Assembly: GCA_030550025.1 (NCBI GenBank)
Contig: JAUQQC010000006.1
Span: 1-64,000, forward strand
DNA from: Acidobacteriota bacterium
GTDB lineage: Bacteria > Acidobacteriota > Blastocatellia > HR10
DNA: 64,000 nt
Direction of reading: 5' to 3'
Shown here: positions 1-64,000 of the stretch, in pieces
Layout: the number at the start of each line of letters is the position of its first letter
How positions within the stretch are numbered: position 1 is the stretch's first letter
Translations under genes and position numbers: made by a program
The notes under the pieces: model-generated
What the model saw: the letters and a program-made list of their open reading frames with translations, nothing else
What the model was told of the DNA's origin: nothing
The model's database searches: none

Positions 1-338
1 CTCGCCAGAAGAGGAGGATCGAGAGTAGCCGAGGGTGATCGAAAAGCGCCCAATTCTCCATAAGGCCCCGAATGCGCCTGAGAGCGAGTCCCGGTGAAGA
101 CACAGCCCGTTAGGCGACCGCGCGCACGTTTGAAGAGTGCGATCCCCGGTTATCCCATCCGATGGAGCTCCCTGCGCGCACCTCTGGAGCTCGCTGCCGC
201 TTTCCCCAGGCTAAATTCTGCAAGCCCGCGCGTGCTGGCGACCGAGCCTCGCCGAGGGCGAGCCGTAAAGCCGGCTCCAAAAGGAGGCGATCCATCCGCT
301 CCTCCCCCCAAATTTTTCCTCGGGAAGTGAACTTTTCC
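1..338. other. Non-coding lead-in, no recognisable gene
   Basis: This stretch has overlapping open frames on both strands, but none has a Shine-Dalgarno site, a recognisable domain or a credible start. Short inverted repeats are present around 246-260 (CTCGCC/GGCGAG) and 276-305. No tRNA cloverleaf was recognised. It may be the downstream region of a gene outside the window. Confidence 0.5.
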
Positions 339-367
339 TTGACAAACCGAGGGACCCTATGTAATAT
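339..367 (+). promoter_or_regulatory. Near-consensus sigma-70 promoter for the small hydrophobic gene cluster
   Basis: TTGACA at 339-344 and TAATAT at 362-367 are separated by 17 nt, close to the ideal vegetative promoter. Transcription should start near 374, about 35 nt before the first small gene at 409. Confidence 0.8.
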
Positions 368-408
368 AAGCGCCGGATTGCTTCTCAACCTCAGGAAGGA
401 GGATGGTT

Positions 409-615
409 ATGAGAAAAGTGATGGCAGGGATGGGGCTTCTGGGTATGCCCCTTCTATCGCTTGGGGTGAGTGCCGTGCCTCAGCTCATCTTCGTGATCGC
501 GTTGCTTCTCGGAGGCGGAAATCTCACAGCAGGTGCGACGACGATCTTCACGGCCATTGTGGGGATAGCCGGGTTTATTGGGGTTCTTGGAATAAACCCG
601 CTCTTGGGGGCTTAA
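409..615 (+). CDS. Small hydrophobic protein 1 of a paralogous cluster (68 aa)
   Basis: No known family was recognised. The product starts MRK, has a hydrophobic first segment (about residues 4-20) containing LLG, a Pro near residue 24, then two further hydrophobic segments with glycine-rich turns. An AGGAAGGAGG ribosome site at 393-402 touches an ATG at 403, so the ATG at 409, six bases further on, is preferred. It shares its layout (M[K/R]K, LLG, P, then LL-rich segments) with the small genes at 683, 935, 1713 and 1994. It is the first gene after a near-perfect promoter, so high expression is expected. A small inner-membrane or secreted pore-forming peptide is possible but unproven. Confidence 0.75.
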   Translation: MRKVMAGMGLLGMPLLSLGVSAVPQLIFVIALLLGGGNLTAGATTIFTAIVGIAGFIGVLGINPLLGA

Positions 616-682
616 AGGGGCACGGTGAGTGGTGGATTTTTCAAGCTTTCCGTAAATGGAAAATCTCTAAAGGAGGAGGGTT

Positions 683-874
683 ATGAAGAAGCTGGTGACA
701 ATGGTTTTGGCTTTGACGTCCGTCTTGGGCTTTTCGCTGGCTGTGATGCTGCCGAGTGCGCTTGCCGTCGGCTTCTTGCTTGAAGCGGTCGGCATAACGG
801 TCGTCTCGAAGCTGATCTCGGCGCTCGTGGCCCTTGCGTTCGTTTTCCTTGCGCTTAACCCGATTATCGCGTGA
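683..874 (+). CDS. Small hydrophobic protein 2 of the cluster (63 aa)
   Basis: No known family was recognised. It begins MKK, followed by a hydrophobic segment ending near a Pro at about residue 24, then two membrane-like segments; the last ends LNPIIA, reminiscent of the INPLLGA end of the upstream paralogue. The ribosome site AAAGGAGGAGGG lies a few bases before the ATG. It sits 67 nt after the first small gene with no obvious new promoter, so it is probably co-transcribed. Apart from the initial Lys pair and one Lys and one Glu there is almost no charge, which argues for membrane insertion rather than a soluble role. Confidence 0.75.
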   Translation: MKKLVTMVLALTSVLGFSLAVMLPSALAVGFLLEAVGITVVSKLISALVALAFVFLALNPIIA

Positions 875-934
875 GCGCGATAGGTGGGAACGAGAGGGGA
901 ATTTTTCGAAATTTTTGCGAAAAGGAGGGTGCTT

Positions 935-1162
935 ATGAAGAAGTTGATCGCTTTGGGTTCTCTGTTGGGTCTACCTACAGTCCTCAGCGTTGGACATACG
1001 CTGCCGGGGATTATGACGATTCTCCTTTTTTCGCAGGCTCCGGCAGGAGTTTTTTCCACCCTGAATATACTGGCATTGGGGATCACAAGTTCTCTGTTCA
1101 GCTATTTCGTCTCGAGCGCTTTTGCGCCGACTGCTATTAGCAACTGGATCATTGGGTTGTAA
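935..1162 (+). CDS. Small hydrophobic protein 3 of the cluster (75 aa)
   Basis: The reading frame is open from 884, but AAAAGGAGGG at 920-929 places translation at the ATG at 935 (MKKLIALG). The first hydrophobic segment carries SLLGLP, like SLLGM/GLP in its neighbours, then a Pro near residue 24 and two further hydrophobic segments rich in Ser, Ala and Phe. No charged residue occurs after the N-terminal Lys pair, apart from one His. It lies in the same predicted transcript as the two upstream paralogues. Function is unknown. Confidence 0.75.
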   Translation: MKKLIALGSLLGLPTVLSVGHTLPGIMTILLFSQAPAGVFSTLNILALGITSSLFSYFVSSAFAPTAISNWIIGL

Positions 1163-1215
1163 GCAGGAAGAACGAGACGAAAGGAGCAGGGGCCGGATCT
1201 CCGGTGAGCGTTGAA

Positions 1216-1255
1216 GGTCATTAGGGAGCAGTGTAGCCCACTGCTCCCTGTGACC
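1216..1255 (+). other. Nested intergenic hairpin between small genes 3 and 4
   Basis: GGTCA (1216-1220) pairs with TGACC (1251-1255), and inside it GGGAGCAGTG (1224-1233) pairs perfectly with CACTGCTCCC (1239-1248) around a five-base loop. There is no T-tract, so an RNA-stability or attenuation element is more likely than a simple terminator. Confidence 0.6.
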
Positions 1256-1282
1256 AAGTATGTGATAAAAAAGGAGGAGGAT

Positions 1283-1372
1283 ATGGAAAGAGGGCAAAGA
1301 GGACAAATAACTCTCTTGGTGTTTCTTCTGCTCATTTGGATCGCCTTTGTCGCGTTGGTTGGAATACCCTAG
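1283..1372 (+). CDS. 29-residue single-span membrane peptide
   Basis: An AAAAAGGAGGAGG ribosome site at about 1268-1280 precedes an ATG at 1283. The frame encodes 29 residues ending in TAG: a short charged start (MERGQRGQ), then one hydrophobic helix of about 19 residues. The gene lies inside the small hydrophobic cluster, directly after a nested hairpin and directly before two terminator-like structures, so it would be the last gene of the first transcript. Its pattern differs from the multi-span paralogues: it lacks the M[K/R]K start and the Pro. It might be an accessory or immunity-type peptide, but that is speculation. Confidence 0.6.
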   Translation: MERGQRGQITLLVFLLLIWIAFVALVGIP

Positions 1373-1380
1373 GATTCCAC

Positions 1381-1420
1381 TGAGCACCCTGAGCGATCGA
1401 GAAATCGTTCAGGGTGCTCA
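1381..1420 (+). terminator. Long perfect-looking hairpin after the 29-aa gene
   Basis: TGAGCACCCTGAGCGAT and ATCGTTCAGGGTGCTCA form a 17-bp stem with one G-T pair and a six-base loop, starting 8 nt after the stop codon. No T-run follows, so it could be a processing or 3'-end-protecting stem. Confidence 0.55.
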
Positions 1421-1449
1421 TTGAGCGGAGTCTCCACAGGAGACTTTAA

Positions 1450-1487
1450 GGTGGGGGGGAAGCTCGAGGGTATACCCCCACCATTTT
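1450..1487 (+). terminator. Terminator-like GC stem with short T-tract
   Basis: GGTGGGGG (from 1450) pairs with CCCCCACC (1475-1482) and is followed by ATTTT. It lies after the first group of small genes and before the second promoter. Confidence 0.5.
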
Positions 1488-1631
1488 GGTAGTCGTGGTG
1501 ATTGCCTCTGTTGTCTCTTCAGAAGTCCTCTGATCGGGCTTGTCAGTAAAGGATTCATTCCCGCGGCTACCCTGAGGTGTGGGAGGTTCGCTCAGGGACT
1601 GCCGGCGCTGTTTCATCGAGCGAGAATCTCC

Positions 1632-1660
1632 TTGACATAGATTAGGTTTGCTGATACACT
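1632..1660 (+). promoter_or_regulatory. Second promoter of the small hydrophobic cluster
   Basis: TTGACA at 1632-1637, a 17-nt spacer and TACACT at 1655-1660, preceded by a TG two bases upstream (extended -10). It drives the genes at 1713 and 1994. The rest of 1373-1712 holds only the two hairpins and no credible gene. Confidence 0.75.
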
Positions 1661-1712
1661 GCGGGCTGTCGGCGTGCTGTGGAGGTGATTTTTTCAGTGA
1701 GGGGAGGCGTTT

Positions 1713-1955
1713 ATGAGAAAATGGCAGGCGCTCGTTTTGACGTTTGGCCTACCGCTTCTCTGGCAGAGCATGACGGTTTTCGTCCCAGGCGTTATCAGCA
1801 TTATTCTCCAGCTTCTGAACCTGGGCGGGGGGGGATTGAATTTCATTCAACTCCTGGCCATTGTCGCCGGGGTCGTCACGGCCTCTGGTCTTGATCTTGG
1901 GCTGGGGCTTTCGGGATTGGTGCTTCCGGCTTCCGTCTTCGTCTTCGTGCTCTGA
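1713..1955 (+). CDS. Small hydrophobic protein 5 of the cluster (80 aa)
   Basis: It starts MRKW, then FGLPLLW in the first hydrophobic segment, VP near residue 25, and three further hydrophobic stretches linked by glycine-rich turns (LGGGG, GLGLSG). GGGGAGG at 1701-1707 is its ribosome site; a separate GGAGGTGAT at 1681-1689, an excellent anti-Shine-Dalgarno match, sits further upstream. Its own promoter lies at 1632-1660. It is the longest and most hydrophobic member, with only one acidic residue. Function is unknown; it is paralogous to the genes at 409, 683, 935 and 1994 by layout. Confidence 0.75.
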   Translation: MRKWQALVLTFGLPLLWQSMTVFVPGVISIILQLLNLGGGGLNFIQLLAIVAGVVTASGLDLGLGLSGLVLPASVFVFVL

Positions 1956-1993
1956 GGAGGCGAGCGATCGGTTTGTCATTGGAGGGAGAAGCT

Positions 1994-2203
1994 ATGAAGA
2001 AATGGGCACTGTTGGCTCTTCTTGGTGGATCGTCTCTTTGGACTCTTTCGACACTTGCGATCCCGCATCTGGCCCTCATGCTTTTGGCCTTGATTTTGCC
2101 GGGGGCGGTCTTCTCTAATCCGGCTTTGATCGTCATCTTCGTCCTGCCGCTCATTTTGATTGCTATTTTCGGGGAATCGAATACGCTCCTGTTCCTCCTG
2201 TAG
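1994..2203 (+). CDS. Small hydrophobic protein 6 of the cluster (69 aa)
   Basis: The frame opens at 1973, but GGAGGGAGAAG at 1981-1991 selects the ATG at 1994 (MKKWALLALLGG). It shows the shared layout: Lys pair, LLG, a Trp-containing first segment, IP at about residue 24, then two long Leu/Ile-rich segments. It follows the paralogue at 1713 by 38 nt and is probably co-transcribed with it. It converges on rnhB, whose stop codon is 30 nt away. Its function is unknown. Confidence 0.75.
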   Translation: MKKWALLALLGGSSLWTLSTLAIPHLALMLLALILPGAVFSNPALIVIFVLPLILIAIFGESNTLLFLL

Positions 2204-2233
2204 CTGAGACGGTTGCTCTCGCATCGGGGTCAG

Positions 2234-2848
2234 TTACCGAACGCCACGGAAGGAGAGGCGGTGAAGAGGGCAAGGACCGAGCCGCGCGAGCGCGTCCCGA
2301 TGGGCGGGCGTGCCGTAGCCGACGTGTTGGGCGAAGCCGTAGCCAGGGTAAAGCTTGTCGTATTCTCGCATCAAGCGATCGCGTGTGACCTTGGCGATGA
2401 TCGAAGCGGCGGCAATGGAGACCGAAATTTGGTCTCCCCGGATGAGGGCGCGGTAGGGGATTCCAAGATCGTCGAGCTTGACGGCATCAATGAGGAGGAA
2501 ATCGGGGCGAGGGCGAAGCCCTTGGATCGCCTGCTTCATGGCGAATTCGGTGGCGCGAAGGATATGGATGCGATCAATCTCACGCGCGTCCACGATTCCG
2601 AGCGCGATGGCTCGGGCCGTCTCTCGGATCGCTCGAAAGAGCTGCTCTCGACGGCTTGAGGAGAGGCGTTTGGAGTCATCCAGGCCGTCGGGGAGGCGAT
2701 CGAGATCGAGGATCACCGCAGCAGCGACGACCGGCCCGGCCCAGGCCCCGCGTCCGACCTCATCCACGCCGGCGATGAACCGATAGCCGAGGCGGTTGAG
2801 TTCTCGTTCCAGAGCCGCCGTGCACGTTTGCGGTCTTTGTCGTCGCAT
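2234..2848 (-). CDS. rnhB: Ribonuclease HII
   Basis: Cleaves the RNA strand of RNA-DNA hybrids and removes misincorporated ribonucleotides from DNA. At 204 aa it is full length. The DEVGRG motif gives catalytic Asp29 and Glu30, DSKRLS starts at Asp58, and the remaining acidic ligands are Asp121 (LLIDA) and Asp157 (KVTRD), so the active site is complete. It stands alone on the minus strand with its own promoter upstream, between the small hydrophobic genes and the HEPN/MNT pair. The ATG is the first in frame after that promoter. Confidence 0.96.
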   Translation of the reverse strand: MRRQRPQTCTAALERELNRLGYRFIAGVDEVGRGAWAGPVVAAAVILDLDRLPDGLDDSKRLSSSRREQLFRAIRETARAIALGIVDAREIDRIHILRATEFAMKQAIQGLRPRPDFLLIDAVKLDDLGIPYRALIRGDQISVSIAAASIIAKVTRDRLMREYDKLYPGYGFAQHVGYGTPAHRDALARLGPCPLHRLSFRGVR

Positions 2849-2858
2849 CCTGTGCCTT

Positions 2859-2887
2859 AATTATTCCGGGTCCTCACAGAAGGTCAA
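2859..2887 (-). promoter_or_regulatory. rnhB promoter
   Basis: Read on the minus strand, TTGACC (2887-2882) is followed after 17 nt by ATAATT (2864-2859), just upstream of the rnhB start at 2848. Confidence 0.6.
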
Positions 2888-3060
2888 GAGCAGCGGAAGG
2901 TCCAAATTGAGCCTGGGGTGAGTGGGCCGTGTTGAAATGAACCTTCAACTGCATGAAGCCTGCGTCAGCGGGGCTCGCGTGATGCTCTGGGCTGAGCGCG
3001 CTCCTTTCGGGTTCATGTGGTCCTCGCATTCCGATTCTGCCCTGGCGCATCATTGGAAGC

Positions 3061-3466
3061 ATGGTGAATCGGGCTCAGGATTGGTTTCGGCAAGCCGAAA
3101 TTGATCTGGAAGGAGGCGGAAGCAGCTCGTCACGCTGAGCGGCATGAATGGGCGTGTTTCGCGGCTCAGCAGGCGGCCGAGAAGGCGGTGAAGGCCCTTC
3201 ATATGCACCTGGGGCAAGAGGCATGGGGGCGTGTCGTTGCACGACTCCTTCGGGAACTTCCTGAGACGGTGCGTGTTCCTCCTGACCTGATCGAGAAGGC
3301 GAAGGTCTTGGATAACTTCTACATCCCCACCCGATATCCCAATAGCCATCCCGAGGGGAGCCCTCATGATCACTATGGACCCTTGCAGAGCGAGGAGGCC
3401 ATTCGCTATGCCCGTGAGATCGTTGACTTCGTCCGTGCTCAAATGGCCGGATCGAGAGACGGTTGA
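3061..3466 (+). pseudogene. HEPN-domain toxin, frameshifted near its N-terminus
   Basis: The first 17 codons from the ATG at 3061 give a typical HEPN start (MVNRAQDWFRQAEIDLE), but that frame stops soon after. The remainder (ARHAERHEWACFAAQQAAEKAVKALH and onward) continues in the next frame. Removing one G in the GGAGG at about 3112-3115 joins them into a 134-aa protein, the usual size. The R-x4-H ribonuclease motif (RYPNSH) is present in the downstream part. HEPN proteins of this type are RNases neutralised by the MNT partner encoded immediately after. It could be a real inactivating mutation, programmed slippage, or a sequencing or assembly error; a TTG at 3101 could also start a shortened protein. 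Confidence 0.7.
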
Positions 3467-3779
3467 TCGCGCTGTTCGCGCTTGGGCGCACGCGATGGCC
3501 GAGGCGTATTCGGAGATCGTGCGCATCGGATACATTGGATCCTATGCGCGCGGGGATTGGGGACCGGGAAGCGATGTGGATTTGGTCATCCTGGTGGAGA
3601 CGTCCGCGGGGGCACTCATTCGACGGGCAGTGGATGCGCTTGATCTCTCCGTGCCGGCTGATCTCTTCGTCTACACGGTGGAGGAGTGGGAGGGGGTGCG
3701 GCCCACGCGGTTTGGGCAGATGGTCGAACGCGAAGCCGTGTGGGTTTACGTACGCGCGACGGAGCCGGGTCCCGCGTAG
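3435..3779 (+). CDS. MNT-type nucleotidyltransferase antitoxin (HEPN partner)
   Basis: Minimal nucleotidyltransferase of about 114 aa. The diagnostic GS-x10-D-x-D motif is intact (Gly35, Ser36, Asp47, Asp49). Proteins of this family neutralise HEPN RNases, in studied pairs by adding AMP to the toxin. The start is taken as GTG at 3435, which overlaps the HEPN frame by 32 nt; in-frame upstream codons belong to the HEPN gene. Overlap and order (HEPN then MNT) are standard for the module. If the HEPN gene is truly broken, this antitoxin is an orphan remnant. Confidence 0.85.
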   Translation: MLKWPDRETVDRAVRAWAHAMAEAYSEIVRIGYIGSYARGDWGPGSDVDLVILVETSAGALIRRAVDALDLSVPADLFVYTVEEWEGVRPTRFGQMVEREAVWVYVRATEPGPA

Positions 3780-3880
3780 TGAGAATGGGAAGCTTGCGGC
3801 TCCCCAATCGAGGCGGGAGTGGGTAATCGGGTGGGCTGTGCGAAGAGGGATTCCCCCTTATCGGAAGCCGTCCATGGATT

Positions 3881-5710
3881 TCATGGGCTTGCGGGATTTG
3901 TGCTGCGAAAGACGCCGCCGCCCTCGGTTCCAGCATAGAGCACTTGGCGCGCGTCTAGAGCGAGCGCGAGGATCGCCGTGTTGGTCAAGCCGGTGTTGAT
4001 CGGCGTCCAGCTCTCCCCTCGATCGCGAGAGCGAAAGACGCCTTGAGCCGTTCCGGCAAAGAGATGACCAGCTGCGGTGAGGATGAGCGCGCGCACATCG
4101 AGCGTGGGCAATCCGGTGCTGACGCGTTGCCATCGGGGTTTCTCTTGGATGGGCGTGCGGAAGACCCCGAGCTCGGTCGCGGCAAAGAGCATTCCATCAG
4201 GGGTCGCGACAAGCGCGCGAATCTCCCGTCCGCCGACTCCGGCCACTCCGGAAAGCCCATATCCGCTCCACTTCTGGCCATTATCCGTCGAGCGGAAGAC
4301 GCCGTTGCCCGTTCCGGCGAAAAGTTGCCCATCTGGGCTTGCGGTCAGAGCGAGGATGCGGCGTCCGAAAAGCCCAGAACGCCTCCATGTCCCCCCGCTA
4401 TCGGTTGAGCGAAAGATGCCGATTTGCGTTCCGGCGAAGAAGTCACCACTTGGGGCGACGAGGAGGGAGTGAACGGCCAGATTCGCCAATCCGACGAGCG
4501 TCCAGGTCTCTCCATCCCGTGAGAGGAAGAGGCCTGTAGAAGTTCCGGCCAGGAACGTCCCCCCGCGCGTGGCCGCCAGCGCCAATCCTTCGACGCGTGG
4601 GAGCGTGCGCCGATAACTCTGCCCCTGATCGCGGGAGAGAAAGAGTCCGTTCGCGCTCACTGCGACAAGGAGCGTCCCATCCGCTCGAACGACGAGCGCG
4701 CGGGCAGCCGAAGCGATCAAGCCTTGATTCACCGCTTGCCAGCTCGCCCCTCCGTCGGTCGAGCGAAAGACGCCGGTTCCTAAGGTCCCGACGAAGAGTT
4801 CTCCCTCGTCGGTGGGCAAGATCTTGAAGACTCTCAAGCCCTCCAATCCCGTGCTCGCGCCTTGCCAAGTCGCGCCTCCGTCCGTGGAGCGAAAGATGCC
4901 GCTATTGGCCGTTCCGGCAAAGAGCGTCCCATCGGGGGCGAGCGCCAGCGCGAGGATAGTCTTATCGCCAAGACCTTCGTTGACGCCCCGGAAATGATCG
5001 GCATTGTCCGTCGAGAGGAAGACGCCGCCGCCGAGCGTACCCACGTAGATGGCGTCTTCAGGCGTGATGATGAGGGTCGAGATGTTGTTATTGAGAAGGC
5101 CGAGGTGATACGTATAGCGCCAGCTTCGCCCCTGATCGGTCGAGCGATAGAGTTCTCCATTGGTCCCGGCGTAGATTCGGCCCTGCGAATCGCGGGCGAA
5201 AGCGCGCACGTCGAAGGCGGCGACGCCGAAGTTGACTTCCGTCCAGCTTTGGCCGCCATCGGTGGAGCGGAAGATGCCACCGCCGAAGGTGCCCGCGAGG
5301 ATGTACTCTTCGGTAGCGAAGAGGGCTTGCACCGAGAGACTCTTAAGCCCCGTGTTCACGGCCGTCCACGTAGCGCCGCCGTCGCGCGAGCGATAAATAC
5401 CCTGGCCTGCTGTTCCCGCTAAGATGTCGCCCGCGGGGGTGACGGCGAGGCTCAGCACGTGAGCGCCGAGGGCGGCTACCAATGTCCACGTCTGGCCACG
5501 ATCATCAGAACGAAAGAGGCCACCGCCAAAGGCACCGGCGAAGATCGCGCCCGTCGGGCTGGCGGCCAAGGCGAGGATTGTACCGCCTAGGGGGCCGTTC
5601 GTCTGCTCCCAGAACTCAGGCGGTGCAGGAGCCGCTTGCCGGCCCAATGGGAGAAGAAGTAGGCTGACGCTCAGAAGAAACACGCGAAAGCCCTTGCCCT
5701 TTGTTTTCAT
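3881..5710 (-). CDS. Secreted BNR/Asp-box repeat beta-propeller protein
   Basis: 609 aa. The start is the ATG at 5710 (MKTKGKG), downstream of a good promoter; it is followed by a signal peptide (about residues 8-28, cleavage after RQAAPA). The rest is about 14 repeats of roughly 41 residues carrying Asp-box motifs such as GVFRSTDGGATW, which fold as sortilin/Ycf48-like propeller blades. It is exported and may bind glycans or proteins at the surface; no catalytic residues can be assigned. It is divergently transcribed from the Kelch gene and resembles the shorter protein at 14702-15718. It is probably not a sialidase, because no sialidase arginine triad or FRIP motif was seen. Confidence 0.85.
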   Translation of the reverse strand: MKTKGKGFRVFLLSVSLLLLPLGRQAAPAPPEFWEQTNGPLGGTILALAASPTGAIFAGAFGGGLFRSDDRGQTWTLVAALGAHVLSLAVTPAGDILAGTAGQGIYRSRDGGATWTAVNTGLKSLSVQALFATEEYILAGTFGGGIFRSTDGGQSWTEVNFGVAAFDVRAFARDSQGRIYAGTNGELYRSTDQGRSWRYTYHLGLLNNNISTLIITPEDAIYVGTLGGGVFLSTDNADHFRGVNEGLGDKTILALALAPDGTLFAGTANSGIFRSTDGGATWQGASTGLEGLRVFKILPTDEGELFVGTLGTGVFRSTDGGASWQAVNQGLIASAARALVVRADGTLLVAVSANGLFLSRDQGQSYRRTLPRVEGLALAATRGGTFLAGTSTGLFLSRDGETWTLVGLANLAVHSLLVAPSGDFFAGTQIGIFRSTDSGGTWRRSGLFGRRILALTASPDGQLFAGTGNGVFRSTDNGQKWSGYGLSGVAGVGGREIRALVATPDGMLFAATELGVFRTPIQEKPRWQRVSTGLPTLDVRALILTAAGHLFAGTAQGVFRSRDRGESWTPINTGLTNTAILALALDARQVLYAGTEGGGVFRSTNPASP

Positions 5711-5744
5711 CGTCGTTTCGCCCCTTCGTCGGAATCTCTGAGAC

Positions 5745-5773
5745 TGAATAAAGCACCGGGCGCGCTCTGTCAA
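5745..5773 (-). promoter_or_regulatory. Promoter of the BNR-repeat gene
   Basis: On the minus strand TTGACA (5773-5768), a 17-nt spacer, then TATTCA (5750-5745), about 35 nt before the start codon at 5710. Confidence 0.7.
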
Positions 5774-5843
5774 GCGGAAAAATTCCGTGCAACATTTCGC
5801 CTGACATTGGGAGTCGAACCTGGTGGGATCGAAGGAGGAGGCG

Positions 5844-7682
5844 ATGATGGGAAGACGCCAAGGGTGGGATGGCTGCACGAAGCGCGCCTTCTTCCGCGTG
5901 GCGCGCGCAAAGAGCGGTCGAGCTGTTGAGCTGAAGGGGAGAGGCGCGCTGGCCCTTCTTCTGCTTCTGGCGCTTGGGTGGGGTGCTCGTCCGATCGCGG
6001 CGGCGGAAGTCGAGCGTTTGACTCCGCGTGTGGCGATCGCCCCGGACCTTTTTCCGGCCGCCGAGGAAGCGCACGCGCTCGTGTGTTTGAGCAATGCGAA
6101 CGCGGGCGCGACGGCGCGCCTTCAGCCGGGAGACGTATGGCGCGTTCTGTTCGACCGCGCGCGCCTGCTTCTGGATGGTCAGATCGTTCGTCTGCAGAGC
6201 GTCTCGGAGCAGCTGCGCGTGGAAGATTGGCTCGTGCGCGTGGATTTCCTGAGCAATGCGCTTGAGTTTCACTATCAGGGCGAGCCCAAGCCGTTTCGCT
6301 CGGAGGATCGCGTATGCGCGGAGATCGTGGTGCTCACTTCGGCGGAGGTGGGACTTGTGCGCGTGGGGTTGGTCGTTCCCGATGATCCGACGCGATACGA
6401 ATTGACGTCTTCGGAACCGATCTTTGTGAGCGTCGTGGATTTTCCGACGGGGCCGCCGGGTCCCCCTGGGCCACCTGGACCGGCGGGGCCGGCCGGACCT
6501 CCAGGGCCGCCTGGGCCGGAGCGCGTCGTCATCTCGACCGAAGGAGCGCTCCCGGCTGGAGCCATCATCTTGGGGCGACCGAACGATCAAGGCATCCTCG
6601 CTTCGGGGTTCTCTGAGATCGGGCGCTCGGTCATCGAAGCGTGGTTTCCGACCTCGACCAGCAACGCACCGAGTGGGCGCAGCGGGCACACGGCCGTTTG
6701 GACCGGCACGGAGATGCTCATCTGGGGTGGGAGCACATTGATCATCGGCGGTTTCACGAACACGGGCGGGCGGTACGATCCAGCGACCGATACCTGGCGT
6801 CCGATCTCGACGGCGAATGCTCCGAGCCCGCGAAGCGGTCATACGGCCATTTGGACCGGAAGCGAAATGATCGTGTGGGGAGGGATTGGGCTTCTCGGCC
6901 CGCTCAATACGGGCGGGCGGTACGATCCAGCGACCGATACCTGGCGTCCGATCTCGACGACCAATGCGCCAAGTCCGCGAAGCAATCACACGGCCGTGTG
7001 GACCGGCACGGAGATGCTCATCTGGGGCGGCAGCGATAGTCGAGGTCCCTTGAACACAGGCGCGCGATACAATCCCGCGACCGATACGTGGACGCCCATC
7101 TCAACGGCGAATGCTCCGAGTCCGCGAAGCGGTCATACAGCCATTTGGACCGGAAGCGAAATGATCATCTGGGGCGGCGTCGGCAGCGGCGGCACGCGCA
7201 CGAACACAGGCGGACGTTATGATCCGCGCACCGATAGCTGGCGGCCCGTCAGCACGACTGGCGCGCCAAGCGCCCGCAGCCACCACACGGCCGTTTGGAC
7301 GGGATCGGTCATGATCGTCTGGGGAGGGATTAACAACATTGACTTCTTCGCCACGGGCGGTCGCTATGATCCGGCGCGCGATAGCTGGACGGCCACAAGT
7401 ACGGCGAATGCTCCCGATGGCCGAGGTCAGCATACGGCCATCTGGACCGGTACGGAGATGCTCATCTGGGGTGGGACCAATCTCAATGGAGCGCAAGGCT
7501 CTGGCGGCCGATATGATCCGCGCGCGAACAGTTGGTCGAGCTTCACCAGCTCCAATGCTCCGAGTGGGCGCAGCGGGCATACGGCCGTTTGGACGGGCAT
7601 GGAGATGATCGTCTGGGGCGGGATTGGTCCTCTCAATACGGGCGGACGTTTGGGCTTCCTCTCCTTCTACCGAAAGAACTGA
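5844..7682 (+). CDS. Exported protein with collagen-like segment and seven Kelch-like repeats
   Basis: 612 aa. AAGGAGGAG at 5832-5840 precedes ATG at 5844 and 5847. The product has a basic N-terminus and a hydrophobic export signal (about residues 35-54, GALALLLLLALGWGARPIAAA). A domain of about 150 residues of unknown type follows, then eight Gly-X-Y triplets (residues 203-226). The C-terminal half holds seven repeats of about 50-55 residues with HTAVWTG.EM.IWGG and GGRYDPATDTW, a galactose-oxidase/Kelch propeller pattern. DNA between repeats is nearly identical in places, pointing to recent duplication. It is likely a surface or extracellular binding protein. A perfect terminator follows. 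Confidence 0.85.
   Translation: MMGRRQGWDGCTKRAFFRVARAKSGRAVELKGRGALALLLLLALGWGARPIAAAEVERLTPRVAIAPDLFPAAEEAHALVCLSNANAGATARLQPGDVWRVLFDRARLLLDGQIVRLQSVSEQLRVEDWLVRVDFLSNALEFHYQGEPKPFRSEDRVCAEIVVLTSAEVGLVRVGLVVPDDPTRYELTSSEPIFVSVVDFPTGPPGPPGPPGPAGPAGPPGPPGPERVVISTEGALPAGAIILGRPNDQGILASGFSEIGRSVIEAWFPTSTSNAPSGRSGHTAVWTGTEMLIWGGSTLIIGGFTNTGGRYDPATDTWRPISTANAPSPRSGHTAIWTGSEMIVWGGIGLLGPLNTGGRYDPATDTWRPISTTNAPSPRSNHTAVWTGTEMLIWGGSDSRGPLNTGARYNPATDTWTPISTANAPSPRSGHTAIWTGSEMIIWGGVGSGGTRTNTGGRYDPRTDSWRPVSTTGAPSARSHHTAVWTGSVMIVWGGINNIDFFATGGRYDPARDSWTATSTANAPDGRGQHTAIWTGTEMLIWGGTNLNGAQGSGGRYDPRANSWSSFTSSNAPSGRSGHTAVWTGMEMIVWGGIGPLNTGGRLGFLSFYRKN
6670..7660 (+). repeat. In-gene tandem Kelch repeat array
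   Basis: Seven direct repeats of about 150 bp inside the Kelch gene. A stretch of close to 50 bp covering GGRYDPATDTWRPIST is identical around 6763-6812 and 6909-6958, more conserved than protein selection alone would need. Confidence 0.75.
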
Positions 7683-7704
7683 GCCCCCACCTCGCCCTCC
7701 GCTT

Positions 7705-7738
7705 GGGGACTCCCACGTGGAGTCCCCGTTCTTTTTTT
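7705..7738 (+). terminator. Rho-independent terminator of the Kelch gene
   Basis: GGGGACTCC (7705-7713) pairs perfectly with GGAGTCCCC (7719-7727) around a CACGT loop, followed by GTTCTTTTTTT. Confidence 0.92.
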
Positions 7739-7778
7739 CCTCACATGGTGATCTGGAGCCTTTCCATGGGGGATGAAC

Positions 7779-7807
7779 TTCAAGCCCGCATCGCTTTGTG
7801 CTACACT
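7779..7807 (+). promoter_or_regulatory. Promoter of the TPR-thioredoxin gene
   Basis: TTCAAG (7779-7784), 17 nt, then TACACT (7802-7807) with the TTGTGC extended -10 preceding it. Confidence 0.65.
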
Positions 7808-7838
7808 CATGCTGATGAAGCGGAAGGAGCGTCGGGCC

Positions 7839-9074
7839 ATGCGAGGCGTTCTGGTGAGTCTCCTTCTTTGGCTGCTCGGTTTCGGAGCGAGCACATTCGG
7901 CGCGCAAGCGACGGCCGAGCGTTCGGCGGCCGAATACGTCGAAGAAGTCCAGCAGCTTTTGCGCGACGCCGGACGCGCGGACTTGGCGGAGAAAGAGGCG
8001 GCGGCGATGCGCGAGCGCGCGCGCACCTTGGCGCGGCAATATGCGGCGCGCTTGAGGGGCAAGAATCTCGATAGGGCGGAGCGCCTTCAGCTTGGCTATC
8101 TCTACTATCTGGCGGATGACGTCGAGAACCTGGTGGCCGTCTTTCGCGACCTCCTGAACGATCGCGCGTTGAGCGAGGAGGATCGGCAGCGCCTGCGGCT
8201 CTATCTCATCGAGAAGTATTGCGAGAGCGGGCGTTTGGCCGAAGCCGAGAGCGAGCGCGCGGCTCTCTCCCCGCACGCGTTCAATGCGCGGGAGATGAGG
8301 GCCGCGGCGGCGATGTACCTCGCGATCGCCTACACGCGGGCCGGGCAATTGGAACGCGCGCTTCAGGAGCAGGAGAGAGCCTATGAGGCCGCGCGGGAGA
8401 GCGGGCTCGTCCCTCTCACTTGGAAGGCGGCGCGCGCGCTGGCCGAGCTGTATCTCGCTTTGGGGAAAGGCGAGCAGAGTCGCGCGCTGCTCTTGCGGTT
8501 GAAGGAGGAGCTACAGCGGCAACTCCCGTGGGCCGAAGGCGAAACTTTGCAGATGCTCACGCGCACGATCTCGCAGATCCAGAGCACGCTCGCGCAGCTG
8601 GAGTTGATCGGTAAGCCGGCGCCGGAGATCACCGTCGTGAAATGGATCGAGGAATCGCCCGTGCGCTTGGCCGATCTGCGCGGGCGCGTCGTCGCCTTGG
8701 AATTCTGGGCCGCTTGGTGTCCCGATTGTCGCGGGTTGATCCCACATGTGCGCGCTTGGGCGACGCGGTATGAGCCAGACGGCTTGAAAGTCCTCGCCGT
8801 GACCCGGTACTATGGGTTCAACGGCCGCGAGGTCGGACGCGCATCCAAGGAGGAGGAGGAGCGATTCTTGGCCGAGTTCAAGCGCTTGCGGGAATTGCCC
8901 TATGGGACGGCCATTGACGATGGCCAACGGAGCTTCGACACCTATCACGTGACGTGGGTCCCGACGATCGCCATCATTGATCGGACAGGTCGAGTTCGCT
9001 ATATCTTCACCTGGAATGAGAATCCGAGCTTGTGCGAGTGGATGATCACGCAGGTCTTGAGCGAGAGGAGTTGA
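7839..9074 (+). CDS. Exported TPR protein with TlpA-like thioredoxin domain
   Basis: 411 aa. The ATG at 7839 ([13 protein letters not shown]) follows GGAAGGAG and lies after the promoter, so upstream in-frame ATGs are rejected. A signal peptide is followed by about 240 residues of helical TPR-like repeats, then a C-terminal thioredoxin fold (about residues 255-411) with the redox pair CPDC in [11 protein letters not shown]. Such TlpA/ResA-like domains reduce disulfides of periplasmic proteins. It sits 13 nt before thiS, but a functional link is not evident. Confidence 0.88.
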
Positions 9075-9087
9075 GGGGGGATCGCCG

Positions 9088-9291
9088 ATGCGTGTGATCC
9101 TGAATGGGGAGGAGCGAGAGATTCCCGATGGCCTCACCATCGCCGGCCTGATCGAACAGCTGGGGTTACATCCGGAGCGGGTGGCCGTCGAGCGGAATCG
9201 CGAGGTCGTTCCCCGTGCGCAGTGGGCGACCGTTGAAATTCGAGAGGGGGATCGGTTGGAGATCGTGCACTTCGTCGGCGGAGGGGCATGA
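9088..9291 (+). CDS. thiS: Sulfur carrier protein ThiS
   Basis: 67 aa with a beta-grasp (ubiquitin-like) fold. ThiS carries sulfur as a C-terminal thiocarboxylate for making the thiazole of thiamin. The sequence has the usual start (ILNGEEREI) and [12 protein letters not shown] helix, and ends VGGGA. The family normally ends in a bare Gly-Gly, so the extra Ala would have to be removed or tolerated before adenylation. No thiF, thiG or thiH is next to it; it follows the thioredoxin-like gene by 13 nt. Confidence 0.88.
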
Positions 9292-9292
9292 G

Positions 9293-9307
9293 GCGCGCTA
9301 TGCGCGC
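9293..9307. terminator. Hairpin shared by the converging thiS and fur-like genes
   Basis: GCGCGC (9293-9298) and GCGCGC (9302-9307) form a six-bp stem around TAT between the two stop codons; TTCTTCT follows on the plus strand. Confidence 0.45.
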
Positions 9308-9753
9308 TCCTTCTTCTGGCACTCTCGACAAAGGCCGAGCACCTGCACCGTGTAGTCGAGGATGCGCCAGGACCCGGTGACCTCTTGGGGCAACGGCAGA
9401 TGCTCGAGCGCTTCAGTGGAGAAATCCTCGATGGCTTGGCACCGAACGCAGATGAGATGGTGGTGGCGCGCACGATTGGCGTCATAGCGCGCCGTCACGT
9501 GCAGCGGAGTCACCTTCGAGATGAAGCCCTCCTGTTCGAGCGTCTCCAGGGTTTTGTAGACGGTCGCCAGGGAGATCGTCGGGTGCTGGCGCCGGATACG
9601 ACGATAGATGTCCTCGGCGCTCGGATGCTGCGATGAGGTGAGCAGCGCGTGATAGATCGCCAACCGTTGCGGCGTCACGCTCAATCCGCGCGCGCGGCAG
9701 TGTGCGATGAACTGCGCCATCTTCGCCTTGATCGTTTCATCCCTCGCCTGCAA
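9298..9753 (-). CDS. Fur-family (PerR-like) metal-dependent repressor
   Basis: 151 aa, a normal length. The N-terminal winged helix (about 20-85) includes GLSVTPQRLAIYHAL and TISLATVYKTLETL. The dimerisation half has ARYDAN and the His run RHHHLICVRC, and the structural-zinc cysteines are CVRC and CREC. The Asp in RYDAN next to the His cluster is more PerR-like than Zur-like, but the subfamily is uncertain. An inverted repeat overlaps its own promoter, suggesting autoregulation. It is convergent with thiS. Confidence 0.9.
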   Translation of the reverse strand: MQARDETIKAKMAQFIAHCRARGLSVTPQRLAIYHALLTSSQHPSAEDIYRRIRRQHPTISLATVYKTLETLEQEGFISKVTPLHVTARYDANRARHHHLICVRCQAIEDFSTEALEHLPLPQEVTGSWRILDYTVQVLGLCRECQKKERA

Positions 9754-9794
9754 TGTCCCACTTCTCCCAAGAATGATTTTTCGATGCTAGGGAA

Positions 9795-9825
9795 GATTAA
9801 AACCTAATCCGGGCGGGGTCGTCAA
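9795..9825 (-). promoter_or_regulatory. Promoter and candidate operator of the Fur-like gene
   Basis: Minus-strand TTGACG (9825-9820) and TTTAAT (9801-9796) are 18 nt apart. The -10 region is overlapped by the inverted repeat GATTA-N5-TAATC (9795-9809), which is placed well for repression by the product. Confidence 0.55.
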
Positions 9826-9836
9826 GAGGGGGGGGA

Positions 9837-10676
9837 TCACGGAGTCTCGATCTCGGGCGCTTCCTCTAGCGGGGATTCTATGGGCTGCAAAGCGCGTCGG
9901 GCGAAGGTGAGGAAGCCCGTATGCCCGACCATTCGCTCAAAGGGGCGCGTCTTGCCGGGGCGCACAAGCAGATGTCGGAGGAGGATTTCAACGGTCTCGA
10001 TCATCACGAAGCCTTCGGCCTGGAGTGTGGCGACCATGCGCTCGACTTGATTGAACGTGGGGGAGATCGAAGCCAGGCGGCCGCCGCCGCGAAGGGCGCG
10101 TCGGGCAGCGGGAACCCCCTCCCAAGGCGAGGGCAAGTCCAGCAGCACGACATCCACGTCCTCTTCGTCGAAGCCTTCGGCGGCATCCCGCACTTTGAAC
10201 TCGACCAGATGCGCAAGCCCTGCGCGCTCGACGTTCTCGCGCGCGATCTCCAGGAATCGCGGCTCGCGATCATAAGCGTAGACTTTACCCGTCGGTGCGA
10301 CGGCCGTCGCCAGAGCGAGCGTTGCCGCTCCGGAGCCAACACCGCATTCGATGACGTGCATGCCCGAGCGCACGCCCGTCTTCACGAGGATCAGGCCTGC
10401 ATCCTTCGGATAGATGATCTGCGTCAGCCGTCGCACCTTCATCATTCGGTCTTCAAGGGTCGGCTCCAGCACGACGAAGGGCCGACCCGTCGAGCTGCGC
10501 ACGATCTCGCCGTAGCGCTTCCCCACGACATCGGCATGACGGATCTCCCCGGCATGCGTCCCGAGTTTCCCCCCTTCGGTGAGGGAAATCAGGTAGGTCT
10601 TCCGGTCAGGCGAATAGAGCAAGACTGCGTCTCCGAGTTTGAGGCCGTCGCTCATGGAGCTGCGTTCGAGGCTCAC
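9837..10676 (-). CDS. trmI: tRNA (adenine-58-N1)-methyltransferase, TrmI type
   Basis: 279 aa SAM-dependent methyltransferase. An N-terminal small beta domain (GDAVLLYSPDRKTYLI) precedes the Rossmann fold, with the SAM motif VIECGVGSGAATLALA, the acidic DREPRFLEIA strand and DVVLLDLPSPW. The family makes m1A58 in tRNA, important for tRNA stability, especially in thermophiles. The GTG start at 10676 overlaps the speB stop (GTGA), implying translational coupling; an ATG at 10655 is an alternative. It is the last gene of the polyamine operon, and both polyamines and m1A58 stabilise RNA. Confidence 0.9.
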   Translation of the reverse strand: MSLERSSMSDGLKLGDAVLLYSPDRKTYLISLTEGGKLGTHAGEIRHADVVGKRYGEIVRSSTGRPFVVLEPTLEDRMMKVRRLTQIIYPKDAGLILVKTGVRSGMHVIECGVGSGAATLALATAVAPTGKVYAYDREPRFLEIARENVERAGLAHLVEFKVRDAAEGFDEEDVDVVLLDLPSPWEGVPAARRALRGGGRLASISPTFNQVERMVATLQAEGFVMIETVEILLRHLLVRPGKTRPFERMVGHTGFLTFARRALQPIESPLEEAPEIETP

Positions 10677-11563
10677 GGATTCTCGCGCGGGAGAGCGTGG
10701 TGAAAGATGTACCCGAGCGCCTTGTAGATGAGCTTCGCCACGATGAAATTCGACGCCTCATGTCCGGGCATGGGACAGAGTTCGGTCACATCCATACCGA
10801 CGATGGTGCGGTGTTCGGCCGTTTGGCGAATCAGCTGCAGCGTCTCGGTCCAGGAGAGGCCGCCTGGTTCCGGCGTCCCCGTGGCGGGGATGAGCGAGGG
10901 GTCCAACCCATCCACATCAATGGTCAGGTACACGTGTGGGCTCAGGGCGGCGATGACTTGAGGGATCCATTCGCGCGGATCCTGAAGGTCTTTGGCGAAG
11001 AACGTCGTGACGGGAAGCTGCCGTCGAGCACGCGCTTCTTCGAGCGAGAGGGCTCGGACGCCAACTTGCACGACGGGGCAAATCTCGACCAAGCGCGCCG
11101 CGACCGAGGCGTGACTATAGGGGGTGTCGTCGTATTGATCGCGCAAGTCGGCGTGAGCATCGATTTGAAGGACGGTCAGATCGGGATACCGTTCGGCGAC
11201 GGCGCGGACGATCGGGCTGGTGATCGAATGTTCGCCGCCGAGCGTGCAGAGGAATTTCCCCGTCCGGAGTAATCGGCGCGCTTCGTGATAGAGCCGTTCG
11301 ATAACTTCTTCGATCGGGGCATTGACCGGGGCCGGCGGCAGCGTGTGAATCCCCAGGCGATAGACCTCCGCTTCCAGCTCCTCGTCATAGAGCTCCAGAT
11401 GGCGCGAGGCCTCGATGATGGCATGAGGGCCGAGCGCCGTGCCCTTCAAGAACGTCGTCGTCGCTTCAAACGGCACAGGCCAGATGAGGATGCGCGCCGT
11501 CTCCCACGCCGCGTATTCCTCGGGCAAACCGCCGAAATTGAATCGGAGTTCCGGGACGCTCAT
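10673..11563 (-). CDS. speB: Agmatinase (ureohydrolase)
   Basis: 296 aa. Hydrolyses agmatine to putrescine and urea with a two-manganese centre. The ligands are visible: His in GGEHS, the DAHADLRD block and DVDGLDPS, plus the late MDVTELCP segment. Arginase is excluded mainly by context: an arginine decarboxylase gene lies in the same operon. It starts at ATG 11563, 44 nt after the speY-like gene, and overlaps trmI by four bases. Confidence 0.92.
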   Translation of the reverse strand: MSVPELRFNFGGLPEEYAAWETARILIWPVPFEATTTFLKGTALGPHAIIEASRHLELYDEELEAEVYRLGIHTLPPAPVNAPIEEVIERLYHEARRLLRTGKFLCTLGGEHSITSPIVRAVAERYPDLTVLQIDAHADLRDQYDDTPYSHASVAARLVEICPVVQVGVRALSLEEARARRQLPVTTFFAKDLQDPREWIPQVIAALSPHVYLTIDVDGLDPSLIPATGTPEPGGLSWTETLQLIRQTAEHRTIVGMDVTELCPMPGHEASNFIVAKLIYKALGYIFHHALPRENP

Positions 11564-11606
11564 CGTCCTCTCGCCGGATGCTGCGGGCGGATATAGCCGA
11601 GGCCGC

Positions 11607-12662
11607 TCATGGATAATTGACGCGCAGCTCGCGCCCCATGATGAAGGTGGGGCGACGACGCAGCTTCGCCTCTCGGATCGCGCCCTGCGCCAACGCCGTC
11701 ACCAAAAGCGGCATGGCAATGGTCGTATCGCAGTAGACGGTGACGGTCTGCGCCCCCTTGGCAATGGCGCCCCAACTCTGCGCCTCCTCGAAGGTCGAGC
11801 CGGAGACCGTACCGAAGTACGGCGGATCGGTGATGACCTGAATGGCATAGTGATGGCCGCGCGCATTCGCCTTGAGCATCGCAGCGGTCGTCTCGGCCTG
11901 CGCCAGGAACTGCTTCGGACTGCCGCCGTCGAAGCAGATGATGCCCGTCTTTGGCGCTCGGCTCACGATCTGTGCGATCTCCACCACATCTTGCACGAGA
12001 TCGAATTGAAAGACGGTCTTGCGTTCGACTCGGCTGACGGCCAAGCCCACAGCGATTGAGGAGTCGGCTACGGCCGGACAGAAGATCGGGACCTTCGCCT
12101 TATAGGCGGCCGTCAAGATGCCATCTTCGGTCGCGATCTCCGCCAGCTCGCGCCCCAAGAGATAGAAGAACTCGCGCGTCGAGTACGGACGGCTCAGGTC
12201 CAATTGTGCGATGAAGTTGCCGATCCATTCGTCGGCCTCGCGGAATTCGACCTCGCTGGCCAGGGTATCGTACATCCGGTCCACGAGTGCTTCTTGCAGC
12301 TCCGTATCATCCAGATTCGGACTCCCGATATAGTGGTATCGTCCGAGCGTCTCATGCAGGTCATGGAAGAGATTGGTGCCCGTCGTGACCAGGACGTCAA
12401 TGAAGCGATTCTTGATCAAGTAGGCCACCAGACGCCGCATGCCGGCTGGAACCGCCCATCCGGCCAACCCCATGAGGATCGTCGCGTGATCGGCGAGCAT
12501 CTTCTTCCAGATGTTGCGCGCCAGGGCGAGATTCCGCCCCTGGAAGGAGATGCCCTCCATCTTGTCGAGCAGACCGGCGACGGACCGATCCCGATCGATT
12601 TGGATCGGGCGCGTGGGTGTGGTCAGGAATTTCGTGCTCTTGGTCTTGCGAATGACCATCAT
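11607..12662 (-). CDS. speY: Deoxyhypusine synthase-like protein, probable homospermidine synthase
   Basis: 351 aa. It belongs to the deoxyhypusine synthase fold (TGTNLFHDLHETLG; FCPAVADSSIAVGLA; ICFDGGSPKQFL; EEAQSWGAIAKGAQ). Bacteria lack eIF5A; a cyanobacterial homologue, SpeY, makes homospermidine from putrescine, and the speA and speB neighbours fit that route. Where human deoxyhypusine synthase has its imine-forming Lys (SWGKI), this protein reads SWGAI, with a Lys three residues later. Whether that is normal for bacterial homologues could not be checked here. ATGs at 12662 and 12659 are both possible. Confidence 0.85.
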   Translation of the reverse strand: MMVIRKTKSTKFLTTPTRPIQIDRDRSVAGLLDKMEGISFQGRNLALARNIWKKMLADHATILMGLAGWAVPAGMRRLVAYLIKNRFIDVLVTTGTNLFHDLHETLGRYHYIGSPNLDDTELQEALVDRMYDTLASEVEFREADEWIGNFIAQLDLSRPYSTREFFYLLGRELAEIATEDGILTAAYKAKVPIFCPAVADSSIAVGLAVSRVERKTVFQFDLVQDVVEIAQIVSRAPKTGIICFDGGSPKQFLAQAETTAAMLKANARGHHYAIQVITDPPYFGTVSGSTFEEAQSWGAIAKGAQTVTVYCDTTIAMPLLVTALAQGAIREAKLRRRPTFIMGRELRVNYP

Positions 12663-12668
12663 AGCCGT

Positions 12669-14567
12669 TCATTCCAGATAGGTGTATTTTTGCGCGTATG
12701 CGCGGTATCGCTCATGGAGATCGGCTTCCTCTTGATCGGCCACCTGCCCCCGCTTGATGGCTTGAACGAGATTGCGCCGAAAGCCCTCGTGCAAGAAGGC
12801 GCGATCGTAGCGGGCGAGGGCGAGCACCTCGTCCAGGTGTTGGCCGGGGATGATCTTCTGAACGTGGAAGCCGCCATCCTCGTCAATGAGAATGTGGGCT
12901 TCGTTGAGCGTCCCCAAGAGATTGTGGAAATTCCCCATTGCCTCCTGATAGGCGCCGACCAAAAGGATCGCCAGATAGTATGGCTCGTGCGTGAAGGGGT
13001 GGACCTCGAGCACCTCTTTGACGTCCTTCACATCCACGAACTTATCGATGATGCCATCGGAGTCGCAGGTCAGATCCACGAGCGTCGCCGCTTCCGTCGG
13101 CGGCTCGTTCAACTTGTGGATCGGCATGATAGGGAAGAGGTGATCGAGGGCCCAGGCATCGGGGACCGTGCGGAAGACCGAGAAGTTGCACAGGTATTTG
13201 GCAGCCAGCAGCTTCTGCAACTCCTCGCTCTCCTCCCGGAAGGCCTTCGACTGGCGGGCGAAGTGCTCGACGCGATCCAGAATCTGCCAGAAGAGCACTT
13301 CGCCTTTGGCGCGGTCCTCCAAGTCAATATAGCCGAGGTTGAAGAGCGTCACCAACTCGTCCTTATGTTCGAGAGCATCATGATAGTATTCGCGATAATT
13401 CTTCGAGGTGATGTGATCGCGGAGATCGCGCAGCTCCAGCACGACCTGTGGATCGTCCTCGTCCACATCCGTGGGCGCGATCTCATCAATCACGGTCTCG
13501 ATCTCGTCCTGCACGTTGACGATGACCATGGCGTGATAGGCCGTCAGGATGCGTCCGGACTCGGTGACGATGATGGGTTCCGGGACGTTCTCATCGGCGC
13601 AGATACTGGAGATCGTGTAGACGACATCGTTGGCGAATTCCTGCATCGTGTAGTTGGCGGAGGACTCGAACGAAGAATGGCTTCCGTCGTAATCCACGCC
13701 GATGCCGCCTCCGACGTTGAGGTACTGGATGTCCACGCCCATCTTGCGCATCTTGGCGTAGACGCGGGCGGCCTCGCGGACGGCGTTCTTGATGCGGCGG
13801 ATGTCGGTGATCTGCGACCCGATGTGGCAGTGGAGCATCTTCAGCGTATCCAGGAGCCGATGTTCCCGAAGCTGCTTGATGACTTCCAACGTCTCGGTCG
13901 TCGTCAGGCCAAATTTGGCCGTCTCGCCGCCAGATTTCTCCCAGCGACCGCTGCCGCGCGAGTAGAGCTTGACGCGCACGCCTAAGCGCGGCCATCGCGC
14001 CGATTGGGCCGCCAGATGCAAAAAGCTCGCCAGCTCGTTCAACTTCTCGATGACGACGAAGGTCTGTTTGCCGATCCAGCTGGCCAGAAATGCCATCTCG
14101 ATGAAGGCATCGTCCTTGAAGCCGTTGCAGACCAACAAGGACTCCGGTGGCTGCTCCAGGGCCAGGGCTGCGTATAACTCCGCCTTCGTCCCCACCTCCA
14201 GGCCGTAGTTGTACTTGCTCCCTTCCTGGAGGAAGGCCTCCACGACGTCGCGTCGCGGGTTCACCTTCATCGGATAAACGGCCAGATGCGCGCCGCGGTA
14301 ATCGAACTCTCGAATAGCCTGCGCGAACGACTGATGGAGCTCGCGAATTTGGCTGGCGATGATTTGCGGGAATCGCAGCAAAAGTGGAGGCTTCAACCGG
14401 CAGCGGGAGATCAGGTGATCAACGATGGCTTTTACGTCCGCCGCGTGCGCGCCGTTTTTCGTCGGTCGGACCGTGAGGTGGCCCAACTTATTGATCCCGA
14501 AATATCCTGCGCCCCAATTTTCAATCCCATAGGTTTGGATCGTCTGCTCGGTCGAGATTTTGCTCAA
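12669..14567 (-). CDS. speA: Biosynthetic arginine decarboxylase
   Basis: 632 aa, the usual size. PLP enzyme of the alanine-racemase fold that converts arginine to agmatine and CO2. The PLP lysine lies in YPMKVNP (about residue 100), and HCHIGSQ, LNVGGGIGVDYDG and VTESGR are typical of the family. It is the first gene of the operon speA-speY-speB-trmI, separated from speY by six bases, with a promoter directly upstream. Confidence 0.95.
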   Translation of the reverse strand: MSKISTEQTIQTYGIENWGAGYFGINKLGHLTVRPTKNGAHAADVKAIVDHLISRCRLKPPLLLRFPQIIASQIRELHQSFAQAIREFDYRGAHLAVYPMKVNPRRDVVEAFLQEGSKYNYGLEVGTKAELYAALALEQPPESLLVCNGFKDDAFIEMAFLASWIGKQTFVVIEKLNELASFLHLAAQSARWPRLGVRVKLYSRGSGRWEKSGGETAKFGLTTTETLEVIKQLREHRLLDTLKMLHCHIGSQITDIRRIKNAVREAARVYAKMRKMGVDIQYLNVGGGIGVDYDGSHSSFESSANYTMQEFANDVVYTISSICADENVPEPIIVTESGRILTAYHAMVIVNVQDEIETVIDEIAPTDVDEDDPQVVLELRDLRDHITSKNYREYYHDALEHKDELVTLFNLGYIDLEDRAKGEVLFWQILDRVEHFARQSKAFREESEELQKLLAAKYLCNFSVFRTVPDAWALDHLFPIMPIHKLNEPPTEAATLVDLTCDSDGIIDKFVDVKDVKEVLEVHPFTHEPYYLAILLVGAYQEAMGNFHNLLGTLNEAHILIDEDGGFHVQKIIPGQHLDEVLALARYDRAFLHEGFRRNLVQAIKRGQVADQEEADLHERYRAYAQKYTYLE

Positions 14568-14614
14568 TTTCCGTCCACCCTCACCTCAGTTTTCCCCCCA
14601 TATCCAGGCCAGAT

Positions 14615-14644
14615 AATGTAGCAGAAATTCTCGGCCTCTGTCAA
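14615..14644 (-). promoter_or_regulatory. Promoter of the polyamine operon
   Basis: Minus-strand TTGACA (14644-14639), 18 nt, then TACATT (14620-14615) preceded by TTCTGC (extended -10). The transcription start is expected roughly 40 nt before speA. Confidence 0.65.
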
Positions 14645-14701
14645 AGCCTTTTTCGGAGGCCCCTTTTTTCAAGCAAGAGATTGCTCGTGAATGACTTAGG
14701 T

Positions 14702-15718
14702 CTACCTTCCCAGGGTGGTGACCACACTGCGGAAGACGCCGCTCGTTGACGTCCCGGCGAAAAGTATCCCGTTGTCCGGTTTCAGAGCGAGCGAAAGGAC
14801 GTTCGGGTCGGTCAGGCCTACGTTCACCTCCGTCCACGTCCGCCCTCCATCGGTCGAGCGGAAGACGCCTGCGCCATAGGTGGCTGCGAAGATGTGCCCC
14901 TGCTCGTTTGCGATCAAGGAGAGGACGAGGGCGTTGAATTGGAAGTAGCGGACCCAACTGCGCCCGAGCAGCCGATAGAGGTCGCCGTTGAACGTCCCGG
15001 CCAATACCTGGCCTTGTGGGGTCACTAGGAGCGCGGTTACGGGAACGTCATCCATTCCGGTGCTGATCTCCGTCCAGCTCGCCCCTTGATCCGTAGATCG
15101 GAAGACGCCGCCGCCGAAGGCCCCAAAGGGCCGGAGCGTCCCCGTCCCGGCATAGACATCGCCGTTGGGGGTTACGGCGAGTGAGAGCACGTAGGGATTT
15201 TTCAGCCCATTGCTCGCGCGCACCCAGGTTCGCCCACCATCGGTTGAGCGAAAGACCCCTCCCGGATTGTTCGGTAGGTTCCACGTCCCGGCGTAGAGGA
15301 TGCCATTGGCGCGATCCAGAGCCAGGGAGACGACATGTGGGTTGCGCAAGCCAGTGTTCACAGCCGTCCAGGTCTCGCCCCGATCGTCGGAGCGAAAGAC
15401 GCCGCTGCCCCCGGCCGAGAGGCTCCCTGTTCCGGCGAAGATTCGGCCATCCGGATCTATGACGAGGGAGCTGACGTAGGGATGGGTCAAACCCTGATTG
15501 GTTTGGGTCCATGTCGTGCCGTCATCTTCGGAGCGGAAGATGCCTCCGCCATCGGTGCCGGCGAAGATCAGGCCATCGGGGCTGATCGCGAGCGCTTGAA
15601 CGGGGTATCGAGCTGGGCCACCAGTCATCTGCCAGAACGTGTCTTGAGCCGAGAGCGCGCTAAGTGGAGCCAAAGTGATCGCAAGCGCACACCACGCGAG
15701 CGTGAGCAATCGTGTCAT
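14702..15718 (-). CDS. Second secreted BNR/Asp-box propeller protein
   Basis: 338 aa. AAGGAGGTG precedes the ATG at 15718; a signal peptide follows (MTRLLTLAWCALAITLAPLSALSAQ). About seven Asp-box blades (GVFRSTDGGRTW and variants) make a single propeller. It is clearly related to the 609-aa protein at 3881-5710, including the shared start of the mature region (FW.QT.G). It is encoded in the same direction as the TonB receptor, but each has its own promoter. No enzymatic residues are apparent. Confidence 0.87.
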   Translation of the reverse strand: MTRLLTLAWCALAITLAPLSALSAQDTFWQMTGGPARYPVQALAISPDGLIFAGTDGGGIFRSEDDGTTWTQTNQGLTHPYVSSLVIDPDGRIFAGTGSLSAGGSGVFRSDDRGETWTAVNTGLRNPHVVSLALDRANGILYAGTWNLPNNPGGVFRSTDGGRTWVRASNGLKNPYVLSLAVTPNGDVYAGTGTLRPFGAFGGGVFRSTDQGASWTEISTGMDDVPVTALLVTPQGQVLAGTFNGDLYRLLGRSWVRYFQFNALVLSLIANEQGHIFAATYGAGVFRSTDGGRTWTEVNVGLTDPNVLSLALKPDNGILFAGTSTSGVFRSVVTTLGR

Positions 15719-15770
15719 CGGGCACCTCCTTGGTCTAGCAAGTATTTCACGGCACCTCACGGTCTCCCAT

Positions 15771-15799
15771 GAGATACCGAAGTTCACTCGCGTTGTCAA
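15771..15799 (-). promoter_or_regulatory. Promoter of the second BNR gene
   Basis: Minus-strand TTGACA (15799-15794), 17 nt, TATCTC (15776-15771), about 50 nt before the start at 15718. Confidence 0.65.
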
Positions 15800-15822
15800 G
15801 CCGAAATTGACGAAATCGCTCT

Positions 15823-18800
15823 TTAAAAACTCACGCGCAGACCCAGCTGAAGGGCGCGAGGGCCGCCCGTGCCGAAGTACTGTCCGGCTTTTAGCGTGGG
15901 TTGGCCGAAGTGAAAGACGGCCGGGGGGAGGATTTCGCCGTTCGGTCCGAAATGGCCGGCATCGAGCATGGGCGTGAATCCGCCCAGGTTGGAGATATTG
16001 AAGAGGTTGAAGACTTCGACAAGTGCTTCCACGACGTAACGCTCGCGGAAGCGAAAGGCCTTCGCCACGCGCACATCATGCGAGTGGAAGGAATCGCCAA
16101 AAGTGAAACGGGGTGGGAGAACGAGCGGAGGGATGAGGGCTCCGTGCGCATCCTCGCGTCCGGCGAATTCGCGATTGAAGCGCTCGACGAGTTGTCGGAG
16201 TTCGGCGGGACTGGTTCCGCGGCCGAGGGTATTGATCGGCAATCCGGGCAGGACGTCGCCGAAAGTTCCATCGCCGTTGAGATCAATATTGCCGCGCACG
16301 CGCGCCGTAAGCGGTGGCGGGCTGGCGTAGGCGGCGATGAGCGAGGCACGTAGTCCCCATGGCAGATCCACAATGGCGCTGACCGTCAGCCGGTGCCGGG
16401 CATCGCGATCCAGTGGCCCGCGATGGGCGAACCAATCGGTCAGATCCTCGGTGGGGAAATAGCCGGTGAGACGGGAGAGCGCGTAAGAGACCGTGAATTG
16501 GTGCCGATGCGAGAGTTGCTTTTCGAGCTTCACCAGGAGCGCCACGTAGCGCTCGCGGCCGCTGCTTTGGTAGATGCTGATTGGCCCGTTCGAGCAGAAG
16601 GCCAGGGGGTCAGTCGCCTGTGCGCCCAGGCAACGCGGGATCACTGCGCCGCCGCGGGCTTCGGCGCGATTGTAGAGATTGCGATCGGTTTGAAAGAGCG
16701 TGTGCCGGCGCAGTCGCAGGACGACGTCTGCCGCCAGTTGCATCCGATGCGGCAACTGGCGCCTGATCCCCACGCTCGCGTGCTCGGCATAAGCGACTTC
16801 CAGATTGGGATCGAGCAGATCCGAACCCGTCTTGAAGAAATCCAATGCGGTCACGCCTGATCGTCCCAGCTCCCGAAGTTGGCGCTCGAGGTCGGGGATC
16901 TGTTGGGCGAGCACTTGAAGGAACTGCGCTCCGGTGAATTTCGTCGGGATCGAGGTGAATTGCAAAGGCGCGCCAAGTGGGGGATTGATCTGATTGAGCG
17001 GTGGCAGAAGCCCCGGAATCTGCGGGAACGCGAAGGGGTTGCGGAAGAACGAGCTGCTGAGCGGCACGCGTCCAGTGCCCAATGGCCCGATGATCCCTCG
17101 TTCGGTCAGGCGCGTGACGAACAGGATTGTGTCGTAGTAGAGGCCGGCACCACCGCGGAGGACCGTCCGGCCTCGCCCCCCAATGTCCCAAGCGAAGCCG
17201 AGGGCCGGTGCGAGATTATTTTTGTCCTTTCCCGGAGGATCGAGTCGCCCGACAAGGGGGGCGAGCAAAGCGGGCTTGGACAGGTCGTGATTGAGCAAAT
17301 TCGTCTCGTACTGGTAGGAGAGGCCGTAGGTGAGGGTGAGCGTGCGTCGGAGCGTCCATGCGTCTTGCCAGTAGATGCGGAAGCGATGATTGCGTCGGGC
17401 GCTTTGGGCGCGAAACGCCGGGGGTTGCGCGGGATCGCCCAGCCCGACGAACGCGACTGCGAGCGGCAGTTGGAAGATGTCCGCGAGCGTCGGCCTGATG
17501 TCCGATCGTGTGAACGCCAGCGGCATGGGGATCGTGAGCGCGCTGCGCACGGCCGGGGGCAGAGGGGTTTGCGCGACCAGTTGGTTGACCAGTCGCACGT
17601 TCCGTGGATCGTGCAGCACCACAAGCGCCGGCTCCAAAAACGCCCACTGCCCGCGCCCATTGAGGTATTCCCATTCTCCTCCCAGTTGCAGGCGATGACG
17701 TCCGCGCTGCCAATAGAGGTTGTCGCTCAACTGGAAGCGATCCACGAAGCGATCTTGAGGCGCGTTGAAGCTGTTGCCGAAGCGGATGTTGCTCCCGTCC
17801 ACGCGCACCTGCGGCCCACCAAGACCCAGGCATCCGAGCTGCGTGGGCGGACATTCTCGCGCCGTCGGGAGGCGATTGCGGTTCCGAATCCGGTGGTAGC
17901 TGAAGCGCAGATCGTTGAGGAGCGTGGAGCGCGGGACGCTCACCCACCCGATCTGCGCGTTCTCATCAGCATTGCGATTGACACGCCAGTTCGAGGGGAG
18001 CGTGTTCGCCTCGTCGGGAGCGAACGTGTGATTATCATCCCGACTGTAGCGGAGGAACATCGTGTGCCGATCATTCCAGCGAACGTCCGTGCGGACGGTC
18101 GCGACCCGGCCGTCGTAGGGGCTTCGGGCAACCGTGTCGAACAAGCGGAAGCCCTCCCAACCGGTGTGGACGATCGAGAGCGCGGCGTCCTGCGTCAGCC
18201 ATTCCACAGTCCCAAAGAGGAAGGCGCGATTTCGGCGAATCGGGCCGCTGAGTGAGCCGCCATATTGCGCGCGGCGAAAGAAGGGGTTCGGATTCTGCGG
18301 GTCGCGCGCGAGGACCGGATAAGCCGCCAGGTGGCGATCGCGATAGAAGAGGAAGCCACTGCCATGCCAGTCGTTGCTCCCCGAACGGGAGACGATGTTG
18401 ATGGCGCCGACCGAGGTGATGCCGGTCGAGAGATCGAAGTTGAAGGTGGAGATTTGAAACTCCTGGATCGTCTCGGTCGAGAAGTTTTGCGCGGCGCCTC
18501 CGGTGATGGGATCCACGATGTTGCCGCCGTCCACGGTGAGGCGCGTCAAGGCGGCTTGTGCGCCGCCGATGGAGACATTGAAGAGGTTATTTGCCTGCCC
18601 GGGGTTGGAGATCGTCACCGAGGTGCCCGGCTCCAGCATCGCCAACTGCAGGAAGTTTCGACCATTGAGGGGCAGGGCCTCGATCTTCTCGCGCGTGATG
18701 ACCCCATCAATCTTATAGCTGACGCGATCGAGCAACGACGGTTCGGCCGTGATCTCGATGACTTCGCTCTGAGAGCCGACGCGCAATGCGACATCGGCCG

Positions 18801-19107
18801 AGGTCGTCGTCCCGACGCGAACGAGAAGCCGCTGTACGGTCGGCGCAAATCCCGGAGCCTCGATCGTCAGCTCGTATTCGCCCGGCGAGAGATGGTCGAA
18901 GCGGTAGATCCCATCGTCGCGACTCTCGGTTCGCCGCGTCTCACCGGTGGCTCGGTTGACGAGCGTCACTACGGCATGGGGGACGACGTCTCCGCGCTCA
19001 TCGGTCACCAAACCTTGAACGGCACCCGTTGGCATCTGCCCCCATCCGCGAGTAAGGAGGCCCAGGAGCAGCAACATAAGCGCCCGCAGCACGCACCGAC
19101 ATCGCAT
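15823..19107 (-). CDS. Oar-like TonB-dependent outer-membrane receptor
   Basis: 1094 aa. GGAAAGAG lies just before the ATG at 19107 (MRCRCVLRALMLLLLGLL), which gives a signal peptide. A carboxypeptidase-regulatory-like beta sandwich (about 25-105, GAVQGLVTDERGDVVPHA) is followed by a plug domain (about 125-235, IEALPLNGRNFLQLAMLEPG) and a long beta barrel ending in the C-terminal Phe (LRVSF) recognised by the BAM machinery. Such receptors import large or poorly known substrates using TonB energy; they are heavily expanded in Acidobacteriota and Bacteroidota. The substrate is unknown. No tonB/exbBD is adjacent. Confidence 0.92.
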   Translation of the reverse strand: MRCRCVLRALMLLLLGLLTRGWGQMPTGAVQGLVTDERGDVVPHAVVTLVNRATGETRRTESRDDGIYRFDHLSPGEYELTIEAPGFAPTVQRLLVRVGTTTSADVALRVGSQSEVIEITAEPSLLDRVSYKIDGVITREKIEALPLNGRNFLQLAMLEPGTSVTISNPGQANNLFNVSIGGAQAALTRLTVDGGNIVDPITGGAAQNFSTETIQEFQISTFNFDLSTGITSVGAINIVSRSGSNDWHGSGFLFYRDRHLAAYPVLARDPQNPNPFFRRAQYGGSLSGPIRRNRAFLFGTVEWLTQDAALSIVHTGWEGFRLFDTVARSPYDGRVATVRTDVRWNDRHTMFLRYSRDDNHTFAPDEANTLPSNWRVNRNADENAQIGWVSVPRSTLLNDLRFSYHRIRNRNRLPTARECPPTQLGCLGLGGPQVRVDGSNIRFGNSFNAPQDRFVDRFQLSDNLYWQRGRHRLQLGGEWEYLNGRGQWAFLEPALVVLHDPRNVRLVNQLVAQTPLPPAVRSALTIPMPLAFTRSDIRPTLADIFQLPLAVAFVGLGDPAQPPAFRAQSARRNHRFRIYWQDAWTLRRTLTLTYGLSYQYETNLLNHDLSKPALLAPLVGRLDPPGKDKNNLAPALGFAWDIGGRGRTVLRGGAGLYYDTILFVTRLTERGIIGPLGTGRVPLSSSFFRNPFAFPQIPGLLPPLNQINPPLGAPLQFTSIPTKFTGAQFLQVLAQQIPDLERQLRELGRSGVTALDFFKTGSDLLDPNLEVAYAEHASVGIRRQLPHRMQLAADVVLRLRRHTLFQTDRNLYNRAEARGGAVIPRCLGAQATDPLAFCSNGPISIYQSSGRERYVALLVKLEKQLSHRHQFTVSYALSRLTGYFPTEDLTDWFAHRGPLDRDARHRLTVSAIVDLPWGLRASLIAAYASPPPLTARVRGNIDLNGDGTFGDVLPGLPINTLGRGTSPAELRQLVERFNREFAGREDAHGALIPPLVLPPRFTFGDSFHSHDVRVAKAFRFRERYVVEALVEVFNLFNISNLGGFTPMLDAGHFGPNGEILPPAVFHFGQPTLKAGQYFGTGGPRALQLGLRVSF

Positions 19108-19145
19108 AGTACTCTTTCCGCATGACCGGATGTTCACTGCCGAGC

Positions 19146-19174
19146 AGAGTAATGAGCCTCCGAGCCTTTGTCAA
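19146..19174 (-). promoter_or_regulatory. Promoter of the TonB-dependent receptor gene
   Basis: Minus-strand TTGACA (19174-19169), 17-nt spacer, TACTCT (19151-19146), about 40 nt before the start at 19107. Confidence 0.65.
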
Positions 19175-19278
19175 GCAAAAAGATATGCCGCCAGGCCCAC
19201 CTGCGATTCCTCCCATCAGTGGAACGCGAGCGCGCTCGGTGAGCATGGAACATCTCCGGAAGAAGTATCGTAAGGTGT

Positions 19279-19307
19279 TTGGCATGAAGACCACCGTCGC
19301 GTATAAT
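19279..19307 (+). promoter_or_regulatory. Promoter of the ABC efflux operon
   Basis: TTGGCA (19279-19284), 17 nt, TATAAT (19302-19307). It leaves an untranslated leader of about 155 nt before the first gene at 19470. Confidence 0.75.
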
Positions 19308-19414
19308 CACAAAGAAGCATGGGCGCTCTATGGGGAGCCGAAGATCGGCGGTGTCTCTAGAGAGCTTGCCGTTGAGGTGGACGCGGGATCGGCATCGAGC
19401 GGGATGTCCATGGT

Positions 19415-19435
19415 GCTCGGCCACGGTTGCCGAGC
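19415..19435 (+). other. Hairpin in the leader of the efflux operon
   Basis: GCTCGGC (19415-19421) and GCCGAGC (19429-19435) form a seven-bp stem with a seven-base loop inside the 155-nt leader. A short ATG frame of 13 codons starts at 19319. Otherwise 19108-19469 holds only the two opposed promoters. Confidence 0.45.
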
Positions 19436-19469
19436 GATTTGCTTTCCAGAGGCATAGGGCTTTTGGAAG

Positions 19470-20828
19470 ATGAGAGACCAACCGCCACTCATCAGAGAGG
19501 AGGATGTGCGTGCCCTTCGGATCGATCGAGAGCGAGAGGGGGCATCGCGTCCTCGGCATCGGGCGTGGATTTGGGGGGGAATGGGGGCGATCTTAGCGCT
19601 CGGGCTTGGGGGATTCGCTCTCATGCGGTGGAAGGCGGGGCGCGGTGTCGAGGCGGTGGTCGTTACGGAGGCTGTGCGTCGGGATGGTGGGGGAGAGCGC
19701 GCGGTCCTCACGGCCGGGGGGTATGTCATCGCGCGCCAACGGGTCGAGGTCGGATCGAAGATCACCGGGCGCGTGATCGCCTTGCTGGTGAAGGAGGGGG
19801 ACTTCGTCCGCCAGGGGCAGATCATCGCGCGGCTTGAGGATTCGGAGATCCGCGCCGAGCTGCATCGAGCAGAAGCCTCTTTGGTGGCGGCGCAAGTCCG
19901 CTTGGCGGAATTGGAGGCGGGATCTCGTCCACAGGAGATCGAGCGGGCGCGGGCGGAAGTCGAGCGCGCGGAGGCCGAGCTGCGAAATGCCGAGCTGAAC
20001 TGGCACCGGCTTCAGCAGCTGGCCGAGCGCGGCGTCGTCGAACGACAAGCCCTCGATGATGCTCGCGCGCGATACGAGATGGCGCGCGCCGCTCACCGCG
20101 CGGCGTGGGAGAATTACGAACTCGTGCGGATTGGGCCGCGCTCGGAGCAGATCGCGCTCGCGCGTGCGGAAGTCCAACAGGCGGAAGCCGCCGTGCGCCT
20201 CTGGCGCGCGCAGCTTGAGCAGACGCTCATCCGGGCTCCCATCAGCGGAACCGTCCTCGATCGGTACGTGGACGTGGGGGAGATGGTGACCATCGGCTTC
20301 ACCTCAGATCGGGGAGCGAAGCAGGCGCTTGTGTCCCTGGCCGATTTGAAGGATTTGCAGATCGAGCTGGATGTGAGCGAGGCCGATATCGCTCGCGTGG
20401 AGATCGGGCAGCCCGCGCAGATCGTCCCCGATGCCTATCCTCAGCGCCGGTATCGTGGCGTCGTCGAATACATCGCTCCGATCGCTGACCGACAGAAGGC
20501 GACGATCACGGTGAAGGTGAAGGTGCTGGATCCCGATGAGCAGTTGCGGCCGGACATGAGCGTGAAAGTCACGTTCCTCCAAAAGGGGGCGAATTCGCAT
20601 GCGGCGCGATCGGTCGTTCTCGTGCCCCGAAGTGCCCTCATCGCACGGGATGGACGTTCGCTCGTCTTCGTGATCCGCGAGGGGCGAGTCGCTGCGCAGC
20701 CGGTCACCGTAGGCGAGGAGGAGGGCGGATACATCGAGGTCCTCAGCGGCCTACGCGGTGGCGAGCGAGTGATCGCCCGCGGTTGGGAGAAGCTCAAGGA
20801 GGGGGATCGCGTCAACGTTCGTCCGTGA
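19470..20828 (+). CDS. Periplasmic adaptor (membrane fusion) protein of an ABC efflux system
   Basis: 452 aa HlyD/MacA-like protein. A single inner-membrane helix (about 32-52) is followed by a lipoyl half (GYVIARQRVEVGSKITGRV), a long Glu/Arg/Ala-rich coiled-coil hairpin (about 125-245), the second lipoyl half (RAPISGTVLDRYVDVGE) and beta-barrel and proximal domains to the C-terminus. It links the ABC permeases to an outer-membrane channel. It is the first gene of a four-gene operon with an ATPase and two FtsX-type permeases. The start has only a weak ribosome site; a GTG at 19506 after GAGAGGAGG is an alternative. Confidence 0.92.
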   Translation: MRDQPPLIREEDVRALRIDREREGASRPRHRAWIWGGMGAILALGLGGFALMRWKAGRGVEAVVVTEAVRRDGGGERAVLTAGGYVIARQRVEVGSKITGRVIALLVKEGDFVRQGQIIARLEDSEIRAELHRAEASLVAAQVRLAELEAGSRPQEIERARAEVERAEAELRNAELNWHRLQQLAERGVVERQALDDARARYEMARAAHRAAWENYELVRIGPRSEQIALARAEVQQAEAAVRLWRAQLEQTLIRAPISGTVLDRYVDVGEMVTIGFTSDRGAKQALVSLADLKDLQIELDVSEADIARVEIGQPAQIVPDAYPQRRYRGVVEYIAPIADRQKATITVKVKVLDPDEQLRPDMSVKVTFLQKGANSHAARSVVLVPRSALIARDGRSLVFVIREGRVAAQPVTVGEEEGGYIEVLSGLRGGERVIARGWEKLKEGDRVNVRP

Positions 20829-20861
20829 CTGGAAGGATCGAGTCGTTTTCGGGAGGCGGCG

Positions 20862-21566
20862 ATGGGCGAGGTGATCGTTCGGCTTGAGGGCGTCACGAAA
20901 GTTTTCCGCCGGGATCATGTGGAGATCCCAGCGCTCCAAGACATCACGTTGGAGGTCGAAGCGGGGACTTTCCTCGCGCTCATGGGGCCATCCGGTTCCG
21001 GCAAGACGACGCTGCTCAATCTCATCGCCGGGTTCGACCGACCGACCTCGGGGACCGTGCGCGTAGGGGGGCTTGAGGTGCCTCGGATGAGCGAGGACGA
21101 GCTGTCGGCGTGGCGCAATCGGCATATTGGCTTCGTCTTCCAGACGTTCAATCTCATCCCCGTCCTCACGGCGTTTGAGAACGTGGAGTTGCCGCTTTTG
21201 CTGACGAAGCTCTCTCGGCGGGAGCGGCGCGAGCATGTCCGGACGGCCTTGAGGCTCGTGGGCTTGGCGGACCGTGCCGATCACTATCCGCGGCAGCTTT
21301 CGGGTGGAGAGGAGCAACGTGTGGCCATCGCGCGGGCGATCGTGACTGATCCGACGCTCATTCTCGCCGATGAGCCGACGGGGAATCTCGATGCGCATTC
21401 GGCCGAGAACGTGCTCGCCCTGCTTCGGGAACTGAACGAGCAGCTTCAGAAGACCATCTTGCTCGTCACGCACGATGCGCGAGCGGCGCGCTATGCGAAG
21501 GTCGTTCGGCGCCTGGAGAAGGGCATTTTGCTCCCGCCGGATGCGGATCGGGAAGCGCACAAGTGA
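20862..21566 (+). CDS. ABC transporter ATPase, MacB/LolD type
   Basis: 234 aa. Walker A is GPSGSGKTT, the signature is LSGGEEQR, and Walker B is [12 protein letters not shown], with a His switch in VTHDA. Ends after the His switch as in the LolD/MacB family. GGGAGGCG precedes the ATG. It powers the two permeases directly downstream; with the adaptor upstream this resembles a split MacAB system exporting a lipid, peptide or drug. Confidence 0.95.
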
Positions 21567-21576
21567 GGGGATCGGG

Positions 21577-22734
21577 ATGGGGTACGGTCGCTTCATCTGG
21601 AAGAACGGGATGCGCCATCGTCGGCGCGCTCTGCTCACAATTGGGAGCGTCGCGCTCGCGATCTTCGCGATGTTGACGCTTGTCGGCTTCGTTCAGGAGA
21701 TCGATCGCAATCTCGAAGAGGCGAGCCCTTTGCGCGTGATCACCCGTCATGCCGTCTCGCTGACGAACTTGCTGCCGGCCCGCCACCGCGCGCTCATCGA
21801 GCAGGTCCCTGGAGTCGTCGCCGTCACTCCGCTGACGTGGTTCGGCGGCATTTATCGCGATCGCGCTCAGACGGACTTCGCGCAATTCGCTTGCGATCCG
21901 CAGACGTTTTTCGACGTCTACACGGACATTCGGATCTCGCCCGCGCAGAAGCAGGCGTTTCAGCAAGATCGTCGAGGGCTCCTCGTCGGTCGGCGTAAGG
22001 CGGAGAAGCATGGGTGGAAGCTCGGCGATCGGATCACGCTCAAGGGGGTCATCTTCCCCGTGGATCTGGAGCTGACGGTGCGCGGCATCTTCGAGGGCAC
22101 GGCGAATCAAGAGGGCGCGGTCTACTTCCATCACGCCTATCTGGAAGAGGGCGTGAAGCGCGCCTGGGGGCTTGAGGGCTTCGCCGGGACCTATTGGATC
22201 CGCGTGGATTCGGCGGACTCCGTCCCGCGAGTGAGCGGGGCCATAGATGCGCTTTTCCAGAACACGGACGCGCCGACCCGGACGGAGACGGAGCAGGCGT
22301 TCACCCTCATCTTCATCTCGATGTTGGGGAACGTGAAGCTCTTGGTGGCGACAATCAGCGCCGTCATCCTGGCTACACTTTTGCTGGTGACGGGCAATAC
22401 GATCGCGATGTCCGTGCGCGAGCGGACGCATGAGATCGCCGTGCTGAAGGCTTTGGGGTTTCGACGTCGCGCGATCTTCGGGTTACTCACGGCCGAGGGA
22501 ATGCTTTTGACGTTCGTGGGGGGAGCGATTGGGGGGCTGGGGGCGCGCCTGATATGGGCTTCCGTGGATCTGGCGACATTCTCGCAGGGATTCTTCCAAC
22601 AGATGGTGCTTTCGTGGACGACGCTCGTGGCGGGGATGGCAGCCGCGATCCTGGTCGGGGGGATCGCAGCGGGAATTCCTGCCGCTCTCGCTGCGCGAAA
22701 GAGCGTCATCGAGGGGTTGCGCTTCGTGGGGTGA
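21577..22734 (+). CDS. FtsX/MacB-type ABC permease 1
   Basis: 385 aa. The open frame extends upstream inside the ATPase gene, but the ATG at 21577 gives the family start (MGYGRFIWKNGMRHRRRALLTIG). One N-terminal membrane helix, a MacB periplasmic core domain (about 45-250), then three C-terminal helices, with the typical EIAVLKALGFRRRAI coupling loop. It ends by overlapping the second permease with GTGA. Confidence 0.92.
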   Translation: MGYGRFIWKNGMRHRRRALLTIGSVALAIFAMLTLVGFVQEIDRNLEEASPLRVITRHAVSLTNLLPARHRALIEQVPGVVAVTPLTWFGGIYRDRAQTDFAQFACDPQTFFDVYTDIRISPAQKQAFQQDRRGLLVGRRKAEKHGWKLGDRITLKGVIFPVDLELTVRGIFEGTANQEGAVYFHHAYLEEGVKRAWGLEGFAGTYWIRVDSADSVPRVSGAIDALFQNTDAPTRTETEQAFTLIFISMLGNVKLLVATISAVILATLLLVTGNTIAMSVRERTHEIAVLKALGFRRRAIFGLLTAEGMLLTFVGGAIGGLGARLIWASVDLATFSQGFFQQMVLSWTTLVAGMAAAILVGGIAAGIPAALAARKSVIEGLRFVG

Positions 22735-23897
22735 AGGGCGTGTTGCTGAAATACAATGTGCGCAGTTTGCTCGTGCGGAGGGGAAGCACGGCGTTGACCG
22801 TATTGGGGATCGCGCTGACGACGGCGATCTTCGTCGGCGTCATGGCGTTGGCGGAAGGCTTGGAGATGGCCCTTGGGACGACGGGAGAGCCCTTGCACGT
22901 GCTCGTCCGTCGGCGCGGATCGGATTCGGAGCTGACGAGTTTCATTCCGCGCGATGTCTGGCCGATCATTCGGTACCTGCCAGGCATCGAACGGGATTCC
23001 CGCGGGGAGCCGCTGGCCTCGGCGGAACTCGTCGTCGTCATCAATTTGCCCAGGCGCGGTGAGGCGCAGGGGGTGAACGTGACCGTGCGCGGTCTCTCCC
23101 CGGAGAGCCTGGCGCTGCGGCCGCGCGCGCGAATCGTCGAGGGGCGGATGTTTCGTCCCGGGCTGCGCGAAGTTGTTGTCGCGCGCCGTCTCTCGGAGCG
23201 CTTTCAAAATTTGCGGTTGGGCGACGAGGTGCGATTTGGCAAAGGCGCGTGGCGCGTGGTGGGCCTGTTCGAGGTGGGGAATACGGCTTTCGATTCCGAG
23301 ATCTGGGCCGATGTGAGCCAGTTGGCGGACGCGTATAACCGGCCCGGCTATTCCTCTTTCCTCTTGAAAGCCACAAGTGACGTGGCGTTGAGGGCGTTGT
23401 GCGAACGAATCGAACAAGAGCGGCGTTATCCCTTGCTCGCGCAATCGGAGATCGAGTATTACCGGGAGCAAACGCGCGTTGCCGGGCCGATCCGCGCCTT
23501 GGGGATGTTCCTCGTTCTCGTGCTGGGGATCGGGACGGGCTTTGCGGCGATGAATACGATGGATGCGGCCGTCACGTCCAGGGCGCGCGAGATCGCCACG
23601 CTTCGCGCGCTCGGATTTCGCCGGCGGCAGATCGGGCGCGCCTTTCTCGTCGAGTCGGCGCTGCTGGGACTGGCCGGAGGGGTGATCGGAAGCGCGCTCG
23701 CGCTCCCCTTGCATGGGCTCACGACGGGGACGGCCAATTGGGAGACGTTCAGCGAAATCATCTTCGCCTTCCGCGTGACGCCAGGGCTGATGCTCACCGG
23801 CATCGCGTTCGCCGTGCTGGTAGCAACGTTCGGGGGATTGCTTCCGGCGCGGCAAGCGGCGCGACAGGCGCCTGCGCTCGTATTGCGGGGATTATGA
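22731..23897 (+). CDS. FtsX/MacB-type ABC permease 2
   Basis: 388 aa with the same four-helix topology as its neighbour: N-terminal helix after LLKYNVRSLLVRRG, a periplasmic domain and three C-terminal helices with EIATLRALGFRRRQI. Start taken as the GTG at 22731 overlapping the previous stop; a GTG at 22740 is also possible. The two permeases are diverged copies and probably form a heterodimer. Confidence 0.9.
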   Translation: MKGVLLKYNVRSLLVRRGSTALTVLGIALTTAIFVGVMALAEGLEMALGTTGEPLHVLVRRRGSDSELTSFIPRDVWPIIRYLPGIERDSRGEPLASAELVVVINLPRRGEAQGVNVTVRGLSPESLALRPRARIVEGRMFRPGLREVVVARRLSERFQNLRLGDEVRFGKGAWRVVGLFEVGNTAFDSEIWADVSQLADAYNRPGYSSFLLKATSDVALRALCERIEQERRYPLLAQSEIEYYREQTRVAGPIRALGMFLVLVLGIGTGFAAMNTMDAAVTSRAREIATLRALGFRRRQIGRAFLVESALLGLAGGVIGSALALPLHGLTTGTANWETFSEIIFAFRVTPGLMLTGIAFAVLVATFGGLLPARQAARQAPALVLRGL

Positions 23898-23925
23898 GCC
23901 TTACGGTTGAGCGATGGCGTCTCCC

Positions 23926-23955
23926 TTGTCATTGCTCCTGACTCCGGGCTATGCT
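23926..23955 (+). promoter_or_regulatory. Promoter of the cupin gene
   Basis: TTGTCA (23926-23931), 18 nt, TATGCT (23950-23955), about 40 nt upstream of the start at 23995. Confidence 0.5.
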
Positions 23956-23994
23956 TTCGACCCATCTCACCGACGAAACGCCGACTAAGGGCCT

Positions 23995-24297
23995 ATGCAT
24001 ATTGAGCGCGGAAAATGGTCTGGGAGGGATCGCGAAGAGATCGCCCGGGATTGGGCAGCGCGCGGCTTCTCGTGCGAGGTGTGGGTGGATCCTCCCGATC
24101 AACGGTGGGAGGATTTCGTGCACGGCGTGGATGAGTTAGTCACGCCGCTGGATGCTCCGCTGGAGGTGGAGTGGGAAGGCGAGGTCGCGCAACTTGAGCC
24201 CGGAGATGAATGGTTCATCCCTCGCTGGACGCGCCATTCGGTACGGAATACGAGCGGGCGAACGGTTCGATGGCTCTACGGGTACAAACGCCCGTAA
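23995..24297 (+). CDS. Small single-domain cupin
   Basis: 100 aa beta-barrel protein. The C-terminal cupin motif is clear (LEPGDEWFIPRWTRHSVRN), with His in RHSV and the Glu in GDEW as candidate metal ligands; the first motif is degenerate (PLDAPLEVEWEGE), lacking the usual HxH. It may bind a small molecule or metal, but no reaction can be assigned. It has its own promoter and no obvious partner gene. Confidence 0.75.
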   Translation: MHIERGKWSGRDREEIARDWAARGFSCEVWVDPPDQRWEDFVHGVDELVTPLDAPLEVEWEGEVAQLEPGDEWFIPRWTRHSVRNTSGRTVRWLYGYKRP

Positions 24298-24600
24298 TGG
24301 TGTACGCGCAGAGCACGGCGCGCGGGAGCCCGTAGAGGCGCGATAGTGAACGGCGCCTCGAGGCGATCCTCCTTCCATCGGGAGTTCGCGCGTGGGCGAT
24401 TCGAATCGAGCTGGAGGCGAGCGCGAACGCCCCTACGTTACGACCGAATCCATTCCGCGGGTGAGCCTGCGATGCGGGCGACTCGAATCGAACCTATGTC
24501 TGCGAGCAGTGCATGGGGACAACCGCGAGGCTTGTGTCGTTCGCCTCGAACCATTTTCGGGCATCCTCGCGGCGGGCCCTCGATGACGCGAGGGAGGGGG
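24298..24600. repeat. Intergenic region with degenerate palindromic repeats
   Basis: No gene seen. It holds an inverted repeat GAGGCGC/GCGCCTC (24335-24341, 24353-24359), a perfect 12-bp palindrome CGATTCGAATCG (24397-24408) and a one-mismatch copy (24479-24490) in similar GGGCGAxTCGAATCGA contexts. It resembles decayed copies of a dispersed palindromic element. Confidence 0.45.
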
Positions 24601-24606
24601 GGATGT

Positions 24607-24634
24607 TTGAAAAGGAGCGCGGCATCTCTATAAT
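24607..24634 (+). promoter_or_regulatory. Promoter of the MobA-like/RNase H fusion gene
   Basis: TTGAAA (24607-24612), 16 nt, TATAAT (24629-24634). Transcription should start near 24641, at or a few bases before the start codon. Confidence 0.65.
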
Positions 24635-24639
24635 GGTTT

Positions 24640-25824
24640 GTGGATGCGAGCATGGTGATTGATGGCATTCTCTTGGCGGCGGGGCTCTCCCGACGATTCG
24701 GGCGTCCGAAGCAACTCGTCGAATGGCGGGGGAAACCGCTCATCGTGCACATGGCGGAGATGGCCCTGGCCTCGCGGCTGCGGCACGTCATCGTCGTTCT
24801 CGGCTCTGCCGCTTCTGAAGTCCGGCGGGCGCTTGCGCCGCTGCTTCACGACCCGCGCCTTCGGATCGTCTTCAATGCCGAGTATGAAGAGGGGCAGGCC
24901 AGCTCCATCCGTCGCGGGTTGCGCGCGCTTGAGCCGGGCGCGGAAGCGGCGATGTTCCTGACCTGTGATCAACCGCTGCTGACGGCGTCCCTGTTGGACG
25001 CGCTCATTGATGCCTTCGTCGCGCATCGTCCGCTCATCTGCTATCCCGTGCACGAAGGGATGCGCGGAAGTCCCGTGATCTTCGCCGCCGAGCTATTCCC
25101 GGAGCTGATGGCGCTGTCCGGGGATGTCGGCGGGCGCGTCTTGATCGAGAAGTATCGCGCGCGCGTGCACGAGCAGAAGATCCCTTCAGCCAAGCCGCTT
25201 GCCGATGTGGATACGCCGGCCGATTTGCTGGCTCTCGACCGTGAGGACGATCCCCCTCAAGACCTCGGGGTGGAGTCGGGCGCTCCGGCCACGTCCGAGC
25301 GTTCGGAGGTGGCGTCGTGGGGATTTCAGCAAACGCCTCTTCCATTCCCCGGTCCAGAGAAGGAGCGTGCCGATGTCCTCATCGTCTGCGATGGGAGCAG
25401 TCGGCGGCTGCCTTCGGGAGAGCGCCGCGCCGCGGCCGCAGCGATCGTGAAACGGGGTTCGGACGTGGCGATCTTCGGCGAGTATCTCGGCGCGGCGACG
25501 AATCAGCAAGCGGAGATCGTCGCCGCGTGTCTGGGGCTGGAAGCGCTCGCCCAACCCTCGCGCGTGCGTCTTCTCACGGATTCTCAGTACGTGGTTCGCA
25601 CGATGCAGGGGGGGTACAAGCGACGGGCCAATCTCGCCCTTTGGGAGCGCTTGGATCGCGCCGCTCGACCTCATACGATCGCATGGGTTTGGACGCCGAA
25701 GCACACGGGCCATCCTCTACAGGAAGTCTGCGACCGCGCCGCCCGGCTCATCTCGAAAGAGGGGTGGGTGGATTGGGAGAAGTTGGCCGCGCTTCTGGAA
25801 CGCCGGGCGACCGACGAGGCGTGA
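24640..25824 (+). CDS. Fusion: MobA/MocA-like nucleotidyltransferase plus RNase HI
   Basis: 394 aa from GTG 24640, or 390 aa from ATG 24652, the likelier start given the promoter. Residues 1-205 are a MobA/MocA-like NTP transferase (LLAAGLSRRFGRPKQL, TCDQPLL, RGSPVIF, ADVDTPADL), a family that activates molybdopterin with CTP. After a 35-residue linker, residues about 245-385 are RNase HI-like with all four acidic residues: Asp251 (VCDGSS), Glu292 (QQAEIVAAC), Asp314 (LLTDSQYV) and Asp365. Both halves look active. The frame is continuous, with no stop between domains. The combination is not one I recognise; no molybdenum genes or replication genes are adjacent. Confidence 0.85.
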   Translation: MDASMVIDGILLAAGLSRRFGRPKQLVEWRGKPLIVHMAEMALASRLRHVIVVLGSAASEVRRALAPLLHDPRLRIVFNAEYEEGQASSIRRGLRALEPGAEAAMFLTCDQPLLTASLLDALIDAFVAHRPLICYPVHEGMRGSPVIFAAELFPELMALSGDVGGRVLIEKYRARVHEQKIPSAKPLADVDTPADLLALDREDDPPQDLGVESGAPATSERSEVASWGFQQTPLPFPGPEKERADVLIVCDGSSRRLPSGERRAAAAAIVKRGSDVAIFGEYLGAATNQQAEIVAACLGLEALAQPSRVRLLTDSQYVVRTMQGGYKRRANLALWERLDRAARPHTIAWVWTPKHTGHPLQEVCDRAARLISKEGWVDWEKLAALLERRATDEA

Positions 25825-25837
25825 GTGCGCGCCTCGC

Positions 25838-26551
25838 TCACGCGCCTCGCCGATTGCGCCGATTGGCGATCTCCTGCCGCAATGTGTCGAGGATGTGGGC
25901 TCCGGGTGCGACTTCTTCCAATCGCTTGAGCAGCGCTTCGGCTTCGCCCAACTCGCCTTTCTCCGTCAACGCGACGATGAGATTGTGTAGCGCCTGTGGG
26001 TGCTTCGGATTCGTGGCGAGCACGCGCTGGTATTCGGCGATCGCGCGCTCCAGCTCGCGGGGCTGTCGCTTGTAGAACGTGAGGCCATAGTCCGTGCGCA
26101 CGTTCGCGTCGTCGGGCTTTTGGGCGAGAGCGCGTTCGTACCATCGGCCCGCTTCTTGAAAGTGGGCGTTCGATTGCGCCGTGTCCTGATGTTGCAGATA
26201 GTGATCGCCGAGGTCGAAATGGACGTTCCCCAGTTGCACGAGCGTGTTGTAGTCATCGGGTCGGATCGCGTTCGCGCGCTCGAAGTACTTCAACGCTTGC
26301 TCCAGCCGACCGGCCCGATAGAGCGCCGTCGCCGCTGTGACCTGTGCGTCGAAGTCCTGCGGTCGCTCCTCAGCTCGCTGGACCAATTGCGCGATCTCGC
26401 TCTCGCTGGCCCCGATCGGAGGGTGACCAGGCGGCAGTTGCATCGTCGAAGGCGGCGCGTTCGCCCGATTGTAATGGTTCGCGTAGAGGAAGCCCGCGAT
26501 GAAGCCGATCAGAAGTCCGATGACGCCGAAGTAGAGATTGTGCGACTTCAT
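25838..26551 (-). CDS. Membrane-anchored TPR protein
   Basis: 237 aa. AGGAGG nine bases upstream selects the ATG at 26551 (MKSHNLYFGVIGLLIGFIAGFLYA), giving one N-terminal membrane helix. Residues about 60-225 form four or more tetratricopeptide repeats (ALYRAGRLEQALKYFERANAIRPDD and similar). It is probably a periplasm-facing or cytosolic scaffold; the partner is unknown. It converges with the fusion gene and diverges from the RmlC-like gene. Confidence 0.85.
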   Translation of the reverse strand: MKSHNLYFGVIGLLIGFIAGFLYANHYNRANAPPSTMQLPPGHPPIGASESEIAQLVQRAEERPQDFDAQVTAATALYRAGRLEQALKYFERANAIRPDDYNTLVQLGNVHFDLGDHYLQHQDTAQSNAHFQEAGRWYERALAQKPDDANVRTDYGLTFYKRQPRELERAIAEYQRVLATNPKHPQALHNLIVALTEKGELGEAEALLKRLEEVAPGAHILDTLRQEIANRRNRRGA

Positions 26552-26634
26552 CTTCCCGTTCCTCCTGAAGCGATCATTATACCGTTGGCTTGACGTCTGG
26601 TGCCATCCGTTCGAGCCTGGGAGCGGCCTCTCGG

Positions 26635-26663
26635 TTGGTCGGGCGATCTGGGCGGTGTACAAT
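26635..26663 (+). promoter_or_regulatory. Promoter of the RmlC-like gene
   Basis: TTGGTC (26635-26640), 17 nt, TACAAT (26658-26663). A TATAAT read on the minus strand near 26577-26582 probably serves the divergent TPR gene. Confidence 0.6.
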
Positions 26664-26703
26664 TTACACCTCTTTCGTGAACACGTGGCGAAAGGAGCGG
26701 GTT

Positions 26704-27159
26704 ATGATCGAGGGCGTCCGGGTGAAACCGCTGCGCATGATCCCCGATGAGCGAGGGCGTTTGATGGAGCTGCTTCGCGCGGACGATGAGATCTTCATTA
26801 AGTTCGGCCAGGTCTACATGACGACCGTTTATCCCGGCGTGGTGAAGGCTTGGCATTATCACAAGAAGCAATACGACAACTTCGTCGCCATTCGCGGGAT
26901 GATCAAGCTCGTGCTCTATGATGCGCGCGAGGATTCGCCCACGCGGGGAGAGATCAACGAGTTCTTCATTGGGGATTGGAACCCGCAGCTCGTGCAGATC
27001 CCCCCCGGCGTCTATCACGGCTTCAAGTGCATCAGCGAGACCGAGGCCATCGTCATCAATATCCCGACCGAGGTCTACAACTACGCCCAACCGGACGAGT
27101 ATCGGCTCGATCCACATAAGGGAGGGATCCCCTATGATTGGGCGAGGAAGGATGGATGA
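26704..27159 (+). CDS. RmlC-like cupin, dTDP-4-dehydrorhamnose 3,5-epimerase family
   Basis: 151 aa, start fixed by AAAGGAG before the ATG at 26704. The fold shows RGRLMELLRADDEIF, YPGVVKAWHYHKKQYDNF and IPPGVYHGFKCI, matching the short RmlC-like branch. Classical enzymes epimerise dTDP-4-keto-6-deoxyglucose in rhamnose synthesis and use a catalytic His-Asp pair; here AWHYHKKQYD replaces the usual RGLHYQ, so substrate identity is open. No rmlA, rmlB or rmlD is nearby. The stop overlaps the start of the M16 gene. Confidence 0.82.
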   Translation: MIEGVRVKPLRMIPDERGRLMELLRADDEIFIKFGQVYMTTVYPGVVKAWHYHKKQYDNFVAIRGMIKLVLYDAREDSPTRGEINEFFIGDWNPQLVQIPPGVYHGFKCISETEAIVINIPTEVYNYAQPDEYRLDPHKGGIPYDWARKDG

Positions 27160-30139
27160 GGAGCGTCCCTTCGACATCGTCGGGCGAAGCGCTCTCGGAG
27201 GGCGTGTTCTCGTGCTCCTGGGGCTTATCGGGATCATGGCTTTCGGGGTGTCGGGCGAAGCCGCGGCACAAGCCGGGCGACGGCGTCAGCCCCCACCTCC
27301 TCCGAAGGTCGAGGAGAAGCGCACGCCACCGACCGAGGAGAAGCCCGCTGCCCCGGCGGTGAAAAAGGGTGCGGAGATCGTCGAGGAGCTGAACCTCCCG
27401 GAGCAAGTCACGATGCGCGTGCGGTTGCGAAACGGCCTGACGCTCATTGTGCGCGAGCGGTATCGGTTTCCGCTTGTCGGGATCGCCGTCGTGGTGAAGA
27501 CGGAGCGCTCGGGACAGCCGGTGGGGATCGCTCGACTAGTCGGGCGCTTGCTCTTTCAGGGGACGTCATCGCGTCCCGGCCTTCGTGTCCTCGAGGATCT
27601 CCACGCACTGGGGAGCGAGCCGATTGTGGAGGAGCAGGGCGATCGCACGCTCTTTCGGATGACCGTCTTGGCCGAGCACGTCCGTCAGGCATTGGAGATC
27701 GTGGCGGACGCAGTGCAACATCCTTCCTTCGACGAAGCGATGCTGCGGCAGCAGATCGAGCTGCTCCTTCAGGAAGAGCGCCTGCGCTGGGATCGTCCTG
27801 AGCTATTCGCGCGCGATCGGGCGCAAGCGCTTGCGAGGGGGGAACCGCTGCCCTTGGAGCGAGAGAGCGCCCTGCGCGCGCTCACGCGGGAGGCCGTCGC
27901 CGATTTCCATCGGCAGCAATATCGAGGCGAGCGGATCGTGATCGCGCTCGTCGGTGCTGTCAGTACACCGGACGTGGTGGCGGACGTGCAGCGCCTTTTC
28001 GGCGATCTACCGTACACCGAAGCAGAGGCCGCGCCCTCACCGCAAGCGCGAGCGCCGGAGGAGCTGCGGTCTGAGGATACGAAAGCTGCGGCTCCCGTAA
28101 CCCAGGCGGGTGCTCCTTCGGCCCCCTCACCTTCGCCCTTGCGTTATCGTGAGGACCGCGGCGATCTCGCTCCGGCGATTCTGACCTTCTGGCATGAGGT
28201 CCCGGATGCGATCTCCTCCAGCGCTCAGAAAGGGGATTGGCCGCTGCTGTTGCGCCTGCTGGCGGTCGTTCTCGCCCAGGGGCGCGCCTCACGCGTCGCG
28301 CTCGGAGTACGCGAGGCGCGGCGGCTGGCCGTCGAAGTTTGGGCCGAGCCCGTGATCGAAGGGCAGCGAGGAGCTCTCTTCGTTCAATGGCGCGTGGATC
28401 CGACCGATCGAGAGCGAGTTCTGCTGGCGCATATGGAAGAGGTGGAGAAGCTGCGGCGTCTGCGGCTCTCGCCTGGGGAGATGCAGCGCGCGCGCTCGCT
28501 CCTGGAGCGATGGTGGCTCGAGCGCACGTTGACCTACGCGGGAGAGGCGGAGCAATTGGCGTTGGAGGAAGCAGTGTGGGGCGACTTCCGGCGCGCCGAT
28601 CGCTTTGTCGCGCGCCTTATGGAGATCACGGCCGAGCAACTGCGCGCTTTCGCGGAACGGTGTCTGGACATCGGGCAGATGGCGCTCCACGAATATCTTC
28701 CGCGCTCGATCTCCGGTCCCTTGGAAGCGGCGGGGATCATGGCGCGGATCGCCGCGCAAGTACCGGGCGTGATGGAGCGGCCGATCGCGCCTGAGCGCGT
28801 TGGACAAAGCCCTGAAGTTCCGGCCGTGCCGCAGGGGGTACGTCGCGCGCACGAAGGTGAGGGGGAGGCTGTCGTCTTCTCTCTGCAGCCGGAGCCCCTG
28901 CGCGATTTCTCCGTGTTCGAAGGGCCGCGCGCGTTTGTGCGCGAGGATCGTTCGCATCCGCTGCTGAGCATTGGTCTCTTCTTTCAAGGCGGTCGGCTGC
29001 AAGAGACGGCTACGACGGCGGGCCTGACGGAACTGATGTTGCGCGCGATCCTCTGCGGGACGCGTGGTCGCTTGTCGCTCTCGGCGGCGGACGTGGCCAT
29101 GCGCTTGGAGCAGCTCGGTGCAGAGGTCGCGCTAGTCAACGCGCCCGACTTCTTCGGCTATGTGCTCACGGTCCTCTCGCGGAATCAAGAGGCAGCGCTG
29201 CGGTTGCTTCTGGAGTTGCTGGAACGGCCGGCCTTGGCCGATGAGGAGATTCGTTTGGAGCAAGCGCGATTGCTTTTGGAGATTCGCGCGCGGCGCGCGG
29301 ATCCAATCCGGCGCGCTCGCGACTTGGCCGCACGCGCGCTCTATGGGGATACGCCATACGGACGATCGCCCTTGGGGGAGGAAGAATCGGTTCGTGCGCT
29401 CACGCCCGAGCAAGTGCGCGCCTGGTATGCGAACACGATCGCGCGGCAGTTCCCGCTCGTCCTCCTCGTCGGGGATACGGACGGATCGGCGTTGATCTCA
29501 ACCGTCGTCGCGCGGGAGATTCGCCGTCAGGACGTGCAACGCGCGTTTCACGCCACATTGCCGAAGCCCTCGATGGAACCGCGTCTGCTCTCGGAGGAGG
29601 TCGGGGAACAGGCGATCGTTCAAACGTGGGCCTGGCTTGGGCCGTCCAGTCCGAGCGAAGATGAACCCGCGCTCGATGTGCTGCGCGCGCATCTGGCGGG
29701 GTGGGGAGGGGGACTCCGGCGCGCGTTGCAGGCAGTGCCCGCGTCTGTGATGGAGGTTTCCGTGGAGCCGCGTCGGCTCGGGGGGATGATCGCCCTCACC
29801 ATCACGGCAGCGCCCGAACAGATGGCGCGCGCGCGCCAGATCGTCGAGCAGGAGGTAGCGCGCTTGACCACGGAGCCGCTCGATCCGCAGACCGTGCGAC
29901 GAGCGATCCAACGCGTGCTCGTCGAACGGGCTGGCGTCTTCGAGGATCACGTCGCGCTCGTGCTCGCCTACGCGCACGCTTTCTTCGCGGCGGCGCGCCC
30001 GCAGTCGGTCGAACAGCAAGCGTCGAAGCTCCAGGCCGTGACCCCCGCCGATCTGCAACGCGTGGCGGCCACCTACGTTCGTGCGGCTCGCGCCGCCATC
30101 GGCATCGCTCACGCGCGGGCGAAAAACGGCCGATCGTGA
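27134..30139 (+). CDS. Exported tandem M16-like protein lacking zinc-binding motifs
   Basis: 1001 aa from ATG 27134 (GGAGGG seven bases before), overlapping the RmlC-like gene by 26 nt. An N-terminal hydrophobic helix (VLVLLGLIGIMAFGVSG) and a Pro-rich linker precede two M16 units (about 80-540 and 590-995). The HxxEH zinc motif expected at GLAHFLEHMLFKGT reads GIARLVGRLLFQGT in the first unit and GLTELMLRAILCGT in the second. Neither can bind zinc in the normal way. M16 heterodimers often contain one inactive subunit, but a double-inactive fusion is unusual. It may be a periplasmic binding or chaperone-like protein. Confidence 0.85.
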   Translation: MIGRGRMDEERPFDIVGRSALGGRVLVLLGLIGIMAFGVSGEAAAQAGRRRQPPPPPKVEEKRTPPTEEKPAAPAVKKGAEIVEELNLPEQVTMRVRLRNGLTLIVRERYRFPLVGIAVVVKTERSGQPVGIARLVGRLLFQGTSSRPGLRVLEDLHALGSEPIVEEQGDRTLFRMTVLAEHVRQALEIVADAVQHPSFDEAMLRQQIELLLQEERLRWDRPELFARDRAQALARGEPLPLERESALRALTREAVADFHRQQYRGERIVIALVGAVSTPDVVADVQRLFGDLPYTEAEAAPSPQARAPEELRSEDTKAAAPVTQAGAPSAPSPSPLRYREDRGDLAPAILTFWHEVPDAISSSAQKGDWPLLLRLLAVVLAQGRASRVALGVREARRLAVEVWAEPVIEGQRGALFVQWRVDPTDRERVLLAHMEEVEKLRRLRLSPGEMQRARSLLERWWLERTLTYAGEAEQLALEEAVWGDFRRADRFVARLMEITAEQLRAFAERCLDIGQMALHEYLPRSISGPLEAAGIMARIAAQVPGVMERPIAPERVGQSPEVPAVPQGVRRAHEGEGEAVVFSLQPEPLRDFSVFEGPRAFVREDRSHPLLSIGLFFQGGRLQETATTAGLTELMLRAILCGTRGRLSLSAADVAMRLEQLGAEVALVNAPDFFGYVLTVLSRNQEAALRLLLELLERPALADEEIRLEQARLLLEIRARRADPIRRARDLAARALYGDTPYGRSPLGEEESVRALTPEQVRAWYANTIARQFPLVLLVGDTDGSALISTVVAREIRRQDVQRAFHATLPKPSMEPRLLSEEVGEQAIVQTWAWLGPSSPSEDEPALDVLRAHLAGWGGGLRRALQAVPASVMEVSVEPRRLGGMIALTITAAPEQMARARQIVEQEVARLTTEPLDPQTVRRAIQRVLVERAGVFEDHVALVLAYAHAFFAAARPQSVEQQASKLQAVTPADLQRVAATYVRAARAAIGIAHARAKNGRS

Positions 30140-30153
30140 ATCGAACGTGCTTC

Positions 30154-30182
30154 TTGACCGCGTCGAAGACGAATGGTGTAAT
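30154..30182 (+). promoter_or_regulatory. Promoter of the NicO-family gene
   Basis: TTGACC (30154-30159), 17 nt, TGTAAT (30177-30182), about 38 nt before the ATG at 30221. Confidence 0.65.
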
Positions 30183-30220
30183 CTCCATCCTGGCGGTCGT
30201 GGGAAGCGAGGGAGGAAGCG

Positions 30221-30925
30221 ATGGAGACGACGCATTTCGCTCTCGTGCTCGCGCTCGGATTCATCTCCGGGATGCGCCACGCGTTGGACCCGGATCATGT
30301 CGCGGCCGTCTCGACGATCGTCGCCGAGCATCGGGACGTGTGGCGGTCCTCGCGCGTCGGCGCCTTTTGGGGGATCGGGCATACGGTGACGCTGGCGGCG
30401 GCCGGCCTCGTGGTGTTGATCTTCAAGCTCACGATTCCCGAGCGCCTTGCTCTCGGATTCGAACTCGCCGTCGGCGTGATGCTCGTGCTCCTCGGGCTGC
30501 AGGTCATCCTTCGGTTCGTGCGCGAGCGCTTTCACATCCACGCGCACGAGCACGGGGGCGAGCGACATATCCATCTGCATTCGCACCGACACGGTCCCGA
30601 GCATCGTCATGAACACGGATGGCGGTATGAGTGGCGCTCGCTTTTGATCGGCATGGTCCACGGTTTAGCGGGCAGCGCCGCGCTCACCGTCTTGCTGCTC
30701 TCTTCGCTTCGCTCGCTCCTTCAGGGCGTGCTCTATCTCGCGATGTTTGGGATCGGCTCGATCGCCGGCATGATGCTCATCAGCGTGCTTATTGGCTCGC
30801 CCTTCGCCTATACGGCCTGGCGCTTCGAGCGCGTGAATCATGCGCTTCGCGTCCTGGTGGGCGTGGCGAGTCTCGGGATCGGCCTCGCGATCATCGCCGA
30901 GGTAGGAGGGCAATTGAGCCGATGA
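30221..30925 (+). CDS. NicO/UreH-family nickel or cobalt transporter
   Basis: 234 aa membrane protein with about six helices. Helix 1 carries HALDPDH, the H-x4-DH signature of nickel/cobalt permeases. Between helices 3 and 4 lies a His-rich loop (residues about 105-132, with HIHAHEHGGERH and HLHSHRHGPEHRHEH), a probable metal-collecting segment. The family handles nickel or cobalt, in or out. No urease, hydrogenase or cobalamin biosynthesis gene is adjacent, although a BtuF-like gene lies 3 kb downstream. Confidence 0.88.
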   Translation: METTHFALVLALGFISGMRHALDPDHVAAVSTIVAEHRDVWRSSRVGAFWGIGHTVTLAAAGLVVLIFKLTIPERLALGFELAVGVMLVLLGLQVILRFVRERFHIHAHEHGGERHIHLHSHRHGPEHRHEHGWRYEWRSLLIGMVHGLAGSAALTVLLLSSLRSLLQGVLYLAMFGIGSIAGMMLISVLIGSPFAYTAWRFERVNHALRVLVGVASLGIGLAIIAEVGGQLSR

Positions 30926-30950
30926 ACTCTTGGGCTTTGGGGAGGGAGAG

Positions 30951-33197
30951 ATGAAGCGACGGCAATGCCTCTTGATCGTGAGTTACTCCCTGCTCATTGG
31001 ACTTCTCGCGATGGGGGGGGCGCAGGCCGCTCGTCCGATTCAACGGACACTCACGGTCGAGCGCATCTTCAGCCCTCCGAGTTTGAGCGGGCGCGTGCCG
31101 ACGGGTCTTCGCTGGTCCCCCGATGGACGATGGGTCACGTATCTGGCCAGCCGTGCCGGAACCGAGGTCATGGACCTGTGGGGATATGACGTCGCGCGTC
31201 GAGAGCGCACGATGGTGCTCAAGGCCGAAGACCTTGTCTCTGGAGAGCCTCAGTTCTCGCCCGAGGAAGAAGCTTTGCGTGAGCGTCTGCGAGTGACGAC
31301 GACGGGCATCACCGCCTACTTCTGGTCGCCTGCGGGGGCGCACATCTTCATCCCCATTGCCGGGGAGTTTTACCTCTACGAGTGGGCGACGCGGCGTCTG
31401 ACGCGGTTGCTCTCGCGCGACCTCTCGCGGTTCGATCCACAGTACTCGCCCGATGGGCGCTTCATCGCCTACGTCAAGAGGGGAAATCTCTTCCTCGTGG
31501 AGGTATCGAGTGGTCAAGAGCGACAGCTCACCTTTGACGGGACGGAGGAGGTGCAAAATGGCGTGAGCGAATACGTCGCTCAGGAAGAGATGGATCGCTT
31601 CACGGGCTATTGGTGGTCGCCGGATGGGCAGCGCCTCGCATATCTGCAAGTGGACACTCGTCCGGTGAAGGATTTCCATATCCCGGACTACCGATCGAAC
31701 TACGTAGCGGTCGAGAAGCAGAAGTATCCGAAGGCCGGCGATCCGAACGCCAGTGTGCGCGTCGGCGTGCTCTCGCTCGAGGATGGGCGGACGGTGTGGA
31801 TGGATACGGGACCGGACTCGGACATCTACATTCCGCGCGTCGCGTGGCTCCCGGACGGCAAGACGCTCAGCGTTCAAATCCAAAGCCGGGATCAGGATCG
31901 GTTGAGCCTGTATTTCTTCGATGTGACGACGGGGAAGGGGCGGCTCGTCCTGACGGAAGCGGAACCGAACTGGGTGAATCTGCACGATCACCTCTATTTC
32001 TTCAAAGATGGCCGACGGTTCCTCTGGTCTTCGGAGCGCACGGGCTTTCGCCATCTCTATCTCTACGACATCGAGGGGCGGCTCATTCGGCCGCTCACGC
32101 AAGGGGCGTGGCAGGTGGAAGCCCTCTGTGGTGTGGATGAGGCGCGCGGGATTGTCTACTTCACGGCCACGGAGAAGAGTCCGACAGAGCGCCATCTCTA
32201 TCGCGTCTCTCTCGATGGGACGGGGCTGACGCGAATCTCGCGGGAAGAGGGATGGCATGCCATCACCTTCTCGCCGACGTTCGAGTATTATCTCGATCTC
32301 TTCTCGAACGTCGTGACGCCGCCTCGGCTGAGTCTCCACCGAGCCGATGGCGAGCGACTGGCCGATATCGAGGAGAACGTCGTCGCGGAGCTGCAGGAGT
32401 ACGCCCTGAGTCCCGTCGAGTTTCTCACGGTGCGAGCCGACGATGGGACGCCGCTGCCGGCTATGATGATCAAGCCGAGGGGCTTTGACCCTCAGAAGAA
32501 ATATCCCGTCATCGTGTACGTCTACGGGGGGCCGCGCGCGCAGGTCGTGGTCAATCGGTGGGGCGGAGACCGGTTCCTCTGGCATCAGCTCATGGCCGCG
32601 CAGGGATTCCTCATCTTCAGCCTGGATAATCGTGGCTCTTGGGGGAGGGGGAAGGCCTGGGAGGCAAAGCTTCACCGGCGGCTCGGATATTGGGAGCTGA
32701 AAGATCAACTGGCGGGCGTCGCGTATCTGAAATCGCTCCCCTATGTGGACCCGGAGCGGATCGGCATATGGGGATGGAGCTATGGGGGATATATGACGCT
32801 CATGGCGCTCTTCACGGCGCCGGAGGTCTTCCGCACAGGGATCGCTGTGGCACCTGTGACCGACTGGCGGAATTACGACACGCATTACACGGAGCGGTAT
32901 CTGGAACGTCCGCAGGAGAATCCCGAGGGGTATCGGCTCAGCTCGCCGATCACCTATGTCGCTCAAGCGAAAGTTCGATTCCTCCTCGTTCATGGCATGG
33001 CCGACGATAACGTGCACTTTCAGGACACGGTTCAGCTGGTGGAGGCTTTGATCCGTGCGCGGCGTCCCTTCGATCTGATGATCTATCCGGGGAAGAAGCA
33101 CGGGATCAGTGGGGCGGATGCGCGGATCCACCTCTTCACGTTGATGACCGACTACTTTTTGCGCCACCTCGCGGCGTCGAAGGAAGCGGGATCATGA
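30951..33197 (+). CDS. Dipeptidyl peptidase IV-like S9 serine peptidase
   Basis: 748 aa. GGGAGGGAGAG precedes ATG 30951; a signal peptide follows (VSYSLLIGLLAMGGAQA). An eight-bladed propeller (about 45-480, with RWSPDGRWVTYL and YVAQEEMDRFTGYWWSPDG, which supplies the Glu pair that holds the substrate amino terminus) caps a C-terminal alpha/beta hydrolase. The triad is Ser610 (GWSYGGYM), Asp686 (GMADDNVHF) and His717 (KKHG). It removes N-terminal dipeptides, typically after Pro or Ala. Its stop overlaps the glutaminyl cyclase start, so the two are co-translated. Confidence 0.95.
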   Translation: MKRRQCLLIVSYSLLIGLLAMGGAQAARPIQRTLTVERIFSPPSLSGRVPTGLRWSPDGRWVTYLASRAGTEVMDLWGYDVARRERTMVLKAEDLVSGEPQFSPEEEALRERLRVTTTGITAYFWSPAGAHIFIPIAGEFYLYEWATRRLTRLLSRDLSRFDPQYSPDGRFIAYVKRGNLFLVEVSSGQERQLTFDGTEEVQNGVSEYVAQEEMDRFTGYWWSPDGQRLAYLQVDTRPVKDFHIPDYRSNYVAVEKQKYPKAGDPNASVRVGVLSLEDGRTVWMDTGPDSDIYIPRVAWLPDGKTLSVQIQSRDQDRLSLYFFDVTTGKGRLVLTEAEPNWVNLHDHLYFFKDGRRFLWSSERTGFRHLYLYDIEGRLIRPLTQGAWQVEALCGVDEARGIVYFTATEKSPTERHLYRVSLDGTGLTRISREEGWHAITFSPTFEYYLDLFSNVVTPPRLSLHRADGERLADIEENVVAELQEYALSPVEFLTVRADDGTPLPAMMIKPRGFDPQKKYPVIVYVYGGPRAQVVVNRWGGDRFLWHQLMAAQGFLIFSLDNRGSWGRGKAWEAKLHRRLGYWELKDQLAGVAYLKSLPYVDPERIGIWGWSYGGYMTLMALFTAPEVFRTGIAVAPVTDWRNYDTHYTERYLERPQENPEGYRLSSPITYVAQAKVRFLLVHGMADDNVHFQDTVQLVEALIRARRPFDLMIYPGKKHGISGADARIHLFTLMTDYFLRHLAASKEAGS

Positions 33198-34129
33198 ACG
33201 CGCAAGATCTGCAACCGCGGGGGCGAAAACGCGCGCCCGGATTTTGGGGAACAGTCCTGGCGCTCCTCTCTTTCATGGTCTGGCCGACACCGCCGCGGGT
33301 CGTGCCGGATGCTCCTCCCGTCTACGGCTACGAGGTCGTCCGGGTATACCCGCATGATCCGGAGGCGTTCACACAGGGCCTTGTGTACGAAGGTGGGTTT
33401 CTCTACGAAAGCACGGGACTTCATGGGCGCTCGTCTTTGCGAAAGGTGGAGCTGGAGACGGGACGGATCGTGAAGATTCATCATCTGCCGCCGGAATTCT
33501 TCGGCGAAGGATTGACGATTTGGAAGGATCAGCTCATTCAGCTCACCTGGCATGAGCGCACGGGGTTCGTGTATGAGAAGGAGACATTTCGCTTGCTGCG
33601 GACGTTCACGTATGCGACCGAAGGGTGGGGACTCACGCACGACGGGCGATGGCTCATTCGGAGCGATGGGACGGCGACGCTCTATTTTTTGGATCCGGAG
33701 ACGTTTCGCGAGGTGAAGCGCCTGTTGGTGCACGATCGGGGTCGTCCCGTGCGGTTCCTGAACGAGCTGGAATTCGTGCGGGGGGAGATCTACGCCAATG
33801 TATGGCAGACCGAGTGTCTGGTGCGCATCTCGCCGCAGACGGGTCGTGTCCTCGGATGGGTTGATCTCACGGGGTTGTTGAGCCCGGAGGATCAGGCGCG
33901 TTCGGTGGATGTGCTCAACGGCATCGCCTACGATGCTACGCGCGATCGGCTCTTCGTGACGGGCAAGCTCTGGCCGAAACTGTTTGAGATTCGATTGCGG
34001 AGGAAGGTCGGTTCCTCGGGTCACGAGTGTTCGCTTCCGCCATCGATGGAGAAGGAGGAGGCACGCAATGCCGCGCATCGTTTCGTTGATCGCCAGCGCG
34101 ACGGAGATCATCTGCGCGCTCGGTTTTGA
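33194..34129 (+). CDS. Glutaminyl-peptide cyclotransferase (plant-type), with C-terminal read-through tail
   Basis: Forms pyroglutamate from N-terminal glutamine. A membrane or signal segment (about 18-30) precedes a five-bladed propeller with diagnostic AFTQGLVYEGGFLYESTGLHGRSSL, FGEGLTIW and LNELEFVRGEIYANVW. The family normally ends just after the WPKLFEIRL motif (about residue 268); here about 43 basic residues follow, reading into the next gene and overlapping it by 62 nt. A lost stop codon or small frameshift near 34000 would explain this. It overlaps the S9 peptidase stop by four bases. Confidence 0.87.
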   Translation: MNAQDLQPRGRKRAPGFWGTVLALLSFMVWPTPPRVVPDAPPVYGYEVVRVYPHDPEAFTQGLVYEGGFLYESTGLHGRSSLRKVELETGRIVKIHHLPPEFFGEGLTIWKDQLIQLTWHERTGFVYEKETFRLLRTFTYATEGWGLTHDGRWLIRSDGTATLYFLDPETFREVKRLLVHDRGRPVRFLNELEFVRGEIYANVWQTECLVRISPQTGRVLGWVDLTGLLSPEDQARSVDVLNGIAYDATRDRLFVTGKLWPKLFEIRLRRKVGSSGHECSLPPSMEKEEARNAAHRFVDRQRDGDHLRARF

Positions 34130-35000
34130 GGAGCATCTGGTCGGGCGGTCGCACGAATGCGACTATCCGGAGTCGGTTCGGCGGTTGCCCGTGTGCACAG
34201 AGCCGAAGTTCCCGGTCGAAGGGTGGAGCTATGAGATCGACGCGCGGGTGAAAGCGATCGTGCGGGATGGACTCTCGGTCTATCGCGTGCGTGAGGAGCG
34301 TCTGCGCGAGCTGCGTCCCGAGGTGATCGTGACGCAGTCGCATTGCGCCGTTTGCGCTGTCAGCTTGCGCGACGTCGAGGAGGCCGTTTGCGCTTGGCTC
34401 CACGGACCGATCCGCATCGTCTCGTTGGAGCCGAACACCTTGGCAGATGTCTGGGAAGACATTCGGCGCGTCGCCCGCGCGCTCGACGCCGCCGAGCGCG
34501 GCGAGGCGCTCGTCGCCGAGCTTCAGGGCCGGATGCGCGAGATCGCCGAACGCGCGCGCTCTCTCTCGCCGAAACCGACGGTCGCTTACATCGAATGGAT
34601 CGAGCCGCTCATGGCCGGGGGGAATTGGATGCCTGAGCTGATCGAATTGGCCGGAGGAGTGAACCTCTTCGGCGAAGCTGGCCGCCATTCTCCGTGGCTC
34701 ACGTGGGAGGAAGTGGTGGATCAAGACCCGGACGTGCTCCTGATCGCTCCCTGTGGATTCGACCTCGCGCGCACGCGTCGTGAGATGTCGTTGCTTGTGC
34801 GTCGGCCCGAATGGTCGTCGCTCAAGGCCGTTCGCACCGATCGCGTCATCTTGGCCGATGGGAATCAGTTCTTCAATCGGCCGGGACCGCGCTTGGTCGA
34901 ATCCTTGGAGATCCTCGCCGAAGTGTTGCATCCGACGACCTTTCATTTCGGACACGAAGGGAGCGGATGGGAGCGGTGGAGGGATGACCCGGGTTCCTGA
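34068..35000 (+). CDS. BtuF-like cobalamin-binding/periplasmic-binding-fold protein
   Basis: 310 aa. GAAGGAGGAG at 34051-34060 fixes the ATG at 34068. Class III substrate-binding fold: RIVSLIASATEIICALG at the start, VIVTQSHCAVCAVS, then a long spacer helix and a second lobe (YIEWIEPLMAGGNWMPELIELAGG). Such proteins bind corrinoids or haem for ABC import. No signal peptide or lipobox is encoded and no BtuC/BtuD genes are adjacent, so a cytosolic or non-transport role is possible. It overlaps the read-through tail of the upstream gene. Confidence 0.85.
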   Translation: MPRIVSLIASATEIICALGFEEHLVGRSHECDYPESVRRLPVCTEPKFPVEGWSYEIDARVKAIVRDGLSVYRVREERLRELRPEVIVTQSHCAVCAVSLRDVEEAVCAWLHGPIRIVSLEPNTLADVWEDIRRVARALDAAERGEALVAELQGRMREIAERARSLSPKPTVAYIEWIEPLMAGGNWMPELIELAGGVNLFGEAGRHSPWLTWEEVVDQDPDVLLIAPCGFDLARTRREMSLLVRRPEWSSLKAVRTDRVILADGNQFFNRPGPRLVESLEILAEVLHPTTFHFGHEGSGWERWRDDPGS

Positions 35001-35062
35001 TTGGATGGGGACGTCGCCGCGACGTCGGCTCACCGCGCGTGAGTTGATCGAAAGGCACCTGC

Positions 35063-35092
35063 TTGACAGACCGCGAGGCCGCTTCCTATACT
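35063..35092 (+). promoter_or_regulatory. Strong promoter before a small exported protein gene
   Basis: TTGACA (35063-35068), 18 nt, TATACT (35087-35092). The expected start of transcription (about 35099) is only a few bases before the ATG at 35103. Confidence 0.75.
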
Positions 35093-35102
35093 CGACGTGA
35101 CG

Positions 35103-35528
35103 ATGCGGGTTCACGAGAGACAAGAGGGCTTTCGTCCAAGGCAGGCCTGTTCTTCTCTGCTGATTCTCTTCTTTTGCCTCTGGCTCGTGCCCGTATTCGT
35201 CGGCGCCACTCCCGACGGAGAAGAGAGCGGACGCATCTGGCTTCGCCGATCGTTCCGGGCGATGTCCGGGTCATCCTCCTCGACCGATCCCGCGAAGTCC
35301 ATCCTTCGGAGCGCTCGACCTGAGAAGCGCGTTCAAAGCCGGATCGCCATTTTGCCTCCGCGCGCCGGGCTCTTCGTTCTGCCGTCGAACGGGAACGGGT
35401 TCGGCGAAGATGAGCGCGAAGATCTTCTCCCGCAACTCATCGCCTATCGCCTGCCGATCAAACGTGCCCCTCCCCTTGTGAGCGGGAACATCGCTTTCGA
35501 TGGCGAATTCGTGAGCTCCCGGTTGTGA
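35103..35528 (+). CDS. Putative small exported protein, unknown function
   Basis: 141 aa. The ATG at 35103 lies four to five bases after the expected transcription start and has no ribosome site, so translation would be nearly leaderless. The product has a basic N-terminus and a good export signal (SSLLILFFCLWLVPVFVGATP), then about 100 low-complexity residues rich in Ser, Arg and Pro with no recognised domain. The promoter and export signal support it as a gene; the composition of the mature part is a reason for doubt. Confidence 0.5.
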   Translation: MRVHERQEGFRPRQACSSLLILFFCLWLVPVFVGATPDGEESGRIWLRRSFRAMSGSSSSTDPAKSILRSARPEKRVQSRIAILPPRAGLFVLPSNGNGFGEDEREDLLPQLIAYRLPIKRAPPLVSGNIAFDGEFVSSRL

Positions 35529-35580
35529 GTCTCCCGCGTTCTCCTTCGCCGGAGCGAAGGTCTTCGTCGGGGAGGGGTAC

Positions 35581-35781
35581 ATGAAAGTTGAAATCATCGT
35601 CGTCTTACTGCTGGTCGCCGCTTTCTATGGCGGCATCGCCTTCTTGATTTGGAAGAGCAAAAAGCAGCGGGCAGCTTCGGAGGAGCGCCCGTCGGAGCCG
35701 ACAGAAGCGGCAGGGGAGGAAGAGGCGCTGGCCCTCCCGCGCAGGAGGAGAAAATCCGAGCAGAGGACAGCCGATCGTTGA
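35581..35781 (+). CDS. Small single-span membrane protein
   Basis: 66 aa. GGGGAGGGG lies just before the ATG. Residues about 3-23 form one membrane helix (KVEIIVVLLLVAAFYGGIA), followed by Lys/Arg-rich and then acidic cytoplasmic-type residues and a basic tail. No family recognised. It sits 58 nt before the gpgS start, possibly in the same transcript. Confidence 0.65.
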   Translation: MKVEIIVVLLLVAAFYGGIAFLIWKSKKQRAASEERPSEPTEAAGEEEALALPRRRRKSEQRTADR

Positions 35782-35839
35782 GCGCGGATGGATCGTGGAT
35801 GGGTCTTCCGCTGTCCGCTTGCGGAGGGAGGAGGGAAGG

Positions 35840-37048
35840 ATGGCTGATTTTCATCAAACGGGGGTGATCGCGACGTTGCATCGGCTCGTGCCGGGGGGAT
35901 TGGAACGATTGGAGCGCGAGTTGGCGATGTATGCCGAGCAACGACCGATCGCGCTCGTTCTGCCGGCGTTGTACAGTGAGTTCGAGGGGCCGGCCATGCC
36001 TTGCATCATTGAGGAGTTGCGCCAAGTCCCGTATCTACGACAGATCGTCGTCACGATGAGCCAGGCGACGCCCGAACAATACGCGCGCGCGCGTCGGATG
36101 ATGGCTGGCCTGCCGCAGGAGGTGACGTTCATCTGGAACGATGGGCCACGTCTGCGGAGGTTGTACGAGAAACTGCAGGAGAACGGTTTGCCCGTCGGCG
36201 CCGATGGCAAAGGGCGTTCGTGTTGGATGGCCTACGGCTATGTGCTCGCCAGCGGCAAAAGCGACGTCATCGCTCTGCACGACTGCGACATCCTCACCTA
36301 CACGCGCGAGATGCTGGCCCGGCTGTGTTATCCGGTCGCAAATCCGAATATCGATTTCGAGTTCTGCAAGGGCTATTATGCGCGCGTCACCGACCGCCTG
36401 CATGGGCGCGTGACGCGACTCTTCATCACGCCGCTTGTGCGCGCGCTGCGCAAGATCTTCGGTCCGCTGCCATTTCTCGAATTCCTGGATAGCTTCCGTT
36501 ATCCTCTCGCCGGAGAATTCGCGATGATGGCCGATCTGGCGCGCATCAATCGGATCCCGGGCGATTGGGGATTGGAAGTCGGCGTGCTCGCCGAGATCTA
36601 TCGCAATCGCGCCGTCCGACGCATCTGCCAGGTCGAGCTGTGCGAGACCTATGAGCATAAGCATCAGGCGCTCTCGCCTGAAGATCCGACGCGCGGGCTG
36701 ATGAAGATGGCTGTGGATATCGCCAAGACGCTCTTTCGTACGCTCTCGGCCGAAGGGGTCGTGTTCACCTCAGGGGCCTTCCGCACGCTGCGCTCCACCT
36801 ACATTCGCACGGCCGAGGATATGATCTCTCGCTATCATGCCGATGCATTGATCAATGGTCTCTTCTTCGATCGGCATGAGGAGGAAGTCGCCGTGGAGGC
36901 GTTCGCTCGCGCGTTGCATCTGGCGGCGGAGGCGTTCATGGAGGACCCGCTCGGCGTGCCGTTGATCCCGAATTGGAATCGGGTGACGGCGGCCCTGCCC
37001 GATTTCTTCGACGAGTTGCTCGAAGTCGTCCGCCAGGACAATTCGTGA
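35840..37048 (+). CDS. gpgS: Glucosyl-3-phosphoglycerate synthase
   Basis: 402 aa, start at the ATG at 35840 after GGAGGGAAGG. GT-A glycosyltransferase of the GpgS type: LVLPALYSEFEGPAMPCI at the start, the metal-binding DCD in IALHDCDILTY, then DSFRYPLAGEFAM and the family-specific WGLEVGVLAEIYRN and ETYEHKHQ with the late metal-binding His. It transfers glucose from a sugar nucleotide to 3-phosphoglycerate. The phosphatase gene follows after five bases, completing synthesis of the compatible solute glucosylglycerate. Mannosyl transfer cannot be excluded from sequence alone. Confidence 0.9.
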   Translation: MADFHQTGVIATLHRLVPGGLERLERELAMYAEQRPIALVLPALYSEFEGPAMPCIIEELRQVPYLRQIVVTMSQATPEQYARARRMMAGLPQEVTFIWNDGPRLRRLYEKLQENGLPVGADGKGRSCWMAYGYVLASGKSDVIALHDCDILTYTREMLARLCYPVANPNIDFEFCKGYYARVTDRLHGRVTRLFITPLVRALRKIFGPLPFLEFLDSFRYPLAGEFAMMADLARINRIPGDWGLEVGVLAEIYRNRAVRRICQVELCETYEHKHQALSPEDPTRGLMKMAVDIAKTLFRTLSAEGVVFTSGAFRTLRSTYIRTAEDMISRYHADALINGLFFDRHEEEVAVEAFARALHLAAEAFMEDPLGVPLIPNWNRVTAALPDFFDELLEVVRQDNS

Positions 37049-37053
37049 GGAGC

Positions 37054-37914
37054 ATGGCCCGCGAACGACAGCTGGTCATTTACACGGATCTGGATGGGAC
37101 GCTGCTCGATGCGGAGACGTATGCGTATGAGGCCGCGCGTCCGGCGCTCGAGGCGATTCGCCGTCATCGGGCGCTGTTGGTGTTGTGTTCGAGCAAGACG
37201 CGCGCGGAGATGGAGCCCCTGGTGAGCGCGTTGGGGCTTCGCGCGCCGTTCATCGTCGAAAATGGAGGGGCGATCTATCTGCCGCGCGAGGAATTTGCGG
37301 CGTGGGTGCCCGAAGCCGAGCCGTACGGCGTGTGGGTGCGTCTGGTACTCGGCGTCCCGCGCGCGCGACTGCGCGTGTGTTTGGCGGATCTCAAGCGGCG
37401 TCTTCCGGTGCCTATCGTGAGCTGGAGCGACCTCGCGCCCGAGGCGATCGCCGAAGAATGTGGCTTGAGTTTGGAAGCGGCGCAGCGGGCGATGCAGCGC
37501 GAATTCGACGAGCCCTTTCGCGTCGCGAGCGACGATCCGGAGGTGCTCTCCCGCATGGCGGTGATCGTCGCCGAATATGGCCTTCGCCTCACGTGCGGCG
37601 GACGCTATTTTCACCTCATGGGGGCCAGCGACAAAGGGCGCGCCGTGCGCGCGCTCGCCGACATCCTACGGCGCCAATTCGGCGCGATCTTCACCGTTGG
37701 GATCGGCGACAGCGAGAACGATGCGCCGATGCTCGCCGAAGTGGATCTGCCTATCCTCGTGCGCCGACCTTCTGGAGAGCCCGATCCGAGAGTCCGGCAC
37801 CTCGTCCCCCACGCGCGGATCACGTCGGGAATCGGACCGATCGGATGGAACGAAGCCGTCCTCGGCCTTCTCGCCGAGGAACAGGGGAATGACGGGGCGA
37901 TCTCACGAACGTAG
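37054..37914 (+). CDS. Glucosyl/mannosyl-3-phosphoglycerate phosphatase (HAD family)
   Basis: 286 aa. HAD superfamily with motif I DLDGTLLD near the N-terminus, the cap specific to mannosyl-3-phosphoglycerate phosphatases (ENGGAIYLP; GGRYFHLMGASDKGRAV) and motif IV GIGDSENDAPML. It dephosphorylates the GpgS product to glucosylglycerate. GTGAGGAG overlaps the gpgS stop and supports the ATG at 37054. The 3' end overlaps the convergent murJ by 12 nt. Confidence 0.9.
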   Translation: MARERQLVIYTDLDGTLLDAETYAYEAARPALEAIRRHRALLVLCSSKTRAEMEPLVSALGLRAPFIVENGGAIYLPREEFAAWVPEAEPYGVWVRLVLGVPRARLRVCLADLKRRLPVPIVSWSDLAPEAIAEECGLSLEAAQRAMQREFDEPFRVASDDPEVLSRMAVIVAEYGLRLTCGGRYFHLMGASDKGRAVRALADILRRQFGAIFTVGIGDSENDAPMLAEVDLPILVRRPSGEPDPRVRHLVPHARITSGIGPIGWNEAVLGLLAEEQGNDGAISRT

Positions 37915-39540
37915 GCGGAGAAGCGCTGTGCGCGCCATGTCGAATTCCTTCACCCGGAGCCCCCAGCAGGCGAGAAGGAAGGTGAACATCCCCAGTCCGA
38001 TGGGCACAAAAGCCGTGAGCAGATGTCCCAGGAGACCGCTCCGCCCGAAGTGCTCCTCCAGCTCTTGGGAGCTCACTGCGCAAACGAGCGTCATCACGCC
38101 CGAGGCGAGCGCGATCTTCCCGAGCGATTCGAGGAGACGCCGCCCCTCGAGGGGACCGATCTTTCGTCGCATGAGCACAAAGAGCGCAGCGAAGTTGAAG
38201 AGGGCGACGAGCGAGGTCGAGAGCGCGAGCCCACGGTGCCCGAATCCGAGTTGGCGCACGAGCACGTAGTTGAAGGTGTAGTTGGTCGCGATCGAGATGA
38301 GGCTGATGCGCATTGGCGTGCGAGCGTCATTCAGGGCGTAGAAGGCGGGCGCGAGCACTTTGATGGCGGCATATCCGGCCAGGCCGATGGCGTAGAACGC
38401 GAGTGCCGCGGCCGTCTGTTCCGTATCGAAGGCCGTGAAGCGGCCGCGCTCGTAGATCACGCGGATGATCGGTACGCCGAGAACGGCTAGCCCGCAGGCC
38501 GAAGGGAGGCAGAGGAAGAACACCAGGCCCAACGAGGCCGCGAGCGTTCGTCGAAATTCCGCGAGATCACCGCGCGCGGCGGCGCGGGAGACGGCGGGTA
38601 AGGTGGCCATGCCGATGGCCACGCCGAAGACGCCGATCGGGAATTGCATGAGGCGGAACGCGTAGTTCAACCACGAGACCGGTCCATCGCCCAGGTACGA
38701 AGCGAAGTTCGTGTTCACGAAGACGTTGACTTGAACGGCGGCGGCGCCGATGATAGCCGGCCCCATGAGCCGAAGGATCTGTCGCACCCCCTCATCGCGG
38801 AAGCTCACAATCGGTTCGTACCGAAAGCCCACGCGATAGAGCGAAGGGACCTGGATCAGAAACTGCAGCGCGCCGCCGATGAGCGTCCCAATGGCCCATC
38901 CGACGATAGCCCGGTGGCCGAGGTTCGGATCCAGTGCATACGCGAACCCCACGCCGCCGAGGATCGAGCCGACGTTGAAGAACGTCGAAGCGGAGGCCGG
39001 GATGCCGAAGCGATCCTTGCTGTTGAGGATGCCCATGGCGATGGCGGCCATCGCAACGAGAATGATGAACGGGAACATGAGGCGCGTCATCTCGATGGTG
39101 AGGGCCATCTTGCCCGGGATCGCCTCGAAACCGCGCGCGATCAGCCCAACGATCTGCGGTGCCAGGAGGATGCCGAGGAGGGTCACTCCAGTGAGGACCA
39201 GCAACAGCCCGTTGAGGACGAGGTTCGCCAATCGCCACGCGGCGCGTTCGCCCCGAGTGACAATGAGCTGCGAGAACGTGGAGACGAAGGCCGCGCTCAA
39301 GGCGCCCTCGGCGAACAGATCGCGCAGCAGATTCGGGATGCGAAAGGCAGCGATGAAGGCATCCGAGTGCATACCGACGCCGAAGATGGCGGCGAAGACC
39401 TGTTCGCGGACTAACCCCAGGAGGCGACTCCCCATGACGGCCAAGCTCACGACGCCGGCCGAACGGGTGACGCGCCCCGCCGTCTCCTCCGCAACCGGCG
39501 GAGCCACCGGAGTGAGCGAATGCGGTGCTTCCGCGTTCAT
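37903..39540 (-). CDS. murJ: Lipid II flippase MurJ
   Basis: 545 aa from ATG 39540 (an upstream TTG at 39564 is less likely). Fourteen or so membrane helices of the MATE-like MurJ fold; the N-terminal signature SRLLGLVREQVFAAIFG and DAFIAAFRIPNLLRDLFAEGALSAAFVSTF contain the conserved Arg residues needed for lipid II flipping. It moves the peptidoglycan precursor across the inner membrane. It converges on the glucosylglycerate operon with a 12-nt overlap. Confidence 0.95.
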   Translation of the reverse strand: MNAEAPHSLTPVAPPVAEETAGRVTRSAGVVSLAVMGSRLLGLVREQVFAAIFGVGMHSDAFIAAFRIPNLLRDLFAEGALSAAFVSTFSQLIVTRGERAAWRLANLVLNGLLLVLTGVTLLGILLAPQIVGLIARGFEAIPGKMALTIEMTRLMFPFIILVAMAAIAMGILNSKDRFGIPASASTFFNVGSILGGVGFAYALDPNLGHRAIVGWAIGTLIGGALQFLIQVPSLYRVGFRYEPIVSFRDEGVRQILRLMGPAIIGAAAVQVNVFVNTNFASYLGDGPVSWLNYAFRLMQFPIGVFGVAIGMATLPAVSRAAARGDLAEFRRTLAASLGLVFFLCLPSACGLAVLGVPIIRVIYERGRFTAFDTEQTAAALAFYAIGLAGYAAIKVLAPAFYALNDARTPMRISLISIATNYTFNYVLVRQLGFGHRGLALSTSLVALFNFAALFVLMRRKIGPLEGRRLLESLGKIALASGVMTLVCAVSSQELEEHFGRSGLLGHLLTAFVPIGLGMFTFLLACWGLRVKEFDMARTALLRLRS

Positions 39541-39644
39541 CGCCAGTGCGCCCCAGTGGCGCAAGAACGGATTTTAGCCCAGAAGGGGCGCGTCGGGCAC
39601 GTCAGCGCGCAATACCGTTTTCGGACGCGGCCAAGCGCCTCGCG

Positions 39645-39673
39645 TTGACTCCAAAGGGAGGCTCTGTTAGGTT
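39645..39673 (+). promoter_or_regulatory. Promoter of the S46 peptidase gene
   Basis: TTGACT (39645-39650), 17 nt, TAGGTT (39668-39673), about 70 nt before the start. Confidence 0.5.
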
Positions 39674-39745
39674 TGGAAGCCAACGCGATGCACCCCTTCC
39701 GGCTCCGCGACTTGAGGGAGCATGGAAGATGCGGAGGAGATGACG

Positions 39746-41878
39746 ATGGGAAGGAGACGACGTTCCTCGGCGTTTCAGCGAGTGCTTCTCTTGATCCTCG
39801 CCGTCAGTCTATGGGGACGCGAGCTCGCATGGGCGGACGAGGGGATGTGGACGTTCGACAATCCACCTCTGGCACAGCTTAAAGAGCGGTATGGGTTCAC
39901 GCCGACCCGCGAATGGCTCGATCACATTCGGCTCTCCAGCGTTCGCTTCAGTGACGGCGGATCGGGAGCGTTCGTGAGTCCTCACGGACTCGTGCTCACT
40001 AATCATCACGTCGCGCTCACGCAATTGCAGAAACTCTCCACGCCGGAGAAGGATTACGTGCGCGACGGCTTCTATGCCCGCACGCGACGGGAGGAACGGA
40101 AATGCCCGGATCTCGCCCTCGATGTCCTTGTCCACATGGAGGACGTGACGGCGCGGGTGCAGGCAGCCGTTCGACCCGGCATGAGCGATCGCGAAGCGTT
40201 CGAGGCGCGGCGAGCGGAGATCGCGCGCATCGAGCGGGAGAGTCGCGAGGCGACGGGCCTGCATTCGGAAGTGGTGGCACTCTATCATGGGGCCGAATAT
40301 TGGCTCTATCGCTACAAGCGGTATACCGACGTGCGCTTGGTCTTCGCACCGGAGCAACAGATCGCCTTCTTCGGCGGCGATCCCGATAACTTCACGTATC
40401 CGCGCTACTGTCTCGATTTCGCCCTCTTTCGCGTGTACGAGAATGGGCAGCCCATTCGCTCAGAGCATTATCTGCGATGGAACTCGCGGGGAGCGGCCGA
40501 AGGGGAATTGGTCTTCGTCTCCGGCCATCCGGGGCGGACGAGCCGCTTGTTGACGGTAGCGCAACTGGAGACGCTGCGGGAGGTCACCTATCCGCGCACG
40601 ATTCGGACCCTGCGGCATCGGTTGCAGGTGCTGCGGCAATATGCGGCGCGAGGGCCGGAGCCGGCGCGGCAGGCGGCGGAGTTGATCTTCAGTCTGGAGA
40701 ATGCCCTGAAGGCTTATACGGGCGAGTGGAACGGCCTGCGCGATCCGGCGCTCTTGGAGCGGAAGCGACAGCAAGAGGAGGAATTCCGCGCACGCGTGGC
40801 GAGCCGACCTGAGTGGCAGGCCGAATACGGGAGCGCGTGGGCGGAGATCGCCGCCGCCGAGGCGCGCTACCGCGAACAGGCCGTGCCGCTGCTATATCGC
40901 TCGGTGCGCCGCAGCTTCTCCGATCTGGTCGAGCATGCTCTGACGCTCGTGCGCTATGTTGCGGAGGTGAAGAAGCCGGATGCCGAACGGCTGGAGGGAT
41001 TCCATGACGCGCAGCTTGAGGCCGTGCGCTTTCGGTTGCTCTCTCCAGCGCCGATCTTCCCGGAGCTTGAGGAGGTCTTACTGGCGGCCAGCTTGCGGGA
41101 GTCTTTGGAGGAGTTAGGACCGGACGATCCGTTCATCCAGGTGGCTCTGGGGGGGCGCTCGCCGGAGACGGTCGCGCAAGAGCTGGTGCGCGGGACGCGG
41201 TTGATGGACCCCGCCGTGCGACGAGCGCTTCTCGACGGGGGAGAAGAGGCCGTGGCGGCGTCGCCGGATCCGTTGCTTCAGTGGGCGCGGCGCCTCGATC
41301 CGATCCTTCGCCAGATGCAACGCTGGTTCGAGGAGCAGGTCGCCAGCGTCCGAGAAGCCGCCGGAGCGAAGATCGGCCGGGCCCGCTTCGCCGTCTTCGG
41401 CAAATCAGCCTACCCCGATGCGACGTTCACGCTGCGCCTCTCCTATGGGACGGTTCGCGGCTATCCGATGAACGGCACCCAAGCGCCGCCGAAGACGACC
41501 TTCTACGGGCTCTTCGATCGCGCGCAGGGTTTCGATCAGAAGCCACCATATCATCTCCCCCCTCGGGTGTGGGCGCGGCGAAATCGGCTCGATCTCTCGA
41601 CACCGCTCAACTTCGTGAGCACATGCGACATCACTGGCGGCAATTCCGGCTCTCCGGTGATCAATCGGCAGGGCGAGTTGGTCGGTGTGATCTTCGATGG
41701 GAACATCGAGAGCTTGGTCGGGAACTTCGTTTACATTGAGGAGACCAATCGCGCCGTGGCTGTCCACAGCGCGGCGATCCTCGAAGCCTTACGCAAGCTT
41801 TATGGGGCCGCGCCACTGGCCGATGAGTTAGAGGGGAAGCTCCCGCGCCGCGCATCCGATGCCGGTCGGGCGCGATAG
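39746..41878 (+). CDS. Exported dipeptidyl-peptidase, S46 family (DPP7/DPP11-like)
   Basis: 710 aa. GGAGGAG abuts an ATG at 39740, so the ATG at 39746 (MGRRRRSSAFQRVLLLILAVSLWG) is preferred; a signal peptide follows. The chymotrypsin-like halves carry the catalytic His (TNHHV, His87/88), an Asp region (GGDPDNFTYPRY) and nucleophile Ser634 (ITGGNSGSP), with an inserted helical domain between. S46 enzymes trim dipeptides from peptide amino termini in the periplasm. DPP7 versus DPP11 specificity depends on the residue shortly after the Ser (here DGNIESL), with no clear basic residue for acidic substrates, so DPP7-like is favoured. Confidence 0.93.
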   Translation: MGRRRRSSAFQRVLLLILAVSLWGRELAWADEGMWTFDNPPLAQLKERYGFTPTREWLDHIRLSSVRFSDGGSGAFVSPHGLVLTNHHVALTQLQKLSTPEKDYVRDGFYARTRREERKCPDLALDVLVHMEDVTARVQAAVRPGMSDREAFEARRAEIARIERESREATGLHSEVVALYHGAEYWLYRYKRYTDVRLVFAPEQQIAFFGGDPDNFTYPRYCLDFALFRVYENGQPIRSEHYLRWNSRGAAEGELVFVSGHPGRTSRLLTVAQLETLREVTYPRTIRTLRHRLQVLRQYAARGPEPARQAAELIFSLENALKAYTGEWNGLRDPALLERKRQQEEEFRARVASRPEWQAEYGSAWAEIAAAEARYREQAVPLLYRSVRRSFSDLVEHALTLVRYVAEVKKPDAERLEGFHDAQLEAVRFRLLSPAPIFPELEEVLLAASLRESLEELGPDDPFIQVALGGRSPETVAQELVRGTRLMDPAVRRALLDGGEEAVAASPDPLLQWARRLDPILRQMQRWFEEQVASVREAAGAKIGRARFAVFGKSAYPDATFTLRLSYGTVRGYPMNGTQAPPKTTFYGLFDRAQGFDQKPPYHLPPRVWARRNRLDLSTPLNFVSTCDITGGNSGSPVINRQGELVGVIFDGNIESLVGNFVYIEETNRAVAVHSAAILEALRKLYGAAPLADELEGKLPRRASDAGRAR

Positions 41879-41911
41879 TTGGGCAGGGATCGGGCCGGCG
41901 GGAAAATTCGA

Positions 41912-41940
41912 TTGCGCGAGCGGGGAAATTCTGCTACTAT
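41912..41940 (+). promoter_or_regulatory. Promoter of the RDD-protein gene
   Basis: TTGCGC (41912-41917), 17 nt, TACTAT (41935-41940) with TTCTGC extended -10 directly before it. Confidence 0.6.
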
Positions 41941-41993
41941 GCTCACCGACATTTTCGACGTCCGACCTCTGGCTCGGGCAGGGATGAGAAGCT

Positions 41994-43142
41994 ATGAGAT
42001 GTCCAAGATGCGGCTTCGTTCAATCGGCAGCTCAGGCGACGTGTCGGTATTGCGGGATGATGCTCTCACTGGCGACAACGCCTTCGGCACAGGCGCACGA
42101 ACGGGCGAACGATCGAGCGCGCGCGCGCACTGCGAATTCGGTGGTGATCCCTTTTCCCGGAGCGCGAGCACGCGACGTCGCTTCCGACCGGCCTGTGCCA
42201 GATCCTTCGGACGATTCTTCGACGGAGGGGCGCTCGGGCCCTCCGGAGTGGCGGGAGCAGCTTCGGGAGCGCGTGCGTGCCATTCGAGAGCGACGCGGAG
42301 GTGAGGGGGAATCTGCGCGCCCGGTCGCGGAGCCAGCGCCACCGCCCGCGCGTCCGGAGAAAGAGCGGCGCAACGCCATTGCGGAGACGGTGGCGGCGCG
42401 CACGCGGCGCCACGTTGAGCCAGCGCGTGCTCCGAAGAGCGGGGAAGAAGCTGTGAGCCCTTCGCCTCGCCCCGAGGCGGAATCGCGATCGCGTGTGCCT
42501 CTGGAGAGGGAGCCCTCGACGGAAGCTCCGCCGCCGCGCGCTCTCTCCCCGGAAGAGGAGCTCTCGCTGGAAGGCGGTGGGGACCTCGCGGTTGAGATGG
42601 ACGCGGCACCGGATTTCCCCCTCCGCGCGCGGAGCGAGGAGGCGCACTGGTTCGCCCGCGAGGAGCCACAAATTGCCCCGGCTTCGCTTGGGCGGCGCCT
42701 GGGCGCCGCGCTCATCGATCTCGGAGTGATCATCTTCAGCCTCATCCCCTTCGTCGCCAGCGTCGAGTTGATCTTCGGCGATTTCTCTCATCGCTTCGTG
42801 CGCCTTGCGCTTGTGGGCGTCGCGGTCGCGATCGGCATCCTCTACGAGACGATCTCGCTGAGCGTGGCTGGACGCACGGTCGGGATGGCCGTTGCTGGAC
42901 TCCTCGCCCTGAATGCGCGAACGATGGATGTGCCATCGGCCGGGCAGGCGGTGCGCCACATTCTCGGATCCGTGCTGGGGGCGATCCCCATCTTCTTTGG
43001 ATTCTTCTGGGCGCTCTTCAATCGCGAGCGTCGAACGTTCGGCGATCTCTTCTCGGGGATCGTCGTGAGGCGGGTCGCCAAGTCCGTATACGAGAGCCAA
43101 GAGGTTCATGCGCCTTGGCTCTATCGCCCTCTGCGGCGCTGA
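41994..43142 (+). CDS. RDD-family membrane protein with N-terminal zinc ribbon
   Basis: 382 aa. A four-cysteine zinc ribbon (Cys3, Cys6, Cys17, Cys20) is followed by about 200 residues of charged, Pro/Arg/Glu-rich, probably disordered linker. The C-terminal RDD domain (about 230-365) has three membrane helices, starting ASLGRRLGAALIDLGVIIFSL with the Arg and Asp that name the family. RDD proteins are of uncertain function; some affect ion transport. A single gene with its own promoter. Confidence 0.87.
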   Translation: MRCPRCGFVQSAAQATCRYCGMMLSLATTPSAQAHERANDRARARTANSVVIPFPGARARDVASDRPVPDPSDDSSTEGRSGPPEWREQLRERVRAIRERRGGEGESARPVAEPAPPPARPEKERRNAIAETVAARTRRHVEPARAPKSGEEAVSPSPRPEAESRSRVPLEREPSTEAPPPRALSPEEELSLEGGGDLAVEMDAAPDFPLRARSEEAHWFAREEPQIAPASLGRRLGAALIDLGVIIFSLIPFVASVELIFGDFSHRFVRLALVGVAVAIGILYETISLSVAGRTVGMAVAGLLALNARTMDVPSAGQAVRHILGSVLGAIPIFFGFFWALFNRERRTFGDLFSGIVVRRVAKSVYESQEVHAPWLYRPLRR

Positions 43143-43252
43143 GATCGCGCGAAGCGGTGAACCGTTGGCCTTCGGCGGCAGCGTGTGCCGAAGCTTTTCT
43201 TCGGGTCTCCCCTCTCGGAGTCGGAGGCTTCGCGGATCCCCCGGCTTTGTGC

Positions 43253-43258
43253 TAAAAC
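43253..43258 (+). promoter_or_regulatory. Extended -10 of rqcH
   Basis: TAAAAC (43253-43258) preceded by TTTGTGC. The -35 region is weak. The expected transcription start (about 43265) coincides with the start codon at 43266. Confidence 0.55.
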
Positions 43259-43265
43259 AAAAGAC

Positions 43266-45074
43266 ATGGACGGATTCACGCTGTCTCACCTCGTCGAGGA
43301 ACTCCAGGAGACGATCCTCGACGCGCGCGTGGAGAGAGTTCAGTTGGGGGATCCATGGACGCTTCTTCTGAAGCTCTATCGACCGTCTCGACGTCCGGCG
43401 AACCTCTGGCTGTTGCTCTCGGTCGAACCACGTTGGCCGCGCGTGCACCTGGTCGAGCGCCCGCTTCGAGAGGCGGTCGAGCCGACGCCCTTTCTGCTGC
43501 TGGCGCGGAGGCATCTTTGCGGCGCCCGCGTGTGCGAAATCCTGCAGGTGCGACGCGATCGCATCATACGGTTCCTCCTTCGCCGATCAACGAGCGTCTC
43601 CGAAGTGGGGGATGAAGTCGAAGAGGATGCGCCTTGGCACGAGGTCGGCCTCGTGGCGGAACTCTTCGGGCGTGCGCCGAATCTCTTCCTCCTGGATGCG
43701 TCTGGGCGCGTGCGCGAGCGGCTCCTTGCCCGTGGAGACGAGCGCTTCCCGCCCGGCGCGCTCTATCTTCCGCCGGTGGCGCCTGAGAAGCGCGATCCTC
43801 TGACGCTCAGTCGGGAGGAATTTCAACGGCTCCTCGCGCCAGGCGCATCGCTCTCGGAGAGCATCGTGAAAGCGGTCGAAGGATTCGGTCTCCTTTACGC
43901 CGCTGAGGTCGAAGCACGGTGGCACAACCGGAGCCGATCGGACGAGCTGTCGCTCGATCTCGCTTACGAGGCTTTTCAGAGCGTCGTGAAGGACCTCCTC
44001 CGTCGCCCGGCGGAGCCGATCCTCTACACGCGCGAACCGTTGGAGCGCATGAATCCGGCGCGGGCTTCGCCGCGCGATGTGGTGTTGTCGGCGATCCCCC
44101 TCACGCACCTGCGGGACTGGAGCGCAACGCGAGTGGAGTCGTTCTCTCGCGCGGTAGCCTTGTACTACGATCTCGTTCGTCGGATCGAGCGGTATGGCGA
44201 ACTGAGAACCGCCATCTTGCGCCATCTCACCACGCAAATTGAGAAGCGGGAGCGGTTGCGCGAGCGTTTGGAGGCCGATGAGCGCGCCCTCGGTGATCCT
44301 GAGACGTGGCGGCGATGGGGGGAGCTCCTTTTGGCGCACGCGCGGACAGCCGTGCGCACGAGGTCCGGTTTCCTCGTGACCGATTATTACGATCTTGGAC
44401 AGCCCCTCATTGAGATCCCGGCTGCCGCGCCGACGCCATCGCAAGCGGCCGAGCACTATTTCCAACGATATCGCAAGGCCAAGCAGGGGGTGCGGGTGAT
44501 CGCCGAACGACGCGCGGCCACGGAGCGAGAGCTGGAAGAGCTCCGGCGCATGCGCGAGCGCGCCGTAGCGACCGAAGAGATAACCGTGCTGGAGCAAATC
44601 GCTCGCGACCTCGGCCTCGGCTCCTCACCGCCTTCGGGTGGGGCGAGCCGTTCGTCCGCGGTGGGATCCCAGAGGCGAGTGCGCGTGCAGATGCCGGGCG
44701 TCTACCGCTTTCGCTCTTCGGATGGGTTCGAGATCTTAGTCGGCAAGAGTGCCCAGGACAATGAGCGGCTCACGTTCCGGATGGCCGCGCCGCATGATCT
44801 CTGGTTGCATGCGGCCGATTATCCGGGCTCGCACGTCATCATTCGGCGGGCGAAAGGGCAGGTGGTTCCGCCACGCACGCTGCGCGAAGCGGCGCAATTG
44901 GCCGCTTTCTTCAGCCAAGCGCGACATTCGAGCAAGGTCGTCGTGAACTACACGGAGCGCAAATTCGTGAGTAAAATTCCTCGCTCAAAACCGGGACTCG
45001 TGCGCGTGAGCGAGATGCGCTCGCTCACGGTCGAGCCCAAGATCGAAGTCGAGCGCATGCGGGAGGAAGCGTGA
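43266..45074 (+). CDS. rqcH: RqcH, ribosome quality-control NFACT protein
   Basis: 602 aa. The frame extends upstream, but MDGFTLSHLVEEL at 43266 is the family start. NFACT-N (about 1-240, with the conserved Asp-Arg in VRRDRIIRF), helix-hairpin and long coiled-coil regions (about 310-500), then the NFACT-R domain (RFRSSDGFEILVGKSAQDNE, HDLWLHAADYPGSHVIIR). RqcH binds stalled 50S subunits and recruits tRNA-Ala to add an alanine tail for degradation. There is no ribosome site and the mRNA is predicted leaderless. Its stop overlaps the following uncharacterised gene (GTGA). Confidence 0.93.
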   Translation: MDGFTLSHLVEELQETILDARVERVQLGDPWTLLLKLYRPSRRPANLWLLLSVEPRWPRVHLVERPLREAVEPTPFLLLARRHLCGARVCEILQVRRDRIIRFLLRRSTSVSEVGDEVEEDAPWHEVGLVAELFGRAPNLFLLDASGRVRERLLARGDERFPPGALYLPPVAPEKRDPLTLSREEFQRLLAPGASLSESIVKAVEGFGLLYAAEVEARWHNRSRSDELSLDLAYEAFQSVVKDLLRRPAEPILYTREPLERMNPARASPRDVVLSAIPLTHLRDWSATRVESFSRAVALYYDLVRRIERYGELRTAILRHLTTQIEKRERLRERLEADERALGDPETWRRWGELLLAHARTAVRTRSGFLVTDYYDLGQPLIEIPAAAPTPSQAAEHYFQRYRKAKQGVRVIAERRAATERELEELRRMRERAVATEEITVLEQIARDLGLGSSPPSGGASRSSAVGSQRRVRVQMPGVYRFRSSDGFEILVGKSAQDNERLTFRMAAPHDLWLHAADYPGSHVIIRRAKGQVVPPRTLREAAQLAAFFSQARHSSKVVVNYTERKFVSKIPRSKPGLVRVSEMRSLTVEPKIEVERMREEA

Positions 45075-45976
45075 GCGGTATGTCAAAGGCTTCGACGTCG
45101 GGTCTCGCGGAGCTGTGGCTTGGTGTGGAGGAATCGCTTCTGCGGGACGCCTTGGTGATCTGGCGGTATCGGCCGGCGCTCCTCTTCGAATGCCTCCTGG
45201 AGTTTCGGGATCCGAGGGCCGAGCTGGTGCATTCGGAGGATCGCCGGTATACGACGTGGCTCCCGCGCGATGAAGCAGCGGCCGATTGGAGCGTGCCGGC
45301 CGTGGACGAGTTCACCCCGGAGCGGGTGCGAATGGCGCCACAGCCGGGGGTCCATCCCTACGAGGGGATAGTGGCGCTCACGGAAGCGCGCCTGGAGGAG
45401 ATCGAGAATGACCTGATCGCCCACTTGGTGCGTTCGGAGCGGTTGGTGCTGTATTACAATCCGAATCTGCGGCTCTATTCACGGTGGAACGAGAGTCGGG
45501 AGGAATTCTTGGAGCGCGTCGTGGAGGAAGTGCGCGAGCGCCTTCATCCGACGTTGAAGGAGTTGCTGCGGGAGTTCCAGCTGCAGTTGGAACAACTTCG
45601 GCAGAAACCGCTCCCAAGGGATGTGCCGGAGGAGCTGCGCGCGGGATTGGATGTCCTGCGGCGGCGGATGATCTCGCGCGTGGAGGCGCAGTTGCAGCGC
45701 ACGGTATTGGACCATCCGCTTGGGACTGCGCTCCGATCGGTCGAAGCTGAGGAAGACCTCTCGGAGGCTTCGACCGCGGTGGAGGCGCCGGAGGAGTTGC
45801 AACCGCTCGCGCAAGAGCTCGAACGTCTCTACGAGGCGGCCGCCGCGCGTGCGCAGACGCTCTTGCGCGAGGCCTTGGAGCACGCGCGCGAGTGCGAGCC
45901 GTATGCGGTCGCCCTCCACCCCAACGGGATACGCATCGTGCGCCGCGCGTTGCTCTGGGTTCCCGTGCCGGAATGA
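45071..45976 (+). CDS. Uncharacterised protein translationally coupled to RqcH
   Basis: 301 aa from GTG 45071, overlapping the rqcH stop, or 298 aa from ATG 45080. No domain recognised. The N-terminal half is mixed ([33 protein letters not shown]), the centre has [24 protein letters not shown], and residues about 150-275 are Arg/Glu/Leu-rich and predicted coiled coil, ending [11 protein letters not shown]. No signal peptide or membrane helix. The overlap implies co-expression with rqcH, so a ribosome-related role is possible, but no evidence in the protein itself shows it. Confidence 0.82.
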
Positions 45977-46032
45977 GTTGGCACATCGCGGCGATTCCCG
46001 GTATCATTCTTCGCTTCGTTCGAGGTCGGTTT

Positions 46033-46992
46033 ATGAAAGTGAAGGTGCTCTTTCACGATCGGTGCTTCGATGGGATCGCTTCGGCGGTCGTCTTCTCCCG
46101 CTTCTATCGGGAGCGCGTGAATTCGCGCGCGGAATTCGCGTATGCCGGATTGATGCATCGCGCGGGCCGCATCTTCGATGATGCGCTCTTCGACGGGGAT
46201 GAGAACGCCATTGTGGATTTCAAATACAGCAGCTCCGACCGCCTGACCTGGTGGTTCGATCACCACGACAGCGCCTTCCTCTCACCGGAGGATGAGGCTC
46301 ATTTCCGTCGGGATCGAAGCGGGAAGAAGTTCCTCGATCCGAGTTACAAATCGTGCACGAAGCTGGTTGCGGACATCGCGGCCTCGCGCTTCGGCTTCGA
46401 TCCGACGCCGCTCGAGGAATTGGTTCGGTGGGCGGACATCATTGACGGCGCCCAATATCCGAATCCACAGGCGGCCATTGATCTGAGCGAGCCGGCCATG
46501 AAGGTGATGCTCGTCGTCGAAGCGGGGCGAGATGATCATCTTCCGGAGCGATTGATCTACGCGCTGCAGGAGAGGACGCTTGCGGAAGTCGTTCAGGAGC
46601 CTCCGATCGCCGAATGGATCGAGCCGCTCGCGCAGTGGCATGAGCAGGCCATCGAGACGATCCGCCGCGTCGTGCGATGCGAACGCGGCGTCGCGTACTT
46701 CGACGTGAGCGAGTATGGCTTGGAGGGGTACAACAAGTTCATCCCCTATTATCTCTGTCCGGAGGCGACCTACAGCATCGGCGTGAGCCTGTCCCCCGTG
46801 CGGGCGAAAATCTCCGTGGGCTCGAACCCGTGGGCTCCGCGCCCGCGCCGCCATAATTTGGCCAGGATCTGCGAACGCTATGGCGGAGGCGGTCACGCCG
46901 CCGTCGCCGCGATCTCGCTGCCCCCAGAGGAGATCGAGCAGGCACGCGCGATCGCGCAGGAGATCGCGCGCGAGCTGCAGCAGCCGGAGTGA
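46033..46992 (+). CDS. DHH/DHHA1-family phosphoesterase
   Basis: 319 aa. The start is the ATG at 46033 ([18 protein letters not shown]); upstream in-frame codons lie within the previous gene. Metal ligands: the HDRCFDG block (Asp9, Asp13) and DHH near residue 77 (WWFDHHDS). The C-terminal DHHA1 domain has the substrate-binding GGGGH ([12 protein letters not shown]). Related enzymes cleave nano-RNA, pAp, cyclic-di-AMP or related phosphodiesters; the exact substrate is not clear from sequence. Confidence 0.88.
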
Positions 46993-47004
46993 GGAAAATT
47001 CCCC

Positions 47005-47033
47005 TTGTCCTTCCTCTGAAGTCGTGCTATCCT
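47005..47033 (+). promoter_or_regulatory. Promoter of the M23 peptidase gene
   Basis: TTGTCC (47005-47010), 17 nt, TATCCT (47028-47033) preceded by CGTGC (extended -10). Confidence 0.65.
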
Positions 47034-47100
47034 AGGCCGCGTCCCATTCGAGACCGGCAGCGGGTGGCTTGGGAAAAATCGAGGGCAAGGAGGTGTTCGT

Positions 47101-47961
47101 ATGCGCCGAGATGCGTTTTACACGCTGATTATCGCGCCCGCCACGAGTTCGCGCTTTTATAAGATCGTCATTCCTCACAAGCACTTGTATGGGGCGCTCT
47201 TGGGCAGTGTGATTCTTCTCGGTCTCCTCAGCACGGCGGGCGTATGGATAGTGCGACGAGCCGTCATGCTCGTGCGATACGCGCGCATCGAGCGAGAGAA
47301 CGAGGTGCTCAAGCGCGAATATCTCACGCAACTGAATGCCTTGCGATCGCGCCTCGCGTCTCTGGAAGCCGAAGCACACCAAGTGCGGCAGGCGGCTCGG
47401 GAGATGGGGATCGAGGTCGAGGACGCCGATCTCGGGCCGACCTCTTCGGAGGCCGCCCGTGGGAAGGGAGGTCCTCGTGAGCCGCAGTTCTTCGCTGAGG
47501 AGATCGCGCGCGTTGAGGCGACGTTGAAGACCCTTCGTGCGCATTTGGAGCGCGAGCGCGAGCGTCACCGTCGGACGCCGCGCGGATGGCCGGTCGAAGG
47601 CTCGCTGAACGCTCGGTTCGGCATCCGGCGAAACCCCTTCGGCGAGGGGTACGAGTTCCATACCGGCGTGGACCTGGAGGCGCGATATGGCGAACCGGTG
47701 CGCGCGACGGCTGATGGGACGGTCGTCTTCGCCGCCTATTGGGGCGGATACGGGAATCTCGTGATTTTAGATCACGGCCATGGCCTCACGACGTTCTACG
47801 GACATCTCTCTCGCATCAGCGTGCGCGTGGGGCAAGCCGTCAAACGGGGTCAGATCGTCGGGCGGGCCGGGAGCACGGGGCGATCCACTGGTCCCCACGT
47901 CCATTATGAGGTGCGGGTAAACGATCGCCCGGTGGACCCACGGCGCTTCTCCGCTGGATGA
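47101..47961 (+). CDS. Membrane-anchored M23 (LytM) endopeptidase
   Basis: 286 aa with AAGGAGG ahead of ATG 47101. One membrane helix (about 29-52), a coiled coil (about 60-105), a linker and a second short coiled coil, then a LytM domain (about 175-286). Zinc ligands are present: His and Asp in FHTGVDLEA and the HVHYE motif near the end, plus YGHLS, so it should be an active peptidoglycan DD-endopeptidase. The GPHVHYEVR end is canonical. It acts in the periplasm in wall remodelling. Confidence 0.93.
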   Translation: MRRDAFYTLIIAPATSSRFYKIVIPHKHLYGALLGSVILLGLLSTAGVWIVRRAVMLVRYARIERENEVLKREYLTQLNALRSRLASLEAEAHQVRQAAREMGIEVEDADLGPTSSEAARGKGGPREPQFFAEEIARVEATLKTLRAHLERERERHRRTPRGWPVEGSLNARFGIRRNPFGEGYEFHTGVDLEARYGEPVRATADGTVVFAAYWGGYGNLVILDHGHGLTTFYGHLSRISVRVGQAVKRGQIVGRAGSTGRSTGPHVHYEVRVNDRPVDPRRFSAG

Positions 47962-47992
47962 ATCCTCGCGCTCACCTCAGCAAGAGGATTCA
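47959..47992. terminator. Hairpin shared by converging M23 and PPOX genes
   Basis: TGAATCCTC (47959-47967) pairs perfectly with GAGGATTCA (47984-47992) and includes both stop codons. It would form on either transcript; no strong T-run is present. Confidence 0.55.
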
Positions 47993-48412
47993 TTCGGCGC
48001 TGTAGTCCCAGAAGAAAACTCCCTCGGGCTTCAGGCGAACGAGTAGCGTCTGTGGCGTGTACAGTTGTTGAAAGGCGCGGCTCTCGGGCGAGCCGTAGTA
48101 CTTCGTGCCCAGGGCGCGCCAGACCTTGCGCCACAGGCGCGGATCCGTGACCTCTTCGGCCCGTCCCCAGAAAGAGATGCCCTTATACGTGCGCACGCTC
48201 GCCCCACCATCAATGACCCATCCGACTCGAGGATTCCTCAGAATGGCGCGTCCTTTCGCGCTCTCGCGACCCGTCCCGAAGAAGAACTCGTTCCCGAGAG
48301 CGACAAACCACACGGGGAGGACATGAGGGTATCCTCGAGCATCGGTGAACGCCAAGCGCATGATCTTTTGTGCGGCGCAGAATTCGCGCAAGCTCCGCGG
48401 CACGCGTCGCAT
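47990..48412 (-). CDS. PPOX-type split-barrel flavin/F420-binding protein
   Basis: 140 aa pyridoxamine-phosphate-oxidase-like fold. Typical elements: KIMRLAFTDARGYPHVLPVWFV, FFGTGRESAKGRAILRNPRVGWVID and YKGISFWGRAEEV. Members bind FMN or F420 and reduce or bind various compounds; no substrate can be assigned. It is 29 nt downstream of the folD start region in the same direction and may be co-transcribed with folD and the HD gene. Confidence 0.82.
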   Translation of the reverse strand: MRRVPRSLREFCAAQKIMRLAFTDARGYPHVLPVWFVALGNEFFFGTGRESAKGRAILRNPRVGWVIDGGASVRTYKGISFWGRAEEVTDPRLWRKVWRALGTKYYGSPESRAFQQLYTPQTLLVRLKPEGVFFWDYSAE

Positions 48413-48441
48413 AGGTCACCCTCCGGCAGGAGATGAGGCGC

Positions 48442-49380
48442 TCATGCGGTTGCCGAACGAACGGCCGCACGTCGCCAGCGCGCGGCCTTGACCGTGTTCT
48501 TCATGAGCATAGCGATCGTGAGCGGGCCGACGCCTCCTGGCACGGGCGTCAGATAGCCGGCTATGGGCGCGACGCTCGTCGGATGCACATCCCCGACGAG
48601 CGTATATCCCTTCGAGGCCAGTTCGCTCAGTCGCTTCTCGTCCGGCCCGAACAGGCGTTCCACTTCAGCGCGATCGGTCACTTTGTTGATGCCCACGTCA
48701 ATGACCACAGCGCCCGGCTTGACGTATTCGGCGGTAATCATGGCCGTTCGACCGATCGCGGCAACGAGAATATCCGCCTGGCGTGCGATCTCGGCCAACT
48801 GCGGCGTACGGCTGTGACAAATCGTGACCGTCGCATGGCGATGCAGAAGCATCAAGGCCAGCGGCTTCCCCACGATGTCGCTGCGCCCGATGACGACAGC
48901 GCGCTGCCCCTCGATGGGGATCCGCGTGCGCTCCAGCAACTCGATGATGCCCGCCGGTGTGCACGGTTCCAGCGCCTCTTGATTGCGCACCAGGCGCCCG
49001 ACGTTCACCGGATGGAAGCCGTCCACATCTTTGGCCGGATCCACAGCATCGAGCACTCGCGACGTATCAATGTGGCGCGGCAAGGGCAGTTGAACGAGGA
49101 TGCCGTCGATCTCCTCGCGGGCATTCAAACGGGCGATCAGGTGAAGCAAGGCTTCGGTCGTCGTCGTCTCCGGCAGCTCGTGCTTCTCCGAGTAAATGCC
49201 CAGCTCCTCGCACGTCTTCACCTTGCTGTTGACGTAGACCCGGGAAGCGGGATTCATCCCCACAAGGATCGCGGCCAGACCTGGGCGAATGCCGCGTTCG
49301 GCGAGCGCCGCGACCTCGCGCGCGACCTCGCTCTTGATCTGTTGTGCGATCGCTAATCCGTCGAGTCTCTGTGCCGTCAT
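48442..49380 (-). CDS. folD: Methylenetetrahydrofolate dehydrogenase/cyclohydrolase
   Basis: 312 aa, slightly longer than the common 285-300 because of a basic tail. Interconverts 5,10-methylene- and 10-formyl-tetrahydrofolate using NADP. Catalytic Lys is in [21 protein letters not shown] and the Rossmann motif [16 protein letters not shown] are intact, as is [14 protein letters not shown]. The ATG at 49380 overlaps the stop of the HD gene (ATGA), so the two are coupled. Confidence 0.96.
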
Positions 49381-50015
49381 GGGGTGGCTCTCTCCTCCGA
49401 AGGCGAGCGATTCAAGCCCAACCGTTCGCCGATGGGGCGCAGGGCCGAGATGATGAAAGCGATCAACTCATCCAGCTCCATGCCCAGCTCTTCAGCGCCG
49501 CGATAGACGATGGCGCGATCCACGCCGCGCGCGAAGGCCTTGTCTTTGAGCTTCTTCTTCACCGAGGCGACGGGCAGATCATCCAAACTTCGCGACGGAC
49601 GCACGAGCGTGCAGGCGATGATGAAGCCCGTCAGCTCGTCCACCGCGTAGAGGACCTTCGCCAACAACGTGTCTCGCGGGACGCCCGTGTAGTCGGCGTG
49701 CCCGAGGATGGCGCGCACGATCTCTTCCGGGTACCCACGCTCGCGCAGCACCTCGGCGCCGCGCAAGGGATGATCGGGAGGATTCGGATACCGTTCGTAA
49801 TCGAAATCGTGCAGCAGACCCGCGATCCCCCACGTCTCCTCGTCCTCGCCGTAACGCCGTGCGAACGCGCGCATAACGGCCTCGACGGCGAGGGCATGTT
49901 TGATCAAGCTCTCGCTCTGCGTATACTCGCAGAGCAGCGCATAAGCGTCTTCGCGCGTGGGCCTGTTCGGCCCTCCGTCATCGCATCGTGTTTCGCTCCC
50001 CATGCCCATCGACAT
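49377..50015 (-). CDS. HD-domain hydrolase
   Basis: 212 aa from ATG 50015; ATGs at 50009 and 50003 are alternatives and none has a ribosome site. HD-family metal site: [14 protein letters not shown] (His), GLLHDFDYE (His-Asp), [11 protein letters not shown] and GHADYTG. Such small HD proteins hydrolyse phosphate esters or nucleotides; the substrate is unknown. It leads a probable operon with folD and perhaps the PPOX gene. A possible -10 (TATACC, minus strand 50030-50025) would put transcription just before the start. Confidence 0.85.
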
Positions 50016-50371
50016 CCGGCGATGGTATAATGACACGCCAATCAGGCGGATATTAAACACGGCCTTGGCGATTTTCTCAAGTCGCCTGGTTCGAAGGTGA
50101 GGGAAGGCGTTTTGGCAAGTGGGATGAACGGCGCGCGTGGCGTGAGGGGGACGAGTGAGCGGCGCGTGAAGCCGTTCATCGAACCCATCGCGGTTGTCGG
50201 CCCGTTCACATGGCCGACGGCTGGCGTCGCGGGCCCATCGCGGAAGGGGAGGTTACAACTTCTCGCCAGCGAGGGGAGTGCGCTTCGGGAGCTCGCCCGC
50301 GCGCGGAGGGACGAGCCCGATCGGTTTCTCGGCGAGATCGAATTCCGCGAGACGAACCGGGAGGTGAAATC
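50016..50371. other. Intergenic region between the HD gene and the NTF2-like gene
   Basis: A 92-codon frame from a GTG at 50097 ends in a GTGA overlap with the next gene, but it has no ribosome site and resembles no protein. A small stem GGCGA/TCGCC occurs near 50067-50086. No clear promoter was identified for the downstream operon. Confidence 0.4.
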
Positions 50372-51250
50372 GTGAAGATATGGTGGGTGATCGGTGGCCT
50401 ATGCTGGATAGCCGCTCTCGCTGCGGTGGGCGAAGCGCAACGCCCGCGTCCCGCTTCCTCGGACTTGGAGATTCGTCGCCTCATCGAGACGTTCCGTCGC
50501 GGATGGGAGCAGAACGATGCGGAGGCGCTGCGGCGAGCGTGCGCTCCCGGGATCGTGATGCTCAGCCTCGGACGACGGGATCGGGGGATTGAGCAGGTCG
50601 TGGAGCATCTGCGCGTCGCGTTTCAGCATTTTCCTCAGGCCGAGTTGCAGATGGAACAGCTCGAGATCCGCACAACAGGCGCCATCGCGTGGGCGCAGGC
50701 GGAAGCGCGGTACGTGCAGAAGACGGCTCACGGGATGGCGCTCACGTACACGGGGTACGCCTCGTTCCTGCTGGAACGGCAGCGCGGCGGATGGCGCATC
50801 ACGCAGGTGGACTTGAACGTGCGGCCGGCGACGTCGGTGCCGCCCGCGGCGGCTGCCGAAGACGCTTCTTTGGAAGGTGCGTGGCTGCTCGAATCGGCGA
50901 AGGACCTCGCGACGGGACGTCCAGTGCCGCAGGGTGCGATGCTACTCTTGACGCGCTCGCGATTCGCGCTTTTCGCGGTCGCGCCGGATCGCCGTCCGCC
51001 GCGCGAGAAGAAGCTCGCCGAGTATTCGAAACGGGAACTGTTGGAGTTGGTGCGCGAGGTTGAAGGGAGCGTGGGGGAATATCATCGGGACGGGAATCGC
51101 CTCACTCTGATCCCCGTCTTCGCCTTCTTCCCGGAGATGACGGGCGCGCCGCAGGTCTTCGAGAACGTGCGACTGGATCGGGAGAGATTGAGCGTGGAAT
51201 GGGAGGTGCGCGGACGGCGCATCCTCATGACGTGGAGGCGCGTGGAATGA
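50372..51250 (+). CDS. Exported NTF2-like (SnoaL/DUF4440-type) protein
   Basis: 292 aa from GTG 50372, with GGGAGGTG six bases upstream. A signal peptide (VIGGLCWIAALAAVGEAQ) precedes an NTF2-like domain (about 30-150: LIETFRRGWEQNDAEALRRACAP, ITQVDLNVRP). The C-terminal part (about 165-292) looks like a lipocalin-like beta domain (LEGAWLLESAKDL; FENVRLDRERLSVEWEV). No catalytic residues evident. Overlaps yraN by ATGA. Confidence 0.82.
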   Translation: MKIWWVIGGLCWIAALAAVGEAQRPRPASSDLEIRRLIETFRRGWEQNDAEALRRACAPGIVMLSLGRRDRGIEQVVEHLRVAFQHFPQAELQMEQLEIRTTGAIAWAQAEARYVQKTAHGMALTYTGYASFLLERQRGGWRITQVDLNVRPATSVPPAAAAEDASLEGAWLLESAKDLATGRPVPQGAMLLLTRSRFALFAVAPDRRPPREKKLAEYSKRELLELVREVEGSVGEYHRDGNRLTLIPVFAFFPEMTGAPQVFENVRLDRERLSVEWEVRGRRILMTWRRVE

Positions 51251-51696
51251 AGGTTGACGAGCGAACGCCTGCGGACCTCGGAGCGCTCGGCGAGCGCTTC
51301 GCGCTCGAATTTTTGAAGCGGCGCCGGAACTATCGCATCGTCGCGACCAATGTTCGGATTCCCATCGGACGGACCCCACGGGGGGGCCTTGTGCTCGGGG
51401 AGCTGGACATCGTCGCATACGATGGCGACGTGCTCGTCTTCGTAGAGGTGAAGACGCGGACGTCCGAAGACGTCGCGCGAGCCGAAGCGAGCGTGGATTG
51501 GCGCAAGCGCCGCGCCCTCGCTCGCGCCGCGCGTGCCTATCGCCATTGGCTGCATTTGGAATCGGCCGCTTATCGGTTCGACCTCGTCACGGTCGTCTTC
51601 GGTGATGGGGCATCGCCGGAGATCACCCTGACCTCAGGCGCTTTCGAGGATCGGCGGATTCGGCCTCGCTTCTCCGCGAGTTGGGACGAGGCGTGA
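51247..51696 (+). CDS. YraN/UPF0102-family nuclease-fold protein
   Basis: 149 aa; the family is near 120, the excess being a short insert (PIGRTPRGGL) and C-terminal residues. Start ATG 51247 overlaps the previous stop. The restriction-endonuclease-like active site is visible: Glu in LGERFALEFL, ELDIVAYDG and VFVEVKTR (E-D-ExK). Function in vivo is unknown; Holliday-junction-resolvase similarity has been noted for the family. Confidence 0.9.
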   Translation: MKVDERTPADLGALGERFALEFLKRRRNYRIVATNVRIPIGRTPRGGLVLGELDIVAYDGDVLVFVEVKTRTSEDVARAEASVDWRKRRALARAARAYRHWLHLESAAYRFDLVTVVFGDGASPEITLTSGAFEDRRIRPRFSASWDEA

Positions 51697-51702
51697 GGCC
51701 GC

Positions 51703-51732
51703 TTGGTCTGTCCGTCAGTCTTGTGCTAAAGT
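51703..51732 (+). promoter_or_regulatory. Promoter of the polyprenyl synthase gene
   Basis: TTGGTC (51703-51708), 18 nt, TAAAGT (51727-51732), the -10 preceded by TTGTGC. Confidence 0.55.
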
Positions 51733-51750
51733 GAATCCCTCTTTCGAGGG

Positions 51751-52785
51751 ATGCGGATGACGCAACAGGGGGCGAATAACCTGGAACGAGCGACCCAAGC
51801 GAGGGCTTCTTCGGCGGCGGAGTTCTTCGCCTTAATTCGTGAGGAATTGGCCGCGTTCGAGCACGAATTCGCCTCTCAGATCGCTTCCGAGGTGCCCTTG
51901 ATCGCTGAGATCGGCCGATACGTGAAGGACGGCGGGGGGAAGCGAATTCGACCGGCCTTGCTGTTGCTGTCGGCGAAGCTCTGGGGGCGTCCCGTCACGC
52001 GTTCGACGATTCGGCTGGCCGTCGTCGTCGAATTCATTCACACGGCCACGCTCGTGCACGATGACATCATTGACGGCGCGCAGGTGCGGCGCGGGCGCCC
52101 TTCGGTGAATGCGCGGTGGGGGAACCAGATCACCGTGCTCATGGGCGATTGGCTCTACATGCGCGCGTTCGAGATGGCGCTCGAAGAGCGCAGCTTCGAG
52201 ATCCTCGATCTGCTCACGCAGATCACGCGAAAGATGACCGAAGGGGAATTGATCCAGCTGGGGCATATCGGCGACCTCTTCATCACGCGGGAACGCTACT
52301 TCGAGATCCTGCAGCGGAAGACCGCCTATCTCTTCAGCGCGTGCGCGGAGATCGGGGGGGTCCTCGGCGGAGCGTCACCGCTCGAGCAACAAGCCTTGCG
52401 CGAGTACGGAATGCATCTGGGCACGGCGTTTCAATTAATTGACGATGTGCTCGATTTCGTCGCCGACGACGAGAGCCTGGGCAAGCCGGCCGGCAACGAT
52501 CTGCGCGAAGGGAAGCTGACCCTCCCTGTGATCCTGTTGGTCGAGAAGGGGGAACCACAGCATCTGGAGATGGTGCGCACGGTGCTCGCCGATGGCGATT
52601 ACCGGAGGGTGACGCGGCAAGAGTTGGTCGCGGTGTTGGAAGCGGAAGGCTGCTTAGAGCGCGCCCGCGAAGAGGCGCGCGCGTATGCTCAACGGGCTTC
52701 GGCCTGTCTGCGCGTGGTGGTCCCTTCTCCCTATCGGGACGCCCTGGCTCGTATCGCTGAGTTCACGGTTGAGCGGACGCGGTGA
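51751..52785 (+). CDS. Long-chain trans-polyprenyl diphosphate synthase
   Basis: 344 aa (ATG 51751; ATG 51757 also fits, with GAGGG upstream). Trans-prenyltransferase with first Asp-rich motif DDIID (LVHDDIIDGA) and second DDVLD (QLIDDVLDF), both active. Small residues upstream of the first motif (HTATLVH) favour a long product such as the octa- or nonaprenyl side chain of quinones. A second, shorter-chain synthase (58522-59436) probably supplies farnesyl or geranylgeranyl diphosphate. Confidence 0.92.
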   Translation: MRMTQQGANNLERATQARASSAAEFFALIREELAAFEHEFASQIASEVPLIAEIGRYVKDGGGKRIRPALLLLSAKLWGRPVTRSTIRLAVVVEFIHTATLVHDDIIDGAQVRRGRPSVNARWGNQITVLMGDWLYMRAFEMALEERSFEILDLLTQITRKMTEGELIQLGHIGDLFITRERYFEILQRKTAYLFSACAEIGGVLGGASPLEQQALREYGMHLGTAFQLIDDVLDFVADDESLGKPAGNDLREGKLTLPVILLVEKGEPQHLEMVRTVLADGDYRRVTRQELVAVLEAEGCLERAREEARAYAQRASACLRVVVPSPYRDALARIAEFTVERTR

Positions 52786-53595
52786 GTGATCCCCCTTGCG
52801 ACGGCGCGCTGCCACCTTCTCCGAACATCGGATCCGTCTATGCGCGAGCCGCTCGAATTGAGAGCCTGGCGCGGGACGCGGTCGGAGACCGCCTTCGTGG
52901 AACAATTGCGCGCTTGGTCCGCCTTCGATGACGTCGGGCGGCAATATGCGGCCCTCGCGCATTGGAGCACCTGCTGGTTCCAGCGGGCGACGCTGGATGT
53001 CTATCTGGAGCTGCTCAACGAAGAGGTCCCTTGCGAGGCCTTCGGATCGGAGGGGACGATCGTGTCCTTCAGCGCGTTGGAGCAGAAGATGTGGAGCTTC
53101 CTGCAATTGGCGAAGGGAGCGCTCGATGCCGTGGCCCGCGAGATCAATCTCGTCTACTGGCACGTGGATGCGCGGCGCCGTCTCTTCGATCCGATGGGGC
53201 GCGCTCGATGGGTGACGTTTTATACCGTGCGGGAGCGCTTGCTCGGCTTAGAGGAATTTCGCGAGGATCCGCTCGTGCGGATGCTGGAGGCGCGGACGCG
53301 CGCGGAGACGGCCGATCCGATCTATCGGGAGTTGAGTCATCTCGCGGCAGCAAGCTTGACGGCGCCGCGATTGATCGGGCGCGTGGAGCGTCCGGATTTG
53401 AGACGCAGGGAGACGCCGCTGCGGGCCAGCGAAGCGCGCATCTTCATCCCCGACGATCCGCGACAGTGGCCCCCCACCTACGAGCGCGGCTTCGAGATGA
53501 ACGCCCTGTTCCCCGCGATCCTGCGCTGGCTTGAACATTTCACCGATGACGTTTACGATAAACTCGATCTCCGCCTGAAGGGAGAAAGGCGATGA
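52786..53595 (+). CDS. Uncharacterised helical protein
   Basis: 269 aa from GTG 52786, or 251 aa from ATG 52840 (MREPLELRAWRGT). Neither start has a good ribosome site. No recognised domain. The region FSALEQKMWSFLQLAKGALDAVAREINLVYW is strongly helical and amphipathic, with a weak HEPN-like feel but no R-x4-6-H motif. There is no signal peptide. It follows the prenyl synthase directly and overlaps the next gene (ATGA), so it belongs to that operon. Confidence 0.75.
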   Translation: MIPLATARCHLLRTSDPSMREPLELRAWRGTRSETAFVEQLRAWSAFDDVGRQYAALAHWSTCWFQRATLDVYLELLNEEVPCEAFGSEGTIVSFSALEQKMWSFLQLAKGALDAVAREINLVYWHVDARRRLFDPMGRARWVTFYTVRERLLGLEEFREDPLVRMLEARTRAETADPIYRELSHLAAASLTAPRLIGRVERPDLRRRETPLRASEARIFIPDDPRQWPPTYERGFEMNALFPAILRWLEHFTDDVYDKLDLRLKGERR

Positions 53596-54188
53596 ACGGA
53601 TCGTGGGCCCATCGGATATCGACCGAGCGCGCGGTCGCAAGCGTCCTGCTCATGGGGAGCCTCTTATGGGGGGCCCCTTCGACGGAGGCACAATCGTGGT
53701 ATCGTTCGGGGATACGCCGGGTCGAGCCGTTCACGCGCTATGAGGTGAAGGTCGAGGATCAAACATTCGTCCTCTATCCGCTGGCCGTGACGCTGGACAT
53801 GGAACGTCAGGAGACGACCGTGTGGCTCTACGTCGGATCCGAGCGCGATCGAGGGAAGACGCGGTATTTCTGTCCACGTGGAGCGCTGTTGCGCGATGGG
53901 GTGAGCGAGCGGCGCTTCGCGCTCAGCCGATTGGAGGGTCTCTCCATCGTGCGGCGCAAAGGAGAGTGCCTGGAGTTTCGCGCTCAGGGGCCGGACCTGG
54001 ACGCGCAGGCGCGCGCGCATTTTGAAGCCGTAGGAGAGCAACGGTGGCGGGGGAACGAGAAGCCTTGGCCATCACCGGCTCAAGTCGGCTTGGTCTTCTT
54101 CGGCCTTCCCTCTCCGCGAGCGACGTATTTGGCCGTCCAGTTGCCGTTCGGCGAGGAGATCCTCATCGCGACGCGCGATCTGCGCTGA
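53592..54188 (+). CDS. Exported protein of unknown function
   Basis: 198 aa. GGGAGAAAGGCG precedes the ATG at 53592, which overlaps the previous stop. Signal peptide about 13-34 (AVASVLLMGSLLWGAPSTEAQ). The mature part is beta-rich (RYEVKVEDQTFVLYPLAVTLDMERQ), with one Cys pair (CPRG and GECLEF) that could form a disulfide, ending PSPRATYLAVQLPFGEEILIAT. No family recognised. Confidence 0.78.
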   Translation: MNGSWAHRISTERAVASVLLMGSLLWGAPSTEAQSWYRSGIRRVEPFTRYEVKVEDQTFVLYPLAVTLDMERQETTVWLYVGSERDRGKTRYFCPRGALLRDGVSERRFALSRLEGLSIVRRKGECLEFRAQGPDLDAQARAHFEAVGEQRWRGNEKPWPSPAQVGLVFFGLPSPRATYLAVQLPFGEEILIATRDLR

Positions 54189-54211
54189 TGACGCGGGCTC
54201 TCCTTTTGTGC

Positions 54212-54217
54212 TACATT
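54212..54217 (+). promoter_or_regulatory. Extended -10 of nfeD
   Basis: TACATT (54212-54217) preceded by TTTTGTGC; a weak ATGACG lies 18 nt further upstream (54188-54193). Transcription should start about seven bases before the ATG at 54231. Confidence 0.55.
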
Positions 54218-54230
54218 ATTGCCGGATTGT

Positions 54231-55568
54231 ATGAAGCCGAGGCGATTGATCGTACAGGCCGGATGTCTCACCGTGCTCCTCTGCGGTGTGGCGCGGGCGG
54301 ATGTTCATGTCGTGACCTTCGATGACATCGTGCATCCGGCGAGCGCGCAGTTGGTCGAGCGGGCGATTCGCGTGGCCGAGCAGGCGCAGTCGCGCGCGCT
54401 CATCATCACGCTGCGCACGCCGGGGGGACTCGTCTCGGCCATGCGGGAGATCGTCGAGCGGATTCTTGCTTCCCGTGTGCCTGTGGTCGTCTACGTCTCA
54501 CCGAGCGGAGCCAGTGCGGCCTCGGCGGGCTTCTTCATCCTCATCGCGGCCGATGTCGCGGCTATGGCCCCGGGGACGAATACGGGAGCTGCCCATCCAG
54601 TGGCCATCGGGATGGAGCAAGATCGCACGATGTACGAGAAGGCGGAGAACGATGCGGCGGCCTATATCCGCTCGCTCGCCGAGAAGCGGGGGCGCAATAT
54701 CGAGCTGGCCGAAGCCGCCGTGCGCACGAGCCGTTCCTACACGGAGACGGAAGCCCTGAGGGAGGGGTTGATTGATCTCATCGCGCGCGATCTCTCGGAT
54801 CTGCTCGCGCAACTGGATGGACGGGCGATCCGTCGGTTAGGGGGAGAAACTGTCACGTTACGGACGAAGGGAGAACCGGTGGTGCGCATCGAGCCCACAT
54901 TGCGTGAGCGCGTGCTCAGCTTCCTGGCCAATCCGAACATCGCCTTCGTGCTGGGCGCCATTGGTCTGCTCATGATCTACTTCGAGCTGAACAATCCGGG
55001 AGCGATCATCCCGGCTGTCGTCGGCACGATCGCCCTCGTGCTGGCCCTCTATGGATTTCACCTGCTGCCGATCAGTCTGACCGGCGTGCTGCTGCTCATC
55101 ATCGCCATCGCGCTCTTCATCGCCGAGGCGAAGATTCAGAGCTTCGGCGTGCTCGGGCTGGGGGGCGTCGTCTCGATGATCATCGGGGCGCTGATGCTCG
55201 TGGATGCGCCGGATCCAGCGATTCAGGTTCAGCGCTCGATCGCCATCGCCATCGCCATCCCGACGGCCGTGGCGATGATCGTGATCCTGCGCTTAGCCAT
55301 GAAGGCGCGGGAGCAGAAAGTCGTCACGGGCGATCTCGGCATGGTGGGATTGATCGGGACAGCCGAGACGGAGTTGAATCCGGAGGGGCAGGTCTTCGTA
55401 CGCGGCGAGCTGTGGAGCGCCATCGCCTCCTCGCGCATCGCTAAGGGAGAGCGCGTGCGCGTCGTGGGGATCGAAGGCTTGAAGCTGCGCGTTGAAGCCA
55501 TGCAGCCTCTGGAACCGCCACGCCAGACCTCCATCCTGGATGTGGCCCAGAATGAAGAGCGCGCGTGA
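54231..55568 (+). CDS. NfeD-family membrane serine protease (long form)
   Basis: 445 aa. Signal peptide, then a ClpP-like protease domain (about 25-215) with the nucleophile Ser in VSPSGASAASAGF and the following Lys in the EKAENDAAAY region. Four to five membrane helices follow (about 235-360: VLGAIGLLMIYFELNNPG and on), then a C-terminal OB-fold NfeD domain (about 375-435, GTAETELNPEGQVFVRGELW). Long NfeD proteins cleave stomatin-like partners, and a stomatin gene follows 52 nt downstream. Start chosen at ATG 54231; no ribosome site. Confidence 0.92.
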   Translation: MKPRRLIVQAGCLTVLLCGVARADVHVVTFDDIVHPASAQLVERAIRVAEQAQSRALIITLRTPGGLVSAMREIVERILASRVPVVVYVSPSGASAASAGFFILIAADVAAMAPGTNTGAAHPVAIGMEQDRTMYEKAENDAAAYIRSLAEKRGRNIELAEAAVRTSRSYTETEALREGLIDLIARDLSDLLAQLDGRAIRRLGGETVTLRTKGEPVVRIEPTLRERVLSFLANPNIAFVLGAIGLLMIYFELNNPGAIIPAVVGTIALVLALYGFHLLPISLTGVLLLIIAIALFIAEAKIQSFGVLGLGGVVSMIIGALMLVDAPDPAIQVQRSIAIAIAIPTAVAMIVILRLAMKAREQKVVTGDLGMVGLIGTAETELNPEGQVFVRGELWSAIASSRIAKGERVRVVGIEGLKLRVEAMQPLEPPRQTSILDVAQNEERA

Positions 55569-55620
55569 GCGAGAGCCCCGTGAGGAGCGGGGGTCTCGGT
55601 GAATGCGAAAGGAGGGAGCT

Positions 55621-56403
55621 ATGCCGGAACTCTTCACGGGATCCACCGTTGCGGCGATCATTCTGCTGCTCTGGGTGCTGAGCTGGATCAAGATCATTAA
55701 CGAGTATGAACGCGGCGTCGTCTTCACCTTCGGACGGTTGCGGCCCGAGCCGAAACCGCCGGGCATCCGCCTGGTGATCGGCCCCTTCCAACGCATGGTG
55801 CGCGTGAGCTTGCGCACGGTCGCCATGGATGTGCCCCCCCAGGACGTCATCACTCGCGATAACGTCTCGGTGAAGGTGAATGCCGTCGTCTACTTCCGCG
55901 TCATTGATGCGAATAAGGCCATCGTCGAGGTCGAGAACTATCTCTACGCCACTTCACAACTCGCGCAGACGACTCTGCGCTCGGTCTGCGGCGAGGTCGA
56001 GCTGGACGATCTCCTCAGCAAGCGCGAGGAGCTGAACGCGCGCTTGCAGCGCATTCTCGACAAGCACACCGATCCGTGGGGGATCAAAGTGAGCATGGTC
56101 GAGATCAAGGCCGTGGACCTGCCACAGGAGATGATCCGGGCGATCTCCCGGCAGGCGGAGGCCGAGCGGGAGAAGCGCGCTAAGATCATTCATGCCGAGG
56201 GCGAATACCTGGCCGCTCAGCAGTTGACCGATGCCGCGCGGAAGCTCTCCGAGGAGCCGCTCTCCATCCAACTTCGGTATCTGCAGACGCTCACCGAGAT
56301 CGGCGCGGAGAAGAATTCGACCGTCGTCTTCCCTCTGCCCATCGAGCTGCTCTCCGTGCTGGCCCCGCGACGGAGTCGAGCGGAGGTGACGGATCGGTCT
56401 TGA
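55621..56403 (+). CDS. Slipin (stomatin/SPFH-family) membrane protein
   Basis: 260 aa; AAAGGAGGGA selects ATG 55621. One N-terminal membrane helix ([15 protein letters not shown]), the SPFH/PHB domain (about 25-180: [39 protein letters not shown]), then an Ala/Glu/Arg coiled coil ([20 protein letters not shown]). It oligomerises in membrane microdomains and is the expected substrate or partner of the upstream NfeD protease. Confidence 0.94.
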
Positions 56404-56416
56404 GGCGAGACGTCCT

Positions 56417-56863
56417 ATGCACGACGATCTTCGAGCGAGAAGCCGACGCGCGATCGTGCTCTTCATCGGATGCGTGACGCTGGCCTTCGCGATGTTCACC
56501 GCGGGTCTGCTCATCGGACGATGGGCTCGAGTCCCCGAATCAGCAGCGACGATTCCGAAGGAGAACCCGCCGAGCGCAAGTCTGTCGGAAGGGGCGATGA
56601 CGCCTTCCTCACCGAGCGAACCCGCGTCGTATCTGATCCGAGCGGGGAGCTTCTCTTCGGTGGCGGAGGCCGAGCGTTTCGTCGCCCATCTGAAGGAGCA
56701 GGGCTTCGATCAGGCGTTCACCCGCCTGCGTTCGAAGCCCGAGGGGGGATCGGTCGTGGAAGTCGTCCTCGGGCCTTTCGAGGACACGGAGGCGGCCGCC
56801 CGCACACTGCGCGAGCTGCGAAATAACGGCGTGTCCGACCTGCGCATCCTCCCCAACCGATGA
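56417..56863 (+). CDS. SPOR-domain membrane protein
   Basis: 148 aa. One membrane helix (about 12-33), a Ser/Pro-rich periplasmic linker, then a C-terminal SPOR domain (about 70-146: SYLIRAGSFSSVAEAERFVAHLKEQGF) that binds denuded glycan at division sites. It lies 13 nt after the slipin gene. It may help localise septal factors; FtsN-like roles are conceivable but the protein is short. Confidence 0.85.
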   Translation: MHDDLRARSRRAIVLFIGCVTLAFAMFTAGLLIGRWARVPESAATIPKENPPSASLSEGAMTPSSPSEPASYLIRAGSFSSVAEAERFVAHLKEQGFDQAFTRLRSKPEGGSVVEVVLGPFEDTEAAARTLRELRNNGVSDLRILPNR

Positions 56864-56887
56864 TGCGGGCTCGCGTCGGAGCTGAGC

Positions 56888-58510
56888 GTGCGTTCATCGG
56901 CGGCCTCCGCGGGACGAGCGAAGCATCCGATTCTGACGGCTCCGCGTACACCGCCTCTGGCGCCGAGCGATTGGGCGTGTACCGGGGCAACAGCGCTCGC
57001 TTTCGTCCTCGCCTTCCCTTCACCTTTGGGAGAGGGGGTATGGTTCCTCGCATGGGGAGCTTGGATCCCCCTCCTCTTCCGCCTGGCGACGCGAGTCGCC
57101 CTCTCTTTCCGGCAAGCGTTCCTCCTTGGTCTGAGCCTTGCCCTCATCGTCTTTTACGGGAGCTTTTCATGGCTCGCGTTTCCCATCGTTCACTATGGGG
57201 GGATGCCGGCGCCGATCGCGTATGCGCTCTTGCTCATTCCGGCGCTTGTGCTCTCACTCTTCTTCTCCGCCTTCCTTTGGCTCGTGCGATGGGGGATCGT
57301 CCGATGGGGAAGAGCAGGTGTCTTCACCGCACCGCTTTTCTGGGTCGCTCTGGAGTGGGCGCGCGTTCGCTTGACGCGGCATGGTTGGAACCTGTTCGGG
57401 TATAGTCAGGCGAGCGTTCCCGAGCTGATTCAGATCGCGCGCGGAACGGGCGTGTTGGGCGTGAGCTTTTTGTTGCTTCTGGCGAGCACGCTTGGCGTCT
57501 TCCTCGCGCTGCGAGAGACGGCGCGGTGGCGGCGCGCCATCCTGCTCGTCGGAAGTCCCCTCGCGCTCTTAGGTCTCGCCTTCTTCGCCGGAAGGGCCGC
57601 TCGTCCGGAAGCTCCTCTTGGAACGTCTGCCGTACACGTCTTCGCCGTGCAACCGGTGATTCCCGTCCTCGGACGCGGCGCGGGATTGCGCGCTCCGGAT
57701 GTGATTGAGAGCTTGAATCGGCATCTGCGCCTCTCCGAAGCAGTTCTCGCCGAGGGGAAAAGCGATGGGCCTCCGCAGCTCCTCATCTGGCCGGAATCGC
57801 CGATGAATCTCTCGCTCGATGAGGACGAAGCACTCGCGGCGTATCTGGCCGATTTCGCGCGCCGGCACGAGGCGTATCTCTTGCTGAATCACTTGGGGAG
57901 GACGGCGCGCGGCTGGCACAACAGCGCCACCGTGATCTCCCCGCAGGGCACACGCATCGCCGAGTATCACAAGATTCGGCTTCTGGAATTCGGCGAATAC
58001 GTCCCCGGGCGCGGACTCCTTCCTTTCTTGGGAAAGATCCCGGCGTTGGCAGGCGACTTCGTGCCGGGGCGCGACTACACGGTCGCTGACGTGGGGGCTG
58101 CGCGCGTCGGGACGTTCATCTGCTTTGAATCGGCTTTCCCGGAGATTCCGCGCGCGCTCGTGCAACGAGGCGCGACGCTGTTGGTGAACATCTCCAATGA
58201 TGGCTGGTTTGGCACGACGGCGGGCGCACGCCAGCACCTCTCTCACGCTGTCCTTCGTGCTGTCGAGTTGGGGCGTCCGCTCGTGCGCGTGACCAACAGC
58301 GGCATCACGGCCTTGATCACCCCCTACGGCGAAGTGCGAGACGCCACGCCGCTTTTTCACACGGCGACGCGCCACTGGCTTTTGCGCCTCCCTTCGTCGC
58401 CACCTCCGCTCACATTGTACGCGCGGTACGGCGATCTCTTCGCGTGGTTGTGCGTGGCGGTGAGCCTCGGCCTTCTGGCATGGGGGAAGCGCCGCAAGCG
58501 GCGCGCGTGA
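56888..58510 (+). CDS. lnt: Apolipoprotein N-acyltransferase
   Basis: 540 aa from GTG 56888, the first start after an in-frame stop at 56882. Six to seven N-terminal membrane helices and a C-terminal helix flank a nitrilase domain with the triad Glu (IWPESPMN), Lys (EYHKIRLLEFGEYVP) and Cys (GTFICFESAFP); the ISNDGWFG motif is present. It N-acylates lipoproteins in the inner membrane, so the cell is diderm. The start lacks a clear ribosome site. Confidence 0.93.
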   Translation: MRSSAASAGRAKHPILTAPRTPPLAPSDWACTGATALAFVLAFPSPLGEGVWFLAWGAWIPLLFRLATRVALSFRQAFLLGLSLALIVFYGSFSWLAFPIVHYGGMPAPIAYALLLIPALVLSLFFSAFLWLVRWGIVRWGRAGVFTAPLFWVALEWARVRLTRHGWNLFGYSQASVPELIQIARGTGVLGVSFLLLLASTLGVFLALRETARWRRAILLVGSPLALLGLAFFAGRAARPEAPLGTSAVHVFAVQPVIPVLGRGAGLRAPDVIESLNRHLRLSEAVLAEGKSDGPPQLLIWPESPMNLSLDEDEALAAYLADFARRHEAYLLLNHLGRTARGWHNSATVISPQGTRIAEYHKIRLLEFGEYVPGRGLLPFLGKIPALAGDFVPGRDYTVADVGAARVGTFICFESAFPEIPRALVQRGATLLVNISNDGWFGTTAGARQHLSHAVLRAVELGRPLVRVTNSGITALITPYGEVRDATPLFHTATRHWLLRLPSSPPPLTLYARYGDLFAWLCVAVSLGLLAWGKRRKRRA

Positions 58511-58521
58511 ACGGGCGCGGA

Positions 58522-59436
58522 CTACGCGCGGCGTTGGAGGACGAGGCGAGCCAGATCGGCGAGTCGCCCCGAACGCGGGAGCGGCCGGATCGCTTCGAGC
58601 GCTTCACCGATGAGCGCCTGGGCCTTCTGTCGGGAGGCTTCCAGACCGTACAGGCGCGGATAGGTCGCCTTACGAGCCGCCACATCTTTGCCCGGCGTCT
58701 TCCCGATCTCCTCAGGCGTCCCCGTGATGTCGAGCACGTCGTCAATGATCTGAAAGGCGAGCCCCAGACATTCCCCGTAGCGCGTGAGCGCGCGCATCTG
58801 CTCCGGCTCCGCTCCGCCCAAAATCCCGCCGACGCGCACCGAGGCCGTCATCAGCGCGCCCGTCTTCATGCGATGAATGGCTGTGAGCGTCGGCTCATCA
58901 AAAGGCTGCCCTTCCGTCAGGAGATCCAACACCTGACCGCCGATCATTCCCTCCACCGTTCCGGCCGCGCGCGCGATCTCGGCGATCACGCGCATCTGGC
59001 GATCGCGATGCGCATCCGGGATCGGGATCTCGGCCAACGTTCGGAAAGCGAGCGTGAGCAAGGCATCGCCGGCCAGAAGAGCGATCGCTTCGCCGAAGAC
59101 TTTGTGACACGTCGGCCGACCTCGTCGCCAATCGTCGTTGTCAAGCGCTGGGAGGTCATCGTGAATGAGCGAGTAGGTGTGGATCATCTCCAGCGCGCAC
59201 GCCGTCGGGAGCAGCCACGATTCCGGGACGTCGAACATCTCTCCAGTCGCGATCGTGAGGATCGGGCGAAGCCGTTTCCCTCCGGCGAAGAGGCTGTACC
59301 GCATGGCGCGGTGAATCACTTCCGGAGGCGTCGTCTCCGAGGGCACGAGCTGATCGAGCCATCGATGAAGGCGTTCCCGTTGCGCGCTCAGATATTCCGC
59401 CAGATCGAGCGTTCCTCTCTCGGACGACGTCCTCAC
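58522..59436 (-). CDS. ispA: Short-chain prenyl diphosphate synthase (FPP/GGPP type)
   Basis: 304 aa from GTG 59436, overlapping the xseB stop (GTGA). The first Asp-rich motif is DDLPALD with the two-residue insertion typical of bacterial FPP/GGPP synthases; the second is DDVLD. FAGGKRLRP and GGQVLDL are characteristic. The xseA-xseB-ispA order is common in bacteria, often preceding dxs; here the gene after ispA is the convergent lnt. Confidence 0.92.
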   Translation of the reverse strand: MRTSSERGTLDLAEYLSAQRERLHRWLDQLVPSETTPPEVIHRAMRYSLFAGGKRLRPILTIATGEMFDVPESWLLPTACALEMIHTYSLIHDDLPALDNDDWRRGRPTCHKVFGEAIALLAGDALLTLAFRTLAEIPIPDAHRDRQMRVIAEIARAAGTVEGMIGGQVLDLLTEGQPFDEPTLTAIHRMKTGALMTASVRVGGILGGAEPEQMRALTRYGECLGLAFQIIDDVLDITGTPEEIGKTPGKDVAARKATYPRLYGLEASRQKAQALIGEALEAIRPLPRSGRLADLARLVLQRRA

Positions 59437-59693
59437 GGCCGGTGGGCATCCTCCTCCGGGGGCTCTTCGAAGGGTTGGATTTCGTAATCCCCACTGGCGT
59501 TTTTGACGAGGATTTCGACTTTCCGCTCGGCCTCTTCGAGACGCTTCTGGCATTCTCGCGAGAGCTTGACGCCACGCTCGAAGAGTTCCAGCGCGCGCTC
59601 CAGCGGCAGATCGCCATTCTCCAATTGTTCGACGATGCCCTCCAGTTCCTTGAGGGCGGCCTCGAAGTCCGTAGGTTTAGACGCCTTACTCAT
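59433..59693 (-). CDS. xseB: Exodeoxyribonuclease VII small subunit
   Basis: 86 aa. FEAALKELEGIVEQLENGDLPLERALELFERGVKLSRECQKRLEEAERKV is the canonical helical hairpin that wraps the large subunit. It is encoded between xseA, overlapping its stop by eight bases, and ispA, overlapping its start by four, so all three are translationally coupled. Confidence 0.96.
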   Translation of the reverse strand: MSKASKPTDFEAALKELEGIVEQLENGDLPLERALELFERGVKLSRECQKRLEEAERKVEILVKNASGDYEIQPFEEPPEEDAHRP

Positions 59694-61053
59694 CGAGTCT
59701 CACCTCTTCGGTCACTGCCTTCAGCTGGCCTTTGAAGAGACGGATGCGCAGGCGTTCGCCCACGCGCACCTCGGCCGCATCGCGGAGGATGACGTGTTGT
59801 TCGTTCCACACGATGGCGTATCCGCGCGAGAGGACGGCCAGGGGACTGAGTGCGTCCAGCTTTCCCACGGCGAGGCTCAGGTGGCGCCGACAGGTGTGCA
59901 AACGTTCGCGGATCGTCGCGTTCATTCGGTTCTGAAGTATGGCCAAGCGCCCGCGCATCTCCGCCAGGCGTCGGCTCGGGCGCTGTGCCGTGAAGCGCAT
60001 CGAGAGCGCGGCGAAGCGTTCTCGCGCCGCGCGCACGCGTCGCGTCATCGCGATCTGCAATCGGTAGTCGAGATCATCCACCCGTTGCCACGCCTGTTGC
60101 ACGATCGTGCGCGCGCGCATGAAGCCCGGTCGCGCATGAAGCTGCGAGAGGCGTTCGCGCCATCGCACGAGGAGATAGCGTGCCGCTTTCACCAAGCGCA
60201 GCTCCAGCGCGGCGAACCGCCCGATCAGCTCATCCCGACGCGCGGCGACCATTTCGGCAGCCGCCGACGGCGTCGGCGCGCGCACATCGGCGACGAAATC
60301 GGCGATGGTGAAATCGGTCTCGTGCCCGACGGCCGAGATGATAGGGATGCGCGAGTCAAAGATGGCGCGCGCGACGATCTCCTCGTTGAACGCCCACAGG
60401 TCTTCGATCGAACCGCCACCGCGCCCGACGATGAGGACGTCCAGGTCATCGCGTTGATTCATGAGGCGAATGGCTTCGGCGATCTCCTGGGCGGCGCCTT
60501 CGCCTTGAACGCGCACGGGGCAGATCAGGACGTCAATGCCGCGATTGCGCCGCTTCAGAATCCGCAAGATGTCGCGGATGGCGGCGCCCGTCGGGGAGGT
60601 GATCACCCCGATCTTTCGCGGCGTGAGCGGAAGCGGGCGTTTGCGCGCGGGATCGAATAATCCTTCGGCCGCCAAGCGTGCCTTCAGCTGCTCGAACGCC
60701 AATTGCAAGGAGCCGATGCCGACCGGCTCCATGTACGCGACCAGCAGACGATACTCGCCGCGCTTCTCGAAGACGCTCAGCCGCCCACGCGCGTAAACCT
60801 CCAGTCCGTCCTCTGGTCGAAATCGAATCAGCCGATTCTGCAAGCGGAAGCAGACGCAAGGCAATTGCGCGTGCGCATCCTTCAACGTGAAATACCAGTG
60901 GCCCGAACTGTGACGCTTGAAATTGGAGATCTCGCCCCGGACCCAGATGTCGGGGAATTCCCCCTCCAGCAAGTCCTTGATGTGAAAGGTCAACTCGCTG
61001 ACGGTCAGCGCTTGTCGCTCGGCCGCCAGCTTCGCCAGGGTCATCGGTTCCAT
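59686..61053 (-). CDS. xseA: Exodeoxyribonuclease VII large subunit
   Basis: 455 aa. N-terminal OB fold (LTVSELTFHIKDLLEGEFPDIWVRGEISNF), catalytic core with GVITSPTGAAIRDILRILKRRN, VGRGGGSIEDLWAFNEE and SAVGHETDFTIADFVADVRAPTPSAAAE, then a long coiled coil and C-terminal segment (LSPLAVLSRGYAIV). Degrades single-stranded DNA to oligonucleotides. First gene of the xseA-xseB-ispA operon. Confidence 0.97.
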   Translation of the reverse strand: MEPMTLAKLAAERQALTVSELTFHIKDLLEGEFPDIWVRGEISNFKRHSSGHWYFTLKDAHAQLPCVCFRLQNRLIRFRPEDGLEVYARGRLSVFEKRGEYRLLVAYMEPVGIGSLQLAFEQLKARLAAEGLFDPARKRPLPLTPRKIGVITSPTGAAIRDILRILKRRNRGIDVLICPVRVQGEGAAQEIAEAIRLMNQRDDLDVLIVGRGGGSIEDLWAFNEEIVARAIFDSRIPIISAVGHETDFTIADFVADVRAPTPSAAAEMVAARRDELIGRFAALELRLVKAARYLLVRWRERLSQLHARPGFMRARTIVQQAWQRVDDLDYRLQIAMTRRVRAARERFAALSMRFTAQRPSRRLAEMRGRLAILQNRMNATIRERLHTCRRHLSLAVGKLDALSPLAVLSRGYAIVWNEQHVILRDAAEVRVGERLRIRLFKGQLKAVTEEVRLDE

Positions 61054-61093
61054 GCGTCACTCCCGCCTCGATTCGATGCGTCCTACAGGCCGA

Positions 61094-61123
61094 ATATTAG
61101 CCCGTGGCCGAGTGGGGTGTCAA
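61094..61123 (-). promoter_or_regulatory. Promoter of the xseA operon
   Basis: Minus-strand TTGACA (61123-61118), 18 nt, TAATAT (61099-61094). The -35 overlaps the stop codon of the upstream permease gene. Confidence 0.7.
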
Positions 61124-62469
61124 ATCGGGTCGTGGGAGCGCTTCCGCTTCCAGAGGGCGTAGGCGGGAAGCCCCGAGAGCATGATGCCGAGGCCAATCGC
61201 CGATTCGCGCGGTGCGCCCACGAACGTGCTCACCGTGAGCGCGAGCGCCAACCCACCGAAGAGCAGTGGGGCGACGGGATACCCCGGCGTGCGGAATGGA
61301 CGCTCAACTTCGGGGAACTTCCGCCGCAGGAAGAGACAGCCGACGGTCGTCAGCCCATAGAAGACCCACGCGGCGAAGATCACGTAGGTGAAGAGCTGTT
61401 CGTAGGTACCACTGGCGGCCAGAAGTGACGCCCACGCGGCTTGCGCGAGGATCGCCACATGCGGGACGCGAAAGCGCTCATGGACGCGCGCGATCTGCTT
61501 GAAGAAGAGTCCATCGGCGGCCATCGCGTAGAAGATCCGCGCGCCCGAGAGGATCGAACCGTTCAACGCGCCGAGGATGGAGATCAAGATGGCCAGAGAG
61601 ACGATCGTCGCTCCCGGCGCGCCGAGGACGCGCTCGATGGCCTCGGCGGCCACGCGCTCGCTCGCCTGAATCGCCGCGATGGGCAGCACGTAAAAGTACG
61701 CGAGATTGGCCAGCAGATACACGAGGATGACCACGAGCGTGCCGAGCACCAGTGCGCGCGGGATCGTGCGCGCCGGATGCGCGATCTCTCCGGCGACCAT
61801 GTTGACGTTGTTCCATCCGTCGTATGCCCACAGCGCGGCGACCATGGCGATGCCAAATCGTCCGAACCAGTCCTCGCGCACCATCTCCGGCCACATCGGG
61901 CGGTAATGAGCCGTCGTCCCTTCGCCGAGGGCGAAGGCGAGCCCGACAAGACCGAGGATGAGCACGAGCTTGAGCACCGTGAGCCCTGCCTGCACCGCAC
62001 CGCCCACTCGGACCCCACGACAGTTCACCAGCGAGAGCACGAGCAGACATGCGATGGCTGCGATCTTGTTCCCTCGCTCCGAGAGGGGAAGGAAATGGCC
62101 GAGGTAAATGGCAAATCCAGCCGCGAGCGCCGCAATCGAACCCGTCTTGATCACCAGAAACTGCGTCCAGCCGTAGAGGAATCCCCAGAGCGGGCCATAC
62201 GCGAGGCGCAAGTAGACATATTCGCCACCGACGCGGGAGAACGCTGCCCCTAACTCCGCATAGGTGAAGGCGCCCAGGAGCGACAATCCTCCGGCCAGAA
62301 GCCACACGGCGAAGACCAAGCCCGGTGCCTCCACCGCTCGCGCGATCGTGTTCGGGACGATGAAAATGCCCGTCCCGATGATCGTCCCCACGATGATCGA
62401 GCTGGCCTCCTTCAGACCGAGCCCGCGTTGCAACTTCTCCTCATCGAGTGTCGGCATGGGAGCGGCCAT
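61120..62469 (-). CDS. APC-superfamily amino acid permease
   Basis: 449 aa; AGGAGGGAAG precedes the ATG at 62469 (MAAPMPTLDEEK), so the longer frame is rejected. Twelve membrane helices. Helix 1 has the unwound substrate site GTIIGTGIFIVPN, and helix 6 the WAYDGWNNVN motif, as in LAT/YfnA-type exchangers for neutral amino acids. It lies 14 nt after the M28 peptidase gene, so a peptidase product may be its substrate. Confidence 0.92.
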   Translation of the reverse strand: MAAPMPTLDEEKLQRGLGLKEASSIIVGTIIGTGIFIVPNTIARAVEAPGLVFAVWLLAGGLSLLGAFTYAELGAAFSRVGGEYVYLRLAYGPLWGFLYGWTQFLVIKTGSIAALAAGFAIYLGHFLPLSERGNKIAAIACLLVLSLVNCRGVRVGGAVQAGLTVLKLVLILGLVGLAFALGEGTTAHYRPMWPEMVREDWFGRFGIAMVAALWAYDGWNNVNMVAGEIAHPARTIPRALVLGTLVVILVYLLANLAYFYVLPIAAIQASERVAAEAIERVLGAPGATIVSLAILISILGALNGSILSGARIFYAMAADGLFFKQIARVHERFRVPHVAILAQAAWASLLAASGTYEQLFTYVIFAAWVFYGLTTVGCLFLRRKFPEVERPFRTPGYPVAPLLFGGLALALTVSTFVGAPRESAIGLGIMLSGLPAYALWKRKRSHDPI

Positions 62470-62483
62470 CTTCCCTCCTCCTC

Positions 62484-64000
62484 TCAGCGACGCTCTTTTA
62501 GCCTCACCCATCCCTTCGCCACCAACTCGTTGACGAACGCTTCGACGTCCGCCAGCGTCACGTTCTCGAATTCGGCGAATGCGGCCCAATAAATGTGCGC
62601 GAGGCTTCGTTCTCCATCGATCAGGTTCTTGATGAGCATCGCGAGCCTCGGCTCCACCTGCGGGGACCTATACTCCAGCCATGCGCGAAATCCTGGTCCA
62701 AGCGGGAGCACGCGCGTGGGGATGAGCTGATGGAGGCGTAACTCTTCCGCCTCCGGTTCCAATTCCTTCGGCGCGACGCCGAGCATCCGACACATGCGCT
62801 CATACTCCTCGGCCAGAAGCCGGACCGCCGCTTCTTGAAGGACGAAGAGATTCCATGTGAAGCCGGATTCGTATTTGAGCGTGGCGACGGAGTCGGACGT
62901 TCCTTCAGTGAGCGCGAGCTTCGCGAGCGAGGCGAGGATGCGACTCTCGTGCTCGTAGGCCTGTTGCACGATGTGGTACGCGCGTTTGAAGCGCGCGTGG
63001 ACGTTCTCGCGGGTGCTCTCGGCGATCCACCGCAACGCCCGCGCTTCGGCTTCCCCGAGGCGTTCCGCTCCCCCGGCGCGCACCTCGGCCAGGAGTTTCG
63101 GAAGATCGCGCGCCGTCACACCGGCCAGGAAAAGAGCGCACGCGGCGCCCAGGAAAACCATTCGCTTGAGCGCCGTCGGATCCAGATGTTCGACCCGGTC
63201 ATCGCTTGTGTGGATGTATCGGAGCGAAGGCGCTGCTAAGCTGATCGAAGGGACGCCGATGCCATTCGTCTCGAAGACGAGATGATCCGAGATCGGCGCA
63301 TATGGCCAGAACTGTACGGCGAAAGGATCGCGCGTCCCCGTCGGCGCGACAAAGAGCGGCGAAGGCGCGCGTGCGACCGGCGCCAACTCCGAGGCCAAGC
63401 GCGCGATCGCCCGCAGGACGTCGTCAGCGAACGTCCCCATCCAGCTCGGTTGTTGGATCGCGATGAAATCCGTGCGCCCGTGCCGATCTCCGCCCGCTTG
63501 GTCCAGGTTGATGTTGATCAGGAGGCGCCGCGCCTCTTCGGGATGGGCGAAGAAATAGCGATATGTGCCCTCGATCTCCGTCACCCACCAGAAGCGGATC
63601 GTCCGAAGAGGCGGGGCGATCTTCCCCTGGCGGATAAGCGTCAGAAGGACGCGCGCGATCTCCAAAAGGGCGGCGCTGCCGGAGGCATTGTCGTTCGCTC
63701 CCGGTGGCGGATGATCGAGATGGGCCGTGAAGACGATGTCTTGATCGCGGATGCGCGTGCCGGGGATTTCCGCGAGGACCATTTTCATCTGTCCAGGCCA
63801 CTGCATCTCCACGCGCAAGTGGACGCGAGCGCGGAGTCGTTCCCCTCGTGCCAGGCGCTGCGCGAGCGCTCGACCGCGAGCTGGCGAAAGCATGAAGGCA
63901 AATCCCTTCGTTCCTTCTCGCGCGCGCTCTGGAGAGAGCTGTCCCCAGGCGATGGCTTCTTCGGATGGCGCGATGCCGAAGAATGCGCTCTGCGCATACG
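62484..64000 (-). CDS. M28-family zinc aminopeptidase, 5' end beyond the window
   Basis: At least 504 aa; the frame is open to the window edge, so the start and any signal peptide are missing. The visible N-terminal part (AFFGIAPSEEAIAWGQ) and the PA-like region precede the M28 core: TAHLDHPPPGANDNASGSAALLEIA (His and Asp ligands), TEIEGTYRYF (catalytic Glu), NLDQAGGD and YIHTSDD (last His). About 220 C-terminal residues are helical with no recognised domain, ending in a winged-helix-like stretch (IDGERSLAHIYWAAFAEFE). Followed closely by the permease gene. Confidence 0.88.
   Translation of the reverse strand, partial: YAQSAFFGIAPSEEAIAWGQLSPERAREGTKGFAFMLSPARGRALAQRLARGERLRARVHLRVEMQWPGQMKMVLAEIPGTRIRDQDIVFTAHLDHPPPGANDNASGSAALLEIARVLLTLIRQGKIAPPLRTIRFWWVTEIEGTYRYFFAHPEEARRLLININLDQAGGDRHGRTDFIAIQQPSWMGTFADDVLRAIARLASELAPVARAPSPLFVAPTGTRDPFAVQFWPYAPISDHLVFETNGIGVPSISLAAPSLRYIHTSDDRVEHLDPTALKRMVFLGAACALFLAGVTARDLPKLLAEVRAGGAERLGEAEARALRWIAESTRENVHARFKRAYHIVQQAYEHESRILASLAKLALTEGTSDSVATLKYESGFTWNLFVLQEAAVRLLAEEYERMCRMLGVAPKELEPEAEELRLHQLIPTRVLPLGPGFRAWLEYRSPQVEPRLAMLIKNLIDGERSLAHIYWAAFAEFENVTLADVEAFVNELVAKGWVRLKERR

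Follow-up and report, generated by a model that had tools for sequence, protein, structure and literature searches.

A tandem array of small hydrophobic genes in two promoter units

Six small open reading frames (ORFs) lie on the forward strand between positions 409 and 2203 of the window, the 64,000-nucleotide stretch of an Acidobacteriota contig analyzed here. Their coordinates proved to be exact, as in the original prediction of five genes of 63–80 codons plus one of 29, arranged in tandem on one strand. The longer genes, g1 (409–615, 68 residues), g2 (683–874, 63 residues), g3 (935–1162, 75 residues), g5 (1713–1955, 80 residues) and g6 (1994–2203, 69 residues), encode small hydrophobic proteins, and g4 (1283–1372, 29 residues) encodes a peptide with a single transmembrane (TM) segment. 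Directly beyond the array is a convergent ribonuclease HII gene, rnhB (2234–2848). The window starts at a contig end, so that the upstream context of the array is known from relatives only.

The very strong ribosome sites and two near-consensus promoters that had been read from the letters were both borne out. The sites of g1–g4 contain a 7-nucleotide exact match to the anti-Shine-Dalgarno (anti-SD) complement, with energies of −11.6 to −12.1 kcal/mol, and those of g5 and g6 reach −11.2 and −9.8 kcal/mol, respectively. The median for 46 larger genes of the window, each taken with the best of all its candidate starts, is −7.3 kcal/mol, weaker than any of these six sites. Sigma70-like promoters were found on the forward strand at 339–367 (TTGACA-17-TAATAT) and 1632–1660 (TTGACA-17-TACACT), and the −35 and −10 elements of both are kept in two genomes of the same genus, G002 and G003. 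The leader of g1 is near-identical across these three species. The promoters define two units, g1–g4 (unit A) and g5–g6 (unit B).

Region 1183–1440 also holds two very stable stem-loops on either side of g4, neither with a T-run. The first, between g3 and g4 (1216–1254, forward strand), lies in a segment (1183–1260) that folds with −39.8 kcal/mol (z −4.65), and a similar inverted repeat was recognized by eye in the g3–g4 interval of G002 and G003. The second follows g4 (1381–1420, forward strand; fold of 1375–1440, −34.7 kcal/mol, z −5.76), is present in G002 and absent from G003, and is a possible terminator or mRNA end. Both may act in termination, processing or mRNA stabilization. An Rfam search of window positions 1–4000 returned no match to a structured RNA.

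We asked how often ORFs of this kind occur by chance. Among all SD-preceded ATG ORFs of 60–100 residues in the window, four have a GRAVY above 1.2 and all of them are in the array, where g3 falls narrowly below the cut; the rest of the 64 kb has none. None arose in 300 dinucleotide-preserving shuffles of positions 300–2300. All six genes are present in both G002 and G003. G003 keeps the gene order of the array, and in G002 rnhB stands between the g1–g4 unit and the g5–g6 unit. In two further genomes, G001 and G004, a copy of g5 lies at a contig end adjoining a gene for a 706-residue E1-type dehydrogenase (loci L049 and L048), and this unit has apparently been relocated more than once within the genus. 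The rearrangement in G002 and the placement of g5 in G001 and G004 therefore indicate two units that are mobile yet retained.

Ortholog dN/dS ratios are 0.13–0.15 for g5, 0.13–0.20 for g2, 0.16–0.25 for g6, 0.26–0.41 for g1 and 0.28–0.65 for g3, the least constrained, compared with 0.12–0.19 for rnhB. Within the genus, g4 retains its TM part but not its start codon. The array ORFs are thus real genes under purifying selection, and the shuffles, the conservation and the dN/dS ratios together rule out chance ORFs. Loss of the frames in relatives and a dN/dS ratio near one were both looked for, and neither was found. As had been proposed, this is a diverged family kept by selection, with frames retained in two sister species, dN/dS ratios of 0.13–0.65 and profile members across the order.

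A diverged family of paralogs in one order of Blastocatellia

Mutual identity among the array members is ~20–35%, as low as originally noted. Membership was judged with a profile trained solely on families f2 and f3 of the order, that is, without the window genes, and each score was compared with those of 500 shuffles of the same protein in which the composition and the first three residues (MKK) were preserved. None of the 500 shuffles reached the scores of g1 (21.6), g3 (25.9), g5 (17.7) or g6 (22.8), which rules out mere compositional similarity for these four. For g2 (8.6), which has a g2-like counterpart in a genome of the same family (G005, C69), 10 of 500 shuffles reached the score; it is a weak member, and compositional similarity is not fully ruled out for it. 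In the case of g4, 191 of 500 shuffles reached the score; this peptide, with its single segment, stands outside the family. The claim that the genes are paralogs thus holds for g1, g3, g5 and g6, holds weakly for g2 and fails for g4. In G007, a gene close to rnhB (L025, 8129–8224) has an SD-like site and encodes a 31-residue one-segment hydrophobic peptide, g4-like in kind if not necessarily in descent.

Family members are ~56–85 residues long. They share an N-terminal MKK, a proline near residue 24 and a hydrophobic tail, whereas their middle part varies. At least two of the first four residues are K or R in 43 of 47 members, and 45 of 47 have a proline within residues 20–28. The C-terminal residue is L, F or A in all 28 ortholog groups (P ~3e-11 under the family composition, to which the use of a selection profile covering the C-terminus may contribute), and positions −3 and −4 from the C-terminus are mostly aliphatic or aromatic in these groups. 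In the larger member set the same design recurs at every locus, with strong SDs nearly throughout.

A 16-member profile matched all 10 genomes of the order (Acidobacteriota, Blastocatellia), with 1–10 copies each and alignments that nearly always begin at profile position 1. The window genome (G000) carries seven copies or more: the five of the array and one each at C26 and C4. Outside the family of the window genome, the g5 and g6 profiles match gene pairs in G006, G007, G008 and G009, which represent the order's remaining families; g5-like and g6-like genes stay distinct there, and the paralogs are kept apart across species. Against 396 Acidobacteriota genomes from across the phylum, the family profile matched the five order members sampled and gave one marginal, chance-like match inside a 179-codon frame (G363, E 0.005). 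The g5 and g6 profiles were essentially order-only among 147 genomes of the class, with a chance-like partial match of g6 in G035 (E 0.003), and a contig scan with f2 and f3 sequences returned only Blastocatellia/Acidobacteria MAGs. These searches used a first-look filter that very distant relatives may escape. Pfam, NCBIfam, PHROGs and PADLOC gave no family above its curated cut-off or at E <1e-3, and PDB sequences contained no relative of the array proteins, in agreement with the earlier impression that this is not a known family. Our literature searches also found no description of it. Thus, this small-protein family is apparently new to description and essentially confined to the order.

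Pore-forming bacteriocin-like or toxin peptides were among the roles first proposed. Circular and pore-forming class II bacteriocins are helical, strongly hydrophobic and 60–80 residues long, and the array products resemble them in size, hydrophobicity and predicted helices; the clustering of the genes also speaks for such a role. However, distinct paralogs sit at conserved loci and have been inherited vertically across the order, several to a genome, which is the strongest argument against such a function. Neither PADLOC nor PHROG gave a convincing match (PADLOC had none at E up to 1, and the sole holin match, at 0.74, was at chance level). Phage or plasmid cargo was likewise rejected: no match came from a plasmid search with one member, a phage search with one member or a search of viral contigs with the g5 relatives. 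No maturation, ABC-transport or immunity gene was seen beside members, as judged by eye and with Pfam for selected genes, nor was an antitoxin gene seen among the neighbors, and near-consensus promoters with strong ribosome sites are unlike those of type I toxins. We therefore give this role little weight.

Genes beside the arrays

The neighborhoods of family members contain rnhB, genes for patatin-like, TolB-like, BNR, Kelch, NHL, FG-GAP and beta-helix proteins, and housekeeping genes. In the window genome, the C26 copy starts 66 bp after a gene for a secreted beta-helix-like protein and the C4 copy immediately precedes an FG-GAP protein gene. In G006 (C130) an NHL gene, two members and a Kelch gene follow one another. 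The G007 locus reads two members, Kelch, two members, SpoIIM and Yip1-like, and the G008 locus three members, NHL (on the other strand), two members, Kelch, two members, SpoIIM and Yip1-like. At several loci, members and genes for secreted repeat proteins are thus arranged as in an operon. Within the window, the BNR and collagen-Kelch genes are separated from the array by rnhB. SpoIIM/Yip1 was rejected as an obligate partner, as these genes adjoin members in G006–G009 but in the genus of the window are found elsewhere, without the small genes.

The window genome encodes ~20 secreted repeat proteins (2 NHL, ~10 FG-GAP, 2 Kelch, 3 beta-helix and at least one BNR), and therefore the direct adjacency of such a gene at ~3 of ~12 independent loci exceeds expectation, with a rough binomial value of ~0.002 for classes that were chosen post hoc. 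The eight or nine remaining independent loci show no such adjacency.

Two other parts of the window caught our attention. At 3881–7682 a BNR/Ycf48-like repeat protein gene (reverse strand) and a gene whose secreted Kelch product contains a collagen-like Gly-Pro-Pro stretch (forward strand) are divergent, and their longest ORFs overlap; genes of this Kelch family are also found inside the arrays in G007 and G008 and beside the small genes in G006. At 10673–12662 a deoxyhypusine-synthase-like gene comes after an agmatinase-like one, both identified by eye, a pair that is unusual for a bacterium.

Some copies lie just upstream of secreted-protein genes, as might be expected if the ORFs were SecM- or MifM-like leaders or secretion monitors that regulate the downstream gene and whose peptides have no stable role. 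However, copies also lie downstream of a secreted gene, three or more small genes can stand in a row, and the proteins are conserved end to end under purifying selection, all of which makes such a function highly improbable.

Single copies are also found in unrelated settings, in kinase, IHF/MerR, dehydrogenase and cytochrome neighborhoods (judged by eye). Together with the highly divergent middles of the paralogs, this could mean that each product is a small accessory subunit of a different larger membrane complex, with no common assembly. KdpF, CydX and the small photosystem proteins are tiny integral membrane proteins of this kind, and the array products are similarly tiny and have no enzymatic domain. 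In contrast to these subunits, the family forms tandem arrays, with several copies within one apparent operon and end motifs in common, and it adjoins no common large complex, nor are there membrane-complex genes beside the window array. We regard a set of separate accessory subunits as possible but, on balance, doubtful.

Predicted topology and possible role in the cell envelope

The array products are very hydrophobic and probably membrane-embedded. Low-confidence AlphaFold models place helices at residues 3–34 and 43–68 of g6 (pLDDT 70.5, pTM 0.36) and at residues 2–34 and 44–59 of g5 (pLDDT 68.2), and a fold search of a low-confidence model against the PDB gave no match; two and three TM segments are indistinguishable in these proteins.

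The MKK start, hydrophobic stretch and proline resemble a signal peptide, and could suggest that the proteins are secreted coat peptides with an N-terminal Sec signal and a hydrophobic remainder that assembles on the cell surface. The Streptomyces chaplins and surface hydrophobins are sets of small hydrophobic paralogs, as is the family described here, and such a coat would also fit the strong expression signals and the loci at which members are linked to secreted repeat proteins. However, no consistent signal-peptidase I site emerged from a motif count, which found a loose small-x-small pattern in 30 of 47 members and a strict A-x-A within residues 18–28 in 7 of 47. Furthermore, the N-terminal segment is the best-aligned region of the family, the remainder consists of long hydrophobic helices that would likely be retained in the membrane, and the family has no match to chaplins or any other Pfam entry. 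A surface coat is therefore quite unlikely.

Of the roles put forward in the original prediction, whose observation was confirmed and whose interpretation was partly supported, structural membrane peptides remain the best fit. The best reading, which we offer tentatively, is that the array encodes helical-hairpin proteins of the inner membrane that serve a lineage-specific envelope module in a structural or accessory capacity. A comparable arrangement is known from mamGFDC-type clusters, which encode small, abundant hydrophobic proteins of the magnetosome membrane. The array likewise clusters small hydrophobic membrane proteins of low mutual identity, but its family has no sequence relation to them in any library searched, and no magnetosome genes were noticed at the loci that we read.

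Such an envelope module might work as follows. Each product would insert into the inner membrane as a hairpin of helices, and its N-terminus, which carries the lysines, would face the cytoplasm. Distinct paralogs, presumably produced in quantity, would then pack, probably with one another, to form a scaffold in the membrane or an accessory complex of the envelope, which may work with the secreted Kelch, NHL, FG-GAP and beta-helix proteins whose genes adjoin other copies. A single machinery for insertion, assembly or turnover could recognize the tails that the paralogs have in common, and the variable middles might confer partner specificity. A more far-reaching version, which we consider unlikely, is that the hairpins with their common C-terminal tag build an assembly in the membrane by which the secreted propeller and repeat proteins encoded with them are anchored or exported, an envelope apparatus that would define the order. 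If true, this would be a secretion or display system without a known counterpart.

The array thus belongs to a well-supported multi-copy family without a match in any library searched. All 10 sampled genomes of the order retain at least some of it, and the phylum is abundant and little-cultured. Proteins so short and hydrophobic are easily missed by annotation and proteomics, and both the rule for the C-terminal residue and the association with secreted repeat proteins provide concrete handles on what such arrays do.
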